Position numbers and translations under genes: made by a program
Part shown: one piece after another, positions 1 to 64,000 of the stretch
Position numbering within the stretch: the stretch's first letter is position 1
Layout: every line of letters starts with the position of its first letter
The notes under the pieces: model-generated
What the model saw: only the letters and a program-made list of their open reading frames with translations
What the model was told of the DNA's origin: nothing
Databases searched by the model: none
Assembly: GCA_027491075.1 (NCBI GenBank)
Contig: JAIXWX010000025.1
Location: forward strand, 186,001 to 250,000
Source: Flavobacteriales bacterium
Lineage (GTDB): Bacteria > Bacteroidota > Bacteroidia > Flavobacteriales_D > Sanyastnellaceae
Direction: 5' to 3'
DNA length: 64,000 nt

Positions 1-248
1 CAGTATATTCCACTGAATTTTACATTTTCTATTCGATCTTTTAACACTGTTTCTGTTTGAATATCGACCACTCCGATTTCTCTCCAATCAGAGCCATTTC
101 TGCTGTAGGAAAAAGCAACTTACTTGCCATCGGGTGAAACTTTATAGTAGGAGAAATCGATTATATCTTTTGCTGAAATATCGTGAGGATCTATTAGTTT
201 ATGATATCCTTCTTTTAGATCTTTTTTAAAATATAAAGAAGCGCTTCT
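1..248 (-). pseudogene. Prolyl oligopeptidase (S9) remnant, N-terminal propeller part
   Basis: Reading the minus strand from 248 to the window edge gives about 80 codons that resemble the beta-propeller region of family S9 prolyl oligopeptidases: a segment like LYFKKDLKEGYHKLIDP, then YKVSPDGK, then NGSDWREIGVVDIQT and VKFSGIYW. The frame is broken by an in-frame TAA at 120-122, just after SPDGK where relatives have an aromatic residue, and by a TAG at 249-251. The usual N-terminal 100 or so residues are absent, because the intact esterase gene ends at 257, eight bases upstream of the homologous stretch. I read this as a truncated, decaying gene continuing beyond the window. The same motifs (SDW, VKFS) occur in the intact S9 gene at 26686-28827, but the two are not close copies. 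A sequencing error could explain one stop, but not the missing start. Confidence 0.75.
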
Positions 249-256
249 CTATTCCA

Positions 257-1120
257 TTACTTTAACCAAGCCCTGAACCGCTCTTTCCATGATCTCTCCG
301 AATGATCATGTCCAGTAAAAACGAGGGAGGTAAAGTGCTTCTTATATCCTTTTTGTCGAATAAGAAGGTCTGCCATTTCTTGCCAAGGTCCATACAAACT
401 ATCCAGACCTTCAGTTCCTCTGTCCATATAAAGGGATCTGCGTTTCGAAGACGGTAGTTTCGTATTTAAATACGCAAGCCACAATTCTGGAATCTCAGGA
501 TTCATGTGCTTTAAACTTCCCGGCCAATGGGTGGAAAAACATATTGCATTTGGAAAAACCTCTGGATATTCACAGAAAGCATAAAGCGTCGCGTTGCCGC
601 CAGAACTTGCCCCACACAAGTAGCGATCGCGTGCGCGTTTACTCACCAAATAATGACTTTCGATATAGGGAATTACTTCGAATACCAGATACTTTAAATA
701 TTCGTCTGAACGACTATCGCCTTGCCATTCATCTTTTATTAGAACAGTTTTTAGGGAATCACTTAAAGCATGAAACACTTTTTCAGGAAAATATTCTGAT
801 TTTCGTTTCACTCCGTTGTTGGGAATTCCAACAATCAGATAAGGCTCCATACCCTGCTTGTTAACTTTCACATTCATGCTTTCATCCACACACCATTCTT
901 GTTGATTCCAAGTACTAGTGCTATCAAAAAGCATTTGCCCATCGTGCATGTAGATGACCTTTAAGGGCTTTTTTATTGCGTATTGCGGAACTAGTATATA
1001 CAATGGACGGTCATCCACGAACTCACTCTTTATCGCATTCACCGTGTCGATGCGAAACGTGACCTGACCAGAAAGGTAAGTGGTGAAAAAAAGAAGGCTA
1101 AGTATGAAGAATGATTTCAT
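257..1120 (-). CDS. Secreted esterase, putative esterase D / enterochelin esterase-like family
   Basis: A 287-residue alpha/beta hydrolase with a signal peptide (residues 1-18, ending near YLSGQ), so probably periplasmic. The nucleophile elbow is G170-A-S-S-G174 with Ser172 as likely nucleophile. The C-terminal segment FTGHDHSERSW (about 268-278) carries the catalytic His region typical of the putative-esterase family (PF00756, IroE/Fes-like), and YMHDGQMLFD near residue 57 is the family's oxyanion-side motif. The substrate cannot be told from sequence; relatives cleave siderophore esters, carbohydrate esters or unknown esters. The start codon lies inside the 3' end of the SbtA-like gene (23-nt overlap), so translation is probably coupled. 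It is the last intact gene of the minus-strand operon. Confidence 0.8.
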   Translation of the reverse strand: MKSFFILSLLFFTTYLSGQVTFRIDTVNAIKSEFVDDRPLYILVPQYAIKKPLKVIYMHDGQMLFDSTSTWNQQEWCVDESMNVKVNKQGMEPYLIVGIPNNGVKRKSEYFPEKVFHALSDSLKTVLIKDEWQGDSRSDEYLKYLVFEVIPYIESHYLVSKRARDRYLCGASSGGNATLYAFCEYPEVFPNAICFSTHWPGSLKHMNPEIPELWLAYLNTKLPSSKRRSLYMDRGTEGLDSLYGPWQEMADLLIRQKGYKKHFTSLVFTGHDHSERSWKERFRAWLK

Positions 1121-2060
1121 AAAACAAAGGCATACCTATGGTGATATTGAAGGGAAAAGTTACTCCAAGCGCCATCGGAATATACAATCCAGGATCTGCT
1201 TTCGGTGCTGCCAATCGCATGGCTGCTGGAACGGCAATGTAGGACGCACTGGCAGCGAGTATGGCAAACATAAATCGGTTGCCGATATCTTGAGTGACGG
1301 TGCCGCTTAAAATGGCTACTGCAGTTCCGTTGATAATTGGCATCAACAAGGCAAAGAGCGTCACAAACCAACCGTATTTTCTAAATGCCTTGAATCGTTT
1401 GGCGGTAATCATTCCCATTTCTAATAAGAAGATGGCCAAGAAGCCCTTGAAAATATCGGTCGTGAATGGCTTGATACCTTCGGCTTGTTTGGTGTCTGCA
1501 ATCAGCCCAATCACCAAACTTCCCATAACCATCAAAACGCTACCATTGGTCAGAGAGTGTCGTATGATTTCTCCAATAGAGGTTTTTGAAGATTCTTCTT
1601 TGTCGTAGCGACCAATGAGAATAACGCCAACGATTATAGCAGGGGCTTCCATCAAAGCCATCACTGCCACCATGTGCCCCCCAAAATCTTGTCCTTGAAT
1701 GTCGAGAAAGGTGTTGGCTGATACGAAGGTTACAGCACTAACAGAGCCGTATGCCGCCGCCGCCGCTCCCGCATCATGAATACTAAGTTTTTGCTTTAGA
1801 ATAAAAAAAGTATAAAAGGGAATGGTCGCCGCAACGGCGAGCCCTAACAAAATAGAAAACAATATTTCACTATTAAAACTACTATGCGCCAACTCTTGAC
1901 CTCCCTTGAAACCAATGGAAAAAAGCAGGTACAGAGAAATGAATTTGGAGGTAGTAGGAGGTATCTCTAAGTCACTTTTTACCGCACTTGCCAATATTCC
2001 CAACAAAAAGAATAGAAGCGTGGGGTTGGTTAGGTTAGAGATGAGTATTTCAAAATCCAT
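1098..2060 (-). CDS. Sodium-dependent bicarbonate transporter, SbtA family
   Basis: A 320-residue integral membrane protein with about ten hydrophobic segments. The segment FSIGFKGGQEL (about residues 47-57) and the overall length and pattern are typical of the SbtA family (PF05982, formerly DUF897), which imports bicarbonate with sodium in cyanobacteria and has many uncharacterised homologues in heterotrophs. No sbtB-type PII-like gene is adjacent; the upstream partner is a DUF6671 gene 9 nt away. In a heterotroph, bicarbonate uptake would feed carboxylases such as pyruvate, PEP or acetyl-CoA carboxylase, which is inference. The inner-membrane location is clear and the family assignment is firm; the substrate is inferred. 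Confidence 0.85.
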   Translation of the reverse strand: MDFEILISNLTNPTLLFFLLGILASAVKSDLEIPPTTSKFISLYLLFSIGFKGGQELAHSSFNSEILFSILLGLAVAATIPFYTFFILKQKLSIHDAGAAAAAYGSVSAVTFVSANTFLDIQGQDFGGHMVAVMALMEAPAIIVGVILIGRYDKEESSKTSIGEIIRHSLTNGSVLMVMGSLVIGLIADTKQAEGIKPFTTDIFKGFLAIFLLEMGMITAKRFKAFRKYGWFVTLFALLMPIINGTAVAILSGTVTQDIGNRFMFAILAASASYIAVPAAMRLAAPKADPGLYIPMALGVTFPFNITIGMPLFYEIILHT

Positions 2061-2069
2061 AGGGGCTAT

Positions 2070-2906
2070 TTAGGGGTTGCAATGGTCGCAATACATGGGA
2101 TCTTCATGCGACTTACCGTGAGGATATTTCTTTTCTTCGGTGTAGTCACACTTTTTACAATGATACAAATAAGATAGAGTGGATCGAGTTGGATAGAAAC
2201 AATTCATGCACGGAAGTCCTGATATAACTTCTGAAACATCGTACCCTGGGTGATGGCATTCGGGGCATGCTGATCTTAACTTCTCTATCAGTTTTTTACA
2301 CGTTTCAATAATGGCCTTTTGACGCATTGGGTTGTGCATCGCACGCATATCCGTTTCAATGTAGACGGAGCTTTTTTTCTCAAAAAATAAATTAGAAAGC
2401 GATTTTACTTTTTCTAAAGAATGAATGCCTTTTTCTACCACTTTTCCAGCACGGCTTTCTCGAATTATCACGGCATGTTCCGGGAACTTCGCTCTTTCGA
2501 GAAAGTTATGCAATTCTTCTGCATTCGATACTTCTTGTCCGTTAAAGTTGGTTTCTGCTGTTATATGTCTGACAATAAATTCTTCTTTTGACTTACAATC
2601 GTAAAGCAATAACAATTCATCGTCTGCTGCAATGAATCCAACGGCTGGATGTGGACCGAATGAACCCTCGGATACTATCACCATATCATGTGCATCATCA
2701 CTGACCAATGCCACTTTCTTGCGGGCGGTGGTTAACGGATCGGCTTCTCTTTCTATTTCTCCTGTAAATGTTCCAAGTTGATCTGTGTCTACTTCTAAAA
2801 GTGCATATTCCCAACCAAAGGCTTCTTGAAATAAAGGTCCGATAAGCGCTTCTTTCTGATGCTTGGTCACGATACCTAGTGTCCTATTGGAAAAGAATTC
2901 ACTCAT
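2070..2906 (-). CDS. DUF6671 family protein with C-terminal zinc-ribbon cysteines
   Basis: A 278-residue soluble protein of the DUF6671 family, whose function is not established. Visible features are an N-terminal block (TKHQKE, then DTDQLGTFTGE and EREADPL), a central EGSFGPHPAVGF block with TETNFNG after it, and four CxxC or CxxxC pairs at the C-terminus (CPEC, CMNC, CKKC, CDHC) that look like two zinc ribbons. I chose ATG 2906 because homology to the family begins right after it. An in-frame ATG at 2993 would add 29 low-complexity residues across the promoter region. It is first in the operon with the SbtA-like gene (9-nt gap), which suggests a link with bicarbonate transport. A perfect inverted repeat lies in its leader at 2925-2946. 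Confidence 0.75.
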   Translation of the reverse strand: MSEFFSNRTLGIVTKHQKEALIGPLFQEAFGWEYALLEVDTDQLGTFTGEIEREADPLTTARKKVALVSDDAHDMVIVSEGSFGPHPAVGFIAADDELLLLYDCKSKEEFIVRHITAETNFNGQEVSNAEELHNFLERAKFPEHAVIIRESRAGKVVEKGIHSLEKVKSLSNLFFEKKSSVYIETDMRAMHNPMRQKAIIETCKKLIEKLRSACPECHHPGYDVSEVISGLPCMNCFYPTRSTLSYLYHCKKCDYTEEKKYPHGKSHEDPMYCDHCNP

Positions 2907-2924
2907 TGAGTTGGATTTTTTGTA

Positions 2925-2946
2925 CAATACCTTTTTTGTGGTATTG
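2925..2946 (-). promoter_or_regulatory. Inverted repeat in the leader of the DUF6671-sbtA operon
   Basis: Perfect 7-bp arms CAATACC and GGTATTG are separated by 8 nt and lie 18 nt upstream of the DUF6671 start. This could be an operator or an mRNA hairpin near the start codon. It is not a terminator, because no U-run follows it. Confidence 0.4.
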
Positions 2947-3010
2947 CCCATGCAAAGGTCTGCTACTTTTTTTGCGGTCGAAATTAGAATCAATCTAAAT
3001 AAAGGGAAGG

Positions 3011-5176
3011 ATGTTAAATAGAATCATTAGTGTTGTTTTTTTAATTGCTGCTTTTCAAAGTTATAGCCAAACGATAGATACGACTTCAAAAGATCTCTCA
3101 CCAATAGAAATCTTGAGTGAAGGGAATAAGACAAGAACCCAAATGCCTGAAATTCATGGGGCAATCATTTATGCAGGGAAGAAAAATGAGGTCATTAAGC
3201 CAAGTAAGTTGAATGCAGACCTATCCATCAATTCTACGCGCCAGCTTTTTGGTCGTATTCCCGGAATTCATATTTGGGAGAACGATGGAACAGGCATTCA
3301 AACCAATGTGGCAACGAGAGGATTAAGTCCAAACAGAAGCTGGGAGTTCAATGTTCGTCAAAATGGATATGATATCTGCTCTGAAGTCTTTGGTTATCCA
3401 GAGGCGTACTATACTCCTCCCGCCGAGGCGGTTGAACGCATCGAAGTTCTTCGAGGAGCATCTTCTCTAGCATACGGCCCGCAAGTGGGTGGAGCTTTGA
3501 ATTATATTCTTAAGAAAGGTCCAAAGGACAAAGTACTCGAAGTGGAAGCCCGTCACACCATTGGTTCCTTTGGATTGAACAACACATTCGTAGGTCTTGG
3601 AGGAACAAAGAATCGGTTGAGTTATTACGGTTATATTCAACAAAGGAGCATGGACGGTTGGCGTGAAAACTCACGTTTTAATACCTATACCGTCTATGGT
3701 TCTTTGCAATATCAAATCAACAATAAGATGACCATTGGTGCGGAGTACACCAATATGGATTATCGCGCTCAGCAAGCTGGAGGTCTCACCGATGCACAGT
3801 TCAAAGAAAATGCACGTCAGTCTTCCAGAGAGCGCAATTGGTTTGGGACTCCTTGGAATGTTGCAGCTTTGACTTTTGACTACAAAATCAACAGTAAAAA
3901 TGAAATAAATATCAAAGCCTTCGGTGTATTGGCCGAACGCAACAGTGTTGGATTTACATCAGCTATCACAGTGGTAGATAGTGCTCAGTTCAATCGAAGT
4001 GTAGACCGCGATTTTTATGAAAATATGGGTCTTGAGGCGCGCTATCGACGCACGTACAGTTTGTTTGGCAAGGATCAGACTTTGACAGCAGGTGTACGTT
4101 ACTATCAAGGAAATACCATTCGAAGACAGCGAGGAACAGGAACGGCGGGCGCAGCCTTTGACCTTAGTCTAACCAATCCAGTATGGGGACGCGATATGGA
4201 CTTCATGACCACCAATGCTTCTGTATTCGCTGAGAATGCCCTCTTCGTGGGTAAGAAATTTGTTTTCACCCAAGGGCTTCGCTACGAGTATATCAACAAT
4301 ACATCTTCAGGCTATACCACTTTATCGAATCAGCCTTTTGCTTTGACTGCGGCGCGCGAAAGAAATGTGCTGGTATATGGCGTTGGAGCAGAGTACCATA
4401 TTGGCAAGCATTCTGAGGTGTACGCCAACGCATCTACTTCGTATCGCCCAGTAATGTTTGCAGATATTACACCTTCGGCAACCACAGAAGTGATAGATCA
4501 GAATCTTCAGGATGCTTCTGCGATCAATGCAGATCTTGGATTCCGCGGTTCGTTGAAAGGGTTGGCTTATGACCTTGGAGTGTTTTACCTACAATATGAT
4601 AATCGTATTGGAAGAGTCACTGAAAACGGTATCAACTATGTTCGCAATCTAGGTACGACCGAAACAATGGGAGCAGAGCTATATGTTGAATGGAATCCTT
4701 TCCGTCAGTTTGATTTGACGGAAAGAACGGGGGATCTTGAGTTCTTTGTTTCCTCTGCCATTCTTCAAGCGGAATACACCCGTTGGGACAACCCCGCGGC
4801 GGATGTGAATCCTACACTTTCAATTGTTGGAAATAAAGTGGAGAGTGCTCCCGAACAAGTTCACAGAGCTGGAGTTTCTTATTCATTTAAGAAAATCAAC
4901 CTGACTTATCAGTTCAATAGCGTAAGCGAGGTATTTACCGATGCCAACAATACAGAAGCACCAACTGCCAATGCACAAGCAGGAAAGATTGAAGGTTACA
5001 CACTTTCCGATTTGACGGTGAGCTTCAGACCTAGTACCAACTATGTATTTAGCGCTGGTGTGAACAACCTCTTCGATGAACGCTATGCAACACGTCGTGC
5101 GGGAGGGTATCCCGGCCCAGGTTTGCTTCCTGGGAATGCGAGAACGTTCTTTATGACCGTAGGTGTGAAATTCTGA
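3011..5176 (+). CDS. TonB-dependent outer-membrane receptor, FecA-like
   Basis: A 721-residue TonB-dependent transporter: signal peptide (1-19, ending SYSQ), a plug domain (about 60-170, with RGLSPNRSWEFNVRQNGYD and VERIEVLRGASSLAYGPQ), and a 22-stranded barrel ending in an aromatic-terminated strand, TFFMTVGVKF. The plug resembles the Fe(III)-dicitrate receptor FecA family common in Bacteroidota, but no FecI sigma factor or FecR regulator is next to it, so iron-chelate specificity is inferred. There is no N-terminal signalling domain. A purine-rich stretch, GGGAAGG, directly precedes the ATG, which is unusual in this window. It is divergent from the DUF6671-sbtA operon and transcribed towards mazG. 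Confidence 0.9.
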   Translation: MLNRIISVVFLIAAFQSYSQTIDTTSKDLSPIEILSEGNKTRTQMPEIHGAIIYAGKKNEVIKPSKLNADLSINSTRQLFGRIPGIHIWENDGTGIQTNVATRGLSPNRSWEFNVRQNGYDICSEVFGYPEAYYTPPAEAVERIEVLRGASSLAYGPQVGGALNYILKKGPKDKVLEVEARHTIGSFGLNNTFVGLGGTKNRLSYYGYIQQRSMDGWRENSRFNTYTVYGSLQYQINNKMTIGAEYTNMDYRAQQAGGLTDAQFKENARQSSRERNWFGTPWNVAALTFDYKINSKNEINIKAFGVLAERNSVGFTSAITVVDSAQFNRSVDRDFYENMGLEARYRRTYSLFGKDQTLTAGVRYYQGNTIRRQRGTGTAGAAFDLSLTNPVWGRDMDFMTTNASVFAENALFVGKKFVFTQGLRYEYINNTSSGYTTLSNQPFALTAARERNVLVYGVGAEYHIGKHSEVYANASTSYRPVMFADITPSATTEVIDQNLQDASAINADLGFRGSLKGLAYDLGVFYLQYDNRIGRVTENGINYVRNLGTTETMGAELYVEWNPFRQFDLTERTGDLEFFVSSAILQAEYTRWDNPAADVNPTLSIVGNKVESAPEQVHRAGVSYSFKKINLTYQFNSVSEVFTDANNTEAPTANAQAGKIEGYTLSDLTVSFRPSTNYVFSAGVNNLFDERYATRRAGGYPGPGLLPGNARTFFMTVGVKF

Positions 5177-5187
5177 TTCATGTTGCC

Positions 5188-5195
5188 TAAATTTG
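5188..5195 (+). promoter_or_regulatory. -7 box TAAATTTG, mazG
   Basis: Exact match to the Bacteroidota -7 consensus TAnnTTTG, ending 4 nt before the GTG start of mazG. No well-spaced TTG (-33) is seen. The mRNA would be leaderless or nearly so. Confidence 0.5.
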
Positions 5196-5199
5196 GCAC

Positions 5200-5970
5200 G
5201 TGAATTCACTTGAACAAAAGAAAGAGGCTTTCCAACGTTTGTTGATCATTATGGACGAACTGCGCGCAGGGTGTCCATGGGATCAAAAGCAAACGATGGA
5301 AAGCCTTCGTCATTTAACCATTGAAGAGGTCTATGAACTGGGAGATGCGATTTTGGACAATCGCCCAGATGAGGTCATGAAGGAGATAGGCGACCTGCTT
5401 TTGCACATGGTTTTCTATGCGAAAATTGGAAGTGAAAAAGAACAGTTCGACATAGCCGATTCTCTCAATTCTATTTGCGATAAATTAATTAGCCGTCATC
5501 CACACATCTATGGTGATGTAAAAGTGGCCAATGAAGATGAAGTAAAATCCAATTGGGAAAAGCTAAAGCTAAAAGAGGGAAAGAAGAGCGTTCTTGAGGG
5601 AGTACCGCGCTCACTGCCCGCTATGGTGAAGGCCCAACGCATTCAAGACAAGGCAAGAGGAGTGGGATTTGACTGGGACCATGAAGACCAAGTGTGGGAA
5701 AAAGTACAGGAAGAACTCAATGAGTTTAAAGTAGAGGCGGATATGCAATCCGATAAAATGGAAGACGAATTTGGAGATTTACTTTTTTCATTGATAAATT
5801 TCGCGCGGTTCAAAGGAATCAATCCAGAAGATGCGCTTGAACGTACGAATAGAAAATTCATAAAAAGATTTCAATATCTTGAAGATCAAAGTGCAAAGGA
5901 TGGAAAAATTTTGGGGGAAATGACGTTGGAGGAAATGGACCACTATTGGAATCGAGCAAAAGAACTCTAG
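5200..5970 (+). CDS. mazG: Nucleoside triphosphate pyrophosphohydrolase MazG
   Basis: A 256-residue protein with two MazG all-alpha domains. The first has IEEVYELGDAI (residues 41-51) followed by KEIGDLLLHM (61-70), giving the Mg2+-binding Glu/Asp set. The second has VQEELNEFKVEA and MEDEFGDLLFSL. The family hydrolyses (d)NTPs to monophosphate and pyrophosphate and cleans the nucleotide pool. The start is GTG at 5200: an in-frame TAA at 5188-5190 rules out anything further upstream, and family homology begins within the first few residues (CPWDQKQTMESLRHLTIEE). It lies 23 nt after the TonB receptor gene, with its own -7 box in the gap. Confidence 0.95.
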   Translation: MNSLEQKKEAFQRLLIIMDELRAGCPWDQKQTMESLRHLTIEEVYELGDAILDNRPDEVMKEIGDLLLHMVFYAKIGSEKEQFDIADSLNSICDKLISRHPHIYGDVKVANEDEVKSNWEKLKLKEGKKSVLEGVPRSLPAMVKAQRIQDKARGVGFDWDHEDQVWEKVQEELNEFKVEADMQSDKMEDEFGDLLFSLINFARFKGINPEDALERTNRKFIKRFQYLEDQSAKDGKILGEMTLEEMDHYWNRAKEL

Positions 5971-6000
5971 AGCAACCACGAAATTGAACAACTCACATAT

Positions 6001-6411
6001 ATGGCAACCTTGGATCTAAACAACTACTATTCTTTTAAGCTATCCACCTTTGGTGGAAGCCGTGAGGACAGCTTGGAGGTAACCTACAATTTCCCCAATG
6101 AACCAACGGATGTACTGATTATTAACCGATCAGAGAAGGACAGCGAAACACCTCTATTTACTCGTACAGAGGTAGAGTTGGATAAAGCTGGGACTCAAAA
6201 ACTAACTAAATTATTTTTAGGTGTAGTTGAGGATTTTAAACTTGGAGTTGAAACTCCAGCCGCGATGGATGGTATTAGTGTAAGTCTTTACATTGGTACA
6301 CACTCCAATTCCATGAGCTTGAAGTTCTATAATCTTCCGCGATCGCAAGATGCGGGAACAGCAATTGTAAAACTCATGCGCTTTATACTTTCAAAGCTGG
6401 ATGCGGAATAA
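6001..6411 (+). CDS. Hypothetical protein, 136 residues
   Basis: Unrecognised. It is a soluble, mixed alpha/beta-looking protein without signal peptide, membrane segment or cysteines, and with a fairly acidic composition. It follows mazG by 30 nt on the same strand, so the two may be co-transcribed. Its TAA ends at 6411, exactly one base before the stop codon of convergent ligA at 6412. ATG 6001 is the only reasonable start. Codon use matches the neighbours and the frame is open throughout, so I take it as a real gene, but no function can be assigned. Confidence 0.7.
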   Translation: MATLDLNNYYSFKLSTFGGSREDSLEVTYNFPNEPTDVLIINRSEKDSETPLFTRTEVELDKAGTQKLTKLFLGVVEDFKLGVETPAAMDGISVSLYIGTHSNSMSLKFYNLPRSQDAGTAIVKLMRFILSKLDAE

Positions 6412-9222
<2,811 letters not shown>

Positions 9223-9226
<4 letters not shown>

Positions 9227-9720
9227 TGCCCCTTTAGCATGGATCGAGCCAATTTTTGATAAGTGGGAGAGGCCGTTTCCATAGATATTTCCAAGGCGCT
9301 GTGAAATTCATCTTTTAGATCAGGTATTTCTTTCACTATCCTTTGCATCACCTTCATCGAATTATATCGCACCGCCATATCTTCTGCAGGCGAGATCATA
9401 AAGTGAATTAGTTTATCTACCAAAAATCCTTTTTGATCCGATTCTAGATGTCCTGAAAGTATTAGGCATTTAATAAGTTCTCTTTTCGTTCCACCTACTT
9501 GAGATTTTGCAATACAAGTTATGATCTCCGTAACAAATTCATCGAGTGAACCTTTAGCTTCTTCAGTCATAGTAGAAAGTACCCATGCCGATTTCATAGA
9601 ATCTCTTACCGAATCGCCGGTTGTCTTTTGAAGCAATTCGAGGATTTTCGTTTTGTTGCCCAGCGATTCACAGGCAATCATTTTGGCTTCTAATTTTCCG
9701 AATACTTCCATATCCTTCAT
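9223..9720 (-). CDS. Hypothetical protein with HEAT/ARM-like helical repeats
   Basis: A 165-residue, largely helical cytoplasmic protein. The spacing of hydrophobic residues and repeated segments such as AVRYNSMKVMQRI suggest HEAT/ARM-like repeats, but this is an impression. The start is uncertain. ATG 9762 would give 179 residues. I prefer ATG 9720 because a -7-like box (TACTTTTA on the minus strand, 9738-9745) would lie inside the longer version. Its stop overlaps the next gene's start by 4 nt, so it probably heads the operon that includes ligA. Confidence 0.6.
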
Positions 9721-9861
9721 GAATGCTATACGCGAGTTAAAAGTACATTTTTCTGTCAACATTGTTTCAGCTCTCCATGGTGTAATTTATGGCTGTGTTA
9801 AAAAATCGTCAATTAAATAAAGTATTTTATACGGTACTAATCGAATGTTTTGGGAATTGAA

Positions 9862-9869
9862 TATTTTTG
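9862..9869 (+). promoter_or_regulatory. -7 box TATTTTTG, nuclease gene
   Basis: Exact TAnnTTTG match 45 nt upstream of the SNase-like gene start in an AT-rich 150-nt gap. No convincing -33 TTG. Confidence 0.4.
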
Positions 9870-9914
9870 ATAGGTCGTTGAATTAAACCTTTATAACTAT
9901 AAATCTAAAAAAAA

Positions 9915-10976
9915 ATGGGAACACTCAGAATTCATGGCATTATTGATCTAAAACAATTTTGGCCCACAGGGCCTTCTGATGCCGATACTACCAAAATTAA
10001 TCTAGTGGTTGAGGACGGGGCTTTTGAATATAAAGAAACCGGAACGGAAGAATTTTTTAAGACTTATGCTTTCGATGATGCAATCTCGAAAGGACAGGGT
10101 TCAAAGCCCGTTATCAAGACAAGGAAGCGGGACAACTTTAAAACAATTACTATAAGACTTCAAGGAGTTGACGCCCCTGAGTTGCACTACAAAGCAGCGG
10201 CATTGAGAAAGTCAGCGGACATAAGTCAAGAAGAAAGGGAGACATTCAACTTAATGAATGAAGATCGCAGACAACATTTTGCAGAAACTGCGACTTTCGT
10301 TCTTGCAAATTTTCTAAAGCAGTTTGCGAATCAGGAGGGATATGTTGATGCAATTTTCGAAAGTGATGTAGACAAACCATTTGAGGTAGTTGATACCTAT
10401 GGCCGCTTCATAGGGAATATATATGTTGGTAATGAATATGAGAACGATATCAATTTGTGGTTGGTACAGAACGGGTGGGCAATTCCTGGATTTTATACCT
10501 CAATGTCAACAGAGGAAATAGAAGTTTTCGTAGAGGCTTGGAAGCAGGGTAAGAAGAAGACTGGAAGGATTGGAAAATCTATATCAAACGATGCGAGTTT
10601 TTTCGATTGGGATTTGACGTATAGAAAACCACCCTTGGATATTGAATTCACCCAAGGAGAAGATGAAGGAATGGTTTTAATGCCTAAAATATTTCGTAGG
10701 CAAAATGCATGGATGGTGAGTAAAAAATCCGGAGTTATATCTAAGTCCACGAAATTTCAAGCCTATCTGAAGAAATCCCCCGATCAATTGGTATTGCTCG
10801 ACGATTTAATTGAAAATGGGAAAGATTCCGCAACCGTTTATTTTCTGCACGATCTAGTAACTTCTGAGAACGAAATTTTAAAGGATCCCGAGGAACTAGT
10901 TTTTATGGAGAAGCCGGGAACCTTGGTAGACTCGAAGGGAAAGAAGGTCGTTAAATGGTTCACGTCTTCGCTCTAG
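9915..10976 (+). CDS. Staphylococcal-nuclease-like protein (thermonuclease family), no signal peptide
   Basis: A 353-residue protein whose first two-thirds carries an SNase/OB fold. The calcium-site motif is near SDADTTKINLVV (residues 21-32, Asp22/Asp24), then IRLQGVDAPEL with Arg81, Asp86 and Glu89 matching nuclease Arg35, Asp40 and Glu43, and TYGR with Arg164 matching Arg87. All catalytic positions are therefore present. Unlike secreted SNases it has no signal peptide, has a roughly 45-residue insertion between the first strands (about 33-76), and carries an extra 110-residue C-terminal region I cannot assign. It stands alone with its own -7 box. It may act on intracellular or incoming nucleic acid; the role is unknown. 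Confidence 0.75.
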   Translation: MGTLRIHGIIDLKQFWPTGPSDADTTKINLVVEDGAFEYKETGTEEFFKTYAFDDAISKGQGSKPVIKTRKRDNFKTITIRLQGVDAPELHYKAAALRKSADISQEERETFNLMNEDRRQHFAETATFVLANFLKQFANQEGYVDAIFESDVDKPFEVVDTYGRFIGNIYVGNEYENDINLWLVQNGWAIPGFYTSMSTEEIEVFVEAWKQGKKKTGRIGKSISNDASFFDWDLTYRKPPLDIEFTQGEDEGMVLMPKIFRRQNAWMVSKKSGVISKSTKFQAYLKKSPDQLVLLDDLIENGKDSATVYFLHDLVTSENEILKDPEELVFMEKPGTLVDSKGKKVVKWFTSSL

Positions 10977-11009
10977 AAGATATTTCTGTTTTGCTTTTTT
11001 AATCGTTAT

Positions 11010-11043
11010 CCTTTGATTGGCGACGCAATGACTCCGTCAAAGG
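11010..11043. repeat. Inverted repeat after the nuclease gene
   Basis: Arms CCTTTGA and TCAAAGG are separated by 20 nt, about 35 nt downstream of the nuclease stop. There is no T-run directly after it, so it is not a clear terminator. The rest of the 180-nt gap shows nothing definite. Confidence 0.3.
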
Positions 11044-11156
11044 GTACTTTGCATGTCTATTTCTATCCCTAACGCGTGGTCACAGGCAACATGAACATTT
11101 TATCCATGGGCAACTATGTGAAGTGTTTTGAGGTCTATAACGTATATTGATATTTT

Positions 11157-12530
11157 ATGTTTTTTAGCCGAAGTTTCGATGAGCCCAAATATTTAATCTT
11201 TTGGATATTTTTTGTTTGCCCATTTCATTTATTGGCGCAGACATTCCAAAATGGATCATTGGAGTCGTGGGGCATGACATCCACTTGTTCGGTTAATACT
11301 GTTCCGGATGGTTGGGTAAGTTTTTCAAATGGAGGTCAAAATTTGGACGAATGTGATTTTTCAATTTGTGCCTCTACAATCCCAGCTCAAGCATCTGAAG
11401 GTAACTCTTACGGAAGAGCTTATGCGGCTACTTTGACAACAGGCGAAGGCCTTGCACAGCAGGTGGATGAATTGATTATAGGTAATGAATATGAAATTTC
11501 TTTTGATTTTGCAGGCTCCAATCTTCTTCCTGGATCGGATAATTGCCGATGGCATATTTTCTTAGACAATCTAGAGGTTGACGCGACCATCGTATTTAGC
11601 GCCGCCGAGGCCCAATGGAGTACACATACATTTTCATTTCTTGCTAGTAATACGTCACATGTTTTTGGCTTTAGAGCCTTCAATGCAACCCAAGGTTCAG
11701 GAGGCAGCGCTGGCATCGATAATTTCGTCATCACGAATATTACTCCAGAAGAAATATTGCCGCCGATTGCTGCATTTACGCAATCACAAGAGGTTATTTG
11801 CGTGGGTGAGTGTATAGTATTCACTAACACTTCTCAATTTGAATCTCAAGCAAGTTGGACCTTTGAATCAGGAAGTCCAGCAACTTCTACAAGCGTGAAT
11901 GCTGTCACTGTGTGCTACGATGTTCCAGGCGTTTATTCAGTAGAATTATCCGTGTCCAATGAAGATGGAACGGATCAAGTAGTGTTGCAACAAGCAGTCA
12001 CTGTGAATGATGTACCCGAAGGCACGCTCGCATTGGCAGGTGACTCATTGATTTTGTTGACGGATGTGGGTATAGGAGCTATTAATTGGACCTTAAATGG
12101 CTCTCCAATTTTGGCGAGTGGTTTGGTACTTACTCCTGCGGAGTATGGCTTTTATGAAGTGGACATCGAAAACGAATTTCTTTGCACTACATCGCTCAAC
12201 ATATCCATTGAAGAGCCTCCCGTGATCATTCAACCAGAAACTCTCCCCGTATGGATTCCAAATGCAGTAACCTTTACTGAAGATGGCATCAATGATAGCT
12301 GGGGTGTTTATGGCGAATTGACAGCATTAGAAAGTTTTAATGCACAAGTATTCAATCGTTGGGGGCAGAAAGTTTTTGATACGAATGACGTCGACGAGCG
12401 CTGGACGGGCAATGCTTTTGATGGTCAATATTTTGTTCCCGATGGTATTTATCTCTACATCGTCACCCTCAAGTTTCCTTGGGAAATCGAAAATCGCCAA
12501 TACAAAGGGCATGTTAATGTGCTTCGGTGA
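11157..12530 (+). CDS. Secreted surface protein with PKD-like domain and T9SS type B C-terminal domain
   Basis: A 457-residue exported protein. After a signal peptide (ending LLAQ, about residue 28) comes a jelly-roll-like domain (about 30-195, with AGIDNFVI) that resembles carbohydrate-binding or adhesion modules. Next is a PKD-like domain (about 203-285, with GECIVFTNTS and VPGVYSVELSVSN). The C-terminal 90 residues (IPNAVTFTEDGINDSWGV, then FNRWGQKVFD, then YKGHVNVLR) form the gliding-motility-associated / type B sorting domain that sends proteins through the T9SS. It is monocistronic. The likely role is adhesion or surface binding; the ligand is unknown. Start ATG 11157 gives a somewhat long N-region before the hydrophobic core. 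Confidence 0.88.
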   Translation: MFFSRSFDEPKYLIFWIFFVCPFHLLAQTFQNGSLESWGMTSTCSVNTVPDGWVSFSNGGQNLDECDFSICASTIPAQASEGNSYGRAYAATLTTGEGLAQQVDELIIGNEYEISFDFAGSNLLPGSDNCRWHIFLDNLEVDATIVFSAAEAQWSTHTFSFLASNTSHVFGFRAFNATQGSGGSAGIDNFVITNITPEEILPPIAAFTQSQEVICVGECIVFTNTSQFESQASWTFESGSPATSTSVNAVTVCYDVPGVYSVELSVSNEDGTDQVVLQQAVTVNDVPEGTLALAGDSLILLTDVGIGAINWTLNGSPILASGLVLTPAEYGFYEVDIENEFLCTTSLNISIEEPPVIIQPETLPVWIPNAVTFTEDGINDSWGVYGELTALESFNAQVFNRWGQKVFDTNDVDERWTGNAFDGQYFVPDGIYLYIVTLKFPWEIENRQYKGHVNVLR

Positions 12531-12738
12531 TCGAAAGCGACCTAATTGAATAGGTAACCGATCCTATAGGTTCAAAACGAAGTTATTTGTGTAGCCATTT
12601 TTGAAAAAACTGCCCGGCTCCGCCATTGAAAAATACTAGTGCCTGACGGGTAACTAATAATGAAACGGATTCGAATTTACATGATAGATCTCATTGATCA
12701 ACAATTCGAGCTGTCATATAAAGAAGAAAATTTAGTTT

Positions 12739-12766
12739 AAAAAAAAGCCACGTTTTTCAACGCGGC
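12739..12766 (-). terminator. Rho-independent terminator of the M49 peptidase gene
   Basis: On the minus strand, arms GCCGCGT and ACGTGGC (one G-U pair, loop of 6) are followed by eight T. It lies about 30 nt after the peptidase stop. The rest of the 265-nt gap (12531-12738) shows no gene I can support. Confidence 0.85.
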
Positions 12767-12795
12767 CTTTCTTTGAATTTCTTCAGAAAGAATAA

Positions 12796-14847
12796 TTATT
12801 TCTTCACAAGATGACCGAAGTTCTTGCTGTAGAATAACATTTGATCTGCGAAACGATCCATGTAAGTGACCTTCACATCGGTGATGTTGCCAGCAGCATC
12901 AGTTTCAGGAACCAATACAGGATTCATAAATCCAGCATATGGTGGAGTATTGAGTTTCGTGCTGCGTTCTAGAACTTCTTTGTGAAGTTTTTGATCAACT
13001 TTTTTGCCATATCCATCTGCCAAACCTTTAGCAGCTGCATAGTCGCCCTCACTGGTAATGCGTTGCACTTCTTTCAATAGCTCGCCCACCAATACACGCA
13101 TCTTGTCGTAATCACGAATGTCGATGAGCGTTCTTCCATCGCGATTTACCATCACAATCACAGAGTCGGCCTTTCCTTTTTCATAAAGCCAATTGCTCAC
13201 CCATGCTCTGTTTCTCATGTGCGCTTCTTCCAGGTCTTCGCCCAATTTCAATCGGCGCAACTGTACCAACATTCCATTTCGTAAGTAAGCATCGTATTCT
13301 GCTTTGCCTACTTCTAAGCTTTCCATCAGTCCCATTTCTACCAACTTTGTATCCATGACATAATAGAGTGCAACCAAGTCAGCTCTCCCTTCTTCGATAG
13401 TAGAAGCAAATTCCTTCAGCGTTTGTGAAGATGGAGCAACTCCTTCTTCCAATTGTCCGCTAGCGTGACCGATAACTTCGTGCATTGCAGTATGCAGTTT
13501 TCCAGCTACATCGCTGTGTTTCTTAGCGCGTTCAATTTCTTCCGCGTCGTGAGCAAATTCATCGAGTGTTCCAGTACCCGCGCTCTTGTTATAGGCATCT
13601 TCAATGTTGCCTAGACTCACACTCTTGGAGCCGTGTAGGGTTCGAATCCATTGTGCGTTGGGTAAGTTTACCCCAATCGGAGTAGAGGGAGAAGCATCTC
13701 CAGATTCGCCGGCCGCATTTACAACGCGATAAGTGATTCCTTTCACCTCTTTCTTCTTGTGTTCCATCATGATCGGAGAATTGTCTTCAAAGTATTGTGC
13801 ATTCTGCATCAATACCTTCATTCTGTCTGAAGCTTCGAAATCGTTGATTTCGATAATGCTCTCATAACTACCTCTCATTCCAAGCGGATCATTGTACACT
13901 TCCACAAATCCATGAATGAAGTCAATATCTCCTTCTGTAGCACCTACCCATTGAATGTTGAAATCGTCCCAAGCACGCAAATCTCCTGTTTTATAGAATT
14001 GAACGAGCTTACGGATAGCAACCGCTTGCTTGTCATTCTCAGCTACTTTCTCCGCTTTCTCAAGCCAGAAAACAACTTGTTCTAGAGCTGCTCCATAGAG
14101 CCCACCAACTTTATAAACTTCTTCTACTAACTTACCGTCTTTCTTCACCAACTTCGCATTGATGCCGTAGCTCAATGGTGCACGATCTTCTGGTTTGTTG
14201 AGAGCAGCATAATATTCTTGAGCTTCTTTTGTGGTAATGCCTTCTCCGTACATGTTCACGGCAGAGTTTTCTACAAGCCCTTTATCGGCGTCTTTTTCAA
14301 CCTTGCGAGGAGCTATTTTTGGGTTAAAAATCACCTCTTTTATTTCATCGCTACACACTGTATTGGTTCCCGAAAGAAGAGCGTTGAAGTATTCCTTCCC
14401 GAATTTGGGTTGGTGTTTTAGGTTGCTATAGTGATGGTGAATACCATTGCTCATCCATATTTGCTTCAGATAAGTTTCAAAAGCCAACCACTCTGGACTG
14501 GTTTTATCACCTGTATATGTAGTGTATATGTTTTCAAGAATGGTTCGAATCTCCAGGTTATGCTTGTAGTTCTGATCCCACATCATGTCTCTGCCCGCAA
14601 GTCCCGCTTGGGTGAGATAATAGACCAATTCCTTTTGCTTAGTCGTCAGGCGATCAAAGCAAGGGATTCGATAACGCAGAATTCGTATGTCTTCAAAGCG
14701 ATCCACCTCATAGGCGAAAGCCGAGTCATTGTCTACGCATGCAGTAGAAACTTCAGGGGCAGTTGCGGTTTCTTGTTTTTTCTCGCCGCCGCCGCAGGCA
14801 GTGAAAGCCAAAAGGCTACCCGCCAGGATAAAATGAGAAATTTTCAT
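12796..14847 (-). CDS. Dipeptidyl-peptidase III-like metallopeptidase (family M49), lipoprotein
   Basis: A 683-residue zinc peptidase of family M49. The hallmark HEVIGH (H456 to H461, HExxGH form) supplies two zinc ligands, and IEEGRAD (Glu485 in the EExxRA motif) supplies the third ligand. I start it at ATG 14847 rather than 14934, because the next residues form a lipoprotein signal (FILAGSLLAFTACGGG, lipobox Cys within the first 20 residues), which predicts anchoring in the cell envelope rather than the cytoplasm usual for eukaryotic DPP III. It releases dipeptides from oligopeptides, probably for amino-acid supply. It is single-gene, with a strong terminator downstream and a TACATTCG -7-like box upstream. 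It is divergent from apaG. Confidence 0.92.
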   Translation of the reverse strand: MKISHFILAGSLLAFTACGGGEKKQETATAPEVSTACVDNDSAFAYEVDRFEDIRILRYRIPCFDRLTTKQKELVYYLTQAGLAGRDMMWDQNYKHNLEIRTILENIYTTYTGDKTSPEWLAFETYLKQIWMSNGIHHHYSNLKHQPKFGKEYFNALLSGTNTVCSDEIKEVIFNPKIAPRKVEKDADKGLVENSAVNMYGEGITTKEAQEYYAALNKPEDRAPLSYGINAKLVKKDGKLVEEVYKVGGLYGAALEQVVFWLEKAEKVAENDKQAVAIRKLVQFYKTGDLRAWDDFNIQWVGATEGDIDFIHGFVEVYNDPLGMRGSYESIIEINDFEASDRMKVLMQNAQYFEDNSPIMMEHKKKEVKGITYRVVNAAGESGDASPSTPIGVNLPNAQWIRTLHGSKSVSLGNIEDAYNKSAGTGTLDEFAHDAEEIERAKKHSDVAGKLHTAMHEVIGHASGQLEEGVAPSSQTLKEFASTIEEGRADLVALYYVMDTKLVEMGLMESLEVGKAEYDAYLRNGMLVQLRRLKLGEDLEEAHMRNRAWVSNWLYEKGKADSVIVMVNRDGRTLIDIRDYDKMRVLVGELLKEVQRITSEGDYAAAKGLADGYGKKVDQKLHKEVLERSTKLNTPPYAGFMNPVLVPETDAAGNITDVKVTYMDRFADQMLFYSKNFGHLVKK

Positions 14848-14869
14848 TGTGGTTGGGTTATTACGGCGA

Positions 14870-14877
14870 CGAATGTA
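14870..14877 (-). promoter_or_regulatory. -7-like box TACATTCG, M49 peptidase
   Basis: TAnnTTCG on the minus strand ending 22 nt before the peptidase start. It differs from the consensus only by C for T at position 7. The same variant recurs upstream of five other genes here. Confidence 0.3.
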
Positions 14878-14914
14878 AGGGAATCGGTGAGAATGTCTTT
14901 TTTTTTCAGAAAAG

Positions 14915-14946
14915 TTGAAGTTATTAACAATCATCCGTTACATTTG
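14915..14946 (+). promoter_or_regulatory. Promoter of apaG: TTG - 21 nt - TACATTTG
   Basis: Both -33 (TTG 14915-14917) and -7 (TACATTTG 14939-14946) boxes match the Bacteroidota consensus with correct spacing. A short hairpin (CCTCTT / AAGAGG, 14951-14970) lies in the leader before the ATG at 14980. Confidence 0.7.
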
Positions 14947-14979
14947 TAATCCTCTTTTATCAACAAGAGGGGTTTACGA

Positions 14980-15366
14980 ATGTTGACAGAAGTTACCTCC
15001 GGAATTCGAATAAGCGTTGTTCCCAGATTTGAATCGGGTATCAGCAGTCCTATGTTGGATAATTATGTTTTTTCGTATCAAATAATAATAGAAAATCAAA
15101 ATCCTTATCCAGTGCAACTGCTGAGAAGGCATTGGTATATTTTTGATTCTGCTGGAGTGAAAAGGGAAGTGGAGGGAAGAGGAGTTGTTGGAGAGGTTCC
15201 TGTTATTCAACCGGGTGAGTTTTATTCTTATCAATCGGCCTGTGACCTTCGTTCTTTGCGAGGCACAATGACCGGATTTTATTCTATGAAAAAAGTGGGA
15301 GATGAACAAAACTTCCACGTCCGTATTCCCAAGTTTCGTTTGGAAGTTCCATACGGGTTGAACTAA
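14980..15366 (+). CDS. apaG: ApaG protein
   Basis: A 128-residue protein with the ApaG/DUF525 fibronectin-like fold. Family motifs are ENQNPYPVQLLRRHWYIFDS and the C-terminal PGEFYSYQSACDLRSLRGTM followed by FHVRIPKFRL. ApaG has been linked genetically to cobalt/magnesium resistance, but its biochemical role is unclear; related domains occur in some F-box proteins. It is the first gene of a three-gene operon: its TAA shares one base with the ATG of the next gene (TAATG at 15364-15368). It has its own strong promoter and a leader hairpin. Confidence 0.95.
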   Translation: MLTEVTSGIRISVVPRFESGISSPMLDNYVFSYQIIIENQNPYPVQLLRRHWYIFDSAGVKREVEGRGVVGEVPVIQPGEFYSYQSACDLRSLRGTMTGFYSMKKVGDEQNFHVRIPKFRLEVPYGLN

Positions 15367-16406
15367 TGAGAGTTTTTTTTGCTGCAATACTTTTGATCTC
15401 ATTCATAGCTTGCAACAACCAAGCTTCGAGTCCTTCGGAAATAAAATTATCAAAGAAAATCAGAGGCGTAAGTTTTGTTGGAGGACCGCATAGAGTCGAT
15501 CTTGTCTCTTTTATCGACTTAAAAAACATCAAAGTCAATTATGTGAGTCTGATGCCGTTTGCATTTGCGCGCAATGGAGAGCCTGACCTCATTTACAATT
15601 CAAGTTATCAATGGTGGGGCGAGACACCTGAAGGTATTCAAGCGTGCATCGATATGGCTAGGGAAAAGGGAATATCTTCGATGATCAAGCCACAAATATG
15701 GATGGATCGCGGGGAGTTTGTCGGATTCCTTCAAATGCCAAATGATAGTGCTTGGAAAATATTTGAAGAAAAGTATACGCAGTTCATTTTGACATGGGCA
15801 GAGATGAGCGAGAAGAACCGCCTGCCGCTTTTTTGCATCGGTACTGAGGTAGATGAGTGGGTGAGACAGCGCCCCGATTATTGGAAGCAACTCATCCAGA
15901 GTGTGCGGCAAATCTACAAGGGGGATCTCGTGTACGCTGCCAATTTCGGCAGTGAAAAGAGTATTCCCATTTGGAATGAATTGAACTACATAGGTGTGGA
16001 TATGTACGGTCCGGTATCTTCAGAGAAAACACCTACTATGGATACGTTGAATGCTTCGTGGAAAAAATACAGGGCTTATTTTAAGAATATCAGTGACTCG
16101 CTTGATCGACAGATTATCTTCACTGAATGGGGGTATCGCAGCGATGACTATTGTGGAGTCAACCCTTGGGCAGATACCCTTCATGGAGCAACAAATTATG
16201 AGGCTCAATCCATTTGCTACAAAGCACTCATTGAAAACTGTTATCCTGAGTCATGGTTTGTAGGAGGTTTTGTTTGGAAATGGTTTCCTGATACCTTACA
16301 GATGAAGGCAGAGAGGGATCATTTTTCACCACAAGGTAAAAGCGCCTTGAATGAGTTAAGGCTTATTTCTAAACTTCAACCAGATTTGAAAGATGAGAAA
16401 GAATAA
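15366..16406 (+). CDS. GH113-like TIM-barrel glycosidase, lipoprotein
   Basis: A 346-residue lipoprotein (lipobox FIAC, Cys16) with a single TIM-barrel domain resembling glycoside hydrolase family 113 (beta-mannanase-type, clan GH-A). Likely acid/base Glu161 lies in CIGTEVDEW and likely nucleophile Glu254 in IIFTEWGYRS. The N-terminal strand GVSFVGG and the downstream FVWKWFPD also fit. The substrate may be a beta-mannan or another beta-linked glycan, but this subgroup is poorly characterised. Its start overlaps the apaG stop by one base and its 3' end overlaps the next gene by 14 nt, so all three are translated from one mRNA. No obvious functional link with ApaG. Confidence 0.75.
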   Translation: MRVFFAAILLISFIACNNQASSPSEIKLSKKIRGVSFVGGPHRVDLVSFIDLKNIKVNYVSLMPFAFARNGEPDLIYNSSYQWWGETPEGIQACIDMAREKGISSMIKPQIWMDRGEFVGFLQMPNDSAWKIFEEKYTQFILTWAEMSEKNRLPLFCIGTEVDEWVRQRPDYWKQLIQSVRQIYKGDLVYAANFGSEKSIPIWNELNYIGVDMYGPVSSEKTPTMDTLNASWKKYRAYFKNISDSLDRQIIFTEWGYRSDDYCGVNPWADTLHGATNYEAQSICYKALIENCYPESWFVGGFVWKWFPDTLQMKAERDHFSPQGKSALNELRLISKLQPDLKDEKE

Positions 16407-17664
16407 GTATCTGATAGTTTTATTAGCAGTTTTGCTCTTTGGTAACGAGAAAGTTATAGCTCAAGCGTATAACTCCTACTTCACGGGAAGTAGCACGGAT
16501 GTCGTTACTAGTCCTCTAGGGGGCATTTGCTTAATGGGAGGGGCCACGGAAAACGATCAGGCAATGATTTGGTTCTTAGAGCGAGCCTCGGGAGGCGATA
16601 TTCTGGTCTTGCGCGCGAGCGGGTCTGATGGGTACAATAACTATTTTTTCTCAGAACTGGGGGTTACAGTAAATTCCGTTGAAACCATTGTTTGCAATCA
16701 AGCTTCTGCCTCTGAAAATCCCTATGTTTTAGAAAGAATTGAGAAAGCGGAGGCCATTTGGTTTGCGGGCGGAAATCAATGGAATTACATTTCCTATTGG
16801 CGAAACTCCTCTGTAGCGACGAAAATCAATGAGGCGATCAATCAACGAAACGTGGTGATTGGAGGGACGAGCGCTGGAATGGCGATTCAAGGGGAGTATT
16901 ATTTTTCTGCTCAGAATGGAACGGTGACTTCTTCTCAAGCGATGTCTAATCCTTATGGCAATTTGGTTACTATAGAAAATGAATCTTTTATAGAAAATGA
17001 ATTTCTTATTCATACTGTTACAGATACGCATTTTGATAGCCCTGATCGAAGAGGCCGCTTAGCCACTTTCTTAGCTAGGATGCACGTTGAAGGCATTATT
17101 GCTCCTCGAGGAGTCGCATGTGATGAATATACTGCGGTATGCGTTGATGACGAAGGTATAGCTCGGGTTTTCGGTACAGCAACTGATCAGGATTATGCAT
17201 ATTTCGTGACCTCTAATTGTATTTTGGAAAATATAGGTCCTGAGAATTGTTCTCCCGCCAATCCTCTCACTTGGGATGCGAATGGCGAGGCGCTGGTGGT
17301 ATATCGTGTAAAAGGAAACGAAGAGGGCACAGGAGGAATGAACCTATCCAATTGGCAGCAACACCAAGGTGGAGAATGGTTTCGGTGGTCGGTGGTGAAT
17401 GGTGTATTTGCTCAGACCGCTTCATCGGAAGTAGCTTGTATTTCTGAAACAGAAGAAGCAGAACAGACTGTAATTCGATGTTATCCTAATCCTGTTGAAT
17501 CAGTACTTTATTTTTCTAGGAAGGAGAATATAGAGCTATTTGATTCTACAGGACGTAAAATAGCAGAAGGCCAACATGATCGGTTCGACTTCACAACCTT
17601 GCCCTCTGGTCCCTATCTACTGCGTTTCCTAGATTCGAATGAGACCGCACGAATAGTCCATTGA
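16393..17664 (+). CDS. Cyanophycinase-like peptidase (family S51) with T9SS type A signal
   Basis: A 423-residue secreted protein: signal peptide (ending VIAQA, about residue 24), an S51/cyanophycinase class I glutamine-amidotransferase-like domain (about 40-300), and a C-terminal T9SS type A sorting domain starting near YPNPVESVLYF. The nucleophile motif is GGTSAGM with Ser160, and WFAGGNQWNY (123-132) is the conserved preceding block. Cyanophycinases cut the storage polymer multi-L-arginyl-poly-aspartate, and secreted forms let bacteria feed on it. Other S51 members are aspartyl dipeptidases, so the substrate is inferred. It is the last gene of the apaG operon, followed by a strong terminator. 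Confidence 0.85.
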   Translation: MRKNKYLIVLLAVLLFGNEKVIAQAYNSYFTGSSTDVVTSPLGGICLMGGATENDQAMIWFLERASGGDILVLRASGSDGYNNYFFSELGVTVNSVETIVCNQASASENPYVLERIEKAEAIWFAGGNQWNYISYWRNSSVATKINEAINQRNVVIGGTSAGMAIQGEYYFSAQNGTVTSSQAMSNPYGNLVTIENESFIENEFLIHTVTDTHFDSPDRRGRLATFLARMHVEGIIAPRGVACDEYTAVCVDDEGIARVFGTATDQDYAYFVTSNCILENIGPENCSPANPLTWDANGEALVVYRVKGNEEGTGGMNLSNWQQHQGGEWFRWSVVNGVFAQTASSEVACISETEEAEQTVIRCYPNPVESVLYFSRKENIELFDSTGRKIAEGQHDRFDFTTLPSGPYLLRFLDSNETARIVH

Positions 17665-17672
17665 TTTATGAT

Positions 17673-17704
17673 AAAAAAAAAGGCTGCCAATGGCAGCCTT
17701 TTTT
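17673..17704. terminator. Bidirectional terminator between cyanophycinase-like and RRM genes
   Basis: Perfect 9-bp arms AAGGCTGCC / GGCAGCCTT with a 3-nt loop (17680-17700), an A-run before and a T-run after. It serves both convergent genes. Confidence 0.95.
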
Positions 17705-17722
17705 AAATTTTCAATTCGCTTA

Positions 17723-18064
17723 TTAGTAGCGGTTGTTGTCTCTGTTGAAACGTGGCTTAAATCCGCCATCACGACCACCACCACCACCGAAGTTGCGCTG
17801 TGGACGGTCATTGCTGCGTTGTGGGCGATCTTCCGCTTCTTTAACGTTGATCTTTCTGCCCTTGATGTCACTCTGATCCAAAGATGAAATCGCGTTGCGA
17901 CCATCATCATCAGATGTCATTTCAACAAAACCAAAGCCGCGTGAACGACCTGTTGCTTTGTCCATGATAACTTTAGCAGAAGCTACTTCTCCGTACTGAG
18001 AAAAAATAGCGCTGAGCTCTTCGCTCGTTAGGCTGTAATTTAAGCCTGAAACAAAAATGTTCAT
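17723..18064 (-). CDS. Glycine-rich RRM RNA-binding protein
   Basis: A 113-residue protein with one RNA-recognition motif (residues 1-80): RNP2 is NIFVSGL and RNP1 is RGFGFVEM. An Arg/Gly-rich tail follows (GGGGGRDGGFKPRF). This is the cyanobacterial/Bacteroidota Rbp type, often cold-induced, that binds single-stranded RNA and acts as a chaperone. ATG 18064 is used because the family begins there; the frame is open to 18205 but runs into promoter DNA. The promoter at 18167-18196 is of consensus quality and leaves a leader of about 100 nt, long for this genome, which may carry temperature or autoregulation. It ends at the shared terminator. Confidence 0.92.
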   Translation of the reverse strand: MNIFVSGLNYSLTSEELSAIFSQYGEVASAKVIMDKATGRSRGFGFVEMTSDDDGRNAISSLDQSDIKGRKINVKEAEDRPQRSNDRPQRNFGGGGGRDGGFKPRFNRDNNRY

Positions 18065-18166
18065 TTGAAAAAAAATAAAAATATAACGTTTGTTGGATAG
18101 TACTACATCACCAACAAACATTAACCACTGAAGAAAACGTGTCAGATACCGAAGTACTATATAATT

Positions 18167-18196
18167 CAAAGATACTCTTTTTTTCTTAACAAACAA
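18167..18196 (-). promoter_or_regulatory. Promoter of the RRM gene: TTG - 19 nt - TATCTTTG
   Basis: Minus-strand -33 TTG (18194-18196) and -7 TATCTTTG (18167-18174) with 19-nt spacing, a full consensus match. Transcription would start about 95-100 nt before the ATG. Confidence 0.75.
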
Positions 18197-18250
18197 GAAA
18201 AACATTGAATTATAGACAATTTAACTAATTTATTCAATTATTTTGCCCCC

Positions 18251-19078
18251 ATGAAAAGGAATGAAAACAATCTTTTAGTTCTATGCGATCTTAGGGAGTC
18301 GAGCATGTCTGTGTTGCCATACGCAAGTTTTTTAGCAACACAATCAAAAAGGAATATCATTCTTTTACATCTTCAATGGGAGGGAAGTCCTGCAAATGTT
18401 ATTGCGGTGATGGAGTCGTGGCGTGCTTGCATTGCTGAGAGTTTTAAAGGAGAGATTGAGATAATATTAAGGAATGGCGACATTCTAAGAGACATCAAAA
18501 CAATAGCGGAGGAGCATTCATGTGATTTAGCTTTGATGCCTACTCATGGAATGCAGGGTTTTCAAGAAGTGGATGGAAGTTTAGCGCTGAACGTTATGAC
18601 GGAGGTAGAACTTCCTTTCATCGCCGTAAAAGCGGGTACAAATATTCGACCTCAACTCAGGAAGGTTTTACTCGCTGGGGAATTGAAGAATCAAATGCTC
18701 GAAGAACTCGAAGGATTTATTGATTTCACCAAATGGTCAGGAGCGGAAACGGTGGTGTATTTTCATGAAAGGGATAAGTCAGTGGTGCGTAGATCTTTTG
18801 AGGAGCAAATTCGTTCGACTTATGAGGCGAATGGCTTAAAGGTTTCCTTTTCTTCCTCTTTAAAATATGATTTTTCCAAAGCGGTCATGGATTTTGCCCT
18901 AGAAGAAAAACCAGACATTATAGCGACTTTGAATTTTTCATATGAGAGCTTGTTCACCATCAATCCTCGCACAGACGAAGAGGATTTGATTTATAACAAT
19001 GCGGGCATCCCCGTATTACTGATAACTCCTAGAAACAAGGAAGAAGATTTGGATTTGCCTGAGGATGAGATGATCTAG
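18251..19078 (+). CDS. Universal stress protein family, tandem domains
   Basis: A 275-residue cytoplasmic protein with two UspA-like halves (about 5-130 and 140-265). The first has VLPYASFLATQSKRNIILLHL and DLALMPTHGMQG; the second ends PDIIATLNFS then NNAGIPVLLITP. The ATP-binding glycine motif of ATP-type UspA proteins (Gx2Gx9G) is not clear, so nucleotide binding is uncertain. Such proteins modulate stress survival. Its stop codon abuts the stop of the convergent DUF1501 gene. The upstream gap is shared with the divergent RRM gene. Confidence 0.8.
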   Translation: MKRNENNLLVLCDLRESSMSVLPYASFLATQSKRNIILLHLQWEGSPANVIAVMESWRACIAESFKGEIEIILRNGDILRDIKTIAEEHSCDLALMPTHGMQGFQEVDGSLALNVMTEVELPFIAVKAGTNIRPQLRKVLLAGELKNQMLEELEGFIDFTKWSGAETVVYFHERDKSVVRRSFEEQIRSTYEANGLKVSFSSSLKYDFSKAVMDFALEEKPDIIATLNFSYESLFTINPRTDEEDLIYNNAGIPVLLITPRNKEEDLDLPEDEMI

Positions 19079-20254
19079 TTAAAAAAGCTTCAGTTTTTCA
19101 AAATTCTGTCTCAGTATAGGCGAGCTTTCTACTTGGAGCCATTCCTCTAGTAATGAAGCGTAGATTTGACGAAAGTCAATTGCATGTCGAAGGTCGTCGT
19201 CAATTAAGTTGGTTAAGTCAGGCATTCCACCGTACAAGCCACCTTTTAATAAAGAACCTCCCATTACGAAGGATACGCCTGCAGTTCCGTGGTCGGTTCC
19301 TTTTCCAGCATTTTCTCGCACTCTTCTTCCGAATTCACTAAAAGTAAATACCGCAACATCCTTCCATCGATTAACAGATTTCAAGTCATTTCGAAATGCG
19401 AGTATGGCTTGTGCGTAAATATTGAATAGATTGTTTTGGGTCAATGGCTGAAAAGCATGCGTGTCAAATCCGGAAAGTGTCAGATAATAAACTGTTGTTT
19501 TTGCTCCTGAATGAATAAGATTGGCAACGGATTTGAGTTCTTTCGCGAATGGGCTGTTGGGATAAAGATAGGTGGTATGGTGTTTCTTTGAAACTTGACT
19601 GAGATATTGAATTCCTTGTGTGGCCTCTTGAAGAGTCATGCGTAAATATGAAACTTGATCATGAACATGAGTGCCTGCATCTTCGCAATGGTGCATTCCT
19701 ATTTTAGAAAGTGCCGAAGCCTGTTGAAGATTTCTGAGGGCTAAACCTTTTTTGATTTCTCCTTTCATCGCCAAACTCAATGTATCGTCGATTTCTATAG
19801 CATCGGATGAAGTTCCTCCAAAGTCTAGCATTCTGCCGATCCAACCTGTGTCAAGGTATTCGTTGCTTTTACTTGCGCTTTGCCAAATATCCATGCTTCT
19901 AAAATGACTTCTATCTGGTTCAGGGTAGCCTACATTTTGAATAATGGCCATTTCACCATTTTCTAAGAGCTCTTGAAGCGGTGCCAATTTTGGATGCATA
20001 CCGGCATCCTGATGAAGAAGAATGAGTTCCTCTCTTTTGATGCTGATTTTTGGTCTTAACTTATAGTATATGTCATTGCGAAAAGGTACGATCGTATTTA
20101 ACCCGTCGTTTCCACCACTCCATTGAACAATCACTAAGACTTTCTCCTTAGACTCATTCAACAATGCATGCTTTCCAGTGCGTGCAAACAACTCTGGTAT
20201 GAGCAAGCTTGATCCTGCAAGCGCTGATGTTTTTATAAAGTCTCTTCTTTTCAT
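19079..20254 (-). CDS. DUF1501 family protein, Tat-exported
   Basis: A 391-residue protein starting with a twin-arginine signal (MKRRDFIKTSALAGSSLLI), so probably exported folded. The DUF1501 domain belongs to the alkaline phosphatase/sulfatase-like superfamily. Visible blocks are VQWSGGNDGLNTIVP (about 43-57), DRSHFRSMDIWQ, and FSEFGRRVRENAGKGTDHG, which holds likely metal-binding residues. The function is unknown. It is almost always found next to a DUF1800 gene, as here (7-nt gap), and the pair probably acts as an exported system. It is last in the minus-strand operon. Confidence 0.92.
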   Translation of the reverse strand: MKRRDFIKTSALAGSSLLIPELFARTGKHALLNESKEKVLVIVQWSGGNDGLNTIVPFRNDIYYKLRPKISIKREELILLHQDAGMHPKLAPLQELLENGEMAIIQNVGYPEPDRSHFRSMDIWQSASKSNEYLDTGWIGRMLDFGGTSSDAIEIDDTLSLAMKGEIKKGLALRNLQQASALSKIGMHHCEDAGTHVHDQVSYLRMTLQEATQGIQYLSQVSKKHHTTYLYPNSPFAKELKSVANLIHSGAKTTVYYLTLSGFDTHAFQPLTQNNLFNIYAQAILAFRNDLKSVNRWKDVAVFTFSEFGRRVRENAGKGTDHGTAGVSFVMGGSLLKGGLYGGMPDLTNLIDDDLRHAIDFRQIYASLLEEWLQVESSPILRQNFEKLKLF

Positions 20255-20261
20255 TCTTTAA

Positions 20262-21584
20262 TCAGTGAAGTTGATATTCTGGTAGTGAAAGCAAGAGTCG
20301 CATTTTTTCCTCTATAATTGAGACACTTTCAATACTGCTGGGCACGCTAACATCTGGTGCGTTTATCCAATAATCACTGTGTGATACATCTTTCACACCT
20401 GAATAGCTCAAAGAGGCCAAAAAGGGTTTTTTTGATTTTTCTTTTATGGTAGCGCTTTCGGGAAGATCCTTGTCTTTAGGAGAAAATTCGCTTAATCCAC
20501 TGAATAAATAGGGTAAGTTCATTCGAATGAGTAGAGCTGTACCATCAATCCATTTTTTATCGCCGGGCCATCCTGCTACATTAGGAGGTAAGAATAACAC
20601 TTGACCAAGATTGCGCTGAAGCTTGATCATGTTTTCTTTTTTCTGTAAACGCAACTGAAAAAAACGTTTGTATTCAGCGATCAATTCTACAGGAGATTTA
20701 ATGACGACGCCTCTATTTTTAATGTCATAAAAATGATCTGAAAGCAATAAATATCGAAGAGTCTTTTCTATATCATAGTTGTTATTTCTAAAGTATTCTG
20801 CCCATTGTTTTATAAAATCTGAATCTACCGAGGGGTTCACAAAGGCTCGATAGAGCTTGGTACAAATGAATTCCGCGAGCATTGGTTTTTCCAGAAGAAT
20901 ATTCAAGACGTCTTCCCCATTCCATTTTCCTGTTCTGCCCAATACCGTTTTTTCTCCTTCATCGTGTTCATTTTTATCGAAGTAGAAAAAACCGTCTAGG
21001 CCAACATGCCATCCTGTGAAAGCTCTTGCGGCTTCTTTGATGTCACGCTCGGTATATTGAGCTCTGCCTAGTGTGAAAAGTTCCATTACTTCACGCGCAA
21101 AGTTTTCGTTGGGTGCGTTTTTCTTATTTTGTTGATTATTCAAGTAAATTATCATCGCGGGGTCTTTGGCAACTTCAAATAGCAGTTCTTTGAAATTTCC
21201 TAAAGCGTGTTTTCGAATGGTGTTGTTTTGAGCCTGCATCAATACGGGAAAAGGCGCAGAGGTGGCGAAGTGATTGTGCCAGAAAAAAGTCATCTTCTCC
21301 CGAAGTTGTGCTTTTGTAAATGATAGGTGTTCTAACCAAACCAAATTGAGTTCTTGTAGATCTTTTCTGCTTTTCAAGATCATCTTCAGAATCTTCAATG
21401 GTCCGATGTTTTTCTTCTTTTTTCGGATGTCATCAAAATGACGAAGGTGGACGAAACGCTCACTTTCTCGAAACAATTCATCTACCAAATCTTGACGACT
21501 CAATTTTAGCTTCGCGGCAAGATAGATTGGATGTAAACCGAAGGTGAAGCGATGATGCAGATGTAGAATTTCTTTCTCACTCAT
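20262..21584 (-). CDS. DUF1800 family protein
   Basis: A 440-residue protein of the DUF1800 family. Recognisable blocks are LHHRFTFGLHPIYLAAK near the N-terminus, FFWHNHFATS (about 103-112), NENFAREVMELFTLG, YTERDIKEAARAFTGW, LYRAFVNP and VAGWPGDKKWID. No enzymatic activity is established for the family. There is no clear signal peptide, although many relatives have one, so the N-terminus or the export route may differ here. It is followed by DUF1501 (7 nt) and preceded by DUF2797 (6 nt), forming a three-gene operon. Confidence 0.92.
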   Translation of the reverse strand: MSEKEILHLHHRFTFGLHPIYLAAKLKLSRQDLVDELFRESERFVHLRHFDDIRKKKKNIGPLKILKMILKSRKDLQELNLVWLEHLSFTKAQLREKMTFFWHNHFATSAPFPVLMQAQNNTIRKHALGNFKELLFEVAKDPAMIIYLNNQQNKKNAPNENFAREVMELFTLGRAQYTERDIKEAARAFTGWHVGLDGFFYFDKNEHDEGEKTVLGRTGKWNGEDVLNILLEKPMLAEFICTKLYRAFVNPSVDSDFIKQWAEYFRNNNYDIEKTLRYLLLSDHFYDIKNRGVVIKSPVELIAEYKRFFQLRLQKKENMIKLQRNLGQVLFLPPNVAGWPGDKKWIDGTALLIRMNLPYLFSGLSEFSPKDKDLPESATIKEKSKKPFLASLSYSGVKDVSHSDYWINAPDVSVPSSIESVSIIEEKMRLLLSLPEYQLH

Positions 21585-21590
21585 TTATTT

Positions 21591-22406
21591 CTAAAAACTA
21601 ATTGAAACTTGGTATCCTGCATGAGAGCGCACATTAAAAACTGTGCCATCTTCAAAGATGAAGTATTGACCTTTTATTCCCATTAATTTACCTTCATAAA
21701 TGGGTTTTGTATCTAGTTTTAAAGAAGTCACTTTTTTGGGATATTCCAAAACGGGATAGGTGATCTGCGTTATGTTGTCATCATCGTAAAAAAACGATTC
21801 ATAATCTATTCCTAGTCTTTCTAGTGCTTCTTCCTTTTTTACGAGTATAGAGTCTAGGGTTCCCGTGTTTTTTAACATCGCTTGCCACGAGGTTTTATCG
21901 GTGAAGTGTTCTTTTAAAGCGACTTCAATGACTCCTGCCAATTGCCTATAAGGTGTCTCGGCAATAATTATAGCCTCGGTAGCACCTTGGTCAATCCAAC
22001 GGGAAGGTACATTGCTGGAGCGCGTCACTCCAACTTTTATGTCGCTTGTCTTACTGAGATATACGAAGTGTGGTTGGTAATGATTGGCCATTTCCCATTC
22101 ATAGTCGCGAAGAGCGACACCTTCATGAATACGGCTCAATTCAGGGCGAACTATACTTGGGCTGGCCAAAGGAGAACTCAGCCAAGCGTCATAAGAGAGT
22201 CCTTCACCGAATGTCTTCTTTATTCTCTTGCCTGTTGCAACGCAATGAATATTATTTAAGAATTCAATTCTAATCACTTCACCTACCAGTGGATTGACGT
22301 CGTAGTTTCCTGTAGGCTCAAGGATATCTATCAATGGAAGAGTGTATTGTGCGCCATTATCAAGGGTGGTTCTCATCTTTCGGAGATGAGTGGTTATGTT
22401 TGTCAT
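21591..22406 (-). CDS. DUF2797 family protein
   Basis: A 271-residue DUF2797 protein, function unknown. Conserved blocks are HIVYLS-type (here HFVYLSKTSDIKVGVTR), PSRWIDQGATEA, YRQLAGVIEVALKEHFTDKT and a C-terminal KGQYFIFEDGTVFNVRSH. As I recall the family, the N-terminal region has a CxxC followed by CYxCF, likely a zinc site. Here only the first Cys remains (CVATGKRIKKTFGEG) and the second pair is SYDAW, so zinc binding is probably lost. It is first in the operon with DUF1800 and DUF1501. In-frame ATG codons at 22376 and 22406 are both possible starts. Confidence 0.85.
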   Translation of the reverse strand: MTNITTHLRKMRTTLDNGAQYTLPLIDILEPTGNYDVNPLVGEVIRIEFLNNIHCVATGKRIKKTFGEGLSYDAWLSSPLASPSIVRPELSRIHEGVALRDYEWEMANHYQPHFVYLSKTSDIKVGVTRSSNVPSRWIDQGATEAIIIAETPYRQLAGVIEVALKEHFTDKTSWQAMLKNTGTLDSILVKKEEALERLGIDYESFFYDDDNITQITYPVLEYPKKVTSLKLDTKPIYEGKLMGIKGQYFIFEDGTVFNVRSHAGYQVSISF

Positions 22407-22459
22407 ACTATTTTGATAAATAATGAATTGTTGGCTTTATGAGAGTGAGGTAATTGAGT

Positions 22460-22492
22460 TTGTCAAGATTCGCCTTTCTCCCATCAACTTTG
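22460..22492 (+). promoter_or_regulatory. Promoter of the thioredoxin-like gene: TTG - 22 nt - CAACTTTG
   Basis: -33 TTG at 22460-22462 and a 7-of-8 match to the -7 box at 22485-22492, 21 nt before the ATG. Confidence 0.45.
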
Positions 22493-22513
22493 TACAAACA
22501 ATATTAATACGTT

Positions 22514-23143
22514 ATGAATGCATTGAAGAAGTTGATCGCTGAAAATTATAAGAATACTTTTTCATACAAATCTTATCGCGAGAGGATCGACGCTCTTCAT
22601 TTGGAAGGAAAGGTAACTGGGCCCGTTCAAGATGAACATTTACTGGAGTATAGTAAACTCAACGTGCATCGGATGGATCGCTGGGATAAACATACGAAAT
22701 TGAGTGACGAGACGGTTTCGTTTTTCTCTTCCATTGTTGAACCTCTGGATGTATTAATTATTTCCGAAGGATGGTGCGGGGATGCGGCTCAAATAGTACC
22801 TGTAGTAATAAAAATGATGGAAAAGAGTAAGTCCATTCATGCTCATATTATTCTTCGGGATGACCACTTGGAAATAATGGATATGTTCTTAACAAATGGG
22901 AAAAGTAGAAGCATTCCTATGTTTATAATCATCGATAAACAAGGACAAGTGCTGGGCAAGTACGGTCCTCGTCCAGAGAAGTCTCAGATTTTGATGGATG
23001 AACTGAAAGCTTCTTGTGCTGGGAAAGATCAAATTAAGGAAAAACTTCACCTATGGTACGCACGTGATAAGCATGCGGAAATTGAAAAGGAGTTTATGTC
23101 TGTGATGAAAGGCGCATTAGAACATGCCAATCGTACGCTCTAA
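22514..23143 (+). CDS. Thioredoxin-fold protein (thioredoxin_9 type) with single active-site Cys
   Basis: A 209-residue cytoplasmic protein with a thioredoxin-like domain (about 75-170). The active-site position reads EGWCGDAAQIVP, so only one cysteine is present (CxxA instead of CxxC), as is common in this Bacteroidota subgroup. The cis-Pro loop is RSIPMFIII. It could work as a monothiol reductase or use another partner thiol; the role is unknown. It is monocistronic, and its last 27 nt overlap the 3' end of the convergent SDR-like gene. Confidence 0.8.
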   Translation: MNALKKLIAENYKNTFSYKSYRERIDALHLEGKVTGPVQDEHLLEYSKLNVHRMDRWDKHTKLSDETVSFFSSIVEPLDVLIISEGWCGDAAQIVPVVIKMMEKSKSIHAHIILRDDHLEIMDMFLTNGKSRSIPMFIIIDKQGQVLGKYGPRPEKSQILMDELKASCAGKDQIKEKLHLWYARDKHAEIEKEFMSVMKGALEHANRTL

Positions 23144-23842
23144 TTTCTGGCTAGAAACCGTTTTTCCCAACCTGAGGTCTTCCATGTTGAATTCAGGGAG
23201 CGGAATTCCGAGCTTTTGGCATTGTTCAGAATAGTAGTCTTTGCGACAAGGGTGCATATCGGAAACCACGTTGAAAGTTCCAACGGAAACGGAGTCATTT
23301 AACATCCGAATGATCACCTCAATGACTTGCTCTCCACTGATCAGGTTAATTGGGGCAAAGGGTTTTTCAATACCCACTCGGCCACTCAGGTATTTTGCGG
23401 GGTGTCTGGTACTGCCATATAAACCACCCAGTCTGAGAATAACCGTGTTTTTCTGGGCTTCTATATACATTTTTTCTAGTTGTGAGTTGGGATGATCTGG
23501 CAACGCATCTTCTTCAACCACAGTGCCCTCAACATCTGGATAAACGGATATGCTGGAAGTATAATACACGGTAGCACTCGTCTGAGAAAACAGTTTTGTC
23601 AGCGCGGTGTGAAGATCGTAGGTTGTCTGATCTTTAGGAGGAGGAATGGTACAAATGAACACGTCTACATGACCTTTGGGTAGTTGCTCGTGTATAGCGT
23701 TTACAGCTATATCGTGCCTGCTCAGTAAGATAGCCGTATCTTCATTCCGAGTGGAGCCAGATACGCTATAACCTATTTCTCTTAACTTCAAGGCCAATGG
23801 CATTCCCAGCCACCCCAGTCCTATTATATGAATGTGTTTCAC
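23117..23842 (-). CDS. NAD(P)-dependent epimerase/SDR-like protein
   Basis: A 241-residue Rossmann-fold protein. The nucleotide-binding motif GLGWLGMPLALKL sits about 7 residues in; relatives are the YeeZ/atypical SDR group. Other blocks are YTSSISVYPDVEG, with Ser/Tyr of the catalytic region, and VILRLGGLYG. The start is GTG 23842 (VKHIHIIG); an ATG at 23890 is in frame but would extend into upstream promoter DNA. The substrate is unknown. The 3' end overlaps the thioredoxin-like gene by 27 nt (convergent). Confidence 0.75.
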   Translation of the reverse strand: MKHIHIIGLGWLGMPLALKLREIGYSVSGSTRNEDTAILLSRHDIAVNAIHEQLPKGHVDVFICTIPPPKDQTTYDLHTALTKLFSQTSATVYYTSSISVYPDVEGTVVEEDALPDHPNSQLEKMYIEAQKNTVILRLGGLYGSTRHPAKYLSGRVGIEKPFAPINLISGEQVIEVIIRMLNDSVSVGTFNVVSDMHPCRKDYYSEQCQKLGIPLPEFNMEDLRLGKTVSSQKLERTIGMF

Positions 23843-23917
23843 GCAGCTAAAAAACAACCTTTTGGAACGATAGTTGACTTTTGCGGTCAAAATTACACCT
23901 CAAGGAAATGTTAAAGT

Positions 23918-23925
23918 TACTTTTG
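23918..23925 (+). promoter_or_regulatory. -7 box TACTTTTG, TlpA-like gene
   Basis: Exact TAnnTTTG match 63 nt before ATG 23989. It supports that start over the upstream in-frame ATG at 23881, which would lie before the promoter. No well-spaced TTG. Confidence 0.45.
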
Positions 23926-23988
23926 TGGTGCGACACCTACTACAAATTTGGTGTCTTATTGATCAGAAACCAACGAATAAATCGATTT

Positions 23989-25554
23989 ATGAAGAAATAT
24001 GGGTTTTTATGTTTAGTGTTGTTTTTGGCCTTTACAGGCTTACAAGCTCAAACCAAAACTACTTCTAAGTATAAAATCAAGGGTAGAATTGACGGTCTAA
24101 AGGATACGACCTTATTTCTTGGTAATTATTTTGGCAAAAGTCTGTATTACAACGACACCACGCGTGTTGACAGTAAAGGGAATTTTGAGTTTGAAGGAAA
24201 ACCAGCCAACCAGATAGGAAAGTATGCCATCATTATGCCTGGTCCAAAGTACTTTGATATTGTTGTTGACCAAGAGGAGATTTTTATCATCGCCAGTGCA
24301 GATAATGACATCAATAAAATCGTGGTGAAAGAGTCGGAAAACAACAAGAAGTTTTTTGACTATATCAGATATATAAATAGTAAGAGAACAGAACGCGAGC
24401 CAATAGACAAAGTGCTCAATGACTCCTTGAAAACTGAAGAAGAGAAGATACCTTTCAGAGAACAACTGCAAAAAATGAATGATGAGGTGGTCGCTCATCA
24501 AAAGAAATTAATTGCTGATCATCCCAATTTACTTTTTGCAAAGCTTTTGAAGATGACTTTAGATCCAGAGACGCCTGCCGCTCCCGACAGTCTTGATGAG
24601 AAGGGGAAGCAGCTTTGGCAGTACTATTGGTTTAGACAGCACTACTGGGACAATGTGGATTTGTCCTCTCCAGCGACCATTCGTGATCAAACCATTCATC
24701 GTTTAATTGAGAGATACATTACTCAAACGCTTCCCCAAATTCCGGATACTTTGTGGGCAGAGTCAAAGAAACTCATCGATCGCATCGGAGCCAATGAAGA
24801 TTTATTCAAGTATGTGGTGAATTACATTACCTACACGGCGGAGACTTCTAAAATAATGTGCATGGACGAGCTGTTCGTGAGGATGATTGATAATTACTAC
24901 TTCACTGGAAAAGCTACGTGGATGACTGCCGAAAAGTTAGAGCAAGTAAAGGAAAGCGCCGACAAAAAGCGCAATTGTTTGTGTGGTGATATCGGTCAAG
25001 ATATCATATTGCCAGATGCAACGGAGAAGAACTGGGTGAGTATGAAACAGGAAGCTGGAAAGTATACTTTATTGGTTATTTGGGAAAGCACCTGCGGTCA
25101 TTGCAAGAAGGAGATCCCAAAGCTTCATGAGATGTACACGCGCTGGAAAGATAAAGGCCTAGTTGTGTATGCGGTGGGCAATGATTTAGAAAACGATAAG
25201 TGGAGAAAATTCATTGATGAGCACAAATTGGATTGGATCAATGTTAGTGACACGCCAGAGATCATGAAACAAGACAGTGCCACTAAGTTAGTATATGGAG
25301 GCATTACAACGTTGAAGAGCTTAAATTATAGAGACACATGGGATGTTACAAGTACACCCAAGGTGTTTCTATTGGATAAGGATTTTAAGATTATAGCAAA
25401 ACAATTGAGTGCTGAGCAGCTAGAAGAGTTATTGATAAAGTTGGAAGAGGGCAAAGAGATTGATATGAAAAACATGAAAGAGGCAGAGTACGAAGATGAA
25501 GACGCTCCCGCTCCAAAGCAGACTCCCAATCGAAAGCCCCCGCTTAAGAAATAA
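23989..25554 (+). CDS. Secreted TlpA-like thioredoxin with DUF4369/DUF5106 domains
   Basis: A 521-residue exported protein. The signal peptide runs from MKKYGFLCLVLF to about GLQAQ (residue 20). An N-terminal DUF4369-like beta domain (about 25-130, KIKGRIDGLKDTTLFLGNYF) is followed by a helical DUF5106-like middle (about 150-340) and a TlpA thioredoxin domain (about 345-490) with the active site ESTCGHCKKEIP. The C-terminal tail is acidic then proline-rich. Such proteins probably reduce disulfides or mature cytochromes in the periplasm. The frame is open upstream to 23881, but the signal peptide and the -7 box fix the start. Confidence 0.9.
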   Translation: MKKYGFLCLVLFLAFTGLQAQTKTTSKYKIKGRIDGLKDTTLFLGNYFGKSLYYNDTTRVDSKGNFEFEGKPANQIGKYAIIMPGPKYFDIVVDQEEIFIIASADNDINKIVVKESENNKKFFDYIRYINSKRTEREPIDKVLNDSLKTEEEKIPFREQLQKMNDEVVAHQKKLIADHPNLLFAKLLKMTLDPETPAAPDSLDEKGKQLWQYYWFRQHYWDNVDLSSPATIRDQTIHRLIERYITQTLPQIPDTLWAESKKLIDRIGANEDLFKYVVNYITYTAETSKIMCMDELFVRMIDNYYFTGKATWMTAEKLEQVKESADKKRNCLCGDIGQDIILPDATEKNWVSMKQEAGKYTLLVIWESTCGHCKKEIPKLHEMYTRWKDKGLVVYAVGNDLENDKWRKFIDEHKLDWINVSDTPEIMKQDSATKLVYGGITTLKSLNYRDTWDVTSTPKVFLLDKDFKIIAKQLSAEQLEELLIKLEEGKEIDMKNMKEAEYEDEDAPAPKQTPNRKPPLKK

Positions 25555-25616
25555 TTCTATTCTTCCTGGGAGATTAGAATTATTTTAGTTAAGAATGATT
25601 AGGTCGATGACTTGAT

Positions 25617-26663
25617 TTAGTGTTCTTCTTCGTAATACACCTTATAGAACTTGCGACCGTCTGGATCAACTCCGTTTTCTATCAATTCGCGGTTGCCGTG
25701 TATATATATATGGAAGTTCTTATCCAACTTCAAGACACTCTTGAACATTCCCTGATGTTTCTTGACGGCTTGAACTGATATAGGAAACTCTTCTTCTAGT
25801 TCGATGTGTTTATTTTCTTCAAACTGATCTTTAAAATTGCGGAAAGAGGCGATGACTTCAGGCTGATGTAGCACTTCTTCCTCGAATTCCTTCGTGCTAA
25901 AATTTTCTCTTGACTTAAAGTAGTCGCGCGAACGATCAAGCATTTCAATTTGATCGGTTTTAACCGTATCAAACTCTTCGACGTATTGAGTAGTAACGAA
26001 GGTTTTAGCAAGTTCAATCATTTGTTTCGTTTGCTGAAACTCATCATTGCATGGAACGGTATTCAAAAATCCTTTTTTCCAAAAATCCGCTTCCCCATCG
26101 CGGGCAGTTCGATCGACGGAGCATACGCGGTAGCCGTCACCAGCTTCCGTTTGTAAAATCAACGCTCCTTTATCCAACTTCTCAAGGAGGATTCCCTCTA
26201 ATAAGTAGAGTTCCATTTGATCTCCGCTGGGATGCAATTGAAGAAAACGATGTTTACTTTCTGATTTAAAAATGCCTAGTCCATTGATGTTTTCTCCGTG
26301 ATAAGAGATGTTTTTCAAGTGAACTACAAATAGATCACCCGACTTTATTTGTGGGTGTGTAGAGGCGTCGTAAAGAAGTTTCGCAATTTGAACGGATATA
26401 GTCTGAAAATTGCTCATTCCAGTAAACAACTCTTTGGCTAATCTATACAAGACGTTTTCATTAAAGTCGTCGTTTATAGAGCTAAACTTGTGCAAGTCTT
26501 GCAAAGGCAATGAGGAGAGAAAAAACTTCAATAGACGGTCTTCGAAATGAGCGTCATTTAAAGATATTTCTTTTTTAGAAAGAAAAAGCTCATCGCCGTT
26601 GTGCTTATTGCCAATGCGATGAGCTGTTATATTTTTAATTGCGGTTATGCCGATATCGATCAT
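25617..26663 (-). CDS. Nucleoid-associated protein, NdpA/YejK family (NA37)
   Basis: A 348-residue protein of PF04245. The N-terminus reads IGITAIKNITAHRIGNK, and the family blocks FVVHLKNISYHGENINGLGIF and the C-terminal PDGRKFYKVYYEEEH are visible. In E. coli YejK binds nucleoid DNA and topoisomerase IV, which is family knowledge; the role in Bacteroidota is not tested. It is monocistronic, with a -7-like TATATTCG box ending 4 nt before the ATG, overlapping the gap after the prolyl oligopeptidase gene. Confidence 0.88.
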   Translation of the reverse strand: MIDIGITAIKNITAHRIGNKHNGDELFLSKKEISLNDAHFEDRLLKFFLSSLPLQDLHKFSSINDDFNENVLYRLAKELFTGMSNFQTISVQIAKLLYDASTHPQIKSGDLFVVHLKNISYHGENINGLGIFKSESKHRFLQLHPSGDQMELYLLEGILLEKLDKGALILQTEAGDGYRVCSVDRTARDGEADFWKKGFLNTVPCNDEFQQTKQMIELAKTFVTTQYVEEFDTVKTDQIEMLDRSRDYFKSRENFSTKEFEEEVLHQPEVIASFRNFKDQFEENKHIELEEEFPISVQAVKKHQGMFKSVLKLDKNFHIYIHGNRELIENGVDPDGRKFYKVYYEEEH

Positions 26664-26667
26664 ACCG

Positions 26668-26675
26668 CGAATATA
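26668..26675 (-). promoter_or_regulatory. -7-like box TATATTCG, nucleoid-associated protein gene
   Basis: TAnnTTCG on the minus strand, 4 nt before the ATG at 26663; predicts a leaderless or very short-leader mRNA. Confidence 0.35.
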
Positions 26676-26685
26676 AATGAAGTCT

Positions 26686-28827
26686 TTACTTTATTTCGGT
26701 TCTGGTATTGTAGAAGATAAAACTGTAAATATCCGCGAGCTCCTCTATGGCCTGTTGGGTGCTCTTTCCAGCCCCGTGTCCTGCTGCAGTTTCGATACGA
26801 ATCAAGACAGGATTGCTTCCCTTATGATATTCTTGAAGGCGGGCGGCGAATTTAAAGCTGTGTGCAGGAACCACTCGGTCGTCATGATCTGCGGTAGTAA
26901 CTAATGTTGCAGGGTAGTTGGTTTCTGGCTTTAGATTGTGGTAAGGGGAATACGCTTTCAAATAATTGAACTCCGTGGCACTGCTATCAGCACAGCCGTA
27001 TTCGGGAATCCAGCCCTTTCCAACCGTGAAGCGGTGGAAACGCAACATATCCATTACTCCTACAGCCGGTAAGGCAACTTTAAAAAGTTCTGGGCGCTGG
27101 GTCATGCATGCCCCCACCAATAGACCACCATTGCTCCCACCTTGGATGGCGAGTTTTTCGCTGCTAGTATATTTTTCTGATATCAAGTATTCTGCAGCAG
27201 CAATGAAGTCATCAAATACGTTTTGTTTTTTCTCCTTCATTCCTGCCTGATGCCATGCCTCTCCAAGTTCATTACCACCTCTCAAGTTGGCCATGCAGTA
27301 TATACCTCCGTTTTCCAAAAACATGAGTCGACTTGCAGAAAAACCTGGTTGCAATGGAACTGAAAACCCTCCATATCCATATAGCAAGGTTGGGTTGTTT
27401 CCATTCTTCTCTATTCCCTTTTTATGTACGATGAACATTGGCACAAGGGTTCCGTCCTTGCTTTTGTACATTACTTGATTGCTTTCGAAATCGTTGGGAT
27501 TGAATTTTAAATTGGGTTTATAGAACTCGGTACTTTCACCACTGGCATAGTCGTATTTATAGATTACCCCTGGATAGGTGAAACTACTGAAAGAATAAAA
27601 ACTGTAGGTGTTGCTTCTCTTTCCACCAAATCCACCAGCAGATCCTGTTTTGTCAGGAAGAGCAATTTCTTTTCTATCGGAGCCGTCTCTTTTTGAAATA
27701 AAAACACGGGTGTTGGCTTTATCAAGATAAAATGCGAACAATTTATCTCCGCCTGTTGTAACTCCTTGCAACAAGTTTTCTCCAGCAGGAATAATTTCCT
27801 TCCAATGCTGTAAATCAGGTTGCTTGGGATCAATTTCGACCAATCGATACGTAGGAGCATTGACGTCGGTCAATGCTAAGAACTTTCCTTCCTCAGTTAC
27901 ATCTATTACTGAATTGTGTTGTGTGACGTCCAGAAATAAGGGTATGAAAGGGGCTTTTAAATCTCCAGTTTCTCTATACCATGTTTCACTACCATCGGTT
28001 CCGGGGGAACTCACCAAGAAGGTGAATTTCTTGTCCTCGCTTAGGTATAAACTGTTATACATGTATGGTCTTTCGTTGTCAACATAAATCAATTCATCTT
28101 GGGATTGAGGTGTGCCTAATCGGTGATAATAAACCTGATGGTACATATTGTTTCCACTTAGCACTTCACCCGGCTTTGGTTCTGGATAGCGACTGTAAAA
28201 GAATCCATTGTTATACCATGAAACATCGCTGAATTTTACCCACTTGATTTCATCACCAGTAGGTTGCTTGGTTTCGATATTGTAAACTACAATCCGAGAC
28301 CAGTCGCTTCCACTTTCACTGATGGCGAAAGCGATGTGTTTGTTGTCGTCACAAGGAGTGAGCAGTGACGCAGAAGCAGTACCATTTGCACTTAATGCAT
28401 TGATATCGAGAAAAACCTCGTCGGCGCCATTCAGTCCATTGCGAACAAAGTACTTGCCTTGAGCTTCAAGTCCAGAATTCTTGAAAATTATAAAACGGTC
28501 CCCGACCATGGTGGGCGAACCTACTTTCTCAAAGTTCAATAAATCAGTAATTCTCTCTTGAAGTTTTTTTCTGTAAGGAATAGAATCCAAATAGCCTCGA
28601 GTAATTTTATTTTGAGCGGCGACCCAAGTGGCTGTTTCTTCGCTCGTGTCGTTTTCCAACCAGAGGTACGGGTCATAGACATTTTCTCCAAAAAATACAA
28701 GATTGCTATCTCGTTTTTCGGTCTTAGGATAACTTTCTATGGTCATAAGTGCTTTTTCCTCCTTTTTCTTCTCCCCGCATGCGGTGATCATTGCAACAGC
28801 AAGAGCGGATATCAAAATTTTATTCAT
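26686..28827 (-). CDS. Prolyl oligopeptidase family S9A, lipoprotein
   Basis: A 713-residue serine peptidase. The lipoprotein signal ends at VAMITAC (Cys17), so it is envelope-anchored. A seven-bladed propeller domain (about 75-440; GSDWSRIVVYNIET, WYNNGFFYSRYPEP) precedes the C-terminal catalytic domain: GGSNGGLLVG with nucleophile Ser565, TTADHDDRVVPAHS with the Asp, and AAGHGAGK with the His. It cleaves short proline-containing peptides after Pro. It is the last gene of the SIMPL-LysM-MFS-POP operon, 13 nt after the MFS gene. A decayed relative lies at the window's left edge. Confidence 0.95.
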   Translation of the reverse strand: MNKILISALAVAMITACGEKKKEEKALMTIESYPKTEKRDSNLVFFGENVYDPYLWLENDTSEETATWVAAQNKITRGYLDSIPYRKKLQERITDLLNFEKVGSPTMVGDRFIIFKNSGLEAQGKYFVRNGLNGADEVFLDINALSANGTASASLLTPCDDNKHIAFAISESGSDWSRIVVYNIETKQPTGDEIKWVKFSDVSWYNNGFFYSRYPEPKPGEVLSGNNMYHQVYYHRLGTPQSQDELIYVDNERPYMYNSLYLSEDKKFTFLVSSPGTDGSETWYRETGDLKAPFIPLFLDVTQHNSVIDVTEEGKFLALTDVNAPTYRLVEIDPKQPDLQHWKEIIPAGENLLQGVTTGGDKLFAFYLDKANTRVFISKRDGSDRKEIALPDKTGSAGGFGGKRSNTYSFYSFSSFTYPGVIYKYDYASGESTEFYKPNLKFNPNDFESNQVMYKSKDGTLVPMFIVHKKGIEKNGNNPTLLYGYGGFSVPLQPGFSASRLMFLENGGIYCMANLRGGNELGEAWHQAGMKEKKQNVFDDFIAAAEYLISEKYTSSEKLAIQGGSNGGLLVGACMTQRPELFKVALPAVGVMDMLRFHRFTVGKGWIPEYGCADSSATEFNYLKAYSPYHNLKPETNYPATLVTTADHDDRVVPAHSFKFAARLQEYHKGSNPVLIRIETAAGHGAGKSTQQAIEELADIYSFIFYNTRTEIK

Positions 28828-28840
28828 TGGATTAAAAAAT

Positions 28841-30067
28841 TTACTCTTCTATAAAGTCTAGGTCGTTTCCATAAGTTTCTTTGAGCATGGCCCAGCCAAT
28901 AAATGCCAATAGCAATGAGAAGCTGCCCACCGCCATGGCTGCCATAATGCGGTCATCCCATAGTTGCATAAGATACACAAAAACAGCCGATAGAGGCACT
29001 AACATACCACGCGCAAAATTTGGAACAGTGGTGGCACTCAAGGCTCTCAAATTTGTTCCGAAAAGTTCTGCCGCTACGGTCACGAAGATTGCCCAGAATC
29101 CTACTCCAAATCCTAATAAACCACATGCGAAATACAATAAACTCGCGTCAGGATAGGGAAGGAGCAAGTAGAACGAAATAAAGATTCCTGTCAGGATGAA
29201 GAATATCAATAGTACATTCTTTCTGCTTCTCATTAATTGACTTAATGCACCGCTGCATAGGTCTCCAATGGTCATTCCGATGTAGCAATTTCGAATAGCT
29301 ACTCCTGCACTAAGGTCTTCAGTAATGCCTAGGACCTTTCCAAATTCTGGTGCTTGATAGATCAGTATTCCAACAACAAACCACGCGGGCATGCCCATCA
29401 AGATGCAGCTCAAATATCTTTTCAATCGGCTTTTATTGTTGAAGAGCATGAAGAAATTTCCCTTGGATATTGAACCTGTGGACATGTTTTTAAAAATGCC
29501 TGATTCATTGACTCCAATACGGAGGGTGAGCAATAAGAGGCCGAGGGATCCACCTATAAAATAGGTGATTCTCCAATCAAAGGAATTGCCGATAAGCGTT
29601 GCAGCTACAGCACCACTGACCCCAACGGAGGCAACGATCATTGTACCGATTCCTCGCTTTTCCTTGCTCATCAATTCACTCACCAAGGTAATGCCCGCTC
29701 CTAACTCACCTGCAAGTCCAACGCCAGCCAAGAATCTGCAAACGCCATAAGAGTAAATATCGGTGATTAACCCATTGGCAATATTGGCTACAGAATACAA
29801 AAGAATGCTACCAAACAAAACGGAGATACGACCGCGCTTGTCGCCGAGCATCCCCCACACCACACCACCGACAAGCATTCCAAGCATTTGTAAATTGGCC
29901 AAAAGCAACCCCATTTCACCATTCGCATCCCCAGAAAATCCCATTTCTAAAAGACTTTCCTTGCGCAATACGCCGAAGAGAACGATATCGAAAATGTCCA
30001 CGAAATATCCTAAAGCTGCTACTAAAACAGCCATCTTTATTCCTCGTTGTGTGTTCTGAGTCATCAA
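28841..30067 (-). CDS. MFS transporter, sugar/organic-acid symporter type
   Basis: A 408-residue protein with about 12 transmembrane segments. The loop 2-3 motif is WGMLGDKRGRISVLFGS and the CRFLAGVGLAGELGAGITLVSE block is typical of the metabolite:H+ symporter/SV2-like branch of the major facilitator superfamily. The substrate cannot be predicted. It lies 3 nt after the LysM gene and 13 nt before the prolyl oligopeptidase, so it may import peptidase products, although this MFS branch usually moves organic acids or sugars. Confidence 0.85.
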   Translation of the reverse strand: MMTQNTQRGIKMAVLVAALGYFVDIFDIVLFGVLRKESLLEMGFSGDANGEMGLLLANLQMLGMLVGGVVWGMLGDKRGRISVLFGSILLYSVANIANGLITDIYSYGVCRFLAGVGLAGELGAGITLVSELMSKEKRGIGTMIVASVGVSGAVAATLIGNSFDWRITYFIGGSLGLLLLTLRIGVNESGIFKNMSTGSISKGNFFMLFNNKSRLKRYLSCILMGMPAWFVVGILIYQAPEFGKVLGITEDLSAGVAIRNCYIGMTIGDLCSGALSQLMRSRKNVLLIFFILTGIFISFYLLLPYPDASLLYFACGLLGFGVGFWAIFVTVAAELFGTNLRALSATTVPNFARGMLVPLSAVFVYLMQLWDDRIMAAMAVGSFSLLLAFIGWAMLKETYGNDLDFIEE

Positions 30068-30070
30068 ACT

Positions 30071-31477
30071 TTATTTTCTATAAATCTTTAATACCTGCCC
30101 AGGTCTAATCTTCTCTCCGCACTTATTCCACTTCATGATTTGTTCCGGAGTGACTTTGTATTTCTTGGCGATGATCCACAAACTATCCCCTGATTTTACT
30201 TTGTATTTGATGTAATTATCTTTGGGTTTTTCGGCTTTAGGAGCCTCTCTTATGATGGTGACTGGAGGTGAAAACTGCAGGCTATCTATCGCGTCGGGAA
30301 CTGCGCTTGGATCAACGACTGGGGTGTTGGGATCTAATTCTGGTTTTGGTTTGCGACGAACGATTGTTTTGTAGATGGTAAGTCTTTGTCCTTGACGAAT
30401 CTTATCCGACTTCAAACGATTCCATTTCTTAAGATTCTTGACAGACACTTTATGCTTTTTTGCAATTCCTCCGAGAGACTCTCCGCGCCTTACTACATGA
30501 TAGATTCTTTCTTCACTTGTGCTTACTTCTTCTTTTTTAATCGGCTTAGGAGGTGACCAGCGATAGAGTGAGTCAGAGAGAATTCGTGCCCTGTCCATTG
30601 CTTTCGAGTCGAGAAGGTATCTTACTTTATTGTATGAAGGGTCAAGATATTCTCCGGTGAAGACAGGGTTTATGGCTCTGTGCGTCGATAAATCAAATGG
30701 CAGCAAATGCACCATCGCTTCAAACGATAGTGTATCCGAAGGAACGAAAGGATTGAACGCTGAGAACACATGAAAGTAGTTTTGTAACGCATTTGCTGTT
30801 TTGGAGACCATCTCTGGAAAGTACTCCTTCACAAAATAGAAATATGAAACAAAATCCCGCGAGCGCACGAGCATGCCTTGGTCGCATAGCGAGCTATCTC
30901 TTGATAAGACACCCATGAATGCATTACCCGTGTAAAACGATCGGACAACCAAGGACATGTTGCCATTGTATTTTTGATGGCGCTCTTTTAGCTCTTTGAT
31001 TGCACAATCAATGGTGAAATCCCCACCTCGACGTTCGTCTACCAGTGAATCGACACGTAAATTCCACTTACGAGCGGTAGGAAAATCCATTGCCCATATA
31101 CCCGAACGATCATTCGGTTGAGTGTAGGAAGTATTCAAACCAGAAAGAGCAAAAGGTAAATACTTATAATCCAATGAAAGATTGGCTTGTATGAGTTTTT
31201 TTTCCAAAAGGGGAAAATAGAGATGACATAAGCTTGCCAATTGGGTAATGGTTTCTCTAATCTCTCCTTCATTGTTTCCGAATGCTCTGCGGTATAGGAC
31301 TTCAGGTGAGGTAAGAGAATTATTGGAGGGAGTATTGTACAAGCGGAAAACCTCTTGCACCATCCATTGCGAGCAGGATTGCCGATTCACTTCGCGTTGT
31401 TCAACAAAAAAGCTGCCCTGGCTCAGGGCAGAGATGGATGTAACCAATAAAAAGAAAACGAGTGCAAAAAGTCTCAT
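30071..31477 (-). CDS. LysM protein with degenerate lytic-transglycosylase (SLT) domain
   Basis: A 468-residue exported protein (signal peptide ends SALSQ, residue 20). Residues about 85-230 match the MltD-type SLT fold: KYLPFALSGLNTSY, SGIWAMDFPTARKWNL and VDSLVDERRGG. In active enzymes the first block reads LP(I/V)xES; here position 111 is Leu where the catalytic Glu should be, so the enzyme is probably dead and acts as a binding or scaffold protein. Two LysM repeats follow: about 329-373 (YHVVRRGESLGGIAKKHKV) and 424-467 (YKVKSGDSLWIIAKKYKV), which bind peptidoglycan. It sits between SIMPL (6 nt) and MFS (3 nt) genes. Confidence 0.88.
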   Translation of the reverse strand: MRLFALVFFLLVTSISALSQGSFFVEQREVNRQSCSQWMVQEVFRLYNTPSNNSLTSPEVLYRRAFGNNEGEIRETITQLASLCHLYFPLLEKKLIQANLSLDYKYLPFALSGLNTSYTQPNDRSGIWAMDFPTARKWNLRVDSLVDERRGGDFTIDCAIKELKERHQKYNGNMSLVVRSFYTGNAFMGVLSRDSSLCDQGMLVRSRDFVSYFYFVKEYFPEMVSKTANALQNYFHVFSAFNPFVPSDTLSFEAMVHLLPFDLSTHRAINPVFTGEYLDPSYNKVRYLLDSKAMDRARILSDSLYRWSPPKPIKKEEVSTSEERIYHVVRRGESLGGIAKKHKVSVKNLKKWNRLKSDKIRQGQRLTIYKTIVRRKPKPELDPNTPVVDPSAVPDAIDSLQFSPPVTIIREAPKAEKPKDNYIKYKVKSGDSLWIIAKKYKVTPEQIMKWNKCGEKIRPGQVLKIYRK

Positions 31478-31483
31478 ACGTTA

Positions 31484-32212
31484 TCAGTCCACCTGAAATT
31501 CCAAACGCATGGTTATGGAAGCGGTTTTATTTTTAGAACTAGTATTAAAAGTGCCTCCCCAACTGTAGTCTTCCGAAGAATTTTGACCCGTAATTTGAAA
31601 TATACCCATTGTAGCATTTTTTAAATTGCCTAAATGAGCATTGCTGTTGCTTGCAATTTGCTCTGCTCTAACGCGAGCGTCCTGCGTAGCAGCGGCAATC
31701 ATTTCAATTTTCAAATCAGCCAGCTTTGTATAAAAGTACTGGGGTTCTTGAGAATATAATTCTACGCCTTGATTGATGAGCTCTGTAATTTCGCGAGATA
31801 CATTCTCAATTTTATCTACTTCTGTAGATTCAATGGTTACTTGTTGATTGAGATTGTATCCTGAAAATGTGCTGAAGTAATTACCATTGCCATCGCGGTG
31901 TTCCTCGTAATCTTTGGAAATGTTGACCGAAGAAAAAACGATATTGGATTCTGAAACTCCTTTTCCAATGAGATAGGCCTTAATTGCTTCTCTGTCTTTA
32001 TTGAGGTCGGCACTAGCTGCCTTGAGGTCTGTGCTTTTTCTGTTAAAAGAACCAGACCAGACAATAAGATCAGATATAAAATCTTTGGAGCCAAGACCAG
32101 TAACGTATATGACATGATTTGATTCGTTTCTATGCATATAGGCGTAGGAGAGAATGCTTGCAGCCAAGACCACCGCTGCGGCTATGAAAATGGATCCAAC
32201 TGATTGTTTCAT
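31484..32212 (-). CDS. SIMPL domain protein (DUF541)
   Basis: A 242-residue envelope protein with an N-terminal hydrophobic segment (residues 7-25, signal anchor or peptide) and a SIMPL/DUF541 domain. It shows YVTGLGSKDFISDLIVWSGSF near the start, VSESNIVFSSVNISKDYE in the middle, and AATQDARVRAEQIASNSNA followed by TASITMRLEFQV at the end. The domain forms oligomeric assemblies in other bacteria (for example BP26 of Brucella), but its function is not settled. It is the first gene of a four-gene operon. A -7-like TACCTTCG box lies 19 nt upstream. Confidence 0.88.
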   Translation of the reverse strand: MKQSVGSIFIAAAVVLAASILSYAYMHRNESNHVIYVTGLGSKDFISDLIVWSGSFNRKSTDLKAASADLNKDREAIKAYLIGKGVSESNIVFSSVNISKDYEEHRDGNGNYFSTFSGYNLNQQVTIESTEVDKIENVSREITELINQGVELYSQEPQYFYTKLADLKIEMIAAATQDARVRAEQIASNSNAHLGNLKNATMGIFQITGQNSSEDYSWGGTFNTSSKNKTASITMRLEFQVD

Positions 32213-32231
32213 GATGAGGATTTTGAAGTTT

Positions 32232-32239
32232 CGAAGGTA
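32232..32239 (-). promoter_or_regulatory. -7-like box TACCTTCG, SIMPL operon
   Basis: TAnnTTCG on the minus strand 19 nt before the SIMPL start; the variant form of the -7 box. Confidence 0.3.
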
Positions 32240-32376
32240 TCAAAAATTCGCCTATAACCGAAGGGGCTATCTGTTATTGTGATAATTCACTTTCTTTTTT
32301 TAATAACTCTATAGGTGAGTCGTTTAAAGGACCTTGAAAGCAATCATTTTTGTACAACTACATTGTAAAAATCGTT

Positions 32377-32448
32377 ATGCATCTCAAAACAAAGCGTTGG
32401 CTACTTATAGCCGTAACCGTCATTAGTTTTTACTTCCTGATGAAATGA
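32377..32448 (+). CDS. Putative 23-residue single-span membrane peptide
   Basis: A short frame in the 330-nt gap between the SIMPL and lipoprotein genes. It has a basic N-terminus (HLKTKRW) and one hydrophobic span ending VTVISFYFLMK, then a stop. The last 11 residues match those of another tiny ORF at 51805-51891 (VTLIGIWFLLK) at six positions, with the rest mostly conservative. That resemblance is the main reason to call it. No consensus promoter or ribosome site is visible, so expression is unproven. The rest of the gap (32240-32376) shows nothing definite. Confidence 0.4.
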   Translation: MHLKTKRWLLIAVTVISFYFLMK

Positions 32449-32529
32449 TGCTAATAATTTTAGTATTTATATTTTCAATAAGTTGTAGAAATTAATTGAA
32501 GCTGAATTTTCAAATGTGCTAAAGAAAAT

Positions 32530-32537
32530 TATCTTTG
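32530..32537 (+). promoter_or_regulatory. -7 box TATCTTTG, lipoprotein gene
   Basis: Exact TAnnTTTG, 5 nt before ATG 32543. Supports that start over the in-frame ATG at 32516. Confidence 0.5.
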
Positions 32538-32542
32538 GCAAC

Positions 32543-33055
32543 ATGAAGAAAAGTAATCTCTATTCCATGCTGGCTCTTAGCGCAGCTATTTTGGTTCTTA
32601 GTTCATGTGGATCTAAGATTTCAAAACCCTACGAAGTAAACGATGTTACCTTGATTGCCGAAGGTCCACTTTTTGAGGGGTCCAATACGCTTCAAGCGAC
32701 AACGGAGCTTGATTTGTCGAAGGCCGCTGATTGGGCAAAAGCCGATAATGTACACGGGTGTAAAATTTCTAAAATTGTTCTAAGCACGGAGGATTCTCTT
32801 GGGTTTGATATGTTGAACAACATCATTGTTCAAGTGGTTTCGGAGAAGGCAGGAATGGTGCAAATTGGTGTGCTGAATCCAATAGAAAAGGGACAAAAAC
32901 AGATTACTCTGAACGTGGCCAAGGATGCTGATTTAAAGCATATTTTTGAACAGAAAGATATGACCATAGTAGCCGACGCTGATCTTATAGGTGATCGCGA
33001 CGCTAACTTGGAAATAAAGGCTCAATTGTTGTTTGACTTAGAATTAAAAGATTAA
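32543..33055 (+). CDS. Hypothetical lipoprotein, 170 residues
   Basis: A lipoprotein signal (SAAILVLSSCGSK, Cys near residue 22) followed by about 145 residues that look like a single beta-sandwich with alternating hydrophobic strands (KISKIVLS, NNIIVQVV, MVQIGVL, MTIVADADL, AQLLFDLEL). No family recognised. I start at ATG 32543, because the upstream ATG at 32516 would precede the -7 box and adds nine residues before the signal. It is followed after 5 nt by the DUF2147 gene, so the two are probably co-transcribed. Confidence 0.75.
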   Translation: MKKSNLYSMLALSAAILVLSSCGSKISKPYEVNDVTLIAEGPLFEGSNTLQATTELDLSKAADWAKADNVHGCKISKIVLSTEDSLGFDMLNNIIVQVVSEKAGMVQIGVLNPIEKGQKQITLNVAKDADLKHIFEQKDMTIVADADLIGDRDANLEIKAQLLFDLELKD

Positions 33056-33060
33056 ATACC

Positions 33061-33519
33061 ATGATAAAAAAAACAATTTTCTTCTTCGCATTCGCGCTTT
33101 TATTACCACTGTTTAGTTTCTCTCAAGCCACAGAAGGCGATAAGCTCCTAGGTGTATGGGAGCCCAGCCATGGAAAGGCTCGCGTAAAAATTGAAAAAAT
33201 CGGAAACAAATACTACGGCAAGGTAGTGTGGTTAAAGGAACCCAATGATCCAGACAACGGAAAGCCGAAAGTAGATAAGAACAATCCAGACGAGACACAA
33301 AGATCTATTCCGTTGAAAGGTCTTCGCATTTTGAAAGACTTTACCTTCGTTGGTAGTGGAGAATGGAACTCAGGAACTATTTATGATCCGGAGAATGGAA
33401 GCACTTATAAGTGCATTATCAAAATGAAAGATGACAACACGCTCGATATTCGAGGCTATATCGGAGTCGAAGCGCTGGGTAGAACAGATGTCTGGAAGAG
33501 ACTAGTTATCAAAAATTAA
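33061..33519 (+). CDS. DUF2147 family secreted protein
   Basis: A 152-residue protein with a signal peptide (ending SFSQ, about residue 20) and a DUF2147 domain: DKLLGVWEPSHGKARVKI, YYGKVVWLKEP, LKGLRILKDFTF, GTIYDPENGSTYKC and LDIRGYIGVEALGRTDVWKR. The domain is a small lipocalin-like beta-barrel of unknown function, often periplasmic. It lies 5 nt after the lipoprotein gene and 42 nt before the DUF6268 gene, so three envelope proteins follow one another. Confidence 0.9.
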   Translation: MIKKTIFFFAFALLLPLFSFSQATEGDKLLGVWEPSHGKARVKIEKIGNKYYGKVVWLKEPNDPDNGKPKVDKNNPDETQRSIPLKGLRILKDFTFVGSGEWNSGTIYDPENGSTYKCIIKMKDDNTLDIRGYIGVEALGRTDVWKRLVIKN

Positions 33520-33561
33520 TTTGTTTTTCATCCTCTGGATGATTGAATCGCACTCACCTTT

Positions 33562-34644
33562 ATGAAGCACTTAGCCTTAGCTTTTGTAATCTTGTTTGGT
33601 TTCGAACTACGAGCTCAAACGGATACGATACCACCTCCCGTTGAAGAAGAGGACTTTTCAATGTATGATAACCTCGACTTTGCGGATAGCGGCACAAAGC
33701 GCTTTGCAACTTCAAAAGTATTGGACTTGAGCCCACAGAAATTGATTTCTGTGGGCATCGATTTTCAAGGGCCATATCAGCTTCAAACGGATACCCTGTC
33801 TTTTGGAGGAAATCGCTTAGGATTTCCCCAAGAATCTACCTTCGGAGGATCGGGCGGTCTCAGACTTGGAGCGAATATCCCAGTTGTTTCTAAGAACTCT
33901 ATCATCGTTCAAATGGGATTTAGTTATTGGGAAAATAACTACTACAACTCTAAACCTAATGAGCTTTCCAATCCGCTTAATCAAGCCCTAACAGACTATG
34001 GTTTGAGAACAGTAGGTTTGAACTCTACTGTATTTAAACCATTGAATGAATCTCAATTTATCATCTTCCAAGGATCGGGTGATATGAATGGAGACTTTAC
34101 ATGGAGCTCTATACCTTCTCTCGCAGAAACAAGGATTTCCTTGGCTGGAATTTATGGTTGGAAACCGAATGATCGTAAAATGATCGGATTTGGTTTGTCT
34201 AGAACGTTCAGAGTAGGAGAAGTGAACTACATTCCAGTAATGCTCTTGAACTGGACTCATCCCAATAGAAAGTGGGGAGTAGAAGCACTTGCGCCTGCGC
34301 GTGTTCACGTCAGAAGAACGTTTAGCTCTCGAAGCTTGCTGCTTCTAGGTTATGAGTTGGAAGGAAACAGCTATTCCCTTTTCAATAATGTAAATCCCGA
34401 CCTAAACTTTGATTTGAGAAGAAGTGAACTTCGTTTTCGTGCCATCTATGAGCGCAGCATTAGAAATTTTATTTGGCTTTCTTGGCAAGTCGGATATAGA
34501 GTAAACTACGCATTTGATGTGGATGAACTTCCACAAGGAAATGATTTTTTTAGAGGCTTTTTTGGAGATCAACCCTATGCTATGATGAATGATCTTGGAA
34601 ACTCCTTCTATACGATGTTCTCAATCAATTTGGTGAGTCCTTGA
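33562..34644 (+). CDS. DUF6268 family outer-membrane beta-barrel protein
   Basis: A 360-residue protein with a signal peptide (ending ELRAQ, residue 19) and a beta-barrel-like body of alternating residues with many aromatic strand ends (for example GFSYWENNYY, MIGFGLSRTFRVG, LLLGYELEGNSYS). It resembles the DUF6268 family of Bacteroidota outer-membrane proteins, with no known cargo. It lacks a TonB plug. Its last 20 nt overlap the 3' end of the convergent WD40 gene. It follows DUF2147 by 42 nt and may share its transcript. Confidence 0.75.
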   Translation: MKHLALAFVILFGFELRAQTDTIPPPVEEEDFSMYDNLDFADSGTKRFATSKVLDLSPQKLISVGIDFQGPYQLQTDTLSFGGNRLGFPQESTFGGSGGLRLGANIPVVSKNSIIVQMGFSYWENNYYNSKPNELSNPLNQALTDYGLRTVGLNSTVFKPLNESQFIIFQGSGDMNGDFTWSSIPSLAETRISLAGIYGWKPNDRKMIGFGLSRTFRVGEVNYIPVMLLNWTHPNRKWGVEALAPARVHVRRTFSSRSLLLLGYELEGNSYSLFNNVNPDLNFDLRRSELRFRAIYERSIRNFIWLSWQVGYRVNYAFDVDELPQGNDFFRGFFGDQPYAMMNDLGNSFYTMFSINLVSP

Positions 34645-35548
34645 TTTCGACTCGTAGTATTTTTCTGTCGTCTCCACAGGTTACAAAAGAGTATTCATTC
34701 AGCCAAACACAGTCATTTACTGAGTGCGAATGGCCTCCGTGTCTTGCTTCTATCTTCTCAATAACCTCTAGTGTAGGAAGATCCCAAATTTTAAAGGATT
34801 TATCGCGAGAGGTTGTGACAAGGAAATCTTCAGTGGGGGAAAGGGCAATGCTGTAAATTGAAGTGTAGTGCGCTGGCAATTCGATCAAACGGTTGTACCC
34901 CTCCTTTCTATTATAGATTCTTAAATACCCATCCCTTCCTCCAGTGTATAGAACCGGTTTCTTTGGAGAATAAGCACAACACACAGCTCCGCCTTCGTGC
35001 GCTGAAATAGTTTGAATTTCATTGAAGAATTCAGTGTCCAGTATTCTTATAAATCCGTCGGCACTGGCGAGTGCGATTTCTTTTCCATCGGGGCTTAGTG
35101 CAATCCGTCGAATTTTAGTTTCTCCAAAAGGAATCTGACGAATCAAATCAAAAGATGGAATATCCCAGAGTGCAATGCTACCATCTCCTCCTGTCGAAAT
35201 CAATATATTTTGGTGTGCGATATAAGAAAAGCCGTACACTCCTTGACGATGAGCGGAGAGCAAGCGTATTTCCTTCTTTGTTTCGAGATCTATCACGTGA
35301 AAGGCTCCTTCACTGTTTCCAACTACCATAAGCGAAGTAGCAGGAATGGCGAAAACACAATAGGCAGGCTTTTGAAGCTTTACTGCCAAGCCAGTAGGGG
35401 AAAGATCATTCATGGACCACTCTGCTATGTAACGGTCACCCGAAGCAGTTAGGATCGTCCTATGTTCCAAGCGTATACATAGGCCATAAATGGCTGCACT
35501 GTGATCCATTCTGGCATGACTGAGGAGTATGTCTCTCGATTTCACCAT
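34625..35548 (-). CDS. WD40 repeat protein
   Basis: A 307-residue cytoplasmic beta-propeller with about seven WD40 blades. Clear repeats include LLSAHRQGVYGFSYI then GGDGSIALWDI, IQTISAHEGGAVCCAYS then GGRDGYLRIYN, and LPAHYTSIYSIALS then TSRDKSFKIWDL. It has no signal peptide or enzyme domain, so it is probably a protein-interaction scaffold; the partner is unknown. The start is uncertain: ATG 35548 is taken, with an in-frame ATG at 35581. A -7 box TACATTTG lies at 35550-35557, directly before ATG 35548, so an even later start (Met at 35509) is possible if that promoter is used. Confidence 0.82.
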   Translation of the reverse strand: MVKSRDILLSHARMDHSAAIYGLCIRLEHRTILTASGDRYIAEWSMNDLSPTGLAVKLQKPAYCVFAIPATSLMVVGNSEGAFHVIDLETKKEIRLLSAHRQGVYGFSYIAHQNILISTGGDGSIALWDIPSFDLIRQIPFGETKIRRIALSPDGKEIALASADGFIRILDTEFFNEIQTISAHEGGAVCCAYSPKKPVLYTGGRDGYLRIYNRKEGYNRLIELPAHYTSIYSIALSPTEDFLVTTSRDKSFKIWDLPTLEVIEKIEARHGGHSHSVNDCVWLNEYSFVTCGDDRKILRVEIKDSPN

Positions 35549-35549
35549 G

Positions 35550-35557
35550 CAAATGTA
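35550..35557 (-). promoter_or_regulatory. -7 box TACATTTG, WD40 gene
   Basis: Exact TAnnTTTG on the minus strand, one base before ATG 35548. Either the mRNA begins at or inside the start codon, or a later start is used. Confidence 0.4.
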
Positions 35558-35586
35558 ATTTTTAACCGCTACCTCGCGCACATCGG

Positions 35587-35594
35587 TATCTTTG
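35587..35594 (+). promoter_or_regulatory. -7 box TATCTTTG, small-peptide/hisS transcript
   Basis: Exact TAnnTTTG, 13 nt before the ATG of the 24-residue ORF that precedes hisS. Confidence 0.5.
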
Positions 35595-35607
35595 TCAAAA
35601 AATAGCG

Positions 35608-35682
35608 ATGCAATACATCTTTTTAGTTTTAGCGATCGTGCTAGTGGTAGTGTTTATTAAGAATAAAGTAAGCAAAAAGTAG
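35608..35682 (+). CDS. Putative 24-residue membrane peptide upstream of hisS
   Basis: A complete short frame lying between a good -7 box and hisS. The product is one hydrophobic span (IFLVLAIVLVVVFI) with a basic tail (KNKVSKK). Its stop ends 2 nt before the hisS ATG, so hisS would be translated by coupling or reinitiation. It contains no histidine codons, so a classical His leader-peptide attenuator is excluded. A small membrane protein is the simplest reading. Confidence 0.5.
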   Translation: MQYIFLVLAIVLVVVFIKNKVSKK

Positions 35683-35684
35683 TC

Positions 35685-37055
35685 ATGAGTCAAATCGGTA
35701 TTCCAAAAGGCACAAGGGACTTTGGCCCCGAAGTGATGGTGCGCAGAAATTATATCTTCTCAATAATTCGCAAATGCTTTGAAAGGTACGGTTATCTTCC
35801 TTTAGAAACTCCTTCTATGGAAAATCTATCGACGCTTACAGGGAAGTATGGCGAAGAAGGCGATCAGTTAATTTTTAAGGTGCTTAACAACGGGGATTAC
35901 TTGAAAGACGCGGATGACGCAGCATTGAGTCAGCGAGATGCTAGAAAGCTAAGTTTTAGTATTTGCGACCGTGCCCTTCGATACGATCTAACCGTGCCTT
36001 TCGCTCGGTTTGTGGTGATGAACAAAAATGGTTTGGTTTTGCCATTTAAGAGATACCAGATTCAACCAGTTTGGCGCGCCGACCGTCCGCAAAAGGGAAG
36101 ATACCGAGAGTTTTATCAATGTGATGCAGATGTAGTGGGAAGCGATAGCTTGGTGAATGAGGTGGAGCTTATACAGATTTTTGACGACGTACTCACGGAG
36201 TTAGGGCTTTCTAACTTTTCTATTAAGATCAATAATCGCAAACTCCTTACTGGCTTGGCTGCGTTAATTGGCGCATCAGAACGTATGATGGATATGACCA
36301 TCGCTATCGATAAACTGGACAAAGTAGGTTTGGAAGGTGTAGAAAAAGAGTTGTTGGACAAAGGATTTAACGCCTCTCAACTAGAAATCATCCGGAAGGT
36401 GTTGTCTATTGAGGGAGGCATATCTGAGAAATTAGAAACCATGGAAGCTCTTTTGTCTTCAGTGGATGTAGCAAAGAAAGGATTAGAGGAGTTGAAATAC
36501 ATTTTCTCAAGAGTAGAGAAAGTGGGTGTGAAAAAAGCCAAAGTGGAATTGGATCTTACGCTTGCTCGTGGATTGAATTATTATACAGGTGCCATTTTTG
36601 AAGTCAAGGTCAACGACGTTCAAATGGGCAGCATTTGTGGAGGCGGAAGGTATGATGATCTTACTGGAATCTTCGGTTGGCCTGGTATGAGTGGAGTGGG
36701 AATTTCTTTTGGTGCCGACCGTATCTATGATGTGATGAATGAGTTGAAACTTTTTCCAGAAGAATTGGGAGCAACAACGAAAGTCTTATTCACCAATTTT
36801 GGAGAGAACGAAGAGCTGTTTATTCTTCCTTTATTGAGGAAGGTAAGAGAAGCCGGTATTGCTGCCGAGATTTATCCTTCAGCAGTAAAACTGGGTAAAC
36901 AGTTCAAGTACGCCGACGATAAAAAAATACCATGGGTAGCAACTATCGGAGAAAGTGAAATGGCCAATAATACCATTGCCTTGAAAGACTTAAAGTCTGG
37001 GCAGCAGGAGGTACTGACCATCGATCAACTCATCACCAAACTCTCATCTAATTAG
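35685..37055 (+). CDS. hisS: Histidine-tRNA ligase
   Basis: A 456-residue class II aminoacyl-tRNA synthetase. Motif 1 region: GIPKGTRDFGPEVMVRR; motif 2: RYQIQPVWRADRPQKGRYREFYQCD; the HisA motif LARGLNYYTGAIFEV (about 292-306); motif 3: GGRYDDL and GISFGADRIYDV; and a C-terminal anticodon-binding domain (about 360-450). It charges tRNA-His. The form with an insertion near residue 80-95 (LKDADDAALSQRD) is typical of Bacteroidota. It follows a 24-residue ORF after 2 nt. Its stop overlaps the 3' end of the convergent methyltransferase gene by 4 nt. Confidence 0.97.
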   Translation: MSQIGIPKGTRDFGPEVMVRRNYIFSIIRKCFERYGYLPLETPSMENLSTLTGKYGEEGDQLIFKVLNNGDYLKDADDAALSQRDARKLSFSICDRALRYDLTVPFARFVVMNKNGLVLPFKRYQIQPVWRADRPQKGRYREFYQCDADVVGSDSLVNEVELIQIFDDVLTELGLSNFSIKINNRKLLTGLAALIGASERMMDMTIAIDKLDKVGLEGVEKELLDKGFNASQLEIIRKVLSIEGGISEKLETMEALLSSVDVAKKGLEELKYIFSRVEKVGVKKAKVELDLTLARGLNYYTGAIFEVKVNDVQMGSICGGGRYDDLTGIFGWPGMSGVGISFGADRIYDVMNELKLFPEELGATTKVLFTNFGENEELFILPLLRKVREAGIAAEIYPSAVKLGKQFKYADDKKIPWVATIGESEMANNTIALKDLKSGQQEVLTIDQLITKLSSN

Positions 37056-38236
37056 TCAACAGCGAGCACCAATCCTTTCAAGTACTCTCCTTCAGGATGG
37101 TAGATATTGATCGGATGATCCGCTGGTTGATGAAGTTGATGAAGAATTCGAATGTTGCGACCTGTTTCGATAGCAGAGGATATAATTGTGTTTGTGAAGA
37201 GTTGTTTGTCGACCGCTTGAGAACAAGAGAAGGTAAAGATAATTCCGCCTTTTTTTATTTGAGAAATAGCTGCGCTGTTGATACGCTTATAGCCTTGAAC
37301 AGCTTTGTGTCTTGCACTCAAATGCTTCGCAAACGCTGGAGGATCTAACACAATGATATCATAGTCTTCTTTGAGGTTTTTCATGTATTCTACAGCATCG
37401 GCTTTAATTAATCCATGCTTGGAAGAATCAAGGTCGTTTAGTCGAATATTTTCCTCGGTGAGATCTAGTGCCTTTTGGCTGCTGTCGAGACTGTGTACCA
37501 ACGAAGCACCATTCTTTAGAGCGTAAACCGAGAATCCTCCTGTATAACAGAATGTATTGAGCACTTTCTTTCCTTTGGATAAAGCACCCAAAAGATTTCT
37601 ATTTTCTCTTTGATCAATGAAGAAGCCAGTCTTTTGGCCCTCTTCCCAATCGATGCGAAATTTGCAGCCGTTTTCTAAACAAACATCATCTTCTTTTTTC
37701 CCAAGGAGATAAGTATTTTCTGAAGCAACCCCAGAATTTTTTGAAAGCTTTTCTGCACTTTTATCGTAAACACTGGTAATACGATCACCCAATACTTCCT
37801 GGAGGGCCGAGACGAGCTCGTTTCGCACACTACTCATTCCAGCACTGTGGGTTTGTATTACTGCAGTTTTGTTGTAAACATCGATAATCAAACCGGGCAT
37901 GCCATCCCCTTCTGCATGAACCAAGCGGTAAATATTGGTCTGCGCGTTATCTGTGAATCCTAAGCTCTTTCTTGCAGAAAAAGCAGCTGCTATTTTATCC
38001 TTCCAAATGGAGGGCGATAATTCCGCTTTTTCAAATTCAAAAATGCGAACACTAATACTTCCTTCAGCATAATGCCCAAGTCCAAGCCATTTTCCGCTGC
38101 TATCGTGCACCGCCACCACATCGCCATTTTTTGGAATGCCTGTCATTCCCTTGATAGCGCCGCTAAAAACCCATGGATGCCTGCGCAAGATGCTTTGCTC
38201 TTTACCTGGCTTTAATACAATTTGAATAAAACTCAT
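37052..38236 (-). CDS. Class I SAM-dependent rRNA methyltransferase, RlmI-like
   Basis: A 394-residue protein with an N-terminal PUA domain (about 1-75, LRRHPWVFSGAI), a middle region (about 80-190), and a Rossmann methyltransferase domain: SAM motif VLNTFCYTGGFSVYAL and catalytic-type DPPAFAK. RlmI methylates C5 of a 23S rRNA cytosine; the exact target here is inferred. The -7 box TATCTTTG ends 4 nt before the ATG and lies just downstream of the recQ stop, so it has its own promoter although recQ lies upstream on the same strand. Confidence 0.9.
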   Translation of the reverse strand: MSFIQIVLKPGKEQSILRRHPWVFSGAIKGMTGIPKNGDVVAVHDSSGKWLGLGHYAEGSISVRIFEFEKAELSPSIWKDKIAAAFSARKSLGFTDNAQTNIYRLVHAEGDGMPGLIIDVYNKTAVIQTHSAGMSSVRNELVSALQEVLGDRITSVYDKSAEKLSKNSGVASENTYLLGKKEDDVCLENGCKFRIDWEEGQKTGFFIDQRENRNLLGALSKGKKVLNTFCYTGGFSVYALKNGASLVHSLDSSQKALDLTEENIRLNDLDSSKHGLIKADAVEYMKNLKEDYDIIVLDPPAFAKHLSARHKAVQGYKRINSAAISQIKKGGIIFTFSCSQAVDKQLFTNTIISSAIETGRNIRILHQLHQPADHPINIYHPEGEYLKGLVLAVD

Positions 38237-38240
38237 GGGT

Positions 38241-38248
38241 CAAAGATA
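38241..38248 (-). promoter_or_regulatory. -7 box TATCTTTG, RlmI-like gene
   Basis: Exact TAnnTTTG on the minus strand, 4 nt before ATG 38236 and 10 nt after the recQ stop. Confidence 0.5.
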
Positions 38249-38258
38249 GCCAATGCGA

Positions 38259-40166
38259 TTAAAGTCCAGGGAGCGTTAGACGCAGTAAGTCGTCCAGTGC
38301 GAGTTCATTTTGATCTAATTTCCAGCGAACCAATTTGTCAAGTGCATCGGTTGGATAGTGTGGAAGCTTTTCGTGAAGCTCATCCAGAGTGGGTTGTTCG
38401 TGTAGTAGTAAGTCGCAGAGATCTCTCCAAATATCTTCCCATAATTTGGCTTCAACTCCTTGTTTTTTGTGCTTCAAACAAACATCGCAAATGCCGCATG
38501 CAGTAGGTTCTTTTTCGCCAAAATAGCTGAGTAACTGAACGGAGCGGCACTGGTCTTTTTCTATATAACGTACCATTGCCTCGCTTCGGTCTTGATCTAC
38601 CTTTAATCGATCTTCATAGATTTCTCGAGAAAATATCAGCTTGTCTTGGTTTTGTCTTCCTGTAAGCAACGTGATACGCGGAGTTTCACTGGCCGGCTGA
38701 TAGTCTATTATTTTTTGTTGTTGAAGGATTTTTAATGTGTCCACTACTTCGCGTTCAGAAATTCGAAGCTTGTAAGAAATTTCTGACTCACGAATGGGAA
38801 TATATTGATCAAACAAGCCTCCGTACAGACGAAGCAATTGCTTGATAAATCCATCCATAGAGGGGTAGGTGATTTGAAAACTGTAAAGTTCTTGTTTCCC
38901 TACGGTGACCGTGATTTTCGAAGGTTGATGTACTCCCTCATTTAGCAAAAGGTAGCCTGCGGACTCCAAGAGTTTTAAGGCGGGCAATAGCTCAATAGGT
39001 TTGAGCAGGAATTTCTTACAAAAATCACTGATGTCAAATTCATATTGAATATCCTGACCCGCGCCTATAGCCACGTTGAAGTAATTGCAAACACTTTGAT
39101 AGACTTTTCTAATGTAGTCTTTAGGCGGATATTTCAATTTGACTTTCTCTTTGAGAGTTAATAAGTCACCCGCATTATAAAGTAAAATGCCATAGGCTTT
39201 ATGTCCATCTCTTCCTGCTCTTCCCGCCTCTTGAAAGTATGCTTCCGGAGAAGCTGGTACGTCCATATGAATCACAGTGCGCACATCGGGTTTATCGATA
39301 CCCATTCCAAAGGCATTGGTTGCGCACATGACGCGCACTTCATTTTTCATCCAACGTGCAAACGACTTTTCTTTTTGTGCTGGTGAAAGACCTGCATGAT
39401 AATATTCTGCACTAATTCCTAGTGGGTAGAGTGCGTTAGCCATTTCTCTGGTCTTGGCTCGAGTGCTGCAATACACGACAGATGAGCCAGGAATTTTACG
39501 CAGTATTTCAACCAAAATAGCCTCTTTATCCTCGCTAGAGCGAACCACGTATGCTAACTGCGGTCTTCCAAAGCCAGTACCGATGACGTTGTCCAGTTTG
39601 AATTTTAGTTTACGCTGAATATCTGCGACTACTGCTGGTGTTGCACTCGCAGTAAGAGCTAGTACTGGAACCTCGGGGTGTAAAAGTCTAGCCTCGCTAA
39701 TTTCTAAATAGGATGGCCGAAAGTCATATCCCCACTGAGATATGCAATGCGCTTCATCCACTGCCAGCAAAGACACAGGCATTCTTTTAAATCTCTCACG
39801 AAATAGAATGGAAGAAAGACGCTCTGGAGCAACGTATAGAAATTTGATTTTACCTTGAACACATAAATCAAGCGTCTTGTCAATTTCCCTCAGCGGCATG
39901 GTACTGTTGATAGACGCTGCAGCAATGCCTCTTGATTGAAGGTTTTTTACTTGATCATCCATCAATGCAAGCAGGGGACTAATCACTACGCACATGCCTT
40001 CCATACAGAGTGCCGGCACCTGAAAACAAACAGATTTCCCTCCACCGGTAGGAAGAAGTGCAAGGGTGTCGTTCCCATTTAGAATGGAAGTAACAATCTC
40101 CTCTTGCTTCGGGCGGAATGAAGAATGGCCCCAAAAACGCTGTAATATTTCTAATGGTCTTACCAT
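38259..40166 (-). CDS. recQ: RecQ family ATP-dependent DNA helicase
   Basis: A 635-residue superfamily 2 helicase. Motif 0: FWGHSSFRPKQEEIV; Walker A: LALLPTGGGKSVCFQVPA; DEAH box: AVDEAHCISQWGYDFRP; motif VI: QEAGRAGRDG. A RecQ zinc-binding region (CGICDVC near residue 565) and winged-helix part follow. The C-terminal HRDC domain of E. coli RecQ is not evident; the tail is a short helical segment. It unwinds DNA in recombination and repair. I use ATG 40166, where homology starts; an ATG at 40205 would reach into the divergent tpiA promoter. Confidence 0.93.
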   Translation of the reverse strand: MVRPLEILQRFWGHSSFRPKQEEIVTSILNGNDTLALLPTGGGKSVCFQVPALCMEGMCVVISPLLALMDDQVKNLQSRGIAAASINSTMPLREIDKTLDLCVQGKIKFLYVAPERLSSILFRERFKRMPVSLLAVDEAHCISQWGYDFRPSYLEISEARLLHPEVPVLALTASATPAVVADIQRKLKFKLDNVIGTGFGRPQLAYVVRSSEDKEAILVEILRKIPGSSVVYCSTRAKTREMANALYPLGISAEYYHAGLSPAQKEKSFARWMKNEVRVMCATNAFGMGIDKPDVRTVIHMDVPASPEAYFQEAGRAGRDGHKAYGILLYNAGDLLTLKEKVKLKYPPKDYIRKVYQSVCNYFNVAIGAGQDIQYEFDISDFCKKFLLKPIELLPALKLLESAGYLLLNEGVHQPSKITVTVGKQELYSFQITYPSMDGFIKQLLRLYGGLFDQYIPIRESEISYKLRISEREVVDTLKILQQQKIIDYQPASETPRITLLTGRQNQDKLIFSREIYEDRLKVDQDRSEAMVRYIEKDQCRSVQLLSYFGEKEPTACGICDVCLKHKKQGVEAKLWEDIWRDLCDLLLHEQPTLDELHEKLPHYPTDALDKLVRWKLDQNELALDDLLRLTLPGL

Positions 40167-40194
40167 AGCAATAGCGCTAAGGTACGCCAGAGAG

Positions 40195-40202
40195 TATATT
40201 TG
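40195..40202 (+). promoter_or_regulatory. -7 box TATATTTG, tpiA
   Basis: Exact TAnnTTTG, 14 nt before the tpiA ATG, in the short gap to divergent recQ. Confidence 0.5.
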
Positions 40203-40216
40203 CAAAAAACCTTGTT

Positions 40217-40993
40217 ATGCGTACAAAAATTGTTGCTGGTAACTGGAAGATGAACAAGAATCTGGATGAGGCTATGGAATTGGCGGTGGAGCTTCAAGAG
40301 CACCAATCGGATTTCCCCTCAGATGTTCAAGTAATTATAGCTCCGCCTGCTATTTATCTCGCTAATTTGGAAATGATTGATGAGCCATGCTATCAACTGT
40401 CGGCACAGAACTGTAGTCATCATGATTACGGCGCATTTACTGGAGAAATTAGTCCTGCGCAATTGCGTCACATGGGTATCAAATATTGTATTCTAGGACA
40501 CAGTGAACGACGCCAGTATTTTCATGAAACAGATGAACTGATTGCCTCTAAGGTTGATGCCTGTTTGCGCAACGAAATATCTCCTATATTTTGCTGTGGT
40601 GAAATGTTGGAGGAGAGAAAAGCCAATACCCACTTTGTAACTGTACTTCACCAATTGGAAAAGGCTTTATTTCATTTGGATAAGAAAGACATGAGTAAAG
40701 TAATTGTCGCCTATGAACCAGTTTGGGCCATAGGTACTGGAGTTACTGCATCATCAAATGAAGCACAAGAAATGCATGCTTTCATTAGAGAGACCTTAAG
40801 AAATCATTTTGGGGTAGAAGTTGCCGAACAAGTGAAAATATTGTATGGAGGAAGCGTTAATGCTGGGAATAGTGCAGAACTTTTCTCTAATCCAGATGTA
40901 GACGGAGGTTTGGTTGGTGGAGCTTCATTGAAAGCACGTGACTTTATTTCAATTATCAAGAGTGCTGCAATGCCTTCTCAAATCGAAGATTAA
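40217..40993 (+). CDS. tpiA: Triosephosphate isomerase
   Basis: A 258-residue glycolytic enzyme interconverting dihydroxyacetone phosphate and glyceraldehyde 3-phosphate. Visible are AGNWKMNK with catalytic Asn/Lys (N11, K13 type), GHSERR with catalytic His (about residue 97), YEPVWAIGTG with catalytic Glu (about 169), and LYGGSVN for phosphate binding. It is followed by prmA with a one-base stop/start overlap (TAATG at 40991-40995), so the two are translationally coupled, an arrangement I would expect in this phylum. Confidence 0.98.
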   Translation: MRTKIVAGNWKMNKNLDEAMELAVELQEHQSDFPSDVQVIIAPPAIYLANLEMIDEPCYQLSAQNCSHHDYGAFTGEISPAQLRHMGIKYCILGHSERRQYFHETDELIASKVDACLRNEISPIFCCGEMLEERKANTHFVTVLHQLEKALFHLDKKDMSKVIVAYEPVWAIGTGVTASSNEAQEMHAFIRETLRNHFGVEVAEQVKILYGGSVNAGNSAELFSNPDVDGGLVGGASLKARDFISIIKSAAMPSQIED

Positions 40994-41838
40994 TGATATA
41001 TATTGAGTATACTTTTTTGCTAGATCCCATACTTCCCGCTCGGGAAGTCCTTATTGCTGAGTTAAGTGAGTTGGGGTTTGAGAGTTTTGTGGAGAATGAA
41101 GACGGTCTGCAAGCCTATATTCAAAAGGAAGTTCTTCAAGAGGGATTTGAAGAGTTTCTAATGACCAAAGAAATCGACGGTTTAAGTTTTTCTTTTTCAC
41201 GCAAGGAAATAGCGCAAGTCAACTGGAATGAAGAATGGGAAAAGAATTTTAGTCCCATTATAGTAGACGAGGCGTGTTTGATAAAAGCGCCATTTCACGA
41301 GATGGACACTTCAAGATTTCAATATGTAATAGAAATAGAGCCAAAGATGTCATTTGGAACAGGGCATCATTCTACCACGCATTTGATCATTTCGGAAATG
41401 ATGACCATGGATTGGAGAGGTAAAAGCGTTTTGGATATGGGCAGTGGAACAGCAGTATTGGCCATATTGGCATCAAAAATGGGAGCTGAAAATTGCGCTG
41501 CAATTGATATTGATGAGTGGGCTTATGAGAATGGTGTAGAGAATGGGAGAAGAAACGGCGTGTCAAATATCATTTTTCATAAGGGAGGTGCAGAGCTGTT
41601 GGGGAATGAAAAGTATGATCTCGTGCTTGCGAATATCAATCGCAACATTTTAATGGCAGATATGCAACACTATGTGAAGGTTTTGGTGGAAGATGGAGAA
41701 ATTCTTTTCAGTGGTTTTTATGATCAGGATGTGCCAGTACTAGTAAGTAGGGCAGAGGAGTTGGGTTTAGTGTTGATGAATAAAAGATTGAAAGAAGAGT
41801 GGTGTATGCTTCGTATGAAAAAGAAAGGGCTCCAATAG
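40993..41838 (+). CDS. prmA: Ribosomal protein L11 methyltransferase
   Basis: A 281-residue SAM-dependent methyltransferase of the PrmA family: N-terminal substrate-recognition domain (about 1-75), linker with NWNEEWEKNFSP, FGTGHHSTTHL (about 119-129), SAM motif VLDMGSGTAVLAILASKMG, and LANINRNIL, the family's post-motif. It trimethylates L11 in the ribosome. Coupled to tpiA. The stop codon TAG lies inside the loop/stem of the terminator hairpin, an economical layout. Confidence 0.95.
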   Translation: MIYIEYTFLLDPILPAREVLIAELSELGFESFVENEDGLQAYIQKEVLQEGFEEFLMTKEIDGLSFSFSRKEIAQVNWNEEWEKNFSPIIVDEACLIKAPFHEMDTSRFQYVIEIEPKMSFGTGHHSTTHLIISEMMTMDWRGKSVLDMGSGTAVLAILASKMGAENCAAIDIDEWAYENGVENGRRNGVSNIIFHKGGAELLGNEKYDLVLANINRNILMADMQHYVKVLVEDGEILFSGFYDQDVPVLVSRAEELGLVLMNKRLKEEWCMLRMKKKGLQ

Positions 41839-41856
41839 GAGCCCTTCGTATTTTTT
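41825..41856 (+). terminator. Terminator of tpiA-prmA, overlapping the prmA stop codon
   Basis: Perfect 9-bp arms AAGGGCTCC / GGAGCCCTT with a 4-nt loop (41825-41846), then six T at 41851-41856. The TAG of prmA (41836-41838) falls in the loop. Confidence 0.9.
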
Positions 41857-41858
41857 GT

Positions 41859-42701
41859 TTATTCACAATCAAGGAATGTATAAATATCCAGTACTGGCGG
41901 CGAAGGTGCATATCCAGGCTTTACTACGTAATACCTCAATTGAGTGAGTTGTGTTCCTGCCGGCATCGTAGGGAAAAAGGTATCTGGAAATAATGACAGT
42001 CGGAACTCCCCAGGCTTACCGGGAACCGCTTTCATCATCAATGCAGGAGTGCTGGTCACCTGAGGAAGGGGTACGTGAGGATAATTAGCAAAGGCGGTTT
42101 GACCTCTACCTGAGATAAATAAGTAAACTTCACCTTCCTGTAAGTTTTGAAGATTCGGGTTGGTTTCGATGTTGTTGTTGTAGGTAATGGAAATGAAATC
42201 GTCTTGCTTTGCAAACTCAGGGAATTCACAATACAAATCATCACAAAGTTTAGGGATGATAGTAACTTTTAAATCCTCTGTTTTTGCTTCTCCAACATTC
42301 ATATCCGAGTATGCATTTCCGTCTTTGAGTTTCGCTAAACAAGCTATTCCTTTTGTGAAAAAATCAGGACCGCTTACTTGATAAAACTCGGTTGGAATAA
42401 ATTCCATTTTGAATAAAAGCCCGCTAACATGGGTCATTTTTCTGCTCTCTGCACTTTCGCCCCAAGAGCCATTTGAACCTGGCACTTCATTGGGCAACCA
42501 TGTCCATAAATAAACATTGTTAACCTCGTCTGGGTGTGCTTGAAGCATTGCCTTGAGTCCACCTCCAGTGGAGTTGTTCACGTCAATGTACAAAGTGATC
42601 AACTCATCTGCCGCAGTAGGCGAGGGAAGCACATAGGCGGCTTGTCCAAAACCAGTTAAAGAAAGAACAAGCGCCGCGATGGAAAAGAATAAATTCTTCA
42701 T
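41859..42701 (-). CDS. Secreted SusE/F-like glycan-binding protein of the susCD locus
   Basis: A 280-residue exported protein (signal ends GFGQ, residue 20). It seems to contain two tandem copies of a beta-sandwich module: first about 28-150 (ADELITLYIDV, GSWGES, FIPTEFYQV), second about 165-278 (DDFISITYNN, FRLSLFPDTFFPTMPAGTQL, LRYYVVKPG). The same pattern occurs at the N-terminus of the amylase encoded upstream (DDQITILYNA, GNWGTA, ITPSTYYDLLPNETV, MMFVFRN). I therefore infer a surface starch-binding role like SusE/SusF. It has no lipobox, unlike SusE. It is the last gene of the operon and meets the prmA terminator. Confidence 0.65.
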   Translation of the reverse strand: MKNLFFSIAALVLSLTGFGQAAYVLPSPTAADELITLYIDVNNSTGGGLKAMLQAHPDEVNNVYLWTWLPNEVPGSNGSWGESAESRKMTHVSGLLFKMEFIPTEFYQVSGPDFFTKGIACLAKLKDGNAYSDMNVGEAKTEDLKVTIIPKLCDDLYCEFPEFAKQDDFISITYNNNIETNPNLQNLQEGEVYLFISGRGQTAFANYPHVPLPQVTSTPALMMKAVPGKPGEFRLSLFPDTFFPTMPAGTQLTQLRYYVVKPGYAPSPPVLDIYTFLDCE

Positions 42702-42709
42702 GGTCGTGA

Positions 42710-43213
42710 TTATTGACGAGTGAATTCGTATTTGTAAATTACAGTATTAATTACGCTGCCACCAGTATTGCACGATCGTGGTAGCAAGTCTATGCCCAAT
42801 GTGTTGTCGAAGGATCTTATCATTCTACTCATGGTCACCTTAAGCGTGTCTTCAGCCCCATAAAGGAAAAGTTCGCCCGGAGCGCTATCGTCGTCGAAGC
42901 CCCACGTTCCGCTATTGAGCAAATAATTTTTTCCAGCACCAGGAGTGACGAAGAAGGTGCGGTCGGAAGTGTTGAAGGTTATCTTCATGCGTTCTTCAAT
43001 ATTGGGAACCGCGAAGAATTGACTTAAGTCGCGCTCTTCTTGAAGCGGATTGTTTAAGTCTACCTGTGAAAACTTCGAAACATACCAAGTTCCATTCATT
43101 CCTTCTACCAAGTCGAATGGAGTACCCAGTTCTCCCTTTGGCTCTGGTTTACAGCCTTGAAATCCAATGGTTGCTAGTGCGAGTGCAACAATGGGAAATA
43201 TGATTTTTTTCAT
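42710..43213 (-). CDS. Lipoprotein of the susCD locus, DUF5004-like
   Basis: A 167-residue lipoprotein (signal ALATIGFQGCKPEP, Cys about residue 21). The body begins EGMNGTWYVSKFSQVDL and contains MKITFNTSDRTFFVTPG and NSGTWGFDDDSAP, resembling small lipocalin-like DUF5004 proteins that often accompany SusD genes. The function is unknown, probably surface-exposed and accessory to glycan capture. It lies 23 nt after susD and 8 nt before the SusE/F-like gene in the same transcript. Confidence 0.7.
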   Translation of the reverse strand: MKKIIFPIVALALATIGFQGCKPEPKGELGTPFDLVEGMNGTWYVSKFSQVDLNNPLQEERDLSQFFAVPNIEERMKITFNTSDRTFFVTPGAGKNYLLNSGTWGFDDDSAPGELFLYGAEDTLKVTMSRMIRSFDNTLGIDLLPRSCNTGGSVINTVIYKYEFTRQ

Positions 43214-43236
43214 GTGTTCTAATTTAAATAAAATAA

Positions 43237-44646
43237 TTAATCACAACCGCCCTCTGGATTACCTACAAAAGAGGCTCCCGTAAATTCAGCGTTGGGGAAT
43301 TGAATGGCCATACCTGGACAGTTCCAAGGTGCTCCGCGCACGGTAATAGGCAATCCTTTTGCTCCCAATCTGCGAATTTGATCAATGCGATAGCCTTCAC
43401 CGACGGTTTCTTTACGAAACTCTAAGCGTGCTGCTTCAATCACCTGTGTAGCGCTGCTGCTCAATGATAGGTTTGCTTGTGGTCCACCGAATGAACGTTC
43501 ACGAATGTCGTTGATATCATCTATTGCTGTGGATAAATCAGTTCCCAATTCAGCCAAAGATTCTGCACGGATCAACTTAACGTGTGTCAATCGAATGAGC
43601 GGGATGTTAAATAGAAAAACGGAGTCTTCAGGTGTCCCGTAACGCAGATTCAAATTCTGTCCACCTTCAACGGAGATCCAGGCTTCAGTTCTCGGGTCAT
43701 TTCCCCCTTGACTAAACAAGTTGAAAAGATCTTGACTAAAGCTCAGTTGCGCGCCCGCTTGACCAGGTATATAATTATCCCTGAAGCCTTCGTTTCTGAA
43801 ATCCACTAGCTCAGAGGAAGAAAAAGAAATGATGGAGAAAATAGCCTCAGGATTTGTAACAAACTGAATGTCGTTGTCCATCGAATGGAAGGAGTCAAGC
43901 CCTTGTACCAAAGCATAGTTACCTGAGTTGATAACTTCGCTGGCGATAGCTGCGGCCGACGAGTAGTTGTTTTGTTGGAAATAAACCTGTGAAAGCAAGG
44001 CCCCTGCTGCATATTTTGAAGCAAAATTGCCATTTGCTAGAGGCAGATTGTCATAACAATAAACTAGATCTTCAATGATGGATGAATAACACTCAGCAAC
44101 GGTGTTTCTCGGAACAGGCGTTGCATCGGTACCTAGTCTTAATACGATTCCTAAGTGAGAGTTATCTGGTGTATATCCCCAAGGTTGTGCCCAGATTTTT
44201 AAAGTCCACCAGTGACAAATCGCACGAATGAACCTTGCTTCTGATTCCATTCTTGCTTTCTCGCCATCAGACAATCCCTCAAATACATCTAAACTTTCGA
44301 TTACCGTATTCGCTCGGAATATTGCTCTGTATAAATCAGCATAAATATTATTGGTAGTGCTGGTAAAGAAATTGACCTCTCTATCATGCACTGCAATAAG
44401 ATCTAAGTTATTCAAAGGTCTTTCCAAATTATCGGAGAGTAATTCTGCAATATTTTGTGTACGGCCATCAAATGTGTTTCCTAATACGTCATAACAACTC
44501 ACCAAGAGGCGTTGAGCATCCTCTGGGGTTTTAAGTGCGTCTTCAGCCAAGATGACATTTTCTGGACCGATGTCTAAAAACTTTTTGCAACCCGCTATTC
44601 CCAGGGTCAAACCAAAAAGTGAAATGATGATTAATTTCTTGTTCAT
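43237..44646 (-). CDS. SusD/RagB family nutrient-binding outer-membrane lipoprotein
   Basis: A 469-residue lipoprotein (signal ends LGIAGCKKFLDI, Cys20). It has the SusD fold with TPR helices: DALKTPEDAQRLLVSCYDVLG near the N-terminus, ARFIRAICHWWTLKIWAQPWG (about 137-157) as the conserved TPR segment, and the C-terminal LIRAESLAELG and RLEFRKETVGEGYRIDQIRRLG. It forms the lid of the SusC transporter and presents oligosaccharides to it. Directly downstream of susC (11-nt gap). Given the linked GH13 enzyme, the ligand is likely an alpha-glucan such as starch or glycogen. Confidence 0.95.
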   Translation of the reverse strand: MNKKLIIISLFGLTLGIAGCKKFLDIGPENVILAEDALKTPEDAQRLLVSCYDVLGNTFDGRTQNIAELLSDNLERPLNNLDLIAVHDREVNFFTSTTNNIYADLYRAIFRANTVIESLDVFEGLSDGEKARMESEARFIRAICHWWTLKIWAQPWGYTPDNSHLGIVLRLGTDATPVPRNTVAECYSSIIEDLVYCYDNLPLANGNFASKYAAGALLSQVYFQQNNYSSAAAIASEVINSGNYALVQGLDSFHSMDNDIQFVTNPEAIFSIISFSSSELVDFRNEGFRDNYIPGQAGAQLSFSQDLFNLFSQGGNDPRTEAWISVEGGQNLNLRYGTPEDSVFLFNIPLIRLTHVKLIRAESLAELGTDLSTAIDDINDIRERSFGGPQANLSLSSSATQVIEAARLEFRKETVGEGYRIDQIRRLGAKGLPITVRGAPWNCPGMAIQFPNAEFTGASFVGNPEGGCD

Positions 44647-44657
44647 GGTAAGGAATA

Positions 44658-47600
44658 TTAGAAGTTGGCGGATATACTGAAGTTATAACTGCGCTCTTGC
44701 GGAGGTGTCAAGTAAGTCACGTTGGGAGAAAGATTTCGGTCTTGTGGATTTTCGAAGTCACGCACCAATTCAGGATCCAAACCTGGGAAGTTTGTTATAG
44801 TGAACAAGTTGACTACGTTGGCTCCAACACGAAGTGATTTTACAATTTTCTTGTTCTTCAAGTTGAAGGTGTAGCCAAGCGCGAAGTTTCTCAAACGCAA
44901 GAAGTCTGCATTGTAGATGAACAGGCTGGTGTTCCACCATGGAAATCCGCTAGGAAGTCCATAGGTAGTTTCATCCAAAGTTAAACGGGGGAAACTTGCA
45001 TCGTCACCGGGTTGTCTCCAACGATCGAATAGCTCCGTGCGCATATTCCAATCGGTGACTACACCCAATTGTCTTTTTCCGCTGGAGTCAAATATCTTGG
45101 CTCCTAGAGAAAACGTTGCGAGAATTTGACAGTCAAAGTTTTTGTAGCGGAAGCTATTAGTGATACCCCCAATAACGTCCGGTAGTCCGTCACCAACATA
45201 TTGACGTTGGTTGTTGTCATAATCGAAGGTCTGATTTCCATTTTGATCCAGATAAACAGGCAATCCGGTTTCAGCGTCTACGTGACTAAATTTCATTAGG
45301 TAGAAAGAACCAATTGGACTGCCTACAATAACACGGGAGTCATTGGTGCCACCGCTTACAGCGTCGGGTGTGTACTCACCGATATCTATTAGTTCATTGT
45401 AGTTGCGAGCAATATTAAAGTCGGTCTTCCATTCAAAGTTTGGACGAACAATATTGAAGCTGCTAATGGTCAATTCTACTCCCTGATTGAGAATGGTGGC
45501 CACGTTATCCCAATAGGTTTGGAATCCAGTTGAAGATGGAACACTTACATTCATCAATGCATCTTTCGTGTCTTTTCTGTACACAGAAAAAGTAACTGAA
45601 AGTCGGTCTTTTAACAATCCCATTTCAACGGTAGCATCATAGGTAGTCGTCGTTTCCCATCGCAGATCAGGGTTTCCTTTTTGAATTGGATAAATGATGG
45701 GTTGACCATTGTAGGTTATACCGTTGTTCAGTGGAGAATACGTGCTGAATTGCGCATCGGCTTGGATGTCCGCGTTTCCAGATCGTCCCATACCTGCACG
45801 GAGCTTTAAGAAGTTAATGGTTTTCTTTAAAGGCGCAAACCAGTTTTCGTCAGAGATAACCCAACCAGCAGACAAGCTTGGGAAAAATCCATATCGATTG
45901 TTCTCACCGAAACGACTAGAACCATCGATACGACTTACCGCTTGAATAAAATATCTGTCTTTAATGCTGTAGTTTACACGGGCAAAGGAACTCACAAAGG
46001 TCCAGCGCACTGGCGTCGCTTCAGAAGCAATGCGAATGGTTGAGTCAGTCTCAAAATCGCTGGTGTAAGGCGACCCATTAATGAACTGATAATAAATGTT
46101 TGAATATCCTTTCGCTCCTTGTTCTTGCGCTTCTGCTCCTGCTAAGAAGGTGAGGCGATGGTCGTCATTGACTTGATACGTATAGTCTGCGGTCAGAGAG
46201 GTCGTCCAGTTGTTCGTCCAAGTAGGTCTTTCATCAGCAGAAGACGCTGGCGTATTGGGGTAGAAATCTCCAGGAACAAATCGATAGTCGCGGAAATCCA
46301 TGTAATCGTAAGCTCCACTTGCGCGAATGTTCAGGTTTTTTACAGGCGTATATACAATGGTCGCGTTAGCTATAGTTCTTCTTTCCTCACTTCTCCAATT
46401 GATGTTTTCGCGTACACCTACTGGATTGTCGATTCCAAGAAACCAATCACCTACTTCTGCATTTTCAGGGTTAATAAAGGCTATTGCCGCCGAATCATAT
46501 CGAACAGGAAAATACGGAAGAGCGGTACTCATTGCTAACCCCATCCCTCCATTCCATGCAGCCGCAATTCTTCGATTGATTCCAAGACTTTGAGAAAAAG
46601 AAGTCATCAATCGCAGATTTTTGCTAAATGCATAATCGTAGTTTACTCTACCAGAAAATCTTCTAAATGAATTTCCTTCAAGATAAGAACCATTATGATC
46701 GAAGGTAACTCCTGCGTACAGACTTGATTTTTCCCAACCTTTGTTTAATCCAACGCTGTACATATGCTTGAGGCCTACGCCGACAGTTTCGTCTACCCAG
46801 TCAGTATTAAACTGCTTGGCTTGTTCAAATTTTTGTGCTCTTTCGAGGGCAGAGGCTCCTCCTCTCGTTCCTGTATTATAACGTACACCTGGCAACCATA
46901 CGTATCCAGTGCCGCCATCATTTTCCCAAGCCTCTTGACGCATTTGAAGATACTGCTCAGTGTTCATCATATTCGGTAAAGAAGCGGGAACTCCTATTCC
47001 AATGCGGCTTTGAAAATCTACGGACAAGGCTTTTTGCTTTGTTCCTCTTTTTGTGGTGATCAAAACAACCCCATTGGATCCACGGCTTCCATAGATACCT
47101 GTGGCCGCGGCATCCTTCAATATCTCTACAGATTCAATGTCATTAGGGTTAATGGTGGCAAGTGGATTGTTATTCATCCCACCGCTATTACCATTGATGA
47201 ATTGACTTTGTGTAATAGGAATTCCATCCACTACATACAAAGGGTCGCCTCCCGCGGATATGGATGCCAATCCTCGAATTCTTAAGATGCTCGATGATCC
47301 TGCCAAGCCGCTTCCTTGTGTGACTTGAACCCCCGCAGCCTGTCCTTGAAGTGCCGCTTCAAAACTGGGTACCGGTAATTTGGTCAGTTCCTTTCCATCG
47401 ATTTTAGAAATAGAACCAGTGACCTCACGCTTGCGCTGAACACCGTATCCAACAATTACCAACTCGTCCAGCTCTGAGTCCTCCGATACCAGCGTGATAT
47501 CTAAGACAACGGTAGAGCCAGCGGCAACATCGACTTCTTTGGTTTGGGTCTGATACCCGACAAACTTAAACTCTAGAGTGGTTTTGCCTGGCTTTAGCTG

Positions 47601-47780
47601 CAAGGAATACTTGCCGTCTAAATCAGTGGTGGTACCCACCGTATTGGACACATCCTTCACAACGACGCCAGGTATCGTGCCTAGATCATCACTTACAGTG
47701 CCCTTCACGGTTTGAGAATGCGTAACGGCGCTCCAAAGTAGAAGCCCAGTGGTCGCAATCAATGAGTAAATACTTCTCAT
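44658..47780 (-). CDS. SusC/RagA family TonB-linked outer-membrane transporter
   Basis: A 1040-residue transporter: signal peptide (ending THSQ, residue 23), carboxypeptidase-regulatory-like domain (about 25-100, VKGTVSDDLGTIPGVVVKD), the segment ELVIVGYGVQRKREVTGSIS that marks the SusC plug start, plug (about 115-230, DPLYVVDGIPI, GIYGSRGSNGVVLITTKRG), then a long beta-barrel ending in YNFSISANF. It imports oligosaccharides using TonB energy. It is followed by susD. Its control region is the unusual nested inverted repeat at 47816-47897, with a promoter whose -33 element sits at the centre of a palindrome. Confidence 0.96.
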   Translation of the reverse strand: MRSIYSLIATTGLLLWSAVTHSQTVKGTVSDDLGTIPGVVVKDVSNTVGTTTDLDGKYSLQLKPGKTTLEFKFVGYQTQTKEVDVAAGSTVVLDITLVSEDSELDELVIVGYGVQRKREVTGSISKIDGKELTKLPVPSFEAALQGQAAGVQVTQGSGLAGSSSILRIRGLASISAGGDPLYVVDGIPITQSQFINGNSGGMNNNPLATINPNDIESVEILKDAAATGIYGSRGSNGVVLITTKRGTKQKALSVDFQSRIGIGVPASLPNMMNTEQYLQMRQEAWENDGGTGYVWLPGVRYNTGTRGGASALERAQKFEQAKQFNTDWVDETVGVGLKHMYSVGLNKGWEKSSLYAGVTFDHNGSYLEGNSFRRFSGRVNYDYAFSKNLRLMTSFSQSLGINRRIAAAWNGGMGLAMSTALPYFPVRYDSAAIAFINPENAEVGDWFLGIDNPVGVRENINWRSEERRTIANATIVYTPVKNLNIRASGAYDYMDFRDYRFVPGDFYPNTPASSADERPTWTNNWTTSLTADYTYQVNDDHRLTFLAGAEAQEQGAKGYSNIYYQFINGSPYTSDFETDSTIRIASEATPVRWTFVSSFARVNYSIKDRYFIQAVSRIDGSSRFGENNRYGFFPSLSAGWVISDENWFAPLKKTINFLKLRAGMGRSGNADIQADAQFSTYSPLNNGITYNGQPIIYPIQKGNPDLRWETTTTYDATVEMGLLKDRLSVTFSVYRKDTKDALMNVSVPSSTGFQTYWDNVATILNQGVELTISSFNIVRPNFEWKTDFNIARNYNELIDIGEYTPDAVSGGTNDSRVIVGSPIGSFYLMKFSHVDAETGLPVYLDQNGNQTFDYDNNQRQYVGDGLPDVIGGITNSFRYKNFDCQILATFSLGAKIFDSSGKRQLGVVTDWNMRTELFDRWRQPGDDASFPRLTLDETTYGLPSGFPWWNTSLFIYNADFLRLRNFALGYTFNLKNKKIVKSLRVGANVVNLFTITNFPGLDPELVRDFENPQDRNLSPNVTYLTPPQERSYNFSISANF

Positions 47781-47815
47781 GGATTCGTGGTTGGTTTGGT
47801 TTATTGGTTATGAAA

Positions 47816-47897
47816 AGAGACCCCAAACTTAACATTTTTTTCATCTGAGTGTATCAAATACACTTTCTCAGGTGAAAAAAGTTTTGCAGGGGTCTCT
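47816..47897. repeat. 82-nt nested inverted repeat between amylase and susC genes
   Basis: Four nested arm pairs in the 124-nt gap: AGAGACCCC / GGGGTCTCT (47816-47824, 47889-47897), AAACTT / AAGTTT (47825-47830, 47879-47884), TCATCTGA / TCAGGTGA with one mismatch, a G-U pair in RNA (47841-47848, 47868-47875), and AGTGTAT / ATACACT around CAA (47848-47864). In minus-strand RNA it could fold into one long hairpin ending in GGGGUCUCUUUU, so it may end the amylase transcript. As DNA, the inner palindrome overlaps the susC promoter. Confidence 0.8.
47824..47857 (-). promoter_or_regulatory. susC promoter (TTG - 23 nt - TAAGTTTG) with palindromic operator
   Basis: Minus-strand -33 TTG (47855-47857) and -7 TAAGTTTG (47824-47831) match the consensus with 23-nt spacing. 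The TTG is the exact centre of a 17-bp palindrome (AGTGTAT-TTG-ATACACT), a layout expected for a repressor or activator site. Start of transcription would be about 40 nt before the susC ATG. Confidence 0.65.
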
Positions 47898-47904
47898 AAA
47901 AAAC

Positions 47905-50724
47905 TTATTGCTGAGAAATCATTACCTGTTCGGTCATGATTCCTCCTTCGGTAATTACACGTAATATGTATTGACCATTAGGAATTTCGTTATCAAAAAG
48001 GTAGGTGTGGAAACCAGAAGGTAACTGACCTTCGTTTCTGCTCACTACCACGCGTCCCATCATATCCACCATTTCAATCACCACGCGAGATCCTTGAGTC
48101 AATTCAAAGGTAAGATTTAACATATCGTCTGCGGGATTGGGATATACACTCATCTTCTTGCCGAAAAAGCTCATCACTTCTTCAACACTCACGTTCAAGT
48201 CTGGAGCAGGTAACTCATAATCGAGATATACATGGTATTCTCCTGGCTCATAAAAGAACGATGCGTTCAAATCATTCACCTGGAAAGAGGTTCCTGTGAA
48301 GTAATCGTACCAAGTACCGGTGTGCTGGAATCCTGGTACCATGTTGATGGAGTTTACACTTGTGTTGCCTACCACTACTGCATTTTGTACGCTTCCATTT
48401 AAGTGAATTCTCTTGCCGAAACCGCCCAAATCAATATCATAATTTGTTGTAGAGAAAAGCGGTTGAGTCAACTTAAGCTTGTTCAATGCAGCGGTAACTT
48501 TATACACTCTCAAGCGGTCTGCATTTTCCCGATAGTCCCAACGAATAGGCTTAGGAGCTGTGCGACAATCCGGATTAATAGAACCGTTTTCGCAATAGTT
48601 AATGCTGTAATCATAACCAAGTTCACCAAATTGCCATATCATTTTTGGCCCAGGGAGGGGTATTAAAAGTGCGTGAGCCATTTCTTGGCGCTCTAAAGCA
48701 ATGTCGAGCTCCTGAACATTATAGCCAGCACTGCTATTTCCGAAGTTGATGTTCTTATACATCATTCTTTCCTCATCATGGCTTTCTGCATAGGCCACCA
48801 AGTGAGGATTCGACCAACCTCTGGCCTGGTAGCTTGCCCACGTGAGATCACTTGGGTAGCCCATAGATGCCTCTTCATAGGCCGTTGTCATTTTACCCCA
48901 AAACATCATTCCTGAGTTGGAAAGAGCCTGTTCTTCTGGATTGTCTGACAAGTGTTCTAAAATGGCGTAGCACCCTGGCTCTACGGACTGCATATGGGTA
49001 TAATAGTCATTCCAAATATTCACTCGGCTTTGATCGTACTGGTTCCATGCACCAATGTTACCCAAGGTGTTGTTTTGGGTAAAACCTTTGGATAAGTCAA
49101 AACGATATCCGTCAATATGGTATTCATCCATCCAGTAAGAAATCACTCTTTTCGTGAATGCTCTTGTTCTTGGAGATTCATGATTGAAGTCGTAACCAAC
49201 ATTGAAGTCGTGAGTAGGAGTTTGGTTAAACCAAGGGCTTTCCGCAGTAGGTTGTCCAAACTCTCCCAGGTCAGGATTAAAGTACATTCTTACCATTGGA
49301 TTTTGTCCGAAGCTATGATTCAAAGCGATATCCAATATGACAGCAATTCCTCTGTTGTGGCATTCGTTCACAAATGTCTTTAATGCTTCTGGCGTTCCAT
49401 AAAATTTATCTGGTGCGAAATAAAAGGCCGGATTATAACCCCAACTGTTGTTGCCCTCAAATTCATTAATCGGCATAAGTTGAATGGCATTCACTCCGAG
49501 ATTTTCTAGATAATCAAGGGTGTCTGTCAATGTCTGGTAATTTTGCGCTGCAATGAAGTCACGAATGAGCAACTCGTATACAATCAATCGCTCTTTGGGA
49601 GGACGAACGAATGTTTGATCTGACCAAGCAAAGGAGTCTTCATTGATCTTAAATACAGAAACTGGATCGGTAGTCAATCCGACTGGATAAGGTGTAAGGT
49701 TCGGATAGGTCGTTGCTGGAATCCATGGATCGTCCCATGGACTAAGAATCTTTTCAGCATAGATGTCCGCTACGCGCATATTATCATCGCCAATATGATA
49801 TTGAAAACTATATTCCACATTCGGATCTAATCCAGTAATGTCAATCCAATAGGTTTGACCATCTGGTGTTCTGTTCATGAAGTAATCCAAGTCCAATTGC
49901 CAGTTATTGAAGTCTCCCACTACAAATAAATAGTCCTTGTTTGGTGCGAAAAACTGAAGTCTAACTGTGTTGCTATTGATGTAGTTTATTCCATCAATGG
50001 TTCCAGCGGGAGATGCCGCTACGTTGACAGAAGGCAAAATGAGAATCGTTGTTGAATCGGTGATAGTTTCCGCGCCATTGATGGCTGTGAACTCTACGAT
50101 GTACTCACCCGGTGTAGTTTCGTTAAAGGTGTAGTTTAATGAAGTTTGACCATCGGCAGAGGCCACTGATTCTCCATTAATTGAGATATTCAATTGACTG
50201 GGCAAAGAAGCTCCCGTAGTGATGGTGAAATTTTGTCCACTGTTTACAATGGTGCTCGAAACGTTTGGAGAGATAATTCCTGCATTAAAACCTGCTTGAT
50301 ATATGTCAAGGAAAATATCACTACCATCCGCATTTCTACCGACCACCGTTCCGCTTTGATTGCGAAATACAAACATCATTCTGCTCACCGTTTCATTGGG
50401 TAGCAAATCATAATAGGTAGAAGGAGTAATGATGATTCGATGGATGTTATTTCCAAGTGGAGTCATTACCACGTTTGGGTCTGCTGTTCCCCAGTTACCC
50501 TGAACATGTTGCCAATCATTGAGATTGTCGCTATTGTTGGTAATCACCCCGGTGTGTGCATAAATCGGGATAAAACCAGATAATGCACCATTTCCTGATG
50601 TGGCGTTGTAGAGAATGGTAATCTGATCGTCTTGAGTAGGAAAGGCTGGGGTGGTGCTAAGAATTTGCGCCCAAATCCCCATGCTGCTTACCATTCCAAG
50701 GAGGAACAAGTAGATTGTTTTCAT
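47905..50724 (-). CDS. Secreted GH13 alpha-amylase with CBM48-like domain and T9SS type A signal
   Basis: A 939-residue exported enzyme: signal peptide (ending GIWAQ, residue 20); N-terminal module like those of the SusE/F-like protein (about 25-140); Ig-like segment (about 150-235); CBM48-like domain (about 245-330, LFVVGDFNNWQ); GH13 TIM barrel (about 375-760) with nucleophile Asp543 (DGYRFDLSKG), acid/base Glu590 (YAILEHLSD) and Asp650 (AESHDEERM); a beta C-domain; and a T9SS type A domain (about 860-939, VYPNPADDMLNL). It should cut alpha-1,4-glucans at the cell surface or outside. It is upstream of susC on the same strand, with its own -7 box at 50746-50753. Confidence 0.95.
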   Translation of the reverse strand: MKTIYLFLLGMVSSMGIWAQILSTTPAFPTQDDQITILYNATSGNGALSGFIPIYAHTGVITNNSDNLNDWQHVQGNWGTADPNVVMTPLGNNIHRIIITPSTYYDLLPNETVSRMMFVFRNQSGTVVGRNADGSDIFLDIYQAGFNAGIISPNVSSTIVNSGQNFTITTGASLPSQLNISINGESVASADGQTSLNYTFNETTPGEYIVEFTAINGAETITDSTTILILPSVNVAASPAGTIDGINYINSNTVRLQFFAPNKDYLFVVGDFNNWQLDLDYFMNRTPDGQTYWIDITGLDPNVEYSFQYHIGDDNMRVADIYAEKILSPWDDPWIPATTYPNLTPYPVGLTTDPVSVFKINEDSFAWSDQTFVRPPKERLIVYELLIRDFIAAQNYQTLTDTLDYLENLGVNAIQLMPINEFEGNNSWGYNPAFYFAPDKFYGTPEALKTFVNECHNRGIAVILDIALNHSFGQNPMVRMYFNPDLGEFGQPTAESPWFNQTPTHDFNVGYDFNHESPRTRAFTKRVISYWMDEYHIDGYRFDLSKGFTQNNTLGNIGAWNQYDQSRVNIWNDYYTHMQSVEPGCYAILEHLSDNPEEQALSNSGMMFWGKMTTAYEEASMGYPSDLTWASYQARGWSNPHLVAYAESHDEERMMYKNINFGNSSAGYNVQELDIALERQEMAHALLIPLPGPKMIWQFGELGYDYSINYCENGSINPDCRTAPKPIRWDYRENADRLRVYKVTAALNKLKLTQPLFSTTNYDIDLGGFGKRIHLNGSVQNAVVVGNTSVNSINMVPGFQHTGTWYDYFTGTSFQVNDLNASFFYEPGEYHVYLDYELPAPDLNVSVEEVMSFFGKKMSVYPNPADDMLNLTFELTQGSRVVIEMVDMMGRVVVSRNEGQLPSGFHTYLFDNEIPNGQYILRVITEGGIMTEQVMISQQ

Positions 50725-50745
50725 TGGCTAATCGTGTAATTTTTT

Positions 50746-50753
50746 CAAATGTA
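50746..50753 (-). promoter_or_regulatory. -7 box TACATTTG, amylase gene
   Basis: Exact TAnnTTTG on the minus strand, 21 nt before the amylase ATG. No well-spaced TTG. Confidence 0.45.
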
Positions 50754-50844
50754 GGAAAGTGTTATTTGTACACCATCTTAATATTCTTGAAAATTTTAAA
50801 AAAATCGTCGTTTTTTGTGCTCCGTTATTCAAATATTCGAATTT

Positions 50845-51711
50845 ATGACACTTCTTGATGGATTGACCACTGCTCAAACGATAAAAAAACGCATCCAAAC
50901 GGAGGTGGCGGAGCGAGTCAGCGTCGGAAAACGGCCTCCGCACCTAGCAGCGGTTCTTGTAGGTGACAATGGAGCAAGTCAAACTTACGTTACCGCTAAG
51001 GTCAAGGCCTGCGAAGAGGTTGGATTCAAATCTACTCTAATACAACGAGAGGCGGAAATAACCGAACAAGAGTTACTGAAAATTGTACATGATCTCAATG
51101 AGAATCCTGAGATAGACGGCTACATTGTCCAATTGCCCCTTCCAAAACATATAAATGAGCTGCACATATTGTTGGCCATTGACCCATCGAAGGATGTAGA
51201 TGGATTTCATCCTGAGAACGTCGGCAAAATGGCATTGAATCTTCCTGGCTTTTTGCCCGCTACCCCTTATGGAATAATAACTCTGTTAAAGGAGTATGGC
51301 ATTGAAACCGAGGGCAAGCATTGTGTGGTCCTAGGTAGATCTAGTATTGTAGGATTGCCAGTGAGTATTCTGCTTCAAAGAAATACATATCCAGGAAATT
51401 GTACAGTAACTATAGCCCATAGCAAAACGAAAAACTTAAAATCAGTGCTCCAGTCAGCAGACATCATTATAGCAGCCATCGGGAAGCCCGCATTTGTGAC
51501 TGCTGATATGGTAAAAGAAGGAGTAGTAGTAGTGGATGTAGGAATTACGCGTGTTCCAGATGATTCTAGGAAAAGTGGATTTCGGATCTCTGGTGACGTC
51601 GATTTTCAAGGCGTTTCTGTTAAAAGCTCTTTCATCACCCCTGTTCCAGGTGGTGTAGGTCCGATGACTATTGCCTCTTTGCTTTTGAATACACTTCAAG
51701 CAGCAAAGTAA
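50845..51711 (+). CDS. folD: Bifunctional methylenetetrahydrofolate dehydrogenase / cyclohydrolase
   Basis: A 288-residue FolD. Motifs: VGDNGASQTYVTAKVKACEE with catalytic Lys of the YxxxK type (about residues 45-50), EIDGYIVQLPLPKH, VDGFHPENVGKMAL, GRSSIVGLPVSILL (NADP-binding, about 165-178) and TPVPGGVGPMTIASLL. It converts 5,10-methylene-THF to 10-formyl-THF. ATG 50845 is chosen because the protein family starts at MTLLDG; the frame opens ten codons earlier at 50815. It is divergent from the amylase gene and starts a region rich in folate genes. Confidence 0.97.
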   Translation: MTLLDGLTTAQTIKKRIQTEVAERVSVGKRPPHLAAVLVGDNGASQTYVTAKVKACEEVGFKSTLIQREAEITEQELLKIVHDLNENPEIDGYIVQLPLPKHINELHILLAIDPSKDVDGFHPENVGKMALNLPGFLPATPYGIITLLKEYGIETEGKHCVVLGRSSIVGLPVSILLQRNTYPGNCTVTIAHSKTKNLKSVLQSADIIIAAIGKPAFVTADMVKEGVVVVDVGITRVPDDSRKSGFRISGDVDFQGVSVKSSFITPVPGGVGPMTIASLLLNTLQAAK

Positions 51712-51804
51712 AGTTTTTGTAACCTTCAACTTGGTTGTGTCGTACACCACCTCAATTCGGCGCAGACTGCCTCTGTGTCCGGGGAAATCAAACTAACTTA
51801 CAAG

Positions 51805-51891
51805 ATGGTCACATTCAAATTTGCCAAAGTAAAAAAGATCATGTTATGGTCTGTTACGCTCATTGGAATTTGGTTTTTACTTAAACCTTGA
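51805..51891 (+). CDS. Putative 28-residue single-span membrane peptide
   Basis: A short frame in the 259-nt gap after folD. It has a basic N-terminal part (KFAKVKK) and a hydrophobic span ending VTLIGIWFLLKP. The span's end matches the 23-residue ORF at 32377-32448 (VTVISFYFLMK) in spacing and residue type. No consensus promoter is seen close by. It could be read from the folD transcript. Real existence depends on conservation; I rate it as plausible. Confidence 0.4.
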   Translation: MVTFKFAKVKKIMLWSVTLIGIWFLLKP

Positions 51892-51970
51892 TTTTTTTAA
51901 AGGAATGAAACATTTCATTAAGAGTTCCGTTACAACAAACAAATACCAAACTTTAAATAAAATTAGCAAA

Positions 51971-52126
51971 ATGAAAAGTACACAAGATTGGACGCACGTG
52001 GTTCTACAGCGATTGATCATCGTATTTTTAGGACTCATGACCCTAGGCGTTGCATTGCAATCATGCACTACTCAAAGTCATACCAGTTGCGCAGCTTACG
52101 ATAACGTAGAAGTTCCCAAGCAATAA
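51971..52126 (+). CDS. Small 51-residue lipoprotein-like or membrane protein
   Basis: A 51-residue product with a transmembrane/signal segment (RLIIVFLGLMTLGVALQSC, residues about 14-32) ending in a possible lipobox Cys, then a short tail with Thr/Ser and SCAAYDNVEVPKQ. Tiny Bacteroidota proteins with a C(P/A)AY-type tail are, as I recall, common, but their role is unknown. I take ATG 51971 because the longer frame from 51863 adds a stretch with no sign of coding. Gene end is followed by a strong terminator. Confidence 0.6.
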   Translation: MKSTQDWTHVVLQRLIIVFLGLMTLGVALQSCTTQSHTSCAAYDNVEVPKQ

Positions 52127-52154
52127 TGTTTCATGTGTTGATTTTTGGAAATAC

Positions 52155-52177
52155 AGGCCCCTTACGGGGCCTTTTTT
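52155..52177 (+). terminator. Terminator after the small lipoprotein gene
   Basis: Perfect 7-bp GC-rich arms AGGCCCC / GGGGCCT, 4-nt loop, then TTTTTT. It overlaps the last codons of the convergent folP gene. Its GC-rich arms may also end folP transcripts. Confidence 0.9.
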
Positions 52178-53064
52178 ATTGCCAGCCATAGGGACAAAGC
52201 TGCTCTGTGCTCCTTCACATCATGAACCCGAATAATTGATGCTCCTTCGCTTAGCGCAAGGATATGGGCGGCAATGGAAGGAGCAAGTGCCTCCTCCATA
52301 GAAACATTGCCGAGATCTCGTGTCATTTTTTTTCTGCTTAATCCCACCAAAATAGGTACATCCAAGATTTGTAAAGTGTTCAATTCTCGAAGCAAGGTGA
52401 TGTTATGGACCTGAAGTTTTCCAAATCCAAACCCGGGGTCGATGGCAATATCGTTTACTCCGTGTTGTCTTAATCGGTCTAGCCGCTCTGAGAGAAAGTG
52501 TATGACTTCGCCTGTAACATCTGAGTATTCTGGAGAGTTCTGCATGGTCTGTGGTTCTCCTTGCATGTGCATCAGAATATACGGTACGTTTAAACCGGCC
52601 ACGGTCTCAAGCATTTGTGGATCAAGACTTCCCGCACTTATGTCGTTCACTATGGAAGCTCCATGCTCAACGGCATTTTTAGCTACGTGAGAATAGAAGG
52701 TGTCTATACTTATCAAGGCTTGAGGAAATCGTTTGGAAATCATCTCAACGGTTTTCGCAACACGCATCCATTCTTCCTCTTGGCTGATGCGCGTGGCGCC
52801 AGGTCGTGTACTTTGACCTCCCAAGTCCAAGATATCGGCTCCTTCCTCGAGCATTGCTTCTGCTTTGTTCAATACTTCTAAATCACTTACGCGACTTCCT
52901 GGGTAAAAGCTATCTGGAGTAACATTCAATATTCCCATAATCAATGGTTTATCAAAGGTTCGAAGCTGACCTTTGATGTTCCAGGTGAAAGGGCGAAAAG
53001 AGTTTTTATTCAATTTGTCTTGATTTTTCGATATTGCAGGGCAAATTTGCGCATAAATACTCAT
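52162..53064 (-). CDS. folP: Dihydropteroate synthase
   Basis: About 300 residues. Core motifs: LIMGILNVTPDSFYPGSRV (loop 1), ADILDLGGQSTRPGA (loop 2), SIDTFYSHVAKNAVEHGASIVNDIS, MHMQGEPQTMQ, IDPGFGFGK, and VGLSRKKM with the C-terminal IIRVHDV. It joins p-aminobenzoate to 6-hydroxymethyl-dihydropterin diphosphate and is the sulfonamide target. The frame is open to 53310, but that part overlaps the divergent DUF1599 gene. ATG 53064 is the most likely start, and TTG 53013 is an alternative. No separate promoter is evident. Confidence 0.92.
   Translation of the reverse strand: MSIYAQICPAISKNQDKLNKNSFRPFTWNIKGQLRTFDKPLIMGILNVTPDSFYPGSRVSDLEVLNKAEAMLEEGADILDLGGQSTRPGATRISQEEEWMRVAKTVEMISKRFPQALISIDTFYSHVAKNAVEHGASIVNDISAGSLDPQMLETVAGLNVPYILMHMQGEPQTMQNSPEYSDVTGEVIHFLSERLDRLRQHGVNDIAIDPGFGFGKLQVHNITLLRELNTLQILDVPILVGLSRKKMTRDLGNVSMEEALAPSIAAHILALSEGASIIRVHDVKEHRAALSLWLAIKKAP
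53020..53049 (+). promoter_or_regulatory. Promoter of the DUF1599 gene: TTG - 19 nt - CAAATTTG
   Basis: -33 TTG (53020-53022) and -7 CAAATTTG (53042-53049, one mismatch), 18 nt before the GTG start. The -7 box is part of a 10-bp perfect palindrome GCAAATTTGC (53041-53050). It overlaps the 5' end of divergent folP. Confidence 0.4.
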
Positions 53065-53067
53065 CAG

Positions 53068-53625
53068 GTGAATCATACCTCTCAACAATACGATGCCGTC
53101 ATAGATATTTGTCGTGGCTTGTTCGAAAAGAAAACAAAAGACTATGGCACGGCATGGCGCATATTGCGTACGACAAGTCTTACAGATCAAATTTTCATTA
53201 AAGCCCAGCGCATCCGAACCCTTGAGGAAAAAGGGGAGAGTAAGGTTGGCGAGGGCATCGTGGATGAGTTTATCGGCATTCTCAACTACTCTGTGATGGC
53301 ACTGATTCAAATCAATCTAGGGGCAGATGCACCTTTGGAATTGGATCCTGCGCAGGTGGTGGAAATGTATCATGCAGAAGTTGATCAAACGAAGAGGTTA
53401 ATGTTGGCCAAGAATCACGATTATGGGGAGGCATGGAGAGAGATGCGTGTTTCGTCATTCACCGATTTGATACTCATGAAGCTACTTCGAATAAAACAAA
53501 TCGAAGATAATAAAGGGGTTACATTGGTATCTGAAGGCATTGATAGTGGTTATAGAGACATGATCAATTATTCGGTGTTTGCACTGATCAAATTAGTAGT
53601 AGAAAAGAACGGAACGTACAAATGA
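53068..53625 (+). CDS. DUF1599 family protein, two tandem domains
   Basis: A 185-residue protein with two copies of the DUF1599 unit: first QYDAVIDICRGLFEKKTKDYGTAW then SLTDQIFIKAQRI (about 6-80), second YHAEVDQTKRLMLAKNHDYGEAW then SFTDLILMKLLRI (about 98-175). The KxxDYG(T/E)AWR motif is invariant in both. The family is described as nucleotide-modification associated, with activity unproven. The start is GTG 53068; relatives begin a few residues before SQQYD. It overlaps the ABC permease gene by 4 nt. In other Bacteroidota this gene is also near folP, which suggests a link to nucleotide or folate metabolism. Confidence 0.9.
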   Translation: MNHTSQQYDAVIDICRGLFEKKTKDYGTAWRILRTTSLTDQIFIKAQRIRTLEEKGESKVGEGIVDEFIGILNYSVMALIQINLGADAPLELDPAQVVEMYHAEVDQTKRLMLAKNHDYGEAWREMRVSSFTDLILMKLLRIKQIEDNKGVTLVSEGIDSGYRDMINYSVFALIKLVVEKNGTYK

Positions 53626-54728
53626 TAAAGTTTGTACTTTCCAAACTGGGCTATGGGTTGTTGGTCTTATGGGGTGTTGTGACCCTTGTTTTCTTTCTTT
53701 TTAATTTGTCACCCTCTGATCCTGCGAGAAATTTGGTTGGAGAAAGTGCATCAGAAGAGGTGGTACAAGCGATCCGGAAAAAGTTGGATTTGGATCTACC
53801 AATGCATCATCGTTATTTTTTATATCTCAATGATCTTTCTCCCCTCTCCTTTTACAATAGAGTCGATAGTTCTTCTCGAAGATTTTTTATTGAAGAAAGA
53901 TATTCCGGATTTGAGATTTTACCGCTAGGAGATCATGCTATTTATTTGAAGAAACCATATTTAAAAAGATCTTTTTTATCCGATAGGAGTGTATCTGAAA
54001 TTCTCGGTGATGTGATGCCAGGAACGATATTACTGGCCATTTGCAGTATTGGAGGGGCGCTGTTGGTTGGGCTTCTCTTTGGTGTAGTAGCGGCACTAAA
54101 TAAAGACACATGGATCGACAGAAGTTTACTTTTCCTTTCCGCCCTTGGAATGGCAGGACCGAGTTTCTTTGTAGCGATTCTTGTTGCCTGGATTGGGGCT
54201 GTTCTTTGGCGTGATGCGATACCTCTGCCGTTCACTGATGCCACCTTGCCTGGAACAGGGCTTAATATGACCGGTAGTTTGCATAGCGTAAATGCTTTTT
54301 CCGGAGAGTACTTGGACTTGAAGAATATGATACTACCCTTGATCACATTGATGATTCGGCCTTTGGCGGTAATTACTCAACTTACTCGAAGTTCTCTTTT
54401 GGATGTTCTTGGTCAGGATTTTATTCGCACCGCTTATGCGAAAGGTCTCAGTGTGAGAAGGATTGTTTTGAAGCATGCCTTACGCAACGCCCTTAATCCA
54501 GTGGTCACCGCAGTGAGTGGATGGTTTGCGTCCTTGCTTGCAGGAGCCGTATTTGTGGAGTTTGTTTTTGGATGGAAAGGACTGGGTCAAGAGTTATTCA
54601 ATGCGATAGAAAAGCAAGATCTTCCTGTGGTAATGGGAGGGGTGATTACAATTGCTTTTGCATTTGTAATGATAAGTATTCTTGTAGATTTAATTTATGG
54701 TTGGCTCGATCCGAGAATCCGCTCTTAA
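53622..54728 (+). CDS. ABC transporter permease, DppB/OppB type
   Basis: A 368-residue inner-membrane permease. N-terminal segment KLGYGLLVLWGVVTLVFFLFNL and LSPSDPARNLVGESAS fit the DppB/OppB group, and the cytoplasmic EAA loop is FIRTAYAKGLSVRRIVLKHALRNAL (residues about 268-292). About six transmembrane segments. A periplasmic insertion of about 60 residues (about 65-125) is larger than in typical DppB. No partner permease, ATPase or binding protein is adjacent in the window. It overlaps DUF1599 by 4 nt and the convergent PabC-like gene by 4 nt. Confidence 0.88.
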   Translation: MIKFVLSKLGYGLLVLWGVVTLVFFLFNLSPSDPARNLVGESASEEVVQAIRKKLDLDLPMHHRYFLYLNDLSPLSFYNRVDSSSRRFFIEERYSGFEILPLGDHAIYLKKPYLKRSFLSDRSVSEILGDVMPGTILLAICSIGGALLVGLLFGVVAALNKDTWIDRSLLFLSALGMAGPSFFVAILVAWIGAVLWRDAIPLPFTDATLPGTGLNMTGSLHSVNAFSGEYLDLKNMILPLITLMIRPLAVITQLTRSSLLDVLGQDFIRTAYAKGLSVRRIVLKHALRNALNPVVTAVSGWFASLLAGAVFVEFVFGWKGLGQELFNAIEKQDLPVVMGGVITIAFAFVMISILVDLIYGWLDPRIRS

Positions 54729-55588
54729 ATCAAGGTTGGCTGCACATATTCTTTAGCAGCTTGATTTAATATCTGAAGCATACGTTTAGACATTTCATTA
54801 TAGTATCTCTTGGTGCGATAGGCGACTACCCATTCAATTCCTTTCACAGCATTCGTTAGAAATATTTCATCTGCTGCCAGTAGGTTTTGAGGATTAAGAG
54901 TGCACTCATACACTTTGATTTTATTATCCAAAGCAAGGTTGATGATATTCATGCGCATTGTTCCTGCAATACATCCATCTTGAAGTGCAGGTGTGTATAG
55001 CACGCCATTGGATACTATAAAAATATTGCTTGCTATCGATTCAATGATGGCAAACTTATTATTCTGAATGAGGGCATCATCTAAATTTTTTTCCTTTAGT
55101 TGTAATGCAGCCATGATGTACAACTGTGAATTGAGCGATTTGTAGATAGATAGTTTATTTACATCTTTCTTAAAATCGGAAAAAATATCAACTGTTTTAC
55201 CAATGGCATTGAGGGTGAATTCGTTTTCTGCCAAGGCCTCGCTTTCGATCATGTACGCGAGGTCGTTTTGATGAGGCTGGTAATATCCTGATGATTTTCT
55301 GTAGAAAGTTATTCTAACTCTTCCTCCTCTGGTGATTCCATTTCTTTGCAGCAAACCGTTGATTTGATTTCGGATGAGTTCGATATTGAAGCCATCGGCT
55401 GGTTCCATCTTCAATGCCTTGATGGTGTCTTCAATTCGTGCAAAGTGGTTTTCTAGAAAAATTACCTTGCCATCAATGACCCTCATGCTTTCAAAGAAAC
55501 CGTCTCCTAAGCGAAAGGCGCGATTGTCTTTCGCAATGAACGCTTGGTGTTCATTGACATATTCTCCTTTATGGAAGACGTAGTTCAT
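54725..55588 (-). CDS. Class IV aminotransferase / 4-amino-4-deoxychorismate lyase-like
   Basis: A 287-residue PLP enzyme of fold type IV. The N-terminal DNRAFRLGDGFFESMRV holds the catalytic Arg/Gly region, KLSIYKSLNSQLYIMA holds the PLP Lys (about residue 148), and IIESIASNIFIV is the conserved Glu block. The group includes PabC (ADC lyase, which makes p-aminobenzoate), branched-chain and D-amino-acid aminotransferases. PabC is suggested by the nearby folP and folD, which is inference. Its start overlaps the GmhB-like gene's end by 4 nt. Confidence 0.85.
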   Translation of the reverse strand: MNYVFHKGEYVNEHQAFIAKDNRAFRLGDGFFESMRVIDGKVIFLENHFARIEDTIKALKMEPADGFNIELIRNQINGLLQRNGITRGGRVRITFYRKSSGYYQPHQNDLAYMIESEALAENEFTLNAIGKTVDIFSDFKKDVNKLSIYKSLNSQLYIMAALQLKEKNLDDALIQNNKFAIIESIASNIFIVSNGVLYTPALQDGCIAGTMRMNIINLALDNKIKVYECTLNPQNLLAADEIFLTNAVKGIEWVVAYRTKRYYNEMSKRMLQILNQAAKEYVQPTLI

Positions 55589-56073
55589 TCGGGCAAAGTA
55601 ATTACAAAGTCTTTTAAATCTGCATTTGTGGGTATCAGAATTCCTCTTACTCCGACTTTTTCAGCACAATCGAGATCCCTTTGTTTGTCACCAATCATCA
55701 CGCTGAGGTTGGTGTCAACCTTGAATCGATGTATGGCTCTTTCCATCATTAAGCTTTTGGGTTTTCTTGTAAGGGAATTGCCAAAGTCTGGATGATGTGG
55801 GGAGTAGAAAATGCCGTCTATAACCACATTGTGTTTTTGACACTCTCTTCGAAAATACGCATGAATTTCGGCGACATCCGCGTGGGAATAAAGCCCCTTG
55901 GCTATCCCCCCTTGATTGGTGACGAGAATGATTTTATAGCCTCTCTGCGTTGCTATCTGTAATGCTTCGATAACCGTTGGAAGAATATGAAACTCTTTTA
56001 AAGAAGGCGTATAATCTCCAGGGTCATGATTGATGACTCCGTCTCTATCGAGAAACAACGCTTTATTCTTCAT
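55585..56073 (-). CDS. HAD-IIIA phosphatase, GmhB-like
   Basis: A 162-residue HAD hydrolase: FLDRDGVIN (Asp nucleophile, residue 9, and Asp11), LVTNQGG (motif II, Thr52), RKPKSLMM (motif III Lys, about 104) and MIGDKQRDLDCA (motif IV). Closest to D-glycero-D-manno-heptose-1,7-bisphosphate 7-phosphatase, used for LPS heptose, or to histidinol-phosphatase. GmhB has a CxHx..CxC zinc loop; here it reads FYSPHHPDFGNSLTRKP without cysteines, so no zinc. The -7 box TATATTTG ends 4 nt before the ATG. It is first in a two-gene operon with the PabC-like gene. Confidence 0.85.
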   Translation of the reverse strand: MKNKALFLDRDGVINHDPGDYTPSLKEFHILPTVIEALQIATQRGYKIILVTNQGGIAKGLYSHADVAEIHAYFRRECQKHNVVIDGIFYSPHHPDFGNSLTRKPKSLMMERAIHRFKVDTNLSVMIGDKQRDLDCAEKVGVRGILIPTNADLKDFVITLPE

Positions 56074-56077
56074 GCTG

Positions 56078-56085
56078 CAAATATA
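56078..56085 (-). promoter_or_regulatory. -7 box TATATTTG, GmhB-like gene
   Basis: Exact TAnnTTTG on the minus strand, 4 nt before ATG 56073; near-leaderless layout. Confidence 0.5.
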
Positions 56086-56109
56086 CAGCAGAGGGCTTCA
56101 ATACAATGG

Positions 56110-57324
56110 CTAGCGGTTGTACCTGCGAAGCGCTCGAAAAGCGAGTAAACCTCCCGTGAATGTTATCAGCGCGCCAAGAATGAATGGTGCGCCTGGGAAA
56201 TAGATGGGGTATTGGGGAGAGGTAAAGTATTCAAACACTTGTGTCATAAGGGCGGGACCAATGATGGAGGTGACGCTGATCAAACTTGTCAATGCTCCCT
56301 GCAATTCTCCTTGCTCGTTTGCCGGAAATTGAGCGCTGATGATACTTTGTAGTGCAGGCCCAGAAAGGCCACCCAAGCAATATGGAATGAGTATTAAATA
56401 CAAATGCCAACCCTGCGCCGCTAAACCAAACAACAATAGTCCAAGGGTGCTAAAGGTGATGCCCAGATAAACACTGTTGTTGTTCCCTATTTTAGGATTG
56501 ACAATTCGAATTAAAAATCCTTGAACAAGAGCTACCAATACCCCCGCAATTCCCAGTGAAAAACCAATGGTCGATTCAGACCAAGCAAACTTCAATTGTG
56601 TGTAAAAGGACCAGTTGCTCTGAACCGCATGGGAGGCGACATAGATGAGTATCATGGCTCCGACCAATCCGTAAACAACAGGGTGTTTTTTTATATGTCC
56701 CCAAGCTCCCCAAGGCAGACACCGCGACCAATCGAAAGGTCGCCTCTTATCGATGGGAAGTGATTCTGGTAAAACGAAGTAACCGTAAACAGCGTTGAGA
56801 AAGGTGAGTGCTGCAGCTGCCATAAATGGAACTCTCGTTCCCAGTTCTCCCAATAATCCTCCGATGGTGGGGCCAATGATGAAACCCAATCCAAAAGCGG
56901 CTCCCAACATTCCGAAATTTTGAGATCTGTTTTCATCTGAACTTATGTCAGCGATGTAAGCACTCGCAGTGGTGAAACTTGCGCCCATGAATCCAGCGAT
57001 GATTCTACCCACGAAGAGCCAAGTTAAATTGGGGGCAAATACAAGTAACACATAGTCTATAGTAAAGCCAAGAAGCGATAACAATAGAATTGGCCTTCTT
57101 CCATAGCGGTCGCTGAGATTGCCAAGGAGCGGGGAAAAGATAAACTGCATGACACTAAATGCAACCACCAACCATCCACCCATTGCAGCACCTTCACTCA
57201 GTCCCATTCCAGTTACCTCATGAATCAATTGAGGTAAAACCGGAATAATGATGCCTAGACCGATGACATCAATAAGGATGGTGATAAAAATAAATATCAG
57301 CGCTGGCTGCTTTTTAGTGGACAT
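56110..57324 (-). CDS. MFS drug transporter, TetA-like
   Basis: A 404-residue 12-TM major facilitator protein. IDVIGLGIIIPVLPQLIHEV (TM1), the loop 2-3 motif GNLSDRYGRRPILLLSL, motif B VGRIIAGFMGASFTTASAYIAD, and motif C GAAFGLGFIIGPTIGGLLG (14-TM/12-TM antiporter motif) place it in the TCR/Tet drug:H+ antiporter group. Chromosomal TetA-like genes of this kind are common in Bacteroidota and do not by themselves show tetracycline resistance. Preceded by the terminator of the YugP-like gene, it has no consensus promoter visible. Confidence 0.9.
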   Translation of the reverse strand: MSTKKQPALIFIFITILIDVIGLGIIIPVLPQLIHEVTGMGLSEGAAMGGWLVVAFSVMQFIFSPLLGNLSDRYGRRPILLLSLLGFTIDYVLLVFAPNLTWLFVGRIIAGFMGASFTTASAYIADISSDENRSQNFGMLGAAFGLGFIIGPTIGGLLGELGTRVPFMAAAALTFLNAVYGYFVLPESLPIDKRRPFDWSRCLPWGAWGHIKKHPVVYGLVGAMILIYVASHAVQSNWSFYTQLKFAWSESTIGFSLGIAGVLVALVQGFLIRIVNPKIGNNNSVYLGITFSTLGLLLFGLAAQGWHLYLILIPYCLGGLSGPALQSIISAQFPANEQGELQGALTSLISVTSIIGPALMTQVFEYFTSPQYPIYFPGAPFILGALITFTGGLLAFRALRRYNR

Positions 57325-57337
57325 AGTAGAAAATTAA

Positions 57338-57357
57338 AGAGGGCTTAAAAGCCCTCT
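57338..57357 (-). terminator. Terminator of the YugP-like gene
   Basis: 8-bp perfect arms AGAGGGCT / AGCCCTCT, loop of 4, followed on the minus strand by TTTAATTTT. Lies 24 nt after the YugP-like stop. Confidence 0.85.
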
Positions 57358-57380
57358 CAAAACTAAGTATATTTTATAGA

Positions 57381-58061
57381 TTAGTCTCTTCTTCTACCGT
57401 AAAGTAGAATCAAATAGACCAATTGGGTGACTGCCGCTAAGGCGCTTACTACGTAGGTCATTGCCGCCCATTTCAAAGCGTCTTTTGCGCCATCATATTC
57501 ATTGCTTACCGCGATGTTTTTTTCCTTGATCCACACCAATGCTCTGCGACTCGCATCGAATTCTACTGGAAGAGTGATTAAGGTAAATAGTGTTATAGCA
57601 GCTTGAGCGAAAATCGCCAACAATAACAGTTGGGGAAATCTTGAAAGCATCAATACAGCCGCCATCAAAAGCCAAGGCATAATGTTGCCTGCAACACTCA
57701 CTATTGGAACAACCTGACTGCGGAAAGTAAGCCACTGGTAGGCGGTGGCGTGTTGAACAGCGTGACCCACTTCGTGTGCAGAAACTGCCGCGGCTGCAGC
57801 ACTTCTACCATGGTAAACGTCATGACTCAAATTGACCGTCTTGTTTACAGGATTATAATGATCTGTCAATACTCCTTCTACGCTGATTACTTTAACGTCG
57901 TAGATAGCATGGTCTGACAACATCTTTTCTGCTATTTCCTTACCGCTCCAGCCTGAACCGAGTGTCACTTTGCTGTACTTTTCAAACTTCGATTTCAATC
58001 GGTATTGCACAAACATCCCTATTCCAGCGAAGATGATACCGATTAAATAAATTGCCATCAT
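57381..58061 (-). CDS. Zinc metallopeptidase, YugP family
   Basis: A 226-residue membrane protease: N-terminal membrane segment (3-20), VEGVLTDHYNPVNKTVNLS (about 61-79), zinc motif HEVGH at residues 96-100, two more membrane segments (about 118-165) and one C-terminal (about 200-220). VEFDASRRAL (167-176) holds the third zinc ligand. The family is thought to degrade membrane or misfolded proteins, without firm substrate. The protein starts with two ATG codons; the first is used. -7 box TAAATTTG at 58090-58097. Confidence 0.93.
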   Translation of the reverse strand: MMAIYLIGIIFAGIGMFVQYRLKSKFEKYSKVTLGSGWSGKEIAEKMLSDHAIYDVKVISVEGVLTDHYNPVNKTVNLSHDVYHGRSAAAAAVSAHEVGHAVQHATAYQWLTFRSQVVPIVSVAGNIMPWLLMAAVLMLSRFPQLLLLAIFAQAAITLFTLITLPVEFDASRRALVWIKEKNIAVSNEYDGAKDALKWAAMTYVVSALAAVTQLVYLILLYGRRRD

Positions 58062-58089
58062 GTTTTTTGATATTATTAAATTGAGAATG

Positions 58090-58097
58090 CAAATTTA
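58090..58097 (-). promoter_or_regulatory. -7 box TAAATTTG, YugP-like gene
   Basis: Exact TAnnTTTG on the minus strand, 28 nt before ATG 58061. A 5-bp hairpin (GTTCG / CGAAC, 58116-58129) just upstream may be a weak terminator of the SulP-carbonic anhydrase operon. Confidence 0.45.
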
Positions 58098-58139
58098 TAG
58101 TGAAAAAGGTGCAAGGTTCGTTACCGAACGTTAAATACT

Positions 58140-58781
58140 CTAAAGGTTATCATATTCGTAAATAGGATCAATAGGAGATTTAGCAGGTATGTCAATTACT
58201 GGATGCAAAATACCGTCTTTTAACCCATAGACCCAGCCGTGTAAGTGAGGTCTGCTGTGGTGTTTCCACGAATGTTGAATGATAGATGTTTTGGCCAGAT
58301 TGAGTACTTGTTCGTGTACATTAAGTTCAACCAAACGATCGAGCCGGAGATCTTCATTTTCGATGTTGTTGAGTTCATTCTCATGAATTCTATAGACATC
58401 TTTGATATTTCTAAGCCATTTGTTGATGATGCCTAAACTGTGGTGGCCCATAGCGGCCTTGACGCCGCCACACCCATAATGTCCGCATACAATGACGTGT
58501 TTTACCTCCAATACTTCTACAGCATATTGCAACACGCTGAGCAAGTTCAAGTCTGTGTGTACAACCAGATTGGCAATGTTTCTCTGCACGAAGATTTCTC
58601 CAGGCTGGGTTCCAGTTATTTCATTGGCAGGAACCCTGCTATCGCTGCATCCAATCCAGAGAAATTCTGGGGTTTGAATCTTGCTTAAGCGCTCGAAAAA
58701 CTTCGGGTCATCTTCCAATTTTTCTTGCGCCCATGCTTTATTCTCAAGAAGTAGTTTTTGAAATGATTTCATATCACTCAT
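58140..58781 (-). CDS. Beta-class carbonic anhydrase
   Basis: A 213-residue enzyme with the complete beta-CA active site: C45-S-D47-S-R49, H101 and C104 (HYGCGGVKAAM). It interconverts CO2 and bicarbonate. It overlaps the 3' end of the SulP transporter gene by 8 nt, so the two are translated together and together supply inorganic carbon to the cytoplasm: SulP imports bicarbonate (or another anion) and CA keeps CO2/bicarbonate in balance. No signal peptide, so cytoplasmic. Confidence 0.96.
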   Translation of the reverse strand: MSDMKSFQKLLLENKAWAQEKLEDDPKFFERLSKIQTPEFLWIGCSDSRVPANEITGTQPGEIFVQRNIANLVVHTDLNLLSVLQYAVEVLEVKHVIVCGHYGCGGVKAAMGHHSLGIINKWLRNIKDVYRIHENELNNIENEDLRLDRLVELNVHEQVLNLAKTSIIQHSWKHHSRPHLHGWVYGLKDGILHPVIDIPAKSPIDPIYEYDNL

Positions 58782-60309
58782 CTCTTTCTTTTAATTCAAC
58801 GGAAATTTTTTTGTATTTCGCTTGTTCGAGAAAATCGGTGATCAATTCTTCTACATCAGCATCAAGAAACTCAGTGCGAGAGGTATCTATCAGTAGCTTA
58901 GATTTTGGAGGAACAGATGACAACATTTTCTTCAGCACAGGGCGATTGAGAAAGCTAACACTCCTTTTGAACTTGATTAAGTATCGATCTTCGTCTTGTA
59001 CCATGATCAGAGCACTTTCATAGTTGGACTTGATGATGAAGTACAATCCAGCAATTATACCGATTAAAATTCCTATCAAGAGATCGGTAAACAAGATTGC
59101 GATAATTGTAACAATAAACGGTAAAAATTGGTTTCCTCCTTTCTTGTAGAGCTCTTTGAAAATAGAAGGCTTTGTCAATTTGTATCCTACCAATATCAAT
59201 ACTGCAGCGAGAGCGCTCAACGGGATTCGATTCAACAGGGCAGGGAATGCGTAAACGCAAACCAATAGAAGAAAGCCGTGCAATATGGCGCTCGTCTTTG
59301 TTTGTGCACCTGAGGAAACGTTTGCGCTGCTTCGTACGATGACGGCTGTCACTGGCAGTCCTCCTAAAATTCCAGAAACTACATTACCGGTACCCTGAGC
59401 TATCAATTCTCGATTCGGCGGAGTAAATCTTTTTTGTGGATCGATTTTGTCGGATGCTTCAATGCTTAATAGTGACTCTAAACTTGCCACGATGCCAATG
59501 GTAATGGCCGCAAGAAGTACTTTGCCATGAAATAGGAAAGACCAATCGGGTGTACGAATTAAACCTAGAAATTCTGCATTCGTGGTGGTCACAGGAATGT
59601 TGACCAAGTGGTTTGAGCTCAATGCCCATTCAGGGTGAACGGAAGATAAGTACTCATGAAGAAATACGCCTACAAGCACAACGACCAATGAGCCAGGAAC
59701 CAATTTCAATAAAGGAGTTTTCTTAAAGAAAGAAAGTTCCCAAAGCAGAAGAATAGCCATGGATACCAAGCCAATGATCAATGCACTCATGCTGAGGTCA
59801 TCTGCGATGTTAAATAGTTCGGAAAAGGTGTTATGACCATCGGGTTGGAGAAATTCTTCGTCTCCTTCAGGCACCGTGTCGTGACCTAGCAAATGGGGAA
59901 TTTGTTTCAGAACAAGGATCAATCCAATGGCTGCCAACATGCCTTTGATCACTGGCGATGGAATGTACTCTCCGATTTTTCCAGCTTTAAGAGCTCCAAA
60001 AAGCACTTGAAAAACACCCGCGAGAACAACAGCACAAAGAAACGCTTCATAGCTCGGAGAACTCGTAATAGCTCCAGCAACAATAATGGTGAGGCCGGCT
60101 GCAGGACCGCTAACACTAACGTGCGATCCACTGATTACACCGACAACGATACCTCCTACAATTCCAGCTACCAAGCCTGCGAGGGGAGGTGCTTTAGATG
60201 CCACGGCTATGCCAAGACAAAGAGGAAGCGCTACAAGAAATACCACAATGGATGCGGATAAATCAAAAGCCAAGTTCCTCGAGTATTTTTTAAGGTTCGA
60301 GTCAATCAT
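58774..60309 (-). CDS. SulP family inorganic anion (bicarbonate/sulfate) transporter
   Basis: A 511-residue transporter with the SulP membrane domain (about 12-425, ten or more TM segments; VVFLVALPLCLGIAVA, SGSHVSVSGPAAGLT, ASLESLLSIEASDKIDP) and a C-terminal STAS-like domain (about 440-511, LLIDTSRTEFLDADVEELI). SulP proteins move sulfate or bicarbonate. Pairing with a beta-carbonic anhydrase strongly favours bicarbonate (BicA-like). The start is ATG 60309. The -7-like box TAGATTCG lies 17 nt upstream. Divergent from glutathione peroxidase. Confidence 0.93.
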   Translation of the reverse strand: MIDSNLKKYSRNLAFDLSASIVVFLVALPLCLGIAVASKAPPLAGLVAGIVGGIVVGVISGSHVSVSGPAAGLTIIVAGAITSSPSYEAFLCAVVLAGVFQVLFGALKAGKIGEYIPSPVIKGMLAAIGLILVLKQIPHLLGHDTVPEGDEEFLQPDGHNTFSELFNIADDLSMSALIIGLVSMAILLLWELSFFKKTPLLKLVPGSLVVVLVGVFLHEYLSSVHPEWALSSNHLVNIPVTTTNAEFLGLIRTPDWSFLFHGKVLLAAITIGIVASLESLLSIEASDKIDPQKRFTPPNRELIAQGTGNVVSGILGGLPVTAVIVRSSANVSSGAQTKTSAILHGFLLLVCVYAFPALLNRIPLSALAAVLILVGYKLTKPSIFKELYKKGGNQFLPFIVTIIAILFTDLLIGILIGIIAGLYFIIKSNYESALIMVQDEDRYLIKFKRSVSFLNRPVLKKMLSSVPPKSKLLIDTSRTEFLDADVEELITDFLEQAKYKKISVELKERDE

Positions 60310-60326
60310 AAACAGCAGCAGACAAG

Positions 60327-60334
60327 CGAATCTA
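60327..60334 (-). promoter_or_regulatory. -7-like box TAGATTCG, SulP-carbonic anhydrase operon
   Basis: TAnnTTCG variant on the minus strand 17 nt before ATG 60309. Confidence 0.3.
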
Positions 60335-60405
60335 CAAAGGAATTAGATTGAAAAAAAATTAGTGCATTATTTGAACATTTTGAGCTTTTATTTGCTGATC
60401 AAGCT

Positions 60406-60975
60406 ATGAAAGCAATCGCTATGTCCATCGGTCTCGCCATTTTGGCCTTTTTTGGCCGTTTTTTTGGCGGTGAAAAAACTCAAGAACAAGTGAATAACAT
60501 CAGCAAAGATTTTTATTCTTTCAAAATAGAAGGTTTGGAAGGAGACACTATTTCAATGGCAGATTACAAAGGCAAGTATGTGCTATGTGTCAATGTCGCC
60601 AGCAAATGTGGATATACTCCTCAGTATAAAGGCCTGCAGGAATTGTATGAAAAAATGGGAGACAAATTGGTAATCATAGGTTTTCCTTGCAATCAGTTCC
60701 TTGGTCAAGAACCCGGTTCTAATGATGAAATTGCTGAATTCTGTGAAAAGAATTATGGAGTGAAGTTTCCCATCACCACCAAGATTGATGTGAAGGGAAA
60801 GAAGCAACACGATATATACTCTTGGTTGACCAAGAAAGAACTGAATGCCGTTCAAGACGAAACGGTAGCTTGGAACTTTCACAAATTCCTAATCAGTCCT
60901 GAAGGCAAGTGGTTGTCTTCGTTCTCCTCACGAGTAGAACCGATGTCAATTGAAATTACTTCTTTGATAAAATAA
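60406..60975 (+). CDS. Glutathione peroxidase family protein, membrane-anchored
   Basis: A 189-residue thiol peroxidase with peroxidatic Cys68 (VNVASKCGYTPQY), Gln in GFPCNQFLGQEPG and Trp in VAWNFHKFLI, completing the catalytic set. The N-terminal 20 residues (MSIGLAILAFFGRFF) look like a signal anchor, so the enzyme probably faces the periplasm. It has Cys, not selenocysteine. Bacterial members usually use thioredoxin. FPCNQF also carries the resolving-type Cys near residue 103. It reduces peroxides. Confidence 0.95.
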   Translation: MKAIAMSIGLAILAFFGRFFGGEKTQEQVNNISKDFYSFKIEGLEGDTISMADYKGKYVLCVNVASKCGYTPQYKGLQELYEKMGDKLVIIGFPCNQFLGQEPGSNDEIAEFCEKNYGVKFPITTKIDVKGKKQHDIYSWLTKKELNAVQDETVAWNFHKFLISPEGKWLSSFSSRVEPMSIEITSLIK

Positions 60976-61005
60976 GGTTGGCTTCATACTTGCACCGAAG
61001 TGTCA

Positions 61006-61013
61006 TAACTTCG
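61006..61013 (+). promoter_or_regulatory. -7-like box TAACTTCG, TPR/CsgG-like gene
   Basis: TAnnTTCG variant 6 nt before ATG 61020. An identical octamer lies upstream of rpe. Confidence 0.35.
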
Positions 61014-61019
61014 CGGTGT

Positions 61020-62345
61020 ATGAAATTTATTTACCTCGTCTCTATCAGTATTTTTTTATTTGCTTCTTGTTCAGGAGTGAAACGCTCTATGAAAGAGGCA
61101 ATGGTATATGAGGAAGGAGGCTTGACAGAAAAGGCCTTTGATACTTACAAGGAAGTTTATATTCAGCACGGAAAGCCCGAAGCATTAGTAGGTATGCGGC
61201 GCATAGGGCAGGAAGTTTTAAGGAAAAAGGTAGTCTTAGCACAGTCGGAGTGTGCGAAAGGAAATTATGAATTAGCGCTTAATCTGTACGAGGAGCTTCT
61301 TGCGTATCATAGTGCAAACAGCAAGTTGGAACTGAACCTTCCACCGGGTACACTGGATCAACAAAGCAATTGCAAATCATCATATATTGATTTTCTTTTT
61401 GAGTCAGCAGAAGCGGCAGTGAAAGAAGAACGATTTGAAGAAGCCAGAGAATACACTTCAAAAATTCGTTCGTTGGATCGCAACAATAAGAAGGCAGAGT
61501 ACTTGGATATTCTTAGTAGGATTTATCCAAACTATAACTTGGGACTCAAAGCAGAAGAATTAGGTCTGTGGAGAGAGGCTTACGGTTATTTTCTTGAAGT
61601 AACGAAGTTGGATGCAGGATTTAAAGATGCGATGCAACGCAGAGATCAGGCATTGGATAAGGCTCGATATACGCTGGCATTTATTCCTGTAAAGAATGAA
61701 AAGGTCGATGCTTCTTTAGAAACGTCTTTAAGTGCCTCCATCAAGCAACAGATACTTGCGTTGAAAAGTCCATTCATCGAATTATTGGAACGTGAACGTT
61801 TGGAGCAAATGATCAATGAGCAAATGATGAGCATGAATCCGGCCTTTGATCAGAATAAAGTAATTGAAGCTGGTAAGCTTTCAGGGGCTCGGTATATTAT
61901 TACAGGAGAATTAATCAGCTATGAGAACAAGATAGCCGCACAAAGAACCTTTGAAAGAAAGGGGTATTTAGGTGCGAATGTGAATGCGAAAAAAGTTAAG
62001 TATAGAGAGCACAGATTAGGCAGGGGAGTGGACGCTTCCTTCAAATATCAAATATTGGATGCCGAAACAGGAAAAGTCTATGCAACCGATATCATTACTT
62101 TCTCTGATCGAGACAATGTAGTTTACAGTGAATTTGAAGGAGATTATAATAAGCTGTATCCTGGAGCATGGAAATGGCAATTGCTGAGTAATTCAGAAGA
62201 TGTTGTTTACGTCAATGAGAAAGAAAGACTCATGAATGAGTTTACCGGTAGAAAAGGCCCTGTTTCTGAAATGGAGATGCGCAATCGAATGATGAAACAA
62301 ATTTCCGAGAAAGTAGCGGACGCGGTGTCGAAGTTTAAGCCCTAA
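61020..62345 (+). CDS. TPR lipoprotein with CsgG-like domain
   Basis: A 441-residue lipoprotein (signal ISIFLFASCSG, Cys about 16). The first half (about 20-220) is helical with TPR-like repeats (GLTEKAFDTYKEVYIQHGKPEA; GNYELALNLYEELLAY; GLWREAYGYFLEVTKLD). The second half (about 225-400) resembles CsgG-type domains: LLERERLEQMINEQ, KLSGARYIITGELI and YQILDAETGKVYATD. CsgG forms an outer-membrane secretion channel; periplasmic relatives have unknown roles. Start ATG 61020 gives a proper lipoprotein signal; ATG 60978 is in frame but too far. The 3' end overlaps coaE by 11 nt. Confidence 0.8.
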   Translation: MKFIYLVSISIFLFASCSGVKRSMKEAMVYEEGGLTEKAFDTYKEVYIQHGKPEALVGMRRIGQEVLRKKVVLAQSECAKGNYELALNLYEELLAYHSANSKLELNLPPGTLDQQSNCKSSYIDFLFESAEAAVKEERFEEAREYTSKIRSLDRNNKKAEYLDILSRIYPNYNLGLKAEELGLWREAYGYFLEVTKLDAGFKDAMQRRDQALDKARYTLAFIPVKNEKVDASLETSLSASIKQQILALKSPFIELLERERLEQMINEQMMSMNPAFDQNKVIEAGKLSGARYIITGELISYENKIAAQRTFERKGYLGANVNAKKVKYREHRLGRGVDASFKYQILDAETGKVYATDIITFSDRDNVVYSEFEGDYNKLYPGAWKWQLLSNSEDVVYVNEKERLMNEFTGRKGPVSEMEMRNRMMKQISEKVADAVSKFKP

Positions 62346-62913
62346 TGTAGTTATCAAACATTAGAATTTTTTCCAATAGTGGAAATCGGTTGTCGTTGTG
62401 CCATACGTGTTGGCAATATTTCATTCTTTCATCGTCGGTGATTTGAATTTCTAAACGTTGTCTCACAGAAGACTCGGAAACGTTATCTCTTTTGATCACC
62501 CGGGCTATACGATCTTCGTCAGGTGCGGTAATCAAAATAACTTGATCACAAGACCTCCATGCTCCGCTTTCGATAAGAATAGCCGCTTCACGAACGATGT
62601 AAGGATAACCTGAAAACTTCTTTAACCACAGATCATATTGCTCCTTCACCCAAGGGTGTACAATTGCGGAAACCTGATCGAGTTTATCTTCATCGTTGAA
62701 TATGATGTCACGCATACGCATCCGATTCACTCCAGTGGGGGTGAGGACATCGGGGCCAAGAATAAGTCCAATTTCGTGGCGGACTTTAGGATCTGTATAA
62801 GCGGCTTTTCCATATTCATCTGCATAAAAAACTGGTACCCCAATGATTTCAAAAACTTTAGCGACGGTCGATTTACCACTACCTATTCCTCCTGTTAGAC
62901 CTATTTTGAGCAT
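62335..62913 (-). CDS. coaE: Dephospho-CoA kinase
   Basis: A 192-residue P-loop kinase: GLTGGIGSGKSTVA (residues 5-18), VFYADEYGKAAYTDP (substrate-binding Asp), VREAAILIESGAW, and VIKRDNVSESSVRQRL of the lid. It phosphorylates dephospho-CoA to CoA, the last step of CoA synthesis. It is convergent with the TPR gene (11-nt overlap) and divergent from rpe. No clear -7 box for it. Confidence 0.96.
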   Translation of the reverse strand: MLKIGLTGGIGSGKSTVAKVFEIIGVPVFYADEYGKAAYTDPKVRHEIGLILGPDVLTPTGVNRMRMRDIIFNDEDKLDQVSAIVHPWVKEQYDLWLKKFSGYPYIVREAAILIESGAWRSCDQVILITAPDEDRIARVIKRDNVSESSVRQRLEIQITDDERMKYCQHVWHNDNRFPLLEKILMFDNYIRA

Positions 62914-62924
62914 GCTTTATTGAT

Positions 62925-62932
62925 TAACTTCG
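62925..62932 (+). promoter_or_regulatory. -7-like box TAACTTCG, rpe
   Basis: TAnnTTCG variant 17 nt before ATG 62950, with a TTG 16 nt upstream at 62906-62908. Confidence 0.35.
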
Positions 62933-62949
62933 CGACCAAATTAAGAAAA

Positions 62950-63597
62950 ATGCACCTGATCGCTCCTTCCGTTTTATCTGCCGATTTCGCAAATCTTCAA
63001 CGCGACATTGAAATGATCAATTTGTCGAACGCAGATTGGTTTCATGTAGATGTAATGGACGGAGTATTTGTTCCAAATATCTCTTTTGGAATGCCGGTTA
63101 TAAAAGCACTGAAAAAGCATGCGATGAAGCCACTGGATGTTCATTTGATGATTGTCGATCCAGATAGGTATATTAAAGATTTCAAGGCGGCTGGTGCGGA
63201 TATCCTTACTGTTCACTATGAGGCATGCACGCACTTGCACCGTACAGTGCAGGCTATAAAAGCAGAAGGAATGAAAGCGGGAGTGTCCATCAACCCCCAT
63301 ACTCCCGTCAGTGTATTGGAAGATATTATAGCTGATTTGGATTTGGTGCTTATCATGTCAGTGAATCCTGGGTTTGGAGGACAGAGTTTTATCGAGCGGA
63401 CATATAGCAAGCTTCGTTATTTAAGAGAAATCATCGCAGAAAACAATGCGTCTTGTTTAGTAGAAGTGGATGGGGGGGTAAATGACTTGAACGCTCCAGA
63501 ACTGGTGAAGGCCGGCGCGGACGTTTTGGTGGCAGGAAATTATGTTTTCGGTGCCTCCGATCCTGTGGCGGCCATCGACTCCATCAAGTATTTTTAG
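62950..63597 (+). CDS. rpe: Ribulose-phosphate 3-epimerase
   Basis: A 215-residue TIM-barrel enzyme: APSVLSADFANLQRDI (Ser/Leu start motif), WFHVDVMDGVFVPNISFG with catalytic Asp, LDVHLMI (metal His), MSVNPGFGGQSFI (phosphate site) and EVDGGVN with the second catalytic Asp. It interconverts ribulose 5-phosphate and xylulose 5-phosphate in the pentose phosphate pathway. The start ATG 62950 matches the family; the frame extends to 62920, which would overlap the -7 box. Confidence 0.97.
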   Translation: MHLIAPSVLSADFANLQRDIEMINLSNADWFHVDVMDGVFVPNISFGMPVIKALKKHAMKPLDVHLMIVDPDRYIKDFKAAGADILTVHYEACTHLHRTVQAIKAEGMKAGVSINPHTPVSVLEDIIADLDLVLIMSVNPGFGGQSFIERTYSKLRYLREIIAENNASCLVEVDGGVNDLNAPELVKAGADVLVAGNYVFGASDPVAAIDSIKYF

Positions 63598-63758
63598 TTC
63601 CATACCCGAAATTTAACATTTCATACCGTGAACTCGTAGTTTGCTCTAGTGGACTGTAAATGAGCGTCTTAAAAAATCGTATGAGCGACTAAACAGTTAA
63701 TTTCAACGACGGGAGCATATTTTTTGTCGATAAATTACGAATTGTTGAAAACTTTTAT

Positions 63759-63766
63759 TACTTTTG
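63759..63766 (+). promoter_or_regulatory. -7 box TACTTTTG, partial secreted-protein gene
   Basis: Exact TAnnTTTG, 69 nt before the ATG at 63836. The rest of the 238-nt gap after rpe (63598-63758) shows nothing else definite. Confidence 0.5.
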
Positions 63767-63835
63767 TGAACTGTTATGAGCACCTAAACTCTTAACAGAC
63801 CTAACGCACTATATTAATAACCAACCTTTAAGCAA

Positions 63836-64000
63836 ATGAAGAATTTCTACTCTTGCAGTAGTCATTTAGCTCGTTTTAATTCTCTTTTCACACGAGCAAT
63901 TCTGGTAGCTTTCCTCAGTTTTTTTGCGACCATTAACTCAGATGCACAGTGTAACAACGTGACCTCTGGCGGTTCTATTGGAAGTAATCAAAGTGGATGC
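63836..64000 (+). CDS. Secreted protein, N-terminal part only (possible adhesin)
   Basis: The first 55 residues of a protein running past the window end. It has a long N-region, then a hydrophobic signal core (AILVAFLSFFA) and a likely cleavage near INSDAQC. The mature start (CNNVTSGGSIGSNQSGC) resembles the N-terminus of large T9SS-secreted, gliding-associated adhesin proteins of Bacteroidota, but only part is visible, so the identity is a guess. The promoter at 63759-63766 gives a leader of about 65 nt. Confidence 0.6.
   Translation, partial: MKNFYSCSSHLARFNSLFTRAILVAFLSFFATINSDAQCNNVTSGGSIGSNQSGC

Follow-up and report, generated by a model that had tools for sequence, protein, structure and literature searches.

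A recurrent palindrome between an amylase gene and susC as a probable operator of an AraR-like Nudix regulator, enclosed by an RNA hairpin

The amylase-susC gap and its nested inverted repeat

The window analyzed here (64,000 nt of a Flavobacteriales contig) carries a starch utilization locus on its minus strand. A gene for a GH13 amylase with a T9SS C-terminal tail (47905..50724; Pfam/NCBIfam) is followed, after a gap of 124 nt between the amylase stop (47905) and the susC start (47780), by the gene of a SusC/RagA TonB-linked receptor (susC, 44658..47780; TIGR04056, 5.1e-227) and by susD (43237..44646; SusD-like_3, SusD_RagB). The SusE/F position is taken by a DUF5004 gene (42710-43213) and a DUF4961 gene (41859-42701), which together span 41859..43213 on the same strand. 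The genes for triosephosphate isomerase and a prmA-like protein (40217-41838) converge on the end of this susCDEF-type operon, and the same neighbors seem, as read by eye, to come after the operon in genome G020 (locus L166).

The nested arms that had been claimed for the amylase-susC gap were found at 47816-47897. The outer arms are AGAGACCCC/GGGGTCTCT, the middle part is imperfect, the arms further in read TTTTTTCA-CTGAG/CTCAG-TGAAAAAA, and the innermost pair, AGTGTAT-N3-ATACACT, occupies 47848-47864. On the minus strand these 82 nt form a stem-loop (47816..47897) that starts 7 nt past the amylase stop codon and encloses both the palindrome AGTGTATTTGATACACT (AGTGTA-N5-TACACT, 47848..47864, minus strand) and a predicted susC -7 box, TAAGTTTG (47824..47831, minus strand). 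Within the hairpin, this box belongs to the outer 3′ arm; the original prediction had likewise let it overlap an arm. RNA folding of positions 47801-47904 gave -32.8 kcal/mol (z, -5.4) for the minus, or amylase, strand and -36.4 kcal/mol (z, -6.4) for the plus strand, and in each case 0 of 200 shuffled sequences folded as well. When intergenic regions were ranked with a 110-nt window and 60 shuffles, where the element reached a z of -3.85, the gap came second among the 37 intergenic strands of the window and first among its 7 co-directional gaps. The strongest intergenic fold of the window (12531-12795; z, -5.8) lies between convergent genes and resembles an ordinary terminator stem.

The nested repeat is single copy; with its one match in the genome, a dispersed repeat or MITE was rejected. 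A search of the window for AGTGTATNNNATACACT with up to 2 mismatches returned one exact match and only one other, at 11809-11825 with one mismatch, which was rejected as a further operator because it lies inside an open reading frame (ORF). An Rfam scan of the window yielded no family at the gathering threshold. A standard terminator scan, which takes only loops of 3 to 8 nt and requires T-rich tails, did not list the repeat. The nested inverted repeat is real, nonrandom, and functional looking.

Recurrence of the palindrome and a linked Nudix regulator

The original prediction had proposed looking for AGTGTAT-N3-ATACACT-type sites elsewhere, and the same core was indeed found at other genes. 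Exact matches to AGTGTA-N5-TACACT were counted in 40 genomes, comprising the genome of the window and 39 relatives, with the reversed pattern as a control; 76 copies were obtained, compared to 20 for the control. The exact copies were distributed over 25 genomes of the family to which the window belongs (73 copies) and 2 genomes of family f5 (3 copies), with none in the other 13 genomes, while the control copies numbered 16, 0, and 4 in these same sets. By crude gene calling, 71 of the 76 exact sites were intergenic and had a gene start no more than 200 nt downstream. Three were located inside an ORF, two of them 82 and 36 nt before pfkA, and the remaining 2 fitted neither description, although one (L032) stands just before an IPExxxVDY gene. 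All 15 control sites with loci, out of the 20, lay within ORFs, 6 of them also within 200 nt of some ORF start.

Clustering of the neighboring proteins assigned 65 of the 76 exact sites to recurrent gene classes; 11 adjoin other genes. The 17-bp core is not private to susC (5 sites at SusC-like genes). The commonest context was the gap between pfkA and a divergent gene for an NrtR/AraR-type Nudix regulator (17 sites at pfkA and/or the regulator), followed by GH13 and IPExxxVDY genes (9 each), pdhA (6), GH31 genes, MFS transporter genes, and the glucose-6-phosphate isomerase (PGI) gene (4 each), the glutamate dehydrogenase gene gdhA (3), pdhB (2), and the genes for enolase and fructose bisphosphatase (fbp; 1 each); these class names rest on one family-scanned representative per class. 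For the MFS and IPExxxVDY classes, the scanned protein was that of the window genome itself (L046 and L032), tied to its class by blastp, and one of the 8 clustered IPExxxVDY proteins (L092) was not linked at an E value of ≤1e-3. In the window genome, a pyruvate kinase gene comes after the IPExxxVDY gene, as read by eye. A strong dyad was seen in just 3 of 30 fbp upstream regions read, two of these from one genus, and a Cra-like activation of fbp was therefore dismissed as a general feature. On the pfkA side of L061 and L077, the palindrome lengthens to 25 bp (acttAGTGTA..TACACTaagt), and at many pfkA genes a -7-like TAAGTT box touches the operator. An NADP-specific glutamate dehydrogenase gene is preceded by the site at a distance of 116 to 118 nt in three genera (L058, identified by family scan, and L067 and L112, identified by cluster).

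In the window genome, the regulator gene is located on contig C14 (G000:C14:82381-83121), divergent from pfkA and with the same operator in between, while the amylase and susC genes are on contig C25. The protein combines an N-terminal Nudix domain with a C-terminal NrtR winged helix, with all domain matches above the cutoff (NrtR_WHD PF21906, 1.2e-23; Nudix PF00293, 5.7e-7; PF19368, 1e-6), and its best PDB match was AraR of Bacteroides thetaiotaomicron (BtAraR; 2.3e-38). The recognition helix, DKRNFRK, was identical to that of BtAraR in all 17 genomes with a readable pfkA-linked regulator; at the pfkA loci L077 and L096, no regulator was present in the examined stretch. Class-wide, orthologues at E values of ≤1e-60 were found in 20 of 149 genomes, the window genome included. 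All 20 carried DKRNF, and in 13 of the 20 an [AT]GTGT-N7-ACAC[AT] dyad, counted without a chance control, lay within about 1.5 kb of the regulator gene.

Presence of the motif followed presence of the regulator. Exact sites occurred in 22 of the 25 genomes with an orthologue at an E value of ≤1e-80 and in 0 of the 15 without one; this cutoff was chosen afterwards, the corresponding figures at 1e-60 were 22 of 28 versus 0 of 12, and relatedness among the genomes was uncorrected. The orthologues in G004, G014, and G023 came without exact sites. In 16 relatives, the regulator gene and susC (in some, a susC fragment only) share a contig within about 6 kb. Four genomes (G013, G007, G034, and G040; L162 to L165) display, mostly as read by eye, the order GAPDH, pfkA, operator, regulator, amylase, susC, susD, with DUF5004 and then DUF4961 in the position after susD; the first three carry an extra gene between regulator and amylase. 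The guess of a LacI, AraC, or GntR regulator was dropped on the strength of this linkage, since the gene recurrently found with the sites encodes an NrtR/AraR-type Nudix regulator.

In the study of Chang et al. 2015 (PMC4666351), BtAraR was assayed by EMSA on an oligonucleotide containing AAGTGTAAAAAAGACACTT (operator form, AGTGTAAAAAAGACACT) and was crystallized on a 27-mer containing AGTGTTACTTTTACACC; the authors concluded that the DNA contacts of AraR define a GTGT motif. Its sugar frees BtAraR from DNA. The sequence at 47848-47864 conforms to the AraR-type operator pattern AGTGT-N7-ACACT, with half-sites 11 bp apart, and together with its recurrence this marks it as a predicted site of the NrtR/AraR-type regulator. 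All helix residues that contact DNA in BtAraR (D178, K179, R180, N181, R183, and K184) are identical in the regulator. In the wing, K204 is kept (numbering shifted by 3) and R205 is aligned to P. Of the residues contacting arabinose, R86 and H131 align, R34 corresponds to Q, and the alignment reads about 15 inserted residues after R86. We therefore rejected an assignment as the arabinose regulator proper; judged by its sequence, the protein is a relative of AraR and not an AraR. The exchange of R34 and the insertion after R86 suggest that its ligand probably differs from that of AraR, and R34 and the wing exchange at R205 together point to differences from BtAraR in both ligand and fine contacts.

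A second NrtR-type paralogue of the window genome (G000:C7:15929-16672; L160:2930-3673) has the helix DKGNFRK and adjoins, as read by eye, a permease-like gene and genes for secreted proteins; it is perhaps another sugar regulator.

Promoter geometry and conservation of the hairpin

The -7 box consensus is TAnnTTTG. The set of susC loci comprised 30 members, of which 29 were scored: L022 was left out, since its contig begins inside susC, L130 of G001 was added, and L018 (G015) could not be scored because a 498-amino-acid open frame runs up to the start taken for susC and leaves no gap. As the original prediction had anticipated, the palindrome is also present in relatives: a strong dyad (at least 10 of 12 positions) was detected in 15 of the 29 gaps (each with P ≤ 0.025 by shuffling). 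Of the 14 gaps without a strong dyad, 6 contained a degenerate one and 8 nothing palindromic. In 15 of the 29 loci, the dyad is followed after 13 to 17 nt by a TAnnTTTG-like box, which is also the basis for the box predicted in the window; at this distance, the dyad covers the -33 region. The palindrome had further been described as centered on a -33 TTG. A TTG is at its center here, but TTTG occupies the middle in only 4 of 21 susC-gap dyads, and a conserved -33 box was thus discarded; the central TTG is mostly incidental. The palindrome is upheld as a recurrent, probably regulatory site whose distance to the -7 box of susC hardly varies.

The amylase has an operator-like site of its own, GGTGTACAAATAACACT (50758..50774, minus strand; G000:C25:236758-236774), 4 nt upstream of TACATTTG, and amylase-side sites were also seen in L162, L163, L164, and L166. 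This weakens the earlier proposal of one element behind the ratio of amylase to susC; the two genes are probably under joint control, not balanced against each other by a single element.

Site positions at the other target genes were evaluated relative to -7-like boxes, which are pattern picks often tied with or weaker than another candidate. The site stands 15 to 16 nt before the last G of the box in 15 of 17 pfkA genes, downstream of the box in 6 of 8 IPExxxVDY genes, and in a repressor-type position in 5 of 10 amylase genes. It lies 49 to 55 nt upstream of the box in all 6 pdhA genes and 35 to 37 nt upstream of its last G in 3 of 4 GH31 genes. In all four susC loci with exact sites, 32 nt separate the site center, at about -36, from the last G of the box downstream. 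Because AraR works by repression and most positions are obstructive, repression is favored as the main mode; some promoters, possibly including that of susC, may instead be activated.

Counterparts of the stem, likewise spanning operator and -7 box, were found in G001 and G002, both of the same genus as the window, and in G020 of another genus. After trimming of the cores by hand, the stems scored z values of -8.0, -7.2, and -7.0, respectively, and the whole gaps scored -7.9/-8.7, -5.8/-5.2, and -3.5/-2.8. The arm sequences differ among the hairpins of the three genomes of the window's genus and G020, and pairing is kept. When the stems were registered on the -7 box, 12 positions showed two-sided changes; as each species was paired by its own fold, this result is supportive and does not amount to a blind covariation test. 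The operator alone forms the stem in G011 and G029; G009 and G010 have a separate stem ahead of the operator. In total, 8 of the 29 scored gaps contained a clear stem; the other 21, most of them no longer than 102 nt, scored no better than a z of about -2.8, and the enclosing hairpin is absent from most of the window's family. Since these 8 gaps differ in design yet all keep a stem behind the amylase gene, the hairpin may serve the 3′ end of the amylase mRNA.

A stable stem-loop after the coding region, as intrinsic terminators have, is present at the amylase end. The sequences following the stem (CUCUUUUCAU here and UCUCUUACC, GGACUGUUUGC, and UCUCUUUCCC in G002, G001, and G020) are weak U-runs, and U-runs were poor throughout the 8 stem-bearing gaps except in G009 and G029. 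A long hairpin ending in a U-run, and with it termination or attenuation of read-through, had been proposed for the amylase RNA; the hairpin is strong, but the U-run is poor, which leaves a terminator or attenuator role tentative. Folding of 103 oriented 91-nt operator contexts (without shuffles) placed L065, L112, and L066 lower in energy than this element, which came next; the contexts before gdhA (L112 and L058) and that of L066 fold about as stably as the window element. With a few of the 103 contexts as stable as this one, the notion that the other operator sites lack stems was dropped. The gdhA sites perhaps provide a link to nitrogen assimilation and a second case of a hairpin operator.

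A probable AraR-like operator at the susC promoter

We consider it probable (roughly 0.78) that the palindrome is an operator of the AraR-like NrtR-family regulator, which would repress susC until a sugar ligand is present, and that the hairpin is a second feature acting at the RNA level. A dimer of the Nudix factor would bind both GTGT half-sites at their spacing of 11 bp and lie over the -33 region of susC, where it would most likely keep out RNA polymerase. Once a sugar-derived ligand bound in the Nudix domain had loosened the dimer from DNA, susCD would be induced along with the amylases, GH31, the sugar transporter, and glycolysis. Amylase transcripts would fold at the stem-loop, which would probably end or protect the amylase mRNA and limit read-through into susC. 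The site with its recurrence and spacing, the homology of the regulator, and the strong stems of four species were observed; binding, repression, ligand, and hairpin function are inferred. The reading draws its support from the enrichment of the motif (76 versus 20 copies), its upstream location (71 of 76), the identity of the recognition helix, and the co-occurrence of orthologue and motif; against it stand the 14 of 29 susC loci without a strong dyad, the exchanged pocket and wing residues, the three orthologues without exact sites, and the spacing at pdhA, which suits an activator.

That spacing belongs to an alternative in which the same Nudix regulator activates susC as a class II activator beside the -33 region. 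The constant site center near -36 at the four exact-site susC loci fits this alternative, as do the upstream sites at GH31 and pdhA, and dependence on an activator would agree with a -33 region in which TTTG is not conserved. We regard it as unlikely, though worth keeping in view, given that the sites at pfkA, amylase, and IPExxxVDY genes occupy repressor positions and that BtAraR lets go of DNA in the presence of its sugar (PMC4666351). Far less probable is that the 82-nt element is primarily an RNA stem-loop, a terminator or 3′-end stabilizer of the amylase mRNA, with the palindrome as nothing but its loop-proximal stem. In its favor, G020 and all three members of the genus fold strongly here, with paired arms of differing sequence; the operator-only stems of G011 and G029, the separate preceding stems of G009 (with a U-run) and G010, and the few other operator contexts that fold as strongly (L112 and L058 before gdhA, and L066; no shuffles) speak for it as well. 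Against it, the 17-mer is present at some 70 further sites, almost all of them in front of genes, and in susC gaps without significant folding (G017, G040, and G051), and the U-runs are weak. Binding of the palindrome by another regulator, either a Crp- or LacI-type protein or the paralogue on contig C7, appears at least as improbable. The paralogue (at G000:C7:16016) does have a related Nudix/winged-helix sequence and the helix DKGNFRK, but this helix has Gly in place of the intercalating Arg180, contig C7 carries no RGTGTA-N5-TACACY site even when one mismatch is allowed, and the presence of the motif follows the pfkA-linked orthologue.

The operator thus assigned to the AraR-like regulator is of a known operator family, and its overlap with a promoter and a stem-loop is unusual, not unprecedented. 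The closest system is AraR of B. thetaiotaomicron (BT0354; PDB 5bs6/5dd4/5ddg/5deq), which shares the Nudix and winged-helix architecture, the DKRNFRK helix, and the AGTGT-N7-ACACT operator and has SusC/D genes among its predicted targets (PMC4666351); AraR controls arabinose genes, whereas the sites described here lie by glycolytic, pyruvate dehydrogenase (PDH), and alpha-glucan genes. SusR of the Bacteroides sus locus likewise controls a starch susCD locus but senses maltose in the periplasm and uses long-spaced direct-repeat sites (PMC3878776). NrtR and NdnR, which respond to ADP-ribose or NAD and control NAD synthesis, are of the same family with different targets, and the NCBIfam NtrR model matches the regulator at 103 bits compared to a cutoff of 400. 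With Cra/FruR and CcpA, too, sugar uptake and glycolytic genes, pfkA among them, answer to one factor, but these regulators belong to unrelated protein families, and gluconeogenic fbp rarely carries a strong dyad here. Intrinsic terminators that overlap a downstream promoter likewise have a stem-loop after the stop codon and then some U; here, by contrast, the loop-proximal half is the operator, the 3′ arm holds the -7 box, and the U-run is poor. No NrtR-type regulator of glycolysis or starch use in Bacteroidetes was found in the literature as far as it was available; Rodionov 2008 or the tree in Figure 1A of PMC4666351 may mention one.

In Bacteroidetes, the best-described control of polysaccharide use runs through SusR and hybrid two-component systems, for the most part glycan by glycan. 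More tentatively, and with the odds somewhat against it, the Nudix repressor could be a master switch linking glycolysis and PDH to the import of starch in several Bacteroidetes lineages, with the 82 bases doubling as the susC operator-promoter and as a selected stem-loop insulating the amylase. If this is true, one cytoplasmic Nudix regulator would govern glycolysis, PDH, and alpha-glucan uptake as a functional counterpart of Cra and CcpA from an unrelated protein family. For these Flavobacteriales, seen here only as genome assemblies, a regulon of central carbon metabolism would become readable through a simple 17-bp site, and the bases shared by operator, promoter box, and hairpin would show in compact form how constraints on DNA and on RNA can coincide.
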